Of a DNA stretch of 26,339 nt, positions 1 through 26,339 are shown one piece after another. Origin of the DNA: a virus; the IMG/VR virus record IMGVR_UViG_3300042465_000635, positions 1-26,339 of that record. One strand, 5' to 3'. The notes beneath the pieces were generated by a model, which saw nothing but the letters and a program-made list of their open reading frames with translations, made no database searches and had not been told where the DNA came from. Position numbers and translations under genes: made by a program. Within the stretch, counting starts at the first letter, position 1; each line of letters begins with the position of its first letter.

Positions 1-43
1 CTTCTTTTGCTCTTCTTGTTCTTCTAAGTTCTTCCTTTGTCAT
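1..43 (-). CDS. Start of a small hypothetical protein (runs off window)
   Basis: An ATG at 43 opens a frame that continues past the left edge. The visible residues are MTKEELRRTRRAKE, very rich in Lys, Arg and Glu. It begins 18 bp after the stop of the zinc-finger gene at 62, which fits the compact gene chain of this end. The function cannot be told from 14 residues. Confidence 0.5.
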   Translation of the reverse strand, partial: MTKEELRRTRRAKE

Positions 44-61
44 TTTATTTGTTTTGCTTGT

Positions 62-229
62 TTAAAATATGCGGTATAAATCCGAGTAGATATCTATTTT
101 GTTTTTCTTAATACCCTTTTCGCATTCTCTGCACCTACTTGCTAACCTATCTTTTGAGGATGCATTCTTGTTGAATTGGTCTTTTGGTTTGTGCTCTTTA
201 CATTTCGTGCATTGTTTCATTATCTTCAT
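62..229 (-). CDS. Small Cys4 zinc-finger protein (endonuclease VII/HNH-like N-terminal motif)
   Basis: This frame encodes 55 residues from the ATG at 229, or 52 from a second ATG at 220. Two cysteine pairs are seen: C7-x2-C10 (CTKC) and C33-x2-C36 (CREC), separated by a basic stretch with DQFNKN and SRCREC. This spacing is typical of the zinc-binding half of phage HNH and recombination endonuclease VII-like proteins. No catalytic HNH half follows, because the protein ends 19 residues after the last Cys. It probably binds zinc and nucleic acid, but activity is unknown. The start lies inside the end of the gene at 198-404 (32 bp overlap), so the two are likely translationally coupled. Confidence 0.65.
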   Translation of the reverse strand: MKIMKQCTKCKEHKPKDQFNKNASSKDRLASRCRECEKGIKKNKIDIYSDLYRIF

Positions 230-404
230 TTTGAGGTAAAATAATTGACTTAACGTAACCCATTAATCTGAACTGCTCAACAGTTACTTTAAGGTGTTGT
301 ACTGCTTCTCCGCTATAAATCATGGCATCAATAAGTTCACCGAGTAACTTATGCCGTTCAACAGTGTTTAGGTCGCCCCATTTAGGCATTGGCATTTCGG
401 ACAT
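198..404 (-). CDS. Hypothetical protein, 68 aa
   Basis: The frame encodes a 68-residue, mostly helical protein beginning MSEMPMPKWGDLNTVERHKL. No Cys pairs, signal peptide or membrane segment are visible, and I do not recognise a family. Coding is supported by its place in a chain of overlapping small genes: its start overlaps the zinc-ribbon gene by 37 bp and its end overlaps the zinc-finger gene by 32 bp. The central part (residues about 15-50) reads as two amphipathic helices. A role in DNA metabolism or host takeover would fit the surroundings but is a guess. Confidence 0.55.
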   Translation of the reverse strand: MSEMPMPKWGDLNTVERHKLLGELIDAMIYSGEAVQHLKVTVEQFRLMGYVKSIILPQNEDNETMHEM

Positions 405-493
405 AGTGATTGTGTTTTAATTGTGATTGTGTAAAGTGATTTGCAACATCTGCATTTTACCCATATAGGTTGCAGTATTTTCTTAGTATTCAT
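368..493 (-). CDS. Zinc-ribbon microprotein, 41 aa
   Basis: I start this gene at the ATG at 491-493 rather than at an in-frame ATG 63 bp upstream, because this ATG overlaps the stop of the preceding membrane peptide in a TAATG arrangement. The 41-residue product has C14-x2-C17 (CRCC) and C31-x2-C34 (CPKC), with a short beta-like stretch LYTITIKTQSL between them. That is the classic zinc-ribbon layout. Zinc ribbons of this size usually bind nucleic acid or another protein, but no partner can be named from the sequence. The 3' end overlaps the next gene by 37 bp. Confidence 0.55.
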   Translation of the reverse strand: MNTKKILQPIWVKCRCCKSLYTITIKTQSLCPKCQCLNGAT

Positions 494-579
494 TACCTGC
501 AATATTGGTCTTGAATCTGACCTACTACCCAAAGCATTGCGATAATTGTTGCCCAAGTGATGACTGTTTTTGCTTTCAT
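493..579 (-). CDS. Single-pass membrane microprotein, 28 aa
   Basis: An ATG at 577-579 opens a 28-residue frame: a short basic N-terminus (MKAKT), one hydrophobic segment (residues about 6-20, VITWATIIAMLWVVG) and a polar tail ending DQYCR. This is the form of a single-span inner-membrane peptide with its N-terminus inside. Its TAA overlaps the ATG of the zinc-ribbon gene by one base, which argues that both are translated together. It might be an accessory lysis or superinfection peptide, but nothing shows that directly. It is short enough to be missed by most gene finders. Confidence 0.5.
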   Translation of the reverse strand: MKAKTVITWATIIAMLWVVGQIQDQYCR

Positions 580-634
580 TGTTTTTAGTTTTGTGTGATT
601 ATTGTAAGGTGTAGGATGCCTCGCCCCGTGATGA

Positions 635-964
635 TTAGTTAATCTTGTTATCTATAAATTTTAAATATTCTTCTAATGTTATACCATTTACAGTCCCATT
701 TGACAAAACAAGTGCATAACATTTCTGTACTCCTGTCTCTTTGCATAATTCAAAGTCAATTTTATTATAATAATTTTCTTTAGAGAATGCAAGTTGAAAG
801 CCTAATGAGTAAAGAATATCTAAGTTTTTTTCTTGTATAGCAGTAATTTTTTGTGTTGGAATTTTAAACCAATCTTGATTCATCAACCAAGACTGATAGG
901 AAACAGGTGTAGAGTTAAAGTTTTGACCTTTGTACTTACCGAATGAAAGAGTAAAATTTTGCAT
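635..964 (-). CDS. ExoX C-terminal/DUF3820-like protein
   Basis: This gene encodes 109 residues. Residues 7-35 hold FGKYKGQNFNSTPVSYQSW followed by LMNQDWF. This matches the pattern of the DUF3820/exodeoxyribonuclease X C-terminal domain, in which an FGKYKG turn is followed by a P-x-SY-x-W-L helix and a QDW motif. No exonuclease (DnaQ-like) domain is present, so it carries only the accessory, presumably DNA- or protein-binding, domain. Residues 40-109 are unrecognised. It is the first gene after the promoter at 995-1025, with an untranslated leader of roughly 25 nt, and it begins a new transcription unit after the lysis terminator. The role is probably in DNA metabolism. Confidence 0.7.
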   Translation of the reverse strand: MQNFTLSFGKYKGQNFNSTPVSYQSWLMNQDWFKIPTQKITAIQEKNLDILYSLGFQLAFSKENYYNKIDFELCKETGVQKCYALVLSNGTVNGITLEEYLKFIDNKIN

Positions 965-994
965 AAAAAAAGTTTAAAAGTGTGATTTATATAT

Positions 995-1025
995 CAAAGA
1001 TAATACTTTTATTTAAACAAACAAA
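995..1025 (-). promoter_or_regulatory. Bacteroidota-type promoter
   Basis: On the minus strand the -7 element TATCTTTG (995-1002) matches TAnnTTTG exactly. A -33 element TTTG (1022-1025) lies 19 bp upstream, a usual spacing for the primary sigma factor of Bacteroidota. Transcription would begin near 988, just ahead of the ATG at 964. Confidence 0.6.
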
Positions 1026-1067
1026 TCTTTTTTAATCTTTTTTAAAATATTTCTTTGCGATTACCCA

Positions 1068-1100
1068 TAAAAAGAACCCCCGATATAAAAATATCAGGGG
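1068..1100 (-). terminator. Intrinsic terminator closing the lysis cassette
   Basis: Read on the minus strand, CCCCTGATAT and ATATCGGGGG form a 10-bp stem (one G-U pair) around a TTTT loop. The U-rich stretch TTCTTTTT follows at once. It lies 75 bp after the endolysin stop and just before the promoter at 995-1025, so it separates two transcription units. Confidence 0.8.
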
Positions 1101-1174
1101 AGAATCACATTAATAAACACAATGAGCACAGTCAAATGTCATTAGTAAATAGCACTAAACCTATGTTTTTTACA

Positions 1175-1642
1175 TTATTTATAAGGTGCGTAAGTTGTTT
1201 TCCCATTCACCCTTATTGCCTTCAAGATTTGCTTTCTTTGCTTACCAGTTGATTCATAACTAACATGAACCCAATCAGGATTGTTGGAATCACCGAACTC
1301 GTAGATAAGTTGGTCAAATTCTAAATTATCCTTGATGTAGTCAAAAACCATTCTATTGGTTACTCCGTTTGGTGTACCATCCATATCTATATCTATCGCT
1401 TCGCCCTGGCAATGCTGTGAGGTCAATGAACCACCAATGGCAGCGTTTAATTCCTTGCTCCTATATCCACTTGAAATATGAATAGGGCATCTAAAATGTT
1501 CCCTAATTGGTTGAAATACTTTTTCCGCTAATAACTTAAAATTAGCAATATGCTCTGCCGTTGGCATATTTGAGATTCCTTTACGCTTTGCTGATTCGGA
1601 CCTGACTACTTCTGACAAATCAAGATGCTCTGACAATTTCAT
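1175..1642 (-). CDS. Peptidase M15 family endolysin
   Basis: This gene encodes 155 residues of the Peptidase_M15_3 type, which cut peptide stems or cross-bridges of peptidoglycan. The zinc-site signature is visible: SGYRS at 58-62, then H77-x6-D84 in SQHCQGEAIDID, and the third ligand H126 in DWVHVSY. The length is normal for the stand-alone catalytic domain. There is no signal peptide and no separate cell-wall-binding domain, so release into the periplasm should depend on a holin. The start overlaps the end of the spanin-like gene by 4 bp. It is the last gene of the lysis cassette and is followed by a terminator. Confidence 0.9.
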   Translation of the reverse strand: MKLSEHLDLSEVVRSESAKRKGISNMPTAEHIANFKLLAEKVFQPIREHFRCPIHISSGYRSKELNAAIGGSLTSQHCQGEAIDIDMDGTPNGVTNRMVFDYIKDNLEFDQLIYEFGDSNNPDWVHVSYESTGKQRKQILKAIRVNGKTTYAPYK

Positions 1643-2130
1643 TTCCTAAGTTTTAAATATATAAATAATGCAATAAGAACCAAAAGTGATATCAACCAAT
1701 TTAAGCGACTATCTGCCTTTCCTTTCCATTCTATTACCTCGCCTCCTAAACGTGCTGAATCTGCCTGTAATAACCTCACACGGGCATTATCAACAATGAA
1801 TGACTTGACTGTGTCATGGATGGTCACAGACTTGATTATATCCCTTGTTTTCCAATTGGTTATATAAACAAATTCGTTTACTTTTTGTGTATCAACTTGA
1901 ATATCTATGTTTACTAAAGTGTCAAACTCAACCAAGGTATCAGACTTAACAATAAAGGTAGTGTCATTGGCACACCATCCTCCCTTTACTACAACCTTTG
2001 CGACTTCTTCAAGTTTATCTTGGTCACGCAAAACCTGCTTAACAGGGTTGCAAGATGTTACCCAAAGAAATAACAAAAGCAATCCCATTGCAATAAGGAG
2101 CAATGTTGGTGCATTAATCTTTGTTTTCAT
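1639..2130 (-). CDS. Candidate unimolecular spanin (u-spanin)
   Basis: This 163-residue protein has both ends built for membranes. Residues 9-26 are a hydrophobic signal ending in a lipobox-like VTSC, with C27 as the candidate lipidated cysteine. Residues about 143-160 (LNWLISLLVLIALFIY) form a C-terminal membrane helix followed by basic residues. Between them is a polar, valine/threonine-rich periplasmic segment. An outer-membrane lipoprotein end plus an inner-membrane anchor in one chain is the defining layout of u-spanins, which fuse the two membranes in the last step of lysis. It sits between a holin-like gene (17 bp overlap) and the endolysin (4 bp overlap). An Rz-like inner-membrane protein with an uncleaved N-terminal anchor is the alternative. 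Confidence 0.6.
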   Translation of the reverse strand: MKTKINAPTLLLIAMGLLLLFLWVTSCNPVKQVLRDQDKLEEVAKVVVKGGWCANDTTFIVKSDTLVEFDTLVNIDIQVDTQKVNEFVYITNWKTRDIIKSVTIHDTVKSFIVDNARVRLLQADSARLGGEVIEWKGKADSRLNWLISLLVLIALFIYLKLRK

Positions 2131-2332
2131 CTTTTTTAAATATTTTCTCTGCTGAAGTTAAACCCAAGCAACCAAAAGCAAGAGCAGACACAGAGTAAAC
2201 CAGTGCTTCACTTGGTTCGGTTTCATGGAATGAGTTATGGTACATTGTTACGCAAATGATGACTACGCAAGTAAATCCGCATAACCTTTTCATTGATAGT
2301 CTGCCGTTTTCCTCACAAAAAAATTGTTTCAT
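2114..2332 (-). CDS. Holin-like membrane protein, 72 aa
   Basis: The product has two hydrophobic segments: residues about 16-31 (LCGFTCVVIICVTMY) and 43-58 (ALVYSVSALAFGCLGL). They are joined by a short acidic loop (HETEPSE) and followed by a charged tail (EKIFKKDENKD). This is the shape of a small class II holin, which forms inner-membrane holes for endolysin release. The gene lies 3 bp after the PAS-domain gene and overlaps the spanin candidate by 17 bp. Three membrane proteins precede the endolysin here, so this one could also be an antiholin or a holin subunit. Confidence 0.55.
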   Translation of the reverse strand: MKQFFCEENGRLSMKRLCGFTCVVIICVTMYHNSFHETEPSEALVYSVSALAFGCLGLTSAEKIFKKDENKD

Positions 2333-2335
2333 ATT

Positions 2336-3076
2336 TTATTTTTTATCCTGGGTTGCATATTTAATACCCATAATCGTTCCTACTATTGAGAATGCATTTG
2401 TCAATAGTACGCTAAACATATTTGACCAGGTAGAACCTATAATCTGTGTATCCTTGCCAGTAACCATTGCCATCCAATACATCACAGTCGTAACCAAACC
2501 AACACCGACAATGACCACCAACGCAACCACAACGATTGTTTTAATTAATTCGGATTGTGATTTCTTCATCAGTATATCCAAATCGTTTAACGCAACGTTT
2601 TTTTCAACCTCAATGGCGTTTTTTAGTTGTTGAGATTTATCCAATTCAAGTTGCAAGTCTTTAGAAAGAGCATCAATCTTATTCTTGTAATTGATAGTTT
2701 CCGTTATATCAGTCGCAATCTTCATCACCTTTGTAATGTTGTTGTTTTCGTCAAAAATTGGATTGTATGTCGCTTGCAAAAATATGGGCGCGCCATCCAT
2801 TTTTTTCCTTTCAAATTCACCCTCAAAAAACTTTCCGCTTCTTAGCGTTTCCCAAAACTTTTTATACTCATCAGACTTAGAATACTCATAACTGACAAAA
2901 ATGCTATGATGCTTCCCGATTAGTTGCTTATGGTCTTCCTCTTGATATCCCATTGCCAAAAGAAACATTGAGTTCATCCCTAAGATGTAACCCTCAAGGT
3001 CAAAATAAATAATAGCATTGGAACGATTAATCGCCTCAAGTCTACTTAATAGTTCCTCTTTAGATAGGTTCTTCAT
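2336..3076 (-). CDS. PAS-domain protein with C-terminal holin-like membrane hairpin
   Basis: The 246-residue protein has three parts. Residues about 10-127 form a PAS domain of the kind found in chemoreceptors and redox sensors: IIYFDLEGYILGMN at 22-35, GKHHSIF at 54-60, the EGEFERKKMDG turn at 85-95 and FLQATYNPIFDE at 99-110, ending KIATDIT. Residues about 130-175 are a charged, coiled-coil-like linker. Residues about 178-205 and 218-238 are two hydrophobic segments. No kinase, GGDEF or methyl-accepting domain is present. PAS domains sense oxygen, redox state or small ligands, often through a bound flavin or haem; the ligand here is unknown. The gene sits in the lysis cassette, overlapping the upstream holin-like gene by 4 bp. 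I infer a signal-responsive holin or antiholin. Confidence 0.75.
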   Translation of the reverse strand: MKNLSKEELLSRLEAINRSNAIIYFDLEGYILGMNSMFLLAMGYQEEDHKQLIGKHHSIFVSYEYSKSDEYKKFWETLRSGKFFEGEFERKKMDGAPIFLQATYNPIFDENNNITKVMKIATDITETINYKNKIDALSKDLQLELDKSQQLKNAIEVEKNVALNDLDILMKKSQSELIKTIVVVALVVIVGVGLVTTVMYWMAMVTGKDTQIIGSTWSNMFSVLLTNAFSIVGTIMGIKYATQDKK

Positions 3077-3234
3077 TTGGTCTTTAACTCCTTATAAAGC
3101 CTAACCAAATTGTAAACTATTGTCGTTAGTCCTGCTAAAATAGCAACAACCACACCGACCTCGGAAAGGGCAATATCTGCCCAAACCTTAATCAATATGG
3201 TTGCCACGCACATTCCAATGCTTTTACTATCCAT
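3073..3234 (-). CDS. Small holin-like membrane protein, 53 aa
   Basis: I choose the ATG at 3232-3234 because an earlier in-frame ATG would add an 11-residue basic stretch (MQKNSKKRRTK) lying wholly inside the preceding gene. The 53-residue product has two hydrophobic stretches (IGMCVATILIKVWADIAL and VGVVVAILAGLTTIVYNLV) and a basic tail RLYKELKTK. Small two-span proteins with this ending are common in Bacteroidota phage lysis regions and are usually labelled holins. It overlaps the coiled-coil peptide gene by 8 bp (ATGGATAG) and the PAS-domain gene by 4 bp, so the three are likely translated together. Confidence 0.6.
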   Translation of the reverse strand: MDSKSIGMCVATILIKVWADIALSEVGVVVAILAGLTTIVYNLVRLYKELKTK

Positions 3235-3358
3235 TTTCGTTCTTCTCTTTTTGGAGTTCTTCTGCAATCTTTTGGTTCACCTCTTGGAGTTGCTTTTGCA
3301 AGTATTCCAAATTACTCAAAATGTCATAGGCTGCTGCTTTCAATTCAATAAGTGTCAT
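3227..3358 (-). CDS. Coiled-coil microprotein, 43 aa
   Basis: The ATG at 3356-3358 opens a 43-residue frame beginning MTLIELKAAAYDILSNLEYL. It continues in Leu/Gln/Glu/Lys-rich heptads to a charged end (KEKNENG). It looks like one long amphipathic helix able to form a coiled coil. Its stop overlaps the start of the holin-like gene by 8 bp. Short coiled-coil proteins next to holins occur in many Bacteroidota phages, and I know no proven function. A lysis regulator or a small structural part are both possible. Confidence 0.6.
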   Translation of the reverse strand: MTLIELKAAAYDILSNLEYLQKQLQEVNQKIAEELQKEKNENG

Positions 3359-3368
3359 AGTATTAAAT

Positions 3369-3668
3369 TTAAGGTAAAATTACTAAATTTAATTTATCCG
3401 CACTCCACTGATAAATCCAAGCATTTATACTCATTGCGGGGACATCTCCCCACTCAACGTATTCCGCCCCCTGAATCGTGAGATTACCTTGAGCAACTTG
3501 CTCACCTTGAGATTCAACACCTTCAGCATCTACGTTCTTGGTGAACAACTGCCAATAATTCGTTGCTGAATTTTCGTAGTTGTCATTAATGCAGGTAACT
3601 TGAAAATACTCTGCTGTCTTGCTTTCGCCATTTACCCATATATCAACGGGTTCGATTTGTTTTGCCAT
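3369..3668 (-). CDS. Hypothetical protein, copy 2 of a tandem pair (99 aa)
   Basis: The 99-residue product resembles the neighbouring 94-residue product of 3678-3962. Both begin MA with I-x-P and a W-x-x-G turn, both have a DN/SA segment near residues 28-36, and both end with G-x-L-x-I-x-GA-Y-x-x-W followed by WIY-x-W and L-x-LVI. It is compact, beta-rich and lacks a signal or membrane segment. No family was recognised. Its place after the fibre and lectin-like genes suggests a virion decoration or tail-tip part, possibly a chaperone for the adhesins. Confidence 0.65.
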   Translation of the reverse strand: MAKQIEPVDIWVNGESKTAEYFQVTCINDNYENSATNYWQLFTKNVDAEGVESQGEQVAQGNLTIQGAEYVEWGDVPAMSINAWIYQWSADKLNLVILP

Positions 3669-3677
3669 TTTATTTAT

Positions 3678-3962
3678 TTAGATAATTACTAATCCAAGTT
3701 GACTTGCTGCCCAGTTATAAATCCATTGATTTGCATCAATTTCAGCATCCCATTGAGCATAATCAGCACCATTAATAGCAAGTTGTCCTGTTATTAATGT
3801 TTGAGAATTAATTTCATCAGGAGAGATAACTATTTCTTCAATAAGTTGATATTGAAAACTTGCTGAATCAATTAAATTGTCTCCTGTTAAATAAAGACTA
3901 AAAATATTTGCTTGATGTTCTGCACCCTGATACCACGTTGTAATTGGTTGAATATTTGCCAT
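3678..3962 (-). CDS. Hypothetical protein, copy 1 of a tandem pair (94 aa)
   Basis: This 94-residue protein is related to the product of the next gene (see 3369-3668). The shared end reads GQLAINGADYAQWD here and GNLTIQGAEYVEWGD there, followed by QWIYNWAAS or AWIYQWSAD. The copies have diverged widely at the DNA level, so the duplication is old. It follows the lectin-like gene by only 2 bp and precedes its relative by 9 bp. It probably serves the tail fibre or adhesin module, with unknown function. Confidence 0.65.
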   Translation of the reverse strand: MANIQPITTWYQGAEHQANIFSLYLTGDNLIDSASFQYQLIEEIVISPDEINSQTLITGQLAINGADYAQWDAEIDANQWIYNWAASQLGLVII

Positions 3963-3964
3963 AA

Positions 3965-4819
3965 TTAATAAATTGAATAATATGTATTTATGTTAGAGTT
4001 TATTGCTGAATTATTTCCTATTTGATTTGATGGATAAAATATGATTTCAGATATATAACCCGACCAATCATAAATATTATAGAATGCAGGAAGTCTTACA
4101 TTACCTATAGTGATTCCTCCTAAAGAATTTGTTCCTACGTTTGCGTTATTTACTTTTATAACATTATTGACATACACATAAGAATTTGCACCATTATAAT
4201 ATGCAGAATTTAAATTTGTGTTTGTATTTGATGCCTCAATACTTTGACTATTTCCTGCGGTTATTACAAATGTATTGTTAGGAGATTCAGTAGTTCCATT
4301 TTGAAGTAGAACAAAACCATTTGTACTATTACTATCATATAAAACGGAAGAATTTATAGAACTTGCACTACTTAATTTACATACAGAAAATGTAGATATT
4401 GGTTGAGATATTGCAGTAAATGATGTATTTAAATATTGATTTTGTCCATTAGTCCAAAATAAAGATGGTTTTCCGTTGAGCGTATAAGTTGTCCCATTCA
4501 ATCTTATGAATGGAGGACTTGTTGTTGTAGCATTTCTACCATTACCGCTTTGGTCATACCAAGTAACAACACGACCATTACTCCCCAATACAAATGATGC
4601 TAATGCTGATGTATCCAAATTCCCACTACCATCAAAACCTATATTTGTTTGTGCCGAATCAGAATCTCTTGAAACTCTTATAGCAGAACCAGTATAAAGT
4701 GTCCTTAACTTACGCAATGAATATGCAGCAGCAGCACCAGGGTATGTGTCTAACAATAAACCCACAGGCGGTGCAGCCGCCCCTCTTGATGATGCTATGA
4801 TTCCTAAGTTTAAACTCAT
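3965..4819 (-). CDS. Lectin-like (concanavalin/arabinofuranosidase-type fold) adhesin
   Basis: The 284-residue protein has residues about 25-110 of a pattern common in phage and Bacteroidota adhesins: AAAYSLRKLRTLYTGSAIRV, then IGFDGSG and VVTWYDQSGNGRNATTTSPP. The WYDQSGNGRNA motif is typical of concanavalin A-like/ArabFuran-type jelly-roll domains. The rest is Asn/Ser/Thr-rich beta structure with repeated short turns. It likely binds surface glycans of the host. No catalytic residues for glycan cleavage could be assigned. The start lies 2 bp after the stop of the fibre gene, so the two are probably made together and may assemble at the tail tip. Confidence 0.65.
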   Translation of the reverse strand: MSLNLGIIASSRGAAAPPVGLLLDTYPGAAAAYSLRKLRTLYTGSAIRVSRDSDSAQTNIGFDGSGNLDTSALASFVLGSNGRVVTWYDQSGNGRNATTTSPPFIRLNGTTYTLNGKPSLFWTNGQNQYLNTSFTAISQPISTFSVCKLSSASSINSSVLYDSNSTNGFVLLQNGTTESPNNTFVITAGNSQSIEASNTNTNLNSAYYNGANSYVYVNNVIKVNNANVGTNSLGGITIGNVRLPAFYNIYDWSGYISEIIFYPSNQIGNNSAINSNINTYYSIY

Positions 4820-4820
4820 T

Positions 4821-7127
4821 TTATACAGTTATATCTCCGAATAAATACCACTCATCAGTTCCAATCTTAACCAAACTTGCTCCGCTATATTGCACCGCTA
4901 ATTTCAACGCACCTCCTGCACTTCTCACAGTCACACCACTTGTTGCCACTACTGTTGTCTGCCCTGCTCCGTATTGAGCAATGTCAATCTTTGTACCGAT
5001 TGGGAATGCGACTGATGAGTTAAGCGGAACGGTTAAGTTGTTAGCAGTTGCAACATTCATTTCAACTAACTTATCTGCATCTGCTAAAACAAGTGTATAT
5101 GACGCAGTTTGTCTGTTTGTTATTGTTAAAGCACTTCCCGTTGTTACTGAACCATCTGCCATTAAGTACTGTGATGATGTGCCACCACTTTTGATAAATG
5201 ATGTTGCCGTTACACTACTTGAGAATGTTGCTGCTCCTGTGGATGCAATATTTAATTTTGTAGCACCTCCAGTTGCTATATCCAATGAACCACTATTAAA
5301 ATCTAAATACACACTTGTTGTACCTATAAACAATTTACCACCGAACGTACTCGCCCCCGTCACCCTCGCAGTTCCGTTGACATCTAAATCAAAAGTTCCG
5401 ACTGTCGTGGTATTTATCAATAATTTTCCACGAAGGTAGTTGTCAGCACTCCCTGCCCCATACAATCCCCAACCGCTATTGTTACTCCATTCAATTGACC
5501 GCCAATCAGCAGCAGCGGTTAAAGTAGGTGCAACATATAATCCACGAGTGATGCCGTTTGCACCGCCTGTTTGGTTAATAACACCTTCTAAGTTTAGCAT
5601 CCTAAAAGTACCCGTTCCGCTTGTAGGCAAAAAAGAACCTGATGCCAATATCCTATCGTATGTTCCTGATGTGTTTGTTACATTTGTAAACTGACCCAAT
5701 ATTGTACCCGTTCCACCCGTTGCAGAACCAATGCCACCAACAACCTCTAAAAGACTGCCACTTGATGATGTTTGAACCCTTGCCGTAAGTATTCTATTTG
5801 GTACAAAAACTTGTCCTGAGTTATCAACCTTTAATAATTCAGTAGTTGCACTATTCTGTACCAACAAAGCATTAGTCGCACTCGTTGCTCCACTCCCCTT
5901 AATGTACGCATCACCCTGCACCTGCAAACGCTGACCGCTGTCGGATGTAAATGCTCCTATGTGAAAATTATCAGAAGCAGTAAATCTTGCATATTCTGTA
6001 ACGGCACTGAAATTCATAAATCTCATACCTCCGCTACCCATCAATGCTCTTATCTGACCTCCTGCCGTATTTGCAGTATTGTTTAATATCAAAGACGATT
6101 CATCATTTACTGTTCCCGTTCTTGAAATTCTTATATTTGCATTTGCTCCCGATAGATGAAGCATTGTACTTGGTGCATTAGTCCCAATCCCCAACCTACT
6201 ATTTGCAGCATCCCAAAACAGATTATTACTTCCCGTCTGACTACTCGTTCCATTCCAATATGCAACCTGTCCCGTTGCACCGCTACCGCCAACATACGTT
6301 GTGCTATCAACCGAACCATCAGCCTTGAGGAACTGCGATGAAGTACCGCCCGACTTTACTAATGTCGTAGCGTTAAGCGTTCCAATGATTGTCGCAGCAT
6401 TACCCGAACCACTTGTTTTGTTGATATACAACCCCTCACCATTTCCACCCTTTGTAATATTTAACCCAATACCGCTACCGCTTGTATGGTTAAGTGTAAA
6501 CGTATCACCCGAACCATTTGATGCAATCGTTGCGTTCTGTGCAAGTATTCTGTGTGTGCCCAAATCAACATTTGTCGTTGCCCCTGTGTAGGGAACGAAA
6601 CCTGTTAAAGAAGGTATATCACTCAACAATGCCAATGTCCCACTAAGGTCTGGCAAGGTGTATGTTCTAAGGGTATTATCAGTTAACCCACTTGGGTTTA
6701 ATACAAAGTTTTTAAAATTTGGCGAAGTAGTAGCAGCTGTAAAATAAAATACTCCTGTACTTAAAGTGCTTATTGTAGAATAACCATCCAAGTTTGCAGC
6801 AGAACTCGCAAACTGTTTAATTCTTAATGCACCACCTGCTCCAGAAGCACCTTCTAAAAATACTGAACCTGCCTTTAAATCATTGCCACCTAAATCAACA
6901 TCACCCGTTGCACCGCTATATGGAACACCTGCATTATCTGCTGCCCAATATGTATCGTAATTAGTATTGGTAAACTTCTTTAATACTTGACCCGTAGTGC
7001 CACCAACGGGAACACCTACACCTGCAGGACCTTGAGGACCTGCTGCGTTGCTCACATTTACAACTATGTCTTCACTGCTTTCTGTAATAATGACTAAATC
7101 ATTCTGAACATTTACATCAATACTCAT
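4821..7127 (-). CDS. Tail fibre protein with short collagen-like stretch
   Basis: The 768-residue protein is rich in Gly, Ser, Thr and Asn, as phage fibres are. Residues 1-29 form a beta-like N-terminus. Residues 30-38 (GPQGPAGVG) are a short collagen-like run. Repeated segments follow: VPYSGATGDVDLGGNDLKAG and VPYTGATTNVDLG, and twice a KSGGTSSQ-(F/Y)-L-x-ADGS block. The middle has fibre-like runs such as GIGTNAPSTMLHLSG. The last 100 residues form a beta domain ending GTDEWYLFGDITV. No intramolecular chaperone peptidase motif was seen. It should trimerise and carry host-recognition surfaces. It lies 3 bp after the Ig-like adaptor gene. Confidence 0.8.
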   Translation of the reverse strand: MSIDVNVQNDLVIITESSEDIVVNVSNAAGPQGPAGVGVPVGGTTGQVLKKFTNTNYDTYWAADNAGVPYSGATGDVDLGGNDLKAGSVFLEGASGAGGALRIKQFASSAANLDGYSTISTLSTGVFYFTAATTSPNFKNFVLNPSGLTDNTLRTYTLPDLSGTLALLSDIPSLTGFVPYTGATTNVDLGTHRILAQNATIASNGSGDTFTLNHTSGSGIGLNITKGGNGEGLYINKTSGSGNAATIIGTLNATTLVKSGGTSSQFLKADGSVDSTTYVGGSGATGQVAYWNGTSSQTGSNNLFWDAANSRLGIGTNAPSTMLHLSGANANIRISRTGTVNDESSLILNNTANTAGGQIRALMGSGGMRFMNFSAVTEYARFTASDNFHIGAFTSDSGQRLQVQGDAYIKGSGATSATNALLVQNSATTELLKVDNSGQVFVPNRILTARVQTSSSGSLLEVVGGIGSATGGTGTILGQFTNVTNTSGTYDRILASGSFLPTSGTGTFRMLNLEGVINQTGGANGITRGLYVAPTLTAAADWRSIEWSNNSGWGLYGAGSADNYLRGKLLINTTTVGTFDLDVNGTARVTGASTFGGKLFIGTTSVYLDFNSGSLDIATGGATKLNIASTGAATFSSSVTATSFIKSGGTSSQYLMADGSVTTGSALTITNRQTASYTLVLADADKLVEMNVATANNLTVPLNSSVAFPIGTKIDIAQYGAGQTTVVATSGVTVRSAGGALKLAVQYSGASLVKIGTDEWYLFGDITV

Positions 7128-7130
7128 CTC

Positions 7131-7478
7131 TTATGGTTTAGTTACATCATCATAAACAATAAAATCGCCTTCTAAGTATGTCTTAACAGTAGTATCAGAA
7201 AAGGTTACCTGCATATCCCAAACGTAATTACCCTTGGCAATATCTACCAACTTGTTCACTGTGATTTGGTTATTGTCAACACCTCCGATAGTCACACCGC
7301 TTCCATTAGTCAAACTAAGGGCAAGAGTACCTCCGCATCCTTTACGGACCTGAATATAAACTGTTGCACCAAGCAAACTGATTGGTGTAGTATCTGCCAA
7401 AAGAGTAAACACCTGCTGCCAAGTGTCATTCCTCCACATTTGGATATCAAGTTTCCCTGGTCTAAAATCTGATGCCAT
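7131..7478 (-). CDS. Ig-like baseplate/fibre adaptor (BppU N-terminal-like)
   Basis: The 115-residue product reads as an all-beta immunoglobulin-like domain. It has a W near residue 20 (DTWQQVFTLL), then PISLLGATVYIQVRKG, then GNYVWDMQVTF and a final TYLEGDFIVYDDV. This order of strands recurs in phage upper-baseplate (BppU-like) N-terminal domains and small virion adaptor proteins. Directly upstream of the fibre gene, it may join the fibre to the tail tip. The match is by pattern only, so a head-decoration role remains possible. Confidence 0.5.
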   Translation of the reverse strand: MASDFRPGKLDIQMWRNDTWQQVFTLLADTTPISLLGATVYIQVRKGCGGTLALSLTNGSGVTIGGVDNNQITVNKLVDIAKGNYVWDMQVTFSDTTVKTYLEGDFIVYDDVTKP

Positions 7479-7499
7479 TTTCTTTTTCTTTAAATAGAT

Positions 7500-7946
7500 T
7501 TATGATGGATAAGTGTAGTCTGTTGGAACTACGCACCTATTCTGCAAGTATGGTAAATCAAGAGCAATAGTCGCACTAACCCCTGCTAAATATTCGGGTG
7601 TGTCCTCCGTAAAGAAGTCAAGCGTTACCGCATCTTGCAAAACAAAATCAAAGTCATTGTAATGAAGTTGTGCAATTATATCCTGTGCCGTTAGTAATTG
7701 GTCAGACAAGACCTCTTGCTCGTTTGATTGTTCGGGAAGTACCCTATCACAAAAAAACATGGTAAAGTTGACAGTTGAACTCTTGCCATTGATGGACGCA
7801 CCCGTAAGGTCAAAGAATAAAGCAGGGTAGACATTGTCTGTACCCTTGCTCAAGAAATCAAAAGCGTTTCCGTAGAATGTTGTCTTGATTTGCTGATGGG
7901 CATTTCCCAAGTCCTCTATTGTCTTTATTATTTGGTTTAGGGTCAT
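7500..7946 (-). CDS. Probable tail terminator / tail completion protein
   Basis: The 148-residue protein begins MTLNQIIKTIEDLGNAHQQI and has alternating helix and strand segments, including VYPALFFDLTGASI and TVNFTMFFCDRV. It follows the portal and the DUF6712 connector, which is where neck and tail-terminator genes usually lie, and the size fits. The start is fixed by an in-frame stop just upstream (TAAAAAAGG before the ATG). Assignment is from context and fold impression, not from a clear motif. Confidence 0.45.
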   Translation of the reverse strand: MTLNQIIKTIEDLGNAHQQIKTTFYGNAFDFLSKGTDNVYPALFFDLTGASINGKSSTVNFTMFFCDRVLPEQSNEQEVLSDQLLTAQDIIAQLHYNDFDFVLQDAVTLDFFTEDTPEYLAGVSATIALDLPYLQNRCVVPTDYTYPS

Positions 7947-8016
7947 CCTTTTTTATTTTTTCAAGATAGACACGCAGTTTCTCTTGGTTCTTTTTAGTAT
8001 ATGTTTTATTCGCCAC
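7858..8016 (-). CDS. Possible small basic protein with GTG start
   Basis: A GTG at 8014-8016, inside the end of the DUF6712 gene, opens a 52-residue frame beginning VANKTYTKKNQEKLRVYL. The first 28 residues look like a real basic helix and fill the gap between two genes. The last 24 overlap the start of the tail-terminator gene by 89 bp and look like its shadow. Either a short gene with a long overlap or chance could explain this. Confidence 0.3.
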   Translation of the reverse strand: MANKTYTKKNQEKLRVYLEKIKKDDPKPNNKDNRGLGKCPSANQDNILRKRF

Positions 8017-8599
8017 AACAACGATTTATATCTCCTTGATATTTCTCTTCAAATGTTTTATACCTTCCGCAATCATAATCCCCTAACCATATTGTAGTGG
8101 TGTAGGCATCATTGTCGGGAACGATGGTATCAACACCAGTTCCAGGGTTTATGTATTCGGGATATTTAGCACTTGCTTGGGATTCTTGCTTGAGGAACTT
8201 AATTAACCTTTGCTTGTAAAACTCTGCTCTTGCTCCGTACCTATTCGCAACATCTGCCAACTCTGATGCACTCGGTTCGGTTTGATTATCACCCGATTTC
8301 CTTACCACTCCTTTATTGTAGAACTGGTAAGATAGTGCCATTGGCAACTCACTCATAACATAGTAAACAAGACAAGGTGTTATGTAGGTGTTCAGCAAGG
8401 TTTCTTCATCACAATTCAAGTCACCGCATTCAATGCCCGTTTGTAACTTCTCATAAAGTGCAGTTCCAAGTGCAGGGAGGATATATGCATCCTGTGCATA
8501 AAGGATATCAGGGAAGACTAACTTAGGGTCAACATTTACATGAAGTCCTGTTCTGTCCTTTATTGTATCTACTGAAATAAAAAGTATATTTCTGCTCAT
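8006..8599 (-). CDS. Head-tail connector of the DUF6712 family
   Basis: The 197-residue protein has the DUF6712 pattern. A helical region contains AYILPALGTALYEKLQTGI (residues about 38-56). The helix TYITPCLVYYVMSELPMALS comes next, then NKGVVRKSGDNQTEPSA and the helix RYGARAEFYKQRLIKFL. The family occurs in Bacteroidota phages next to the portal and probably corresponds to the head completion/connector protein of siphoviruses. The C-terminus is Cys-rich (DCGRY and NRCCGE), which is unusual for a connector. The start shares one base with the portal stop. Confidence 0.7.
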   Translation of the reverse strand: MSRNILFISVDTIKDRTGLHVNVDPKLVFPDILYAQDAYILPALGTALYEKLQTGIECGDLNCDEETLLNTYITPCLVYYVMSELPMALSYQFYNKGVVRKSGDNQTEPSASELADVANRYGARAEFYKQRLIKFLKQESQASAKYPEYINPGTGVDTIVPDNDAYTTTIWLGDYDCGRYKTFEEKYQGDINRCCGE

Positions 8600-10587
8600 T
8601 ATTTTTTCTTTTTAACAACTACATTTCTTCTCCATTCGTGTCTGCAAGAGGGAGAATCTCCCCACCATCCACCGCCTCTATCAAAAACCGAATAACCAAG
8701 CCTTGCACTTAGCATCTCTATTCCGCTTCTGCTCCAAAGCCTGTCCTCTCTCATTAATTTCCTGCAAAAAGTCCTTGAAGGTTTTTCTACTGAATCTCTT
8801 TGCCAATCAGGAACTATCGGTTTCCACTCGTAAGAATACTTAACCTCAAAGGTTGTTATATCCATATCGTCAACCAACTTGCTCAGTGGTTTAGTCAGTT
8901 TTCTTTCCTCTATCTTTGGGTCATAACTTACCGCACCCGATTCAACCAAGTAACTCAAACGACCCTGTACCACCTCTCTTGTTTTCCTTACTGCACTTGC
9001 AATATCATCAATGCTTATCTTCCTGTCTTTATCTATCAAGGCAAGGATTTGCTTATCAAGTGTCTTGTCTATTAAATCACCCTCTGCAAACGCATCACGA
9101 CTGCCAAAAACCGCTTTAGAGTTAATTATGGTATAATCACTCTTAGGTTCTCCAACCTCTCTGAATAAGCCTATAACAGTGTCCTCATCCAATGCAGAAA
9201 AACTAAAGTCTTCAGTCATTGGGTCATCATCTATACCAAGCATAGCATTTACCTCATTGTCGGTCATTCCAAGACCTGATTTGAGCATAGTTACTGCAAT
9301 CTCTTTGGATATCTTACCTTGAGAGAACTGCCTAATAACTCTCATCAAGTGTTGGTATTGTCTACCGCTTAGGTTCTTCAAGTTATCGTTTACCTCAATC
9401 TGCTCTTGATTCAAACTCGGTTGAGTTGCTTCAGTTGGTGCATATTTTGCAACATCAATTCCCGCCTTCTCCAATAACCACTCCTTAGGAGCAATCTGCA
9501 AAAGTGCTTGTTCGCTTAACTCAAACCCAATAGGTTCTACTGGTATAATGCTAATCTCTGAAGTCGCACCCTTTAACTTACCAAGTTGATTAAAGATTGA
9601 TTCAAGGAACTGCTGCTTATCGTTTACATAGGTGTTCTTAAATATCTCATAAGCATCACGCATCTGAGAGCGACTGTTCAGCTGCCCTGGTTCTGCAATT
9701 CCAAATAAACTTGGAGCAGTAATCTGATGCCCAGAGAACAAATTATTCTGTATAATCAAGTCAACTCTTGTGAAGTCCTCTTTAGTGATATCACTTGCAC
9801 CAAGGTCTTCTATAATTGGTTTACGTGCAGGGTCAGTGGTAAATGATAAGATAAATTTCTTACCATCACTACCACTAAACCTATCTGTAAATCTCCTTTC
9901 AATGTTACGCTTCTCATCAGGAGAAGGTTCACCATTTGGAAGAGTAATTAGTTTGGATGCACTGAATCCCGTTTGGGCATTGCCAAGAACGTGTCTGCTG
10001 ACTTCTATATCAGATTCAATATAGTTCAATGCACCCATATATCCTGGGAGAGCATAAGTGTCCAACCCTGGTCTATACTCTTTTATGTAAAGTATCTGCT
10101 TCCCTTGTCTGACCTTCGTATTGAATGCCATTAAAGGTATTAACTCATCTTTCCTCTCATTCCAATCTTTCTTGTACCAAAACTGCGTGTTATCTGTGTT
10201 GGACCTTATTTTAGTATAGTCAATGTGTAAGACATCAGTCAACTGCCCACCTGTTACAGACCATATAACCTCAAGGTAAGCACCGCCAAAGATTTCAATG
10301 TCAATTGATACCTTTCTTGTTAAATCCGCTAAAGATTCAAACTGGTTAGGTTGTGCTATGAACTGCTCCGCAATCGGGTCTGCCTCATCACTCTTCCATC
10401 CGTTTCCGATAATGTAATTAACCTTACCTTTTACGATAGCATTATGCTTTGCACTCTTATTATACAATGCCAAAAGGTAATTAGGATAATCGTTCTTTTC
10501 ACCGAATTCAATATATCCCTTGCCCCTCTTTTCTCTATATTCGGGTTGCCTTGCCTCTTGAAAATTAAGTATTACTAAATCATTCAT
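8599..10587 (-). CDS. Portal protein with C-terminal winged-helix-like and Cys/Trp-rich extensions
   Basis: The 662-residue protein begins with a portal core (residues about 1-400). Segments typical of Bacteroidota portal proteins include EFGEKNDYPNYLLALYNKSA, HNAIVKGKVNYIIGNG and FGGAYLEVIW. Residues about 504-555 (LDKQILALIDKDRKISIDD and on to LVESGAVSYD) read as a winged helix-turn-helix. The last 60 residues contain SRTFCRKLMREDRLWSRS, RLGYSVFDRGGGWWG and CRHEW, a Cys/His/Trp-rich tail. Portals form the dodecameric ring through which DNA enters and leaves the head. The extra domains may contact protease, capsid or DNA. Its start overlaps the previous gene by 4 bp. Confidence 0.85.
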   Translation of the reverse strand: MNDLVILNFQEARQPEYREKRGKGYIEFGEKNDYPNYLLALYNKSAKHNAIVKGKVNYIIGNGWKSDEADPIAEQFIAQPNQFESLADLTRKVSIDIEIFGGAYLEVIWSVTGGQLTDVLHIDYTKIRSNTDNTQFWYKKDWNERKDELIPLMAFNTKVRQGKQILYIKEYRPGLDTYALPGYMGALNYIESDIEVSRHVLGNAQTGFSASKLITLPNGEPSPDEKRNIERRFTDRFSGSDGKKFILSFTTDPARKPIIEDLGASDITKEDFTRVDLIIQNNLFSGHQITAPSLFGIAEPGQLNSRSQMRDAYEIFKNTYVNDKQQFLESIFNQLGKLKGATSEISIIPVEPIGFELSEQALLQIAPKEWLLEKAGIDVAKYAPTEATQPSLNQEQIEVNDNLKNLSGRQYQHLMRVIRQFSQGKISKEIAVTMLKSGLGMTDNEVNAMLGIDDDPMTEDFSFSALDEDTVIGLFREVGEPKSDYTIINSKAVFGSRDAFAEGDLIDKTLDKQILALIDKDRKISIDDIASAVRKTREVVQGRLSYLVESGAVSYDPKIEERKLTKPLSKLVDDMDITTFEVKYSYEWKPIVPDWQRDSVEKPSRTFCRKLMREDRLWSRSGIEMLSARLGYSVFDRGGGWWGDSPSCRHEWRRNVVVKKKK

Positions 10588-10961
10588 CTTGTTATATATG
10601 TATTGTCAACCTCGTGCTGCGTATATTCAAAAGTGGTTGATGGTGACAGTTTCATTATTCCCTCTTCAAGCAATCCCGTTGCTTGGGTGTAGTCTACATT
10701 GTAAGCACTCGTTTGCTCATAGACAAAGTACAACCACTCCCCTACATTACCCAATCCAAAGTATTTAGGTACTTTGATGCTGAACTTGTTGTACCTATCC
10801 TTGAAAGGTGATACATCAAGAGCATTCAGCAAAACAAAAGTAACCTCATCCCGTGTGGTCCTATTGACAAAACGAAACAGGTAATTAGGTGAAGCAAGTG
10901 TCTGCTTCTCCGTTAATGTTAGGTAAATGAACTCAGTTGAACCTTGTGTCAGTTGTATCAT
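10584..10961 (-). CDS. Hypothetical structural protein, 125 aa
   Basis: I start at the ATG at 10959-10961. The longer frame from 11009 would begin with MPFFLG, which is only the translation of the terminator hairpin. The 125-residue product starts MIQLTQGSTEFIYLTLTEKQ and is beta-rich, with FRFVNRTTRDEVTF, KFSIKVPKYFGL and GEWLYFVYEQ. It resembles small head-tail or decoration proteins that sit upstream of the portal in some Bacteroidota phages. Its stop overlaps the portal start (ATGA). The exact role is unknown. Confidence 0.6.
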   Translation of the reverse strand: MIQLTQGSTEFIYLTLTEKQTLASPNYLFRFVNRTTRDEVTFVLLNALDVSPFKDRYNKFSIKVPKYFGLGNVGEWLYFVYEQTSAYNVDYTQATGLLEEGIMKLSPSTTFEYTQHEVDNTYITR

Positions 10962-10995
10962 TGTATCTAAATAGGCAATGCCTTGACTTTTACCC

Positions 10996-11023
10996 AAAAA
11001 GAAAGGCATCCGATATGGATGCC
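10996..11023 (-). terminator. Intrinsic terminator after the probable tail-tube gene
   Basis: On the minus strand GGCATCC and GGATGCC form a perfect 7-bp stem around a 5-nt loop. The U-rich run TTTCTTTTT follows. It lies 26 bp after the stop of the gene at 11049 and would lower read-through into the gene at 10584 and the portal. Confidence 0.75.
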
Positions 11024-11048
11024 CTTACTTCATTCTAAACCTTCCTAT

Positions 11049-11561
11049 TTACGCAGTAAGACCTGCAATTATTGAACTTGAAACTTCAGGAGCAAGTGCA
11101 GGTTCATTACCTGTAAAGGTCAATGTGTAACCATTCCTATCTCCGAAAGCAGCACCAGTCGCACCATTACCACCAGTCAAATCAGCACCATTTGTCTTGC
11201 CGAGCAACCAATATTTATCGTTACCATCCTGAACTACTGCAAGGAGATTGTTTTTTGCCAAAAGCAAAATCTCGTTTCTTGTAGATGCTTGAAGTTTATT
11301 CAAGATGATTGACAATTCTTGAGCATAAAACACAGTTCCGTTCTCAACAGAGGCGGTAATGTTTTCGGTAAGTGAAGAGGTTTGCTTAACAAGTTGGTAC
11401 TTGTAAAATACCTTTCCTGCTGACTTTGTAATAGTAGTAACAACGCCTGATGCCTCTGTTATTGTAGTAACATCACCGAATGGAATGAACCAAACTGCTT
11501 TGATGCCACCTATGGATTCTTTACAATCCAATACATATCCTTGAGTTAAAGCACACGGCAT
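11049..11561 (-). CDS. Probable major tail tube protein
   Basis: The 170-residue protein begins MPCALTQGYVLDCKESIGGI and is beta-rich throughout, with VWFIPFGDVTTI, KVFYKYQLVKQ and DRNGYTLTFTGNEP. It has a helical stretch (YAQELSIILNKLQAS) in the middle. Size, composition and a place after the major capsid gene between two hairpins suggest an abundant virion protein. The TLTFTG-x-EP ending recalls tail-tube folds. A head-decoration protein is the main alternative. Hairpins on both sides (11583-11609 and 10996-11023) suggest that its level is set separately. Confidence 0.5.
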   Translation of the reverse strand: MPCALTQGYVLDCKESIGGIKAVWFIPFGDVTTITEASGVVTTITKSAGKVFYKYQLVKQTSSLTENITASVENGTVFYAQELSIILNKLQASTRNEILLLAKNNLLAVVQDGNDKYWLLGKTNGADLTGGNGATGAAFGDRNGYTLTFTGNEPALAPEVSSSIIAGLTA

Positions 11562-11582
11562 AATTATAAATTTTATAATGAA

Positions 11583-11609
11583 GGCAAGGGATGGAAACCA
11601 CCCCTCACC
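11583..11609 (-). promoter_or_regulatory. Stem-loop between the capsid and probable tube genes
   Basis: GGTGAGGGGTGG and CCATCCCTTGCC (minus strand) form a 12-bp stem with three G-U pairs and a TTT loop. There is no clean U-run after it, so it is at best a weak terminator. It may act as an RNA-stabilising or attenuating hairpin 11 bp after the capsid stop. Confidence 0.5.
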
Positions 11610-11620
11610 TCATTTGTTAT

Positions 11621-12571
11621 TTAAACGAAGAATTTGACTATTTCCGTTGGAAATGCAAGTTGAATTCCCATCTTGAATTCCGCTACAAATCTCATCTGCA
11701 TTGCTTCTTGAGCATAAAACAGTTCAAATTTTTCTTGCTCGTCCAAAAGGTCTGTACCGATGTAAAAGTTAGAAATCCTTGCAGCAACGATGTCATTTGT
11801 ACCATTCAACCCTTGTACTGCGATAACACGCACGTTTGTACCTGGGAGGAAGAACTGACCATTTGCAGCCTCATCATACTTGTAATGGAACAAGTTAGAA
11901 GTCTTCAACTTTACAGTGTAAGTACGGAAAGTGTCCATACCACAGAAGATTGCAATATCATCCTTATCAACTACTTCAGCAGGGATTGCTTTGTAGATGC
12001 TATCAAAGATGCTAACTACGTTTGCATCAGTAATGGCAGTTTCAACTGACCCGTGAAAAGGTACACTGTTAGCATTTACAACTGTTCCACCTGCAGCAGT
12101 AATCAACTTAATCAAACCATCAAACTTGTTGAGGTTAACATCAACAGATGTGGTATCACCTTGCCACAAAGACTTTTCAAGTTGAGATGCAATTTTTTCT
12201 GCTTTACGATTTGTGTACTCTTCAGCAAAAACCATTGAATCATACATAGAACCAGCAGGGAGTGCCTTCTGCAAATACTTTGCTTCCAGGTCTTTCAAGC
12301 ACAATGCTTCGTTTACCTTGATTTTTCCAACGGTTACCGCCCTTTGTGTGAATGAAGTCAGACCTGATGCATTGAATCCGCAAGATGAACCATCTTGGAA
12401 TACTGCGTCAGTTTCCATGATGTTAATTTGTTCGCTGGATTTTACTCCAACTAAAACTGTTCCTGCTTCCTTAATCAAAGTTGCAGTTTTGCTACCAAGT
12501 ACAGAAGATACAACGAGCAGTTTCTCGTTCTCTTTTGTATAGTTTGCCAATGTTCCTACACTAAAACTCAT
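11621..12571 (-). CDS. Major capsid protein (HK97-fold type)
   Basis: The 316-residue protein starts MSFSVGTLANYTKENEKLLV. Its middle contains CLKDLEAKYLQKALPAGSMY and a long helix with EEYTNRKAEKIASQLEKSLW. It continues with DDIAIFCGMDTFRTY, the segment FFLPGTNVRVIAVQGL and a C-terminal ALE-like segment (FKMGIQLAFPTEIVKFFV). This helix-then-beta-domain order fits the HK97 fold of phage capsids. It follows the protease and scaffold-like genes, as expected. The upstream sequence is A/T-rich with no strong Shine-Dalgarno site, as usual in Bacteroidota. No long N-terminal delta domain is present, so the separate scaffold-like protein probably supplies that role. Confidence 0.75.
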   Translation of the reverse strand: MSFSVGTLANYTKENEKLLVVSSVLGSKTATLIKEAGTVLVGVKSSEQINIMETDAVFQDGSSCGFNASGLTSFTQRAVTVGKIKVNEALCLKDLEAKYLQKALPAGSMYDSMVFAEEYTNRKAEKIASQLEKSLWQGDTTSVDVNLNKFDGLIKLITAAGGTVVNANSVPFHGSVETAITDANVVSIFDSIYKAIPAEVVDKDDIAIFCGMDTFRTYTVKLKTSNLFHYKYDEAANGQFFLPGTNVRVIAVQGLNGTNDIVAARISNFYIGTDLLDEQEKFELFYAQEAMQMRFVAEFKMGIQLAFPTEIVKFFV

Positions 12572-12601
12572 TTTATTTAATTTTTATTGTTTGAGAAATT
12601 T

Positions 12602-13195
12602 TTACTTAATAGATTTTGCGAAATCAAGAAAGCGACTAAGTTTATCTTCCTTTTTTTCAACGTGTACATTAAACCTTTCCTTTGGTGTTTCAGTTGCATT
12701 TGCAGATGGTGTGTTCAAAAGTTGAACCAAAACATCAGAAATGTCACTCATACCCTTGCTAAACTTTGCTTCTTGAGAGGCAAGTTTGGCATCGTATGCC
12801 ATCTTAATCTCATCAAGTTGCTTCTGCATTTCTTCAATCTTCTTCTTCATCATGTCCTTGTCCTCATAATGCTTGTTTGTGTCAATCTCAACCTCAGGAA
12901 CTTCAGGAAGTTCTACATTAGGTACTTTGATTTCTACAATAGCAGATGCTTCATCAAGAAGAATAACAGAACCGTCAATGAGTTCATGTTCACCAGCAGG
13001 AGCAGGAACTTCGTTTCCACCCTCATCTACCAGTGTAACTTTACCACCGACTTCTAACTTATCAATCATTACCTTAGCACCACTCTTCAGCGTATATTCC
13101 GCAAAAGATTGGAGAGGTTCAGCAGAAGGCATAGGCATTTCACCTGCTTCTGCAAACATTTGTTTAATCTTGTTAATTGCTTCCAAAGTTGTCAT
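12602..13195 (-). CDS. Candidate capsid scaffold protein
   Basis: I choose the ATG at 13193-13195. The longer frame from 13255 begins inside a terminator hairpin and gives a meaningless MPFFLYGT lead. The 197-residue product has a short N-terminal helix (TLEAINKIKQMFAEAG) and then a beta-rich section (residues about 35-92) with KVTLVDEGGNEVPAPAGEHE. A charged coiled coil follows (residues about 110-150, MMKKKIEEMQKQLDEIKMAY), then a basic C-terminal helix RFLDFAKSIK. The coiled coil and basic C-terminus just upstream of the capsid gene suggest scaffolding. The beta section is unusual for a scaffold. Confidence 0.55.
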   Translation of the reverse strand: MTTLEAINKIKQMFAEAGEMPMPSAEPLQSFAEYTLKSGAKVMIDKLEVGGKVTLVDEGGNEVPAPAGEHELIDGSVILLDEASAIVEIKVPNVELPEVPEVEIDTNKHYEDKDMMKKKIEEMQKQLDEIKMAYDAKLASQEAKFSKGMSDISDVLVQLLNTPSANATETPKERFNVHVEKKEDKLSRFLDFAKSIK

Positions 13196-13203
13196 AATAA
13201 CTT

Positions 13204-13231
13204 TTGGTAATAAATAGGAGGCATTTACCAA
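13204..13231 (-). promoter_or_regulatory. Inverted repeat in the scaffold-capsid leader
   Basis: TTGGTAA and TTACCAA form a perfect 7-bp inverted repeat with a 14-bp spacer. It lies between the terminator at 13245-13274 and the scaffold-like start. It could be a protein-binding site or an mRNA hairpin. A weak TACATTGG -7-like sequence overlaps its upstream edge. Confidence 0.4.
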
Positions 13232-13244
13232 TGTACCATATAAG

Positions 13245-13274
13245 AAAAAAGGCAAGGTGTAGAAACACCCTGCC
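13245..13274 (-). terminator. Intrinsic terminator after the protease gene
   Basis: GGCAGGGTGT and ACACCTTGCC (minus strand) form a 10-bp stem with one G-U pair and a TTCT loop. TTTTTTC follows. It lies 25 bp after the protease stop and would separate protease from scaffold and capsid expression. Confidence 0.85.
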
Positions 13275-13299
13275 TAACCAAACTGCTATGAAATATATG

Positions 13300-14196
13300 C
13301 TACTTGACTTTAGATAGCACTTCAAGGACATTTTCCCAAAGTTGCTCAATCTTTTTGTCCCCTGTCTTCTTATAATTAAACTGCCCCTCTACGGAGAACC
13401 CTCTTACATTCCCTGCCTTTATCTCTGCCCATACTTCAGGATTATCTACCTTGAAAGAACCAAACCAAGACCCATCAGGCACATCTTCAAATCCTTTCAT
13501 AGGTTGGATGCCTCTAACCTTGTCGCTGATAAAAGACTCAAACATAGTGACACCTTCAACCGATTGACCTGAATCGTGCATAAGATTCACGTTTGCTTGA
13601 TATCCCTTTTTAAAGTAACGTTGTGCAATCTTTTTTATCGTTTCCTTTGTGAAGACTACATAATATTCCCCGTTGTGGTCATTCCTGTAAATGGGAGTAT
13701 CTGCTAACATTAGAGGACCGCTTATGATTTGTTGGTCTTCATCTTGGATGACAAAGGTCTGCTTGTCAAGTTTTTTGAGTTTATTACTCGCCCATTCAAT
13801 CATGGAAGTACCTCCCCAAGCATCCCACATAAGACCTCCACATCCTTCTGAATATGGGACATCTTTATTCTGCTGATGCCTCTTGAATCCGCTTATCCTT
13901 GCGATTGTTTCACGTGAAATCGGTTCACCCTTTGCGATGGTGTTTGCTCTTATCTTTCCCGTTGCTTCGCCACAATCTCCCCATCCGTTCTTTTCTACCC
14001 AATCCAATGCCCTTTGTGCGTTGTTCTTTGCACTTTCGGGATAATCTGTGTAGGATTCTGCAAACTCATCCTCATTAAAGGCAAGGAAGGACCTCTCAAT
14101 GGCAGGTCGGTCAACCAAACTAATCACATCCACCTCAACATCATCCTCAAGGTCATTGGTTATTTCTAAGTTAAATATTGGAATATTCTTTTCCAT
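13300..14196 (-). CDS. XkdF-like prohead protease with inserted helical domain
   Basis: The 298-residue protein starts with the segment DVISLVDRPAIERSFLAFN (residues 24-42), typical of XkdF/S78-type prohead proteases. Residues about 50-143 are an inserted domain with SAKNNAQRALDWVEKNG, ISRETIARISGFKRHQ, PYSEGCGGLMWDAWGG and EWASNKLKKL. This helical module recurs in phage portal- and protease-associated proteins. The protease part resumes at about 145-275, with H207 (LMHDSG) and S268 (GFSVEG) as candidate catalytic residues. It would trim scaffold or capsid during head maturation. It lies 25 bp after the tape-measure gene and is followed by a terminator. Confidence 0.75.
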   Translation of the reverse strand: MEKNIPIFNLEITNDLEDDVEVDVISLVDRPAIERSFLAFNEDEFAESYTDYPESAKNNAQRALDWVEKNGWGDCGEATGKIRANTIAKGEPISRETIARISGFKRHQQNKDVPYSEGCGGLMWDAWGGTSMIEWASNKLKKLDKQTFVIQDEDQQIISGPLMLADTPIYRNDHNGEYYVVFTKETIKKIAQRYFKKGYQANVNLMHDSGQSVEGVTMFESFISDKVRGIQPMKGFEDVPDGSWFGSFKVDNPEVWAEIKAGNVRGFSVEGQFNYKKTGDKKIEQLWENVLEVLSKVK

Positions 14197-14221
14197 TGTT
14201 ACTTTTTTTATTTGTTATTTG

Positions 14222-15877
14222 TTACCCAAGTCTTGCTGCTCGGTTAATTCTTATAATCTTTTCTTGTTGGTTAGTAATGTCAGATTCTACAACGTATGCC
14301 CTACCCGTAGCAGAACCCATTTGATTAATTGACTGCTGACTTAATGAGGTAACTGTGTTTTGAATTGGTGCAGATGGTGAGATTGGTGCAGCAGACATAG
14401 ACATAGATGGAGAACCCATATCCGCTACATTGCCCGTACCTTTTGCGGATGGTACTTTGGTACTGATAATCTTTTTAACGTTTACCAATCCTGCTGCGAT
14501 AGTCGCTGCTGCTGCCACGGGTCCAAAGATACCACCCTGTGCCAATGCCTTAGATGCACCTTGATAAGTGTTTATGATTGCTTGAGTAACCGCAATTGCT
14601 TTACCTGCTGCACTATTTTGGTCAACAAGTCCACCGATAATGGAAAGAGATTGAGAAGCAACTCCTAATTGAGCATCAAACTTCTCCTGCTCTAACTTTT
14701 TCTCGTAATCTGTTAATTGCTTCTTTGCATCCGCTTGTTGAGTAGCACTTACAATAATTGCATCTGTTACACCCTTTGCAGTTACCTGTGTTGCAATAAG
14801 TGCATCCTTTCCTGCTGCGGTTATTCCTAAAACTTCTGTTTTGGTAATATTTGCAGCAAGTTCTTTGTCCCTACGAATTAACTCTTCGCCTTCTTCCCTT
14901 TCCTTTCTTGCTTTGTCTTTTTCTGCTTGTTTTGCTGCTGCATCTTTTGCTGCTTGGGCATTTCTGTCTGCTATCCTCTTTTGCTCGGTAGCATCAAGGA
15001 CCGCATTCTCAACCTTTAACTCCCTGAATCTTTTTGCTTCTTCCTCGGTTAGCGTTCCAGTAAGTTTCAACCTTTCACGCAGTGCATTTGTTTCATTTGC
15101 GTTCGCTTCTTTTTGTAGTGCGTAAATCTCCTTTTCTTTACCCCCCTGTGCAGTTAGTAACTTTACCCTTGCCTCAATATTTTCATTCGCCTTTGCATTG
15201 GTCTTGCTTAACTTTTCAAGTACCCTATCCGCTTCTGAAGTTATGCCTACGAAATCAGTAAACTTTGTAACAAGATTGCCTACAAGGTCAGCGAACTTCC
15301 CAAGACCAGGTATGAAGTTGAGAACTACTTTTTTAACCGTTTCAAAGTTGGCAATCAATAAACCTACACCGACAACCAATGCACCTATACCAGTTGATAT
15401 GATAGCACTCCTAAGCGTTCCGAATGCCTTAGAAACGCTATTACCAATAACTGCACCCAACTGCTTGAATGAATCTATGCTCTCACCAACCGCCTGTAAA
15501 CCCTGTGACAATGCCATTGCAGATTGAACCTTTAACAAGGTTTTCTCTACTGCTTCTGTTTGCTTTCCGAACAATCCAACTGCACCTTGCAATGCTGCGA
15601 ATCCACCTGCTACACCAGACAAAGATGCGGTTAATGCTTTAAACTTTGCATCGGGATTGAAGGCATCCGTTAACGCTTTCGCATCACCGATGGCATCCTT
15701 TAATTGTGCTGCCCTTTTTGCTGCCTCAATTGCTTCCTTAGATGTTGCACCAAACTTATCAGACAATGCCGTGACTTCATTCTGTGCTTCCCTAAGTTGT
15801 TTCTTTAATGAACCAACCGACTTGCCTACATCACTCGCATCAACTTGGACCTTGACGCCAATTATTTCTTCTGCCAT
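14222..15877 (-). CDS. Tape measure protein
   Basis: The 551-residue protein is Ala/Lys/Glu-rich and mostly helical. It starts with the typical segment VKVQVDASDVGKSVGSLKKQ. Hydrophobic stretches are seen at about 157-178 (RSAIISTGIGALVVGVGLLI) and about 450-470 (GPVAAAATIAAGLVNVKK). A charged coiled-coil region lies between (about 215-400, KDKARKEREEGEELIRRDKE). This is the normal make-up of a tape measure protein, which sets tail length and helps DNA ejection. With the usual rule of about 0.15 nm per residue the tail would be near 80 nm. No peptidase domain is visible. It starts 1 bp after the preceding structural gene. Confidence 0.8.
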   Translation of the reverse strand: MAEEIIGVKVQVDASDVGKSVGSLKKQLREAQNEVTALSDKFGATSKEAIEAAKRAAQLKDAIGDAKALTDAFNPDAKFKALTASLSGVAGGFAALQGAVGLFGKQTEAVEKTLLKVQSAMALSQGLQAVGESIDSFKQLGAVIGNSVSKAFGTLRSAIISTGIGALVVGVGLLIANFETVKKVVLNFIPGLGKFADLVGNLVTKFTDFVGITSEADRVLEKLSKTNAKANENIEARVKLLTAQGGKEKEIYALQKEANANETNALRERLKLTGTLTEEEAKRFRELKVENAVLDATEQKRIADRNAQAAKDAAAKQAEKDKARKEREEGEELIRRDKELAANITKTEVLGITAAGKDALIATQVTAKGVTDAIIVSATQQADAKKQLTDYEKKLEQEKFDAQLGVASQSLSIIGGLVDQNSAAGKAIAVTQAIINTYQGASKALAQGGIFGPVAAAATIAAGLVNVKKIISTKVPSAKGTGNVADMGSPSMSMSAAPISPSAPIQNTVTSLSQQSINQMGSATGRAYVVESDITNQQEKIIRINRAARLG

Positions 15878-15878
15878 A

Positions 15879-17906
15879 TTAAACGTATGTTAATTCAATT
15901 ACTTTAAGAAGTTCCACCTTTGTCACGTTAAAATCCATTGGGTTATAATCCAAGACCTTATTCAATCGCCAAAGTGAACCATCAATATAAATCAGTTTGC
16001 TAAAATCAAGGTTATAAATGTCAACCTCATTCAACTTCAATGAGCAGGTCAGTAACTTACTATCCTTGTCGGTTATCTCTGCTATGTACTCGGACCAATA
16101 ACCATTAAACAAGTTTGCTGCCGTATAGGATGCAGTTGTAAAAAACAACTCTTTTGGTGCCCCCCAATTAATGTCATCTGTTGGATTTAATGGGTCATCA
16201 ACGTGACCAGCGTATCCGTATGCAGTGTATGTATCATGACCTGATGGATGGTTGAGTTTCCAAGATGTCATCCCTGTTACTTTCTTTGCTTGAAGGATTC
16301 TAATAACAGAATCCATCTTATCCTCTTTCGTGTTCTCGTTGGATAGTTTGTAAATGGCAGAATAAATCTTATCAGTTGCAGTCTTTTGATAAAGTATAGT
16401 AGATGAAAATATCAACTCCGTTGAATCAACTTCCTTTACAAACTCATTCTCACTATCGTAAATGAAGTCGCCATACCCTTCATTGTATTTCTTACGGTAG
16501 TTTTCACCATAAAAGTCATTGTCTTGCTTATACTTATAATCGTAATAACGTGCAGTAAACTCCGACATGGGTTTTAACCTTATAACACTTCCTCGGTCAA
16601 CCTTACCAGTCCAATCAATCTGACTACCATCATAGAAGTCTATAAATGGTTTAATGATAAGTTTTTTCTCTACTAACTTGTCCTCATAAACGTAAAGATT
16701 GAACATCTTTACAATGGAGGCAAAGAAATCCTTTTGAAAGATTCCCTTAGGTATCGTGTCATTTATAACAATCGTATCTCCGTAACTGATGTTAACTTGG
16801 GAGATTATATCTGTACCTACTAAAATAGTGTCACCCGTTATGTCATAACCTAAACCACCACCTGCATCAGATATAACAAAAATATCAAAGAAGTCTGTGT
16901 TGCTTACAGAAATATTATTAACGGACAAATCCGCAGTAAATATGTAATCAAATGTGTTTGGAACGTACCCTTGTGATGAAATGTTTACCCCGTTTTTTCT
17001 TAATGCAATATCAAAGAAAGTAGTGTTCGGGTCAATTATTGCACCGCTAACAACTACTTGGAAGTTGATTGTGGTAGTGGTAGCACTATTGTAGGTGAAA
17101 GTATTATTTGCAAAGTTGACAATAAATGGACCAAGTTGAGATGCAGTAAACTCAACTTTTGATGCTATTGCATAGTTTGTATTGTTTGGAGTTGCTATGA
17201 ATTGAGTAGTAGCGTTTTTGGTTAATGTCTTCTGATTGTTAGGTATTACTAACCTATTCATCAATGCCGTACTAAGTAAAGGGAAGTCATAAGTATAACC
17301 CGACCCATCAAGTATCTTGGTAAGGTATTGCTTGACAAACAAAGCAGGTCGGAAGGCATCAAAAGAAAAGTCTATCTTATTTGTAGATACCACCCCATTA
17401 TCAATGAGAGGATAGTAAACACCCGTACCGCTAATGTTATCCCAACTATTTGCAATCGTGGTAGCGTTCCACGTTTGGTCCGCAATCCCAAAGTCTATGT
17501 CCTCAAGTTTATTGTTTCCAAGTGCATTTATAAAACCGCCTAACTCACCGAATACCGCTACCTCATACTCTATGCTTCTGTCATCTATGATAATCTCAAG
17601 CAGCCTAAGTACACCCTTAAAGATTTGAATCTTATCTACCAAGATAATACAAGGTACCGACTTGGTTGCATTGAAGTTGTAACCCACGTTGGGTTCTGCT
17701 GGATTGTATAGATTGGAGTTTCCGAAGTCAAATATATTACCGAATAACTTATTATTTGTTTCATTGCCAGGGAGGACTATTGTTTTACTAAATGAGGTGT
17801 TCCTTGTTGCAAAGTCTTGTATCTCATCAATCGCATAGGTAAACTCTGCTGAGATTTCCTTTGTTAAGTCAAGTCTGTAATTGTCTATGTATATCTCAGT
17901 CCTCAT
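15879..17906 (-). CDS. Large structural (tail) protein, 675 aa
   Basis: The protein begins MRTEIYIDNYRLDLTKEISA and contains NTSFSKTIVLPGNETNNKLF and NLYNPAEPNVGYNFNATKSV. I associate that opening with Bacteroidota phage tail proteins. It is beta-rich with many Asn, Asp and Tyr and has no signal or membrane segment. The C-terminal half holds KDFFASIVKMFNLYVYEDKL, a segment recalling the tail-tip hub region of distal proteins. It overlaps the preceding gene by 4 bp and ends next to the tape-measure gene. It is likely a tail-tip or hub component. No enzyme motif was found. Confidence 0.6.
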   Translation of the reverse strand: MRTEIYIDNYRLDLTKEISAEFTYAIDEIQDFATRNTSFSKTIVLPGNETNNKLFGNIFDFGNSNLYNPAEPNVGYNFNATKSVPCIILVDKIQIFKGVLRLLEIIIDDRSIEYEVAVFGELGGFINALGNNKLEDIDFGIADQTWNATTIANSWDNISGTGVYYPLIDNGVVSTNKIDFSFDAFRPALFVKQYLTKILDGSGYTYDFPLLSTALMNRLVIPNNQKTLTKNATTQFIATPNNTNYAIASKVEFTASQLGPFIVNFANNTFTYNSATTTTINFQVVVSGAIIDPNTTFFDIALRKNGVNISSQGYVPNTFDYIFTADLSVNNISVSNTDFFDIFVISDAGGGLGYDITGDTILVGTDIISQVNISYGDTIVINDTIPKGIFQKDFFASIVKMFNLYVYEDKLVEKKLIIKPFIDFYDGSQIDWTGKVDRGSVIRLKPMSEFTARYYDYKYKQDNDFYGENYRKKYNEGYGDFIYDSENEFVKEVDSTELIFSSTILYQKTATDKIYSAIYKLSNENTKEDKMDSVIRILQAKKVTGMTSWKLNHPSGHDTYTAYGYAGHVDDPLNPTDDINWGAPKELFFTTASYTAANLFNGYWSEYIAEITDKDSKLLTCSLKLNEVDIYNLDFSKLIYIDGSLWRLNKVLDYNPMDFNVTKVELLKVIELTYV

Positions 17907-19090
17907 CGGAATTGACTATATTTTTTATTGGCAATCTGCACATCAAGTTCAAGGTTGAACATCTTATCTGCTATCCTCTTTTTCTCTTCCCAATTACTTG
18001 TCATTGTGACCACAGGATAATAGTACCCTCCTTGCTCAAAATAGACCTCGGGTGATTGTATTAACTCTGCCAACCAGTTGTAATCTTTTACATTTAAGTA
18101 ATTACTTCGCAGTTTGTACATTGTGGTATGCTCAACCACATACTTGGTTGCACCTGGGTTTATTCTGTTGTAGTCATCATAGGACCGCATTGCAGTTGCA
18201 GATGCATTGTACCTAAACTTGCTCCCTTCGTACTGCTTAGATTCCACGTTCCTTGCTTCCTTATTTACCAACCTAAAATGCATCGTATCATATCCACCGA
18301 GTTGATTTAAGAAGTGCAATGCTATTGGTGAGTAGTTAGGATTGCAAACAAGTTTAACCCTTACCTCATCCCCGAATCCAACCCCATTGTGCAATTTAAT
18401 GCCATAGGAGTATGCAGATTGTGGGATTACAGTTGAACCATACCAAGAATTTATCCCACTTGGTGAGATATCAAGAAGACTAAACGTTTCCTGTGGGTCT
18501 GTTGCCGTTGTTACCGCACTTCCGTTGGTAGTACCATTTTCGTTATATAATTGTACTGATGGGTACACATTTGTAGTTACCCCACTTGCAGACATATACC
18601 CAATATGCAACTTATCCGTAAAAGCACATTCAACATTGCTCAAATCTCTATTTGTCAACCATTCGTTTATGTATGACTTAAAGTAGGTTGGAGATTGAGC
18701 AGGATTGTAAAAATCAGGATAGTAGAAGTTGAATGCTACATAAGTCTGCTCAAGCAGATTGGTGTAGGTTACACCTCCGTACTCTTCGCCATATTTTATG
18801 GTATATTCTTTATAAATGTTATCGTTTGATGCACTGAATAAAGTAGTAGCAGGATTCGGAGTGAAGTATGAAGATGCATAGTTCCTCATAATGTTTCCTG
18901 CGTTGAATATCCCTTTGGTACTGGTCACATCAGGGAACTGCTTTATCCTTGCTACCAATGTTGAATCAACATAAACATCAAAGACATACTTAAAATTGCT
19001 TGATGCCTTATTTGTGCTATCCACAACGAACCAAAGGTCATCGTGTAGGGATGCGTATTCTTCAGGGATGCTATTAACTGTTATTGCCAT
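17903..19090 (-). CDS. Structural protein of unknown role, 395 aa
   Basis: The product starts MAITVNSIPEEYASLHDDLW, followed by FKYVFDVYVDSTLVARIKQF. It then has beta-rich sequence with aromatic-rich patches such as FNFYYPDFYNPAQSPTYF and SQYRKRIADK-like charged ends near the C-terminus. There is no signal peptide or membrane segment. It forms a block with the following 675-residue gene (4 bp overlap) and the preceding gp10-like gene (2 bp gap). It is probably a tail or tail-tip component. I do not recognise a named family. Confidence 0.6.
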   Translation of the reverse strand: MAITVNSIPEEYASLHDDLWFVVDSTNKASSNFKYVFDVYVDSTLVARIKQFPDVTSTKGIFNAGNIMRNYASSYFTPNPATTLFSASNDNIYKEYTIKYGEEYGGVTYTNLLEQTYVAFNFYYPDFYNPAQSPTYFKSYINEWLTNRDLSNVECAFTDKLHIGYMSASGVTTNVYPSVQLYNENGTTNGSAVTTATDPQETFSLLDISPSGINSWYGSTVIPQSAYSYGIKLHNGVGFGDEVRVKLVCNPNYSPIALHFLNQLGGYDTMHFRLVNKEARNVESKQYEGSKFRYNASATAMRSYDDYNRINPGATKYVVEHTTMYKLRSNYLNVKDYNWLAELIQSPEVYFEQGGYYYPVVTMTSNWEEKKRIADKMFNLELDVQIANKKYSQFR

Positions 19091-19092
19091 AA

Positions 19093-19785
19093 TTAGTTCT
19101 TCTCTTCATTAATTAGCGTATTCGCTTGTTTTATGTACACTATCAAGTCCGCACCGATTGCCTTACCCATTTTATCGTAGAACTGCTGATTAAATACTTC
19201 ATCTACTGCATTGTCAAAGAACCCTGTCTTTGGTAATCCACGTTGTTTAATCTTCCTTGCAATTAGGTAGGCAGTGGTCCTTCCCGTGTTTAATTGTGCA
19301 ACTGATTTCCTCTTTTTCTGTAAACCGCTAAGATTAAACCTTTGGTCTTCTCTTCTTGAGGATAATGCATTCCTCTTTACCCACTTCTGAATAGCATTAA
19401 CCATTGGTCCATTCATAGAAGGGTAAGCAGACCTAAACCGATAGGGTGAGTTAGGTTGACCCGATTTAAACCCCTTTACACCCTTATTGACAAAGTCATA
19501 ATATCTTGCACCTTCTGAACTCTTAGGATAACCAATGTCAAGAGAATAGGATGAACCTTGCTTAATTAATTCTCCTTCGGTTATGTCCGTGCTTAGAGTT
19601 CCAGTATCTACCCTGTTTGCCTTGATTAGATTGTCCTGAACCCTTTTAATGAATATTGATGCAAATCTTATTATGGTTCTTTCAACGAATGGCAACTGCC
19701 CTAACTTTTGGTAGTCATCTTTGTTCGCTGCTTGGGATGCGATTATTGCATCATTTATAACTACCTCAGTGTCAATTTTTGCCAT
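19093..19785 (-). CDS. HK97-gp10-like tail completion/neck protein
   Basis: The 230-residue protein carries the hallmarks of the HK97-gp10/minor tail group. These are a helix with RTIIRFASIFIKRVQDNLIK, then NRVDTGTLSTDI (residues about 58-69), then a beta strand ending GARYYDFVNKGVKGFKSG (about 92-109). The C-terminal part is basic (RKIKQRGLPKTGFFDNAV) and longer than the usual gp10 domain of about 110-150 residues. Proteins of this type complete the head-tail interface. It starts 14 bp before the end of the frameshifted chaperone extension, so translation is probably coupled. Confidence 0.65.
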   Translation of the reverse strand: MAKIDTEVVINDAIIASQAANKDDYQKLGQLPFVERTIIRFASIFIKRVQDNLIKANRVDTGTLSTDITEGELIKQGSSYSLDIGYPKSSEGARYYDFVNKGVKGFKSGQPNSPYRFRSAYPSMNGPMVNAIQKWVKRNALSSRREDQRFNLSGLQKKRKSVAQLNTGRTTAYLIARKIKQRGLPKTGFFDNAVDEVFNQQFYDKMGKAIGADLIVYIKQANTLINEEKN

Positions 19786-20053
19786 AACTCTTCCGTATTA
19801 ATTCATTATCGTGTTCCATCTTCGCTTTGAGGTAGGCAAGGTCATTGAGAAAGTTTATGACAGGTAGGTTAAATGCTTGGTCAAGTGTGATTCCTTCAAA
19901 GTCGGCAACCAGTTTTGTTTGGTAAATCCATCCATAATGGTGCATAAAACCTGATGCACTTCTTCCGCCTTCATCTTCTCCACTCCCTGCTCCATCATCT
20001 GTTGGACCATATAATCCCTTGAATTCTTTATCCAAAGTCTGAATACTTGATAA
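19772..20053 (-). CDS. -1 frame extension of the tail assembly chaperone (GT-type)
   Basis: This frame is open for 93 residues after a -1 slip at 20053-20059. It reads LSSIQTLDKEFKGLYGPTDD, then an acidic Gly-rich hinge (GAGSGEDEGGRS) and a helical end with HHYGWIYQTKLVADFEGITL and VINFLNDLAYLKAKMEHDNE. No ATG exists to start it alone near its beginning; only TTG at 20033-20035 is available. With residues 1-164 of the zero frame it makes a 257-residue fusion. The fusion end looks more protein-like than the overlapping zero-frame tail. This is the G/GT arrangement of siphovirus tail chaperones, where the longer form binds the tape measure protein. Confidence 0.65.
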   Translation of the reverse strand, partial: LSSIQTLDKEFKGLYGPTDDGAGSGEDEGGRSASGFMHHYGWIYQTKLVADFEGITLDQAFNLPVINFLNDLAYLKAKMEHDNELIRKSYGKN

Positions 20054-20544
20054 AAAAAAACCACCGAACCTAAAACGGATTGGATAGGTGCTTCAAGCAT
20101 ATCTTGAGCATAATCTGAATGCTTACCTGCATCGTACTTGTCATCTACCCATCCAAACCATCCTCTCTTTTGAGGAATGACCATACATGCCATTATCTTA
20201 TGCAGATTACCCATTACATCATTGCTGAAGTGCTTAGATTCAATGTACCTTGAAGCAGGTATGTTCCGCACATCATAAACGCACTTGTACCTTCTGCCAT
20301 TAATTTTTAGCACCTTTACCGCTTCAGGTTTAATCTCCTCATTGATAAAAGCAATGGATTCAAGCAATGGTCCAAGTTCCTTAACTGGTAATGAATCAAT
20401 CTGATTCTCCGTTTGATTAGTCAGTATTGATGCAATCTTTACGCTTACATCAAGGTCAGTTAGTTCACTGCCATTCTGATAGTTATTCGCATAAAGTTCA
20501 TTAATCTGTTGATACTGAAATACTGTTACATTATTACAAGTCAT
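19855..20544 (-). CDS. Tail assembly chaperone, zero-frame product (G-type)
   Basis: The 229-residue product begins MTCNNVTVFQYQQINELYAN and contains DLDVSVKIASILTNQTENQI and RYKCVYDVRNIPASRYIESK, then KIMACMVIPQKRGWFGW. The first 164 residues are shared with the frameshifted form. After F164 the zero frame runs 65 residues further, with MMEQGVEKMKAEEVHQVLCT, overlapping the -1 frame. Helical N-terminal domains of this type occur in tail chaperones that keep the tape measure protein soluble. The gene is first after the 456-bp leader. It could also be a fusion only, if the short form is not used. Confidence 0.6.
   Translation of the reverse strand: MTCNNVTVFQYQQINELYANNYQNGSELTDLDVSVKIASILTNQTENQIDSLPVKELGPLLESIAFINEEIKPEAVKVLKINGRRYKCVYDVRNIPASRYIESKHFSNDVMGNLHKIMACMVIPQKRGWFGWVDDKYDAGKHSDYAQDMLEAPIQSVLGSVVFFYQVFRLWIKNSRDYMVQQMMEQGVEKMKAEEVHQVLCTIMDGFTKQNWLPTLKESHLTKHLTYLS
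20053..20059 (-). promoter_or_regulatory. Candidate -1 ribosomal slippery heptamer (T TTT TTT)
   Basis: A run of nine T (20052-20060, minus strand) follows GTG G. In the zero frame the codons are GTT-TTT-TTT-TAT, so T-TTT-TTT sits in the X-XXY-YYZ register needed for -1 slippage. RNA polymerase slippage on the same run could give the same product. Confidence 0.6.
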
Positions 20545-20590
20545 ATACTTTAAATAGTTTAAATGTGGTTTAGTGTATAAGGTAATCTTA

Positions 20591-20681
20591 ATCTACTCCC
20601 GAACAAGGTTATGAGGGAAGTTGGTCAGAACAGAAGTTGCCCCCTACCCCCAATAGGAAACAACTACTGACCATCTACTCC
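20591..20681 (-). repeat. Inverted repeat with flanking 9-bp direct repeats
   Basis: TGGTCAG (20667-20673 read on minus) pairs with CTGACCA (20622-20628), and inside them GTTG pairs with CAAC (20636-20639/20661-20664). The 9-mer GGAGTAGAT occurs at 20673-20681 and again at 20591-20599. Between lie a run of G-rich sequence and the upstream region of the chaperone start. Confidence 0.5.
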
Positions 20682-20765
20682 GTCACATAGGTAATCGGGT
20701 TAGTCGGCTGAAAAGGGAAAAAGTTACATCCTTCTTTTCATTTAACAGATTTAAACTCCTTGAAT

Positions 20766-20900
20766 TCAGAACTTTGAGAGGTAGTGGTCTACTTGCAGGT
20801 CAATCAAGTATGGGCAAAAAGAAAACCCACACATTTCGCAGTTGTATGGGTTTAAAGTAAGCGGGTTGCTTAAATCAAACCCGAATGGACACTGCGAATA
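20766..20900 (-). pseudogene. Start-less Cys-rich zinc-ribbon-like open frame
   Basis: After an in-frame TGA, 44 codons stay open and read QCPFGFDLSNPL, then PYNCEMCGFSFCPYLIDLQ, ending HYLSKF. The cysteines (C4, C21, C24, C29) and the NCEMCGF motif look like a zinc site, and codon choice resembles the neighbours. There is no ATG, GTG or TTG before the cysteines; the only ATG is at codon 23. It may be a decayed gene, use a rare start, or be a chance frame within a structured RNA. Confidence 0.35.
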
Positions 20901-20919
20901 TCAATTCGGATTGACTCAG

Positions 20920-20948
20920 CAAAAATACTAAATATTTTAGATAACTAA
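20920..20948 (-). promoter_or_regulatory. Promoter-like sequence before the tail-head operon
   Basis: TATTTTTG (20920-20927, minus) matches the TAnnTTTG -7 box exactly. A -33 box is weak (TTAG at 20945-20948, 17-bp spacing). Transcription would begin just before the inverted-repeat region. Confidence 0.4.
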
Positions 20949-21000
20949 CTTTTTTAGGAAATATTTTTAAAAAAAGTAGTTTCCCCCTCACTTCCCCCCA

Positions 21001-22158
21001 TTATGCAAAGGAGTATCTCCCACTGCCTACATTCTTTTGGAGATGTTGCCAAGCAAGAGCAAGTGACATAACCGCATCATCATGAAAACCAGTTGGTGCG
21101 GAGTACTTTACTCCAAAGGATGTGTACTGATACTCAAAGATTTCAAGTTCATCCACGATAGGACCGCTTGGGAATGTTATCTTCCTTTGGTGAATAGCAG
21201 AAGCAAGACCCTCCATGAGCATCTGCTTACTTGTACTGCTGAACTTATACCCTTGAACATCTAACCCCTCACGTTGCATATCCTCAAATATTGGGTCTCC
21301 TACCCCCGTAGAATCCATCAGGATAGGTGCTTTGGGTAAATTGACAATATACTCCTTAGTTTGCCTCCAATCCCTTTGGAATCGTTCGTAATGGCATACA
21401 GACCCGTTCTTGTCAAGTCCTATCACCACAGTCCAGTCAACTGCTTTGGCAAGGTCAATGCCATAACAGGCAACAGGATTGGTAGACATCGGAAAGATGC
21501 ATTGGCGAATGTAAGCAGACCCAAAAGGATTGGCAGCATTCTCGGCAGGGTTTGCCATATACTCTTGCTCAAAGACCACTTCAGGTAGTTGCATCCTTGC
21601 ACTATCAACCTCTGACTTATCTATGTATGGGTTATCATAGGTGCTAAACTTAAACGATTGCCAATCTTCCTCACCTCCATTTCCTTTCATAAAAAGAGAG
21701 TAAAAGTAATTCTTCCCCTTTGGAGTAGACAAGAATAATGCCTTTCCCTTGTAGTCTGTTAGGGTAGGTCTGATTGAATTCAACCAACCATCTTCAAGGT
21801 TAGGGATGAAAGATGCCTCATCTACTACAACCAAGTGGAACTTCCTACCTCGCAGGTTATCTAACCTCTCACCTGTAAAGAACTGAACCGAACCACCATT
21901 TGGAAACTCAATAGTCAAATCGGACCTATTAGAGGCGAATGGTACTGCTTTTGCTAACTTGTCAAAGAAAGTCTTGGCAAGGTTGTAAGTAGGGGTAATA
22001 TAGGCAACAGATTGACCCACAATGGCATTTTTAATAATCTCTACCTGTGATAGTTCTGACTTGCCGAACCTCCTACCACACATCACCACTCTAAACCTTG
22101 CAGGGGAATCAATTATATCAATTTGGTTCTTATGTGGTTCAGGTAGTTCAATTATCAT
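21001..22158 (-). CDS. terL: Terminase large subunit
   Basis: The 385-residue protein has both motor and nuclease halves. The ATPase shows Walker A CGRRFGKS (27-34), Walker B LVVVDEAS (109-116) with D113/E114, and the coupling motif LFLSTPKG (141-148). The RNase H-like nuclease shows CYGIDLAKAVDW with D235, ILMDSTGVGD with D282 and GFHDDAVMSLA with D360/D361. It pumps DNA into the prohead through the portal and cuts concatemers. The length is short but complete. It overlaps the small terminase gene by 4 bp. The portal lies more than 10 kb away, whereas it usually follows the terminase. Confidence 0.95.
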   Translation of the reverse strand: MIIELPEPHKNQIDIIDSPARFRVVMCGRRFGKSELSQVEIIKNAIVGQSVAYITPTYNLAKTFFDKLAKAVPFASNRSDLTIEFPNGGSVQFFTGERLDNLRGRKFHLVVVDEASFIPNLEDGWLNSIRPTLTDYKGKALFLSTPKGKNYFYSLFMKGNGGEEDWQSFKFSTYDNPYIDKSEVDSARMQLPEVVFEQEYMANPAENAANPFGSAYIRQCIFPMSTNPVACYGIDLAKAVDWTVVIGLDKNGSVCHYERFQRDWRQTKEYIVNLPKAPILMDSTGVGDPIFEDMQREGLDVQGYKFSSTSKQMLMEGLASAIHQRKITFPSGPIVDELEIFEYQYTSFGVKYSAPTGFHDDAVMSLALAWQHLQKNVGSGRYSFA

Positions 22159-22535
22159 AGAATCGTTTTGCCCTTTGTAAATACCACCTCAATCTTCCCG
22201 TCATTGGTTATGTGTGCAGTTTCCTTTGGTTTGCCGTATACCCTGGTCAGTAAGGTATCTATTGAATAAAGACTTCCCTTCTCCAATGACTTCCGCAATG
22301 CTCCTGCAATAGTCTTCTCCAGTACAGTTGCCTTCGGGTTATCCCATACAGCTTTAAGTTCTTGCATATCCATTGACATGATTGCTTGGATGCAATCGTT
22401 AACTTCCGCTAACTTGTACCCCTGCTCTTTGAGAAGTGATACATACTTCCTCGGTCTGCCATTTGGATTGTTGGTTTCACCCTTCTGTGGTATAGATAAA
22501 ACCCCTCCGTGTGCTTGTGGTATCTTCTTTGCCAT
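22155..22535 (-). CDS. Probable terminase small subunit
   Basis: The 126-residue protein begins with a basic segment holding NNPNGRPRKY, the GRPR pattern of DUF5681-like proteins and small terminase-type DNA-binding proteins. Helices follow (YVSLLKEQGYKLAEVNDCIQ and TVLEKTIAGALRKSLEKGSL), then VYGKPKETAHITNDGKIEVV. Small terminases bind the packaging site and hand the DNA to the motor. Position (4-bp overlap with the large subunit) supports the call. The motif alone is not proof, because GRPR proteins also occur away from terminases. Confidence 0.75.
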   Translation of the reverse strand: MAKKIPQAHGGVLSIPQKGETNNPNGRPRKYVSLLKEQGYKLAEVNDCIQAIMSMDMQELKAVWDNPKATVLEKTIAGALRKSLEKGSLYSIDTLLTRVYGKPKETAHITNDGKIEVVFTKGKTIL

Positions 22536-22542
22536 CCCTTTG

Positions 22543-24033
22543 TTACTCCGTTGTTTTGATATATTTTATGCCATTTCTTTTAACTTCCAAAGTTGGGTCA
22601 AGTTTCATCATCCTGTCCACTATGACTTGGCAGTATTTTGGGTCTAATTCCATGCCATAGCACTTGCGTTTGAGTTGGTGACTTGCCACCATTGTTGAAC
22701 CGCTACCGAGGAAAAAGTCTAAAACCGAACCATCATCTGGACAACTTGAAAGGATTGCCCTTTCACATAATGGAATCGGTTTAGGTGTTGCGTGACCCCC
22801 TTCGCTTCCATCTTTTTGATGTCTGCTAAAGTGCCAAACGTTATTCATATTATCGTGTACATTGTTAAAATATGCACGGGTTGAATAGTATTCCTTCTTT
22901 AATGCATCATATTCCTTCTTTAATGCATCATATTCCTTGTGAAATGCATCCCCATTGGCAGCGTTCCTTATAGCATTATAATGCTCTTCAGTAGGAAATG
23001 CCCATTGACTTTTTGCGAAGTAATGACTTGCACTTGTTTTGCCAGTTATTTGAATAATCTTTTCAGTGTTCCATCCAATCTTATTCCTTTGAGAAACCAA
23101 ATATTCTCTGATAGATTCAAAGCCTTGAAAATAATTATCTGCATTGTTATTAAACCCTTGAACTCCTAACATAACAAAGAGGCATTTTTCATCTGCCGTT
23201 GCGTAAGACCTTGTTTGGTCTGAGTTCTGACTTTGCCCGTGACCTTTATCCCAAGTTAATAAATTTCTAAATGTTGCCTTTTGTTCTTTAATGTATGGTT
23301 TCAGAATGCCACTATAAATATCCATCAATGGTTCATCTATTCCCCAACAATACCAACTTCCGTTTTCTTTTAGGTGCATAAATTGTAAAGCAATCCATTC
23401 CCTATTGAAATCAAGCAAATCATCATAATTGAGATTATCATTTAGCACCCCTTCGTTTTCTTTTTTCATTCCATAAGGAGGGTCATTGTGTGCCATATCT
23501 GCCTTCTGCCCATTCATCAACTTTGCAACTTGGTCGCTATCTGTTGAATCACCACAGAGCAAACGATGCTCACCTATCTCAAACAAATCCCCAAGAACGA
23601 TATCGGTCTCAATCCCACCATCAGGTACATCAAACTCATCTTCTTCTGCTTCAAGGACTTCGGGTTTAAAGTCGGGTATATCTAATCCCCAATCTGTCAA
23701 CTGTTCTGCATCCCAATTGTTCGCAAGGTCTTCCCAATCCCATTCACCGAACCCTACATTATCCTTAATGATAAACTGCTTCTGTTGGTCCTCTGTCAGT
23801 TCCTCTGCTTTAATGATTGCTACCTCTTTAAGTCCTGCTTCCTTACACGCTTTTAATCGCATATTCCCACCAAGTACAACCATATCCGCATTCACTACGA
23901 TTGGTCTGATGTTGAGCATTTCAGGGAACTCCTTGATTGACTTAACTAACTTTTGGAACTTGTCATCTTTGATTATTCTTGGATTGTTCGGGTTAGATTT
24001 TACCTCGCTGATTTTAACTGTGATTGGATTCAT
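22543..24033 (-). CDS. ParB-domain DNA methyltransferase fusion
   Basis: The 496-residue protein has an N-terminal ParB/sulfiredoxin-like domain (residues about 1-115) with NPNNPRIIKDD and VVLGGNMRLKACKEAG. A methyltransferase follows from about 147: DLFEIGEHRLLCGDS, catalytic motif IV NDPPYG (183-188) and C-terminal AdoMet motif VLDFFLGSGSTMVA (437-450). Motif IV before motif I gives the beta-type order, and DPPY predicts N6-adenine methylation. The target-recognition region contains a tandem heptad repeat at about residues 361-381. No restriction gene is next to it, so it is probably an orphan methylase that shields phage DNA. It shares one base with the upstream methyltransferase gene. Confidence 0.9.
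   Translation of the reverse strand: MNPITVKISEVKSNPNNPRIIKDDKFQKLVKSIKEFPEMLNIRPIVVNADMVVLGGNMRLKACKEAGLKEVAIIKAEELTEDQQKQFIIKDNVGFGEWDWEDLANNWDAEQLTDWGLDIPDFKPEVLEAEEDEFDVPDGGIETDIVLGDLFEIGEHRLLCGDSTDSDQVAKLMNGQKADMAHNDPPYGMKKENEGVLNDNLNYDDLLDFNREWIALQFMHLKENGSWYCWGIDEPLMDIYSGILKPYIKEQKATFRNLLTWDKGHGQSQNSDQTRSYATADEKCLFVMLGVQGFNNNADNYFQGFESIREYLVSQRNKIGWNTEKIIQITGKTSASHYFAKSQWAFPTEEHYNAIRNAANGDAFHKEYDALKKEYDALKKEYYSTRAYFNNVHDNMNNVWHFSRHQKDGSEGGHATPKPIPLCERAILSSCPDDGSVLDFFLGSGSTMVASHQLKRKCYGMELDPKYCQVIVDRMMKLDPTLEVKRNGIKYIKTTE
22890..22952 (-). repeat. 21-bp tandem repeat inside the DNA methyltransferase gene
   Basis: Two identical 21-bp units (22890-22910 and 22911-22931) are followed by a diverged third (22932-22952). 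They encode three heptads of KEYDALK type. The unit length keeps the frame, so copy number could vary without breaking the gene. Confidence 0.85.
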
Positions 24034-24704
24034 TATTTAAGTTTAGTTAATACTCTGTTATGCACCAGGTTCAGTTCGTGCTTCCATTGTTCTGTCTGTC
24101 CTTCCTTTGGTAGGAACTGGTCTACTGCGTTTGATACAGATTGAATCCCTGCGAAATAACCCCAAGGCATTGGGATTGCATTGTTACAGTCATCAATTAC
24201 CAGTGTCCCTCCTACCTTTAGGATTGGGAGATAGTTCTTGAGGTCAGACATTACCACCTCATAAGTATGTCCTCCATCTATGTATAGGACATCAGGAGGA
24301 TTCTGAGAGGCAAGATTCACCGCATTTGGATTGGTAGAATCTAATCGGATTAACTCATAGTCTGCCGTGATATCAAACTCATCGTGCAGTCTTATTATGT
24401 CTGCTTCGTAGTCAGATTCCCAATGTCCATCGGATGTGTCCAATGGAGTTATCCCGATTCGCCTAACCTTTTTGCCGTGTCTTTCTGCAAGTAGAGCAAC
24501 AAGTCCAAGAATCTGTCCTCTGAAGACCCCGATTTCCATAAAGGTAAACTCTTGAGGCATCCTTGCCACAATATCATTCCACATCCAAATGAAACACCTT
24601 TCCCCGAATCCGAAAGCGTTTGCTTCTATCCAGTCCCGATATCCTTTTAGTTCTGTGTCTGCGTTTACCTTGTCGGTGTATTCCTTAACTATCCATTCCA
24701 TCAT
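24033..24704 (-). CDS. AdoMet-dependent methyltransferase (Methyltransf_24/CmcI-like)
   Basis: The 223-residue protein has the class I fold: motif I FMEIGVFRGQ (55-64), an acidic strand end near IGITPLDTSD (83-92), and the family marker YIDGGHTYEVVMSDL (141-155), followed by LVIDDC (168-173). Methyltransf_24 and CmcI-like enzymes often act on sugars or small molecules in glycan clusters. It overlaps the collagen-type glycosyltransferase by 4 bp, so a sugar added by the neighbouring enzymes is the likely substrate. Methylating a nucleotide or protein is an alternative. Confidence 0.8.
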   Translation of the reverse strand: MMEWIVKEYTDKVNADTELKGYRDWIEANAFGFGERCFIWMWNDIVARMPQEFTFMEIGVFRGQILGLVALLAERHGKKVRRIGITPLDTSDGHWESDYEADIIRLHDEFDITADYELIRLDSTNPNAVNLASQNPPDVLYIDGGHTYEVVMSDLKNYLPILKVGGTLVIDDCNNAIPMPWGYFAGIQSVSNAVDQFLPKEGQTEQWKHELNLVHNRVLTKLK

Positions 24705-25324
24705 AGTGCATAAAATTTAGTCATGTCGGTTTTCCCATTCCCATGAATGAACATCGGGAAGGTATGTGTCTTATTGTTGTATAATCGGTTATAGGTTAAT
24801 GTAAAGTCACCATCAACCTCAAACGCTACTGATTGGAATATGTTGCAGTAATCAAGTCCTATCTTGTCAGGCATTGAAAGGAATCGTTCTGTGTACCATC
24901 TTTGGTCATCATCCTCAAACTTAGGAGGATTACTATGGTAGATATCAAGGAAGTCCTTTTTGTTTCCGTAAATCTGCCCACTATTTAGGAATTTCCATTC
25001 ATGGTCTACCACAGGGAACATCCCCATCTTATGAGTATCAGGATAACATCCTTTCTCTGAACTTATGATAAGACCGCTTTGTCCTCTGTGTTTATAGTTA
25101 AACTCATCAGGATTTGATATGCAGTAATTGTCATAAGCATCCAAGTAGATGAAGTCCTCCGTATCGGTAGAAAGAAGGTACTCGTAAAGTCCTATAATCT
25201 TTGTTCCAAACCCTTTCCACTCTCTGACTATTGGATGATATGCCCACCCGTGTTGCTTTAAGGATTCTTCCAACTTCAACCAACCTGCGTGATTAGGATT
25301 GTCCAGTGATACGATTACTTTCAT
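24701..25324 (-). CDS. PLOD/LH3-like (collagen-type) glycosyltransferase
   Basis: The 207-residue protein matches the glycosyltransferase domain of procollagen lysyl hydroxylase/glucosyltransferase (LH3, PLOD1-3 GT domain). It has FIYLDAYD (58-65) with a D62-x-x-D65 metal motif, FLNSGQIYG (112-120), DDDQRWYT (138-145), IFQS (162-165) and the final HGNG (194-197) with H194 as the likely third manganese ligand. It is shorter than the eukaryotic domain but keeps all these blocks in order. It would transfer a sugar from a nucleotide-sugar donor. The acceptor is unknown and could be a protein or another sugar. It overlaps both neighbours by 4 bp. Confidence 0.8.
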   Translation of the reverse strand: MKVIVSLDNPNHAGWLKLEESLKQHGWAYHPIVREWKGFGTKIIGLYEYLLSTDTEDFIYLDAYDNYCISNPDEFNYKHRGQSGLIISSEKGCYPDTHKMGMFPVVDHEWKFLNSGQIYGNKKDFLDIYHSNPPKFEDDDQRWYTERFLSMPDKIGLDYCNIFQSVAFEVDGDFTLTYNRLYNNKTHTFPMFIHGNGKTDMTKFYAL

Positions 25325-26103
25325 TGAAAAGGATTATAGTAGATTGGTCTTGTACCGTGATAGTATTCGTGTGTCATCTTGATTACCTGTTGGGTTACCT
25401 CTGCACTATGCTTCTCCTTCCACGTTTGGTATTCCGTTTCACCTTTGTCTATATGCTCTATCTCAATATGAGGCAGAAACACATTCCACATACCTGCTAC
25501 TGTTGACCTATGAGATGCAAGGACATCATCGTAACCATAGAGGTTAGGTTGGCAAAGATACCCTATTTTGTCAAGCAAAGCGGATGAGTACATTTGGCAA
25601 GTACCGATAATGTGATGGCACTTCTCAACTATTATCCAACGCTGACCTGCGAAGTGTGGTAGCATAATCAACTCGCTTCTCCAATCAGGCAAGGCATGGT
25701 TCGGTTCTTCCCAACAATCTTTACGCTTCAGACCTACTATCCCAATTCTTGCTTCCCTTTCTATTGCCTCCACCATTTCTTTCACCCAATCATAATTGTC
25801 TATGATTACATCGTTGTCCATCTTGATGCAGTGTTGACCTTCTTTTCTATTCTTCCAAGCAAGATTAATCGCTTCTGCCGTTCCAATGTTCTGCTCATTG
25901 GTTATTACATTGATAAAACCATCTGCTTCATACCCTTTTATAATATCCTTTGTTGCTTGACAAGAGTTATTATCTATAATCCAAAACTCATGGTCATAAA
26001 AGATATGCTGAAAATGTAATTCATTTAAGACCTTTTCGGTTAGTTCTGACCTTTTGTTCTCTTCGGTATCGTGTACCGCCATTGCGATTAGTACCTTATC
26101 CAT
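25321..26103 (-). CDS. Family 2 (GT-A) glycosyltransferase
   Basis: I start at the ATG at 26101-26103 because the sequence from there (MDKVLIAMAVHDTEENKRSE) opens the Rossmann-like fold directly; a longer start would add 34 basic residues that belong to the overlapping small gene. The 260-residue protein has FWIIDNNS, ITNEQNIGTAEAINLAWKNR and the metal motif MDNDV (a DxD), then MVEAIEREARIGIVGLKR. A region CQMYSSALLDKIGYL with YGYDDVLA follows, fitting the acceptor-side acid of GT-A enzymes. It adds a sugar to an unknown acceptor. It is the first of the four tightly overlapping accessory genes. Confidence 0.85.
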   Translation of the reverse strand: MDKVLIAMAVHDTEENKRSELTEKVLNELHFQHIFYDHEFWIIDNNSCQATKDIIKGYEADGFINVITNEQNIGTAEAINLAWKNRKEGQHCIKMDNDVIIDNYDWVKEMVEAIEREARIGIVGLKRKDCWEEPNHALPDWRSELIMLPHFAGQRWIIVEKCHHIIGTCQMYSSALLDKIGYLCQPNLYGYDDVLASHRSTVAGMWNVFLPHIEIEHIDKGETEYQTWKEKHSAEVTQQVIKMTHEYYHGTRPIYYNPFQ

Positions 26104-26263
26104 TGCGTTTATTTTTTGTGTTCTTTTCCTTTGGTTTCTTGTAAGAATATTTACCCCCTGCAAGTATTGCGGTCCATACCTCAGTCGCCTTCTCTTTTGT
26201 ATCATAGATGCATTGACCTGAACCGATGCGATACTTTCCGTTGCTGCATTTAATTACTGGCAT
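26096..26263 (-). CDS. Small Cys-containing protein, 55 aa
   Basis: The ATG at 26261-26263 opens a 55-residue frame. It begins MPVIKCSNGKYRIGSGQCIY, a compact CSNGKYRIGSGQC block that I recognise as recurring in small phage proteins. A helical segment DTKEKATEVWTAILAGG follows, then a very basic tail (KKPKEKNTKNKRNG). The two cysteines may bind metal or form a turn. The stop overlaps the start of the GT2 gene by 8 bp (ATGGATAA). The function is unknown. Confidence 0.65.
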   Translation of the reverse strand: MPVIKCSNGKYRIGSGQCIYDTKEKATEVWTAILAGGKYSYKKPKEKNTKNKRNG

Positions 26264-26265
26264 AC

Positions 26266-26339
26266 TTAGTTAATTAGTTCTGATATGATAATGTTATGGT
26301 CACTCATCAATAGTTCAAACTCATCAAAGACCAACTCAA
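26266..26339 (-). CDS. 3' end of a small unknown gene (runs off window)
   Basis: One frame stays open from the right edge to a TAA at 26266-26268. The visible residues are ELVFDEFELLMSDHNIIISE, then LIN. The stop lies 2 bp before the next ATG, which fits the compact gene spacing here. Too little is visible for a function. Confidence 0.4.
   Translation of the reverse strand, partial: ELVFDEFELLMSDHNIIISELIN

Follow-up and report, generated by a model that had tools for sequence, protein, structure and literature searches.

A phage PAS sensor joined to a near-invariant membrane hairpin beside lysis genes, and its two-component sister form

The window, i.e., the whole stretch of DNA that was analysed (26,339 nucleotides), is the IMG/VR virus record IMGVR_UViG_3300042465_000635. 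Its main subject is a minus-strand gene at 2336..3076, encoding a 246-aa PAS-coiled coil-membrane hairpin protein, as defined from the open reading frame list, Pfam, an AlphaFold2 model, and its relatives. From the N-terminus, and all on the minus strand, this protein is made up of a PAS domain (residues 22-126, 2699..3013), a charged coiled-coil, or signalling, helix delimited by the model and by conservation (residues 128-178, 2543..2695), a first transmembrane segment, TM1, placed by sequence and model (residues 180-203, 2468..2539), and a 33-residue block, TQIIGSTWSNMFSVLLTNAFSIVGTIMGIKYAT, that comprises the loop and TM2 (residues 210-242, 2351..2449).

The neighbouring genes lie on the same strand. 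Upstream, and overlapping the PAS-hairpin gene by 4 nt, is a small holin-like gene with two transmembrane segments (3073..3267; the open reading frame runs from a TTG, with a likely ATG start at 3234), which gives a weak match to the holin family phrog_20 (E 0.01). On the 3' side, after a gap of 3 nt, comes a second small protein with two transmembrane segments, h78 (2114..2332), which is the commonest neighbour in the family and likely a holin. It is followed by a unimolecular-spanin-like protein (1639..2130), whose sequence has both an N-terminal lipobox (VTSC) and a C-terminal transmembrane segment, and then by an M15 peptidase endolysin (1175..1642; PF08291, 7e-19; phrog_894 endolysin, 4e-37). 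Elsewhere in the window, upstream of the terminase region, inspection by eye of the minus strand at 22543-26205 showed a ParB-like plus DNA methylase gene, a SAM methyltransferase-like gene, and two glycosyltransferase-like genes, read without a family search.

The PAS assignment relies on several models. In Pfam, PAS_9 matches residues 22-126 above its cut-off (E 4.9e-12) and PAS_3 matches at 1.5e-10, while the NCBIfam model TIGR00229 (sensory_box) matches at 3.3e-13. Besides PAS models, no Pfam family reaches its own cut-off in the window protein, and no kinase, GGDEF, or MCP domain was found in it with Pfam. The AlphaFold2 model (mean pLDDT 73) has a PAS fold on the N-terminal side, an unbroken helix (125-206) in which the coiled coil is continuous with TM1, and a second helix (211-242); Foldseek and VIA-align back the general PAS fold. 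An earlier note on this DNA had described a PAS domain, a charged coiled coil, and two C-terminal membrane segments, free of kinase or chemoreceptor output and set in a lysis cassette; the family models, the predicted structure, and the tight spacing of the neighbouring genes agree with it on each of these points.

The profile matches in the PDB are flavin PAS domains, namely MmoS (6e-9), Aer (2e-6), and NifL (9e-4), together with phototropin LOV. The primary determinant of FAD-binding PAS domains is a Trp on F-alpha, with His and Asn as secondary determinants whose conservation varies by cluster (PMC10468136), and the FAD contacts of Aer are given in PMC9668731. In the PDB profile alignment, Aer W70 and H53 correspond to W75 and H57 of the window protein, and both residues are present in 159/159 PAS copies tested. 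Two other residues of the Aer pocket are changed (N85 to R90, R115 to A121); the former is the position of the secondary Asn, which reportedly does not occur in every FAD cluster. As the Trp and His pattern is found in all copies tested, and as the related tandem-PAS receptors BdlA and McpS have been assigned to FAD (PMC8694187), the PAS domains of this family likely bind FAD.

The window protein thus resembles the chemoreceptors Aer, AerC, BdlA, and McpS, as well as MmoS and NifL, in PAS sequence, in the marker Trp and His, and in the occurrence of tandem PAS domains; Aer is likewise built of a PAS, a linker, and a transmembrane hairpin. The tandem-PAS chemoreceptor frame of record MT836939 is 40% identical to it over the PAS. 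Unlike the FAD-PAS sensors, the phage protein has no HAMP, MCP, or kinase domain (the MCP signalling domain expected of a chemoreceptor is not matched with Pfam), and it ends in an ultraconserved hairpin beside lysis genes.

Scanning viral contigs with the window protein gave 149 relatives, the best 80 of which were kept; the C-terminal alignment, used as the query against IMG/VR, yielded 552 confirmed matches, the samples being the best 80 loci per scan. Architecture and neighbourhood were alike in both. Two layouts share the coil and hairpin, one with a single PAS (about 246-262 aa) and the other with tandem PAS domains (about 370 aa), the latter making up about half of the family. Across 84,980 genomes of bacteria and archaea, the C-terminal alignment found no match, and the hairpin is absent from 50,697 phage records and 72,556 plasmid records, so that, as far as these collections reach, the family appears to be confined to uncultured phages. 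Record MT836939 and 'Listeria phage LM 4-14-1' were rejected as members, since their frames encode MCPs in what is apparently bacterial sequence in unverified records. Cellulophaga phage phi19:1 gp108 (KC821607 54202-54924; L274:5703-6425) was rejected as a homologue, its topology being different and a sequence relation absent: it has a TM-coil-PAS-like order, with the transmembrane segment first and the PAS-like fold last, the latter recognised by structure match only. In cultured Cellulophaga phages, a GH19/PG-binding endolysin lies about 1.5 kb downstream of gp108, which is a cultivable analogue of the PAS-hairpin protein, without sequence homology.

Linkage to lysis genes was assessed in 73 distinct loci flanked by 2 kb or more on each side. 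An endolysin-type gene (M15, GH19, GH24, or PG-binding) lies within 1.5 kb in 65 of them, within 600 nt in 57, and within 100 nt in 39, often with 4-nt overlaps, for a chance expectation of about 10-20% if one or two endolysin genes were placed randomly, given the lengths of the contigs. The neighbour clusters identified by profiles include M15, GH19 (phrog_181 endolysin, 2e-66), GH24 phage lysozyme (4e-38), and PG-binding endolysin-like proteins, along with Phage_holin_4_1, spanin-like proteins, and h78 (84 of 111 distinct loci). Along the tree of the PAS protein, the adjacent endolysin switches class at least 28 times, which argues for a link to lysis beyond shared descent. These swaps are the strongest contextual evidence that the PAS-hairpin protein would be part of the lysis function. 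In eight of the 73 loci, no endolysin was recognised close by; two of these have one farther off in the record. The exceptions include L055, L057, and L061, which together with L144 belong to a tandem-PAS clade located next to a 5'-3' exonuclease-like gene and out of reach of any endolysin.

The C-terminal block is the most constrained part of the protein. Residues 210-242 are identical in 70/70 distinct genes, while nearly every codon that has synonyms occurs in several variants. Among 44 single-PAS genes, the mean pairwise amino acid identity is 0.82 for the PAS, 0.71 for the coil, 0.74 for TM1, and 1.000 for the block, the corresponding identities at fourfold sites being 0.40, 0.44, 0.40, and 0.40. 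Since the fourfold sites of the block vary like those of the rest of the gene, the constraint acts at the protein level; a DNA- or RNA-level cause was discarded on the same grounds, no Rfam family being matched within the window. An artefact of the search pattern was also discarded, as a control sample collected with a coil DNA pattern blind to the hairpin (n=80) still held the exact block in 75/80 cases, with S222G/V223I/I238V in 4/80.

Both segments of the hairpin are predicted to cross the membrane (TM1 180-203, TM2 217-238), with KK preceding TM1 and K or KK at the C-terminus, and TM2 carries a polar face (hydrophobic moment, p 0.01-0.03). Homology to h78 was rejected (hhalign probability 0.4%), as was a hairpin-only protein made from an internal start, the candidate Met, M170, being Ile in many members. 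The module is unnamed in Pfam, PHROGs, NCBIfam, and PADLOC. By its location next to endolysin and spanin genes and its predicted transmembrane segments with charged flanks, the protein looks like a holin; among the holin models of Pfam, PHROGs, and NCBIfam, none matches it, and its size (246-372 aa) exceeds that of typical holins. Class II holins (two transmembrane segments, N-in/C-in), pinholins, and antiholins share with it the two segments, the charged cytoplasmic ends, the polar TM2 face, and the cassette position, but it differs from them by about 170-300 extra sensor residues, a near-invariant TM2, and the lack of a holin-model match.

Given that the holin-like partners vary between genomes while the block stays constant, we infer that the hairpin is kept constant by self-assembly or by a conserved host target, rather than by a varying phage partner. 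The second option leads to another explanation, in which the hairpin would attach to a conserved membrane component of the host (from respiration, the divisome, or transport) and the sensor couples the state of the host to that target, the gene adjoining the lysis genes since all of them act late. A near-invariant TM2, set against holin-like partners and endolysins that change from genome to genome, is easier to reconcile with an unchanging target or with self-assembly than with a varying phage partner; nevertheless, the close translational coupling of the gene to lysis genes and its survival of many endolysin swaps make such a host-directed device unlikely.

A superinfection exclusion or abortive device in the style of RexAB or T4 Imm was also considered, in which the hairpin would depolarise or seal the membrane at a second infection. 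Late or accessory genes are known to include exclusion genes, and a sensor joined to a small membrane effector would suit such a role. However, PADLOC gave no match beyond one weak coil match, so a known defence system was rejected, and the fixed position in the lysis operon, as opposed to variable accessory loci, as well as the redox-type PAS input, render exclusion improbable.

A sister form came to light when L177, a divergent member with 63% identity to the window protein, was used as the query. The matches cover the coil and hairpin only, in proteins of 190-229 aa in which another N-terminal domain replaces the PAS. This PAS-less protein is encoded by the third gene of an operon that comprises a PAS-histidine kinase, a 143-aa receiver, and the coil-hairpin gene. 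In the 46 distinct loci that extend 2.5 kb upstream, the hairpin gene adjoins a receiver gene in every case (46/46) and is accompanied by the kinase in 42; the overlap between the receiver and hairpin genes is mostly 1 or 4 nt. The receiver scored above the PF00072 cut-off in 3/3 cases tested and keeps the acidic pair, the acceptor Asp, the Ser, and the Lys (n=43). The kinase keeps an HATPase_c domain and its H, N, G1, and G2 boxes (H-box EHAAKILRHDMHSGIN, DNLIRNGLKYNDS, DNGRG, and GxGLGLNI), and its PAS is about 55% identical to that of L177. With its PAS-histidine kinase boxes and its receiver residues (D-D, D, S, K), the sister form is like bacterial two-component systems, from which it differs in being phage-encoded, with a single-domain receiver that has no DNA-binding output and a 1-4 nt overlap with the hairpin gene.

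Each of 19 long records has one hairpin, 12 being PAS-fusion records without this receiver and 7 being operon records with it. In a coil-hairpin tree built after dropping truncated and very long-branched rows, the fusion and operon forms are parted by one change (support 98); the four PAS/non-PAS switches of the initial tree were reduced to that one by this removal. Of 22 records in which a GH19 or M15 gene was detectable along with the operon, 16 have the endolysin within 4 kb, for 2.1 expected from random placement, and the remaining 6 have it 6-80 kb away. One operon copy, L352, is in a contig of a metagenome-assembled bacterial bin, although that contig may itself be viral. In the model of the PAS-less form (L353-L431), an unbroken helix of about 149 residues joins a small N-terminal domain to TM2, giving a rod some 200 angstroms long that has no match in the PDB, where the best hit was no better than E 9. 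Two tandem PAS-histidine kinase-like genes were seen upstream of the receiver in L407, L411, L413, L415, L416, L424, and L428. Kinase N-termini also vary: in L347:2428-4356 and L287:3716-5395, one kinase carries a GAF-like domain and the other two transmembrane helices, yet their last PAS, H-box, and ATPase stay similar, which suggests that input domains have been exchanged.

Because the two inputs, PAS fusion and kinase/receiver operon, are mutually exclusive alternatives, they provide an independent indication that the hairpin is the output of a signalling chain. As both forms share the hairpin, with one per record, the window protein represents the one-component version of a phage signalling device that has a lysis-linked membrane hairpin as its output. 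PAS domains can serve as scaffolds, and the loss of two FAD contacts of Aer would suit a ligand-free dimerisation scaffold in an ordinary hairpin holin or holin-assembly factor, but the pocket His and Trp invariant in every copy, the tandem PAS in about half of the family, and the replacement of the PAS by a receiver and a kinase with complete catalytic boxes, which leaves signalling as the common theme, make this very doubtful.

The reading preferred here is that of a single-chain phage sensor-effector, the hairpin output of which is most likely a signal-gated holin or antiholin that sets the time of lysis (a probability of roughly 0.6). A cytoplasmic PAS of the Aer/AerC/BdlA type, probably with FAD, would read the redox or energy state; its signal would alter the helix packing of the coiled coil, the helix of which continues into TM1; and the membrane hairpin, N-in/C-in, would act as the output element, opening or restraining a membrane lesion and thereby setting lysis time. 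In large phages, the PAS-histidine kinase and the receiver would drive the same hairpin instead, the phosphorylated receiver presumably docking on the N-terminal domain of the hairpin protein. We infer the FAD, the direction of signalling, and the permeabilisation of the membrane by the hairpin. Control of membrane permeabilisation as the output is indicated by the place in the lysis operon, the polar-faced, near-invariant TM2, and the persistence through endolysin swaps, and the PAS-hairpin protein likely controls lysis. Another small transmembrane frame, a potential holin, is present in 70 of the 73 loci and absent in only 3, so that the PAS protein was discarded as the sole holin candidate, and a role as antiholin or regulator is possible. 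The more specific proposal that pathways of the phage's own, FAD-PAS fusion or phosphorelay, gate a near-invariant pore-forming hairpin, the redox or energy state of the host deciding the burst, is advanced tentatively, at somewhat short of even odds.

The earlier note had proposed a sensory holin or antiholin, and had named homologues lying mostly away from lysis genes as an argument against it. Since an endolysin gene lies no more than 1.5 kb away in 65 of 73 loci, a sensor-hairpin fusion tied to lysis genes, apparently undescribed, stands, while its action as a holin or antiholin keeps the probability given above. If the phage protein does gate lysis on a signal, it would be akin to the T4 RI and lambda S107 antiholins, differing from them by a cytoplasmic redox-type sensor instead of a periplasmic superinfection sensor. 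The open-access literature yielded neither a PAS or sensor holin nor a phage two-component system linked to a hole-forming module.

No life-history decision is more central to a lytic phage than when to lyse, and the timers known so far are holin chemistry, antiholins, and superinfection signals. Coupling a membrane hairpin of the lysis region to a dedicated intracellular sensor, or to a two-component system carried by the phage, would constitute a new principle. Well over 500 uncultured phage contigs carry the sensor-hairpin system, and the question of whether phages read the energy state of their host before lysis becomes directly testable. Viruses with this system may do so before bursting the host.
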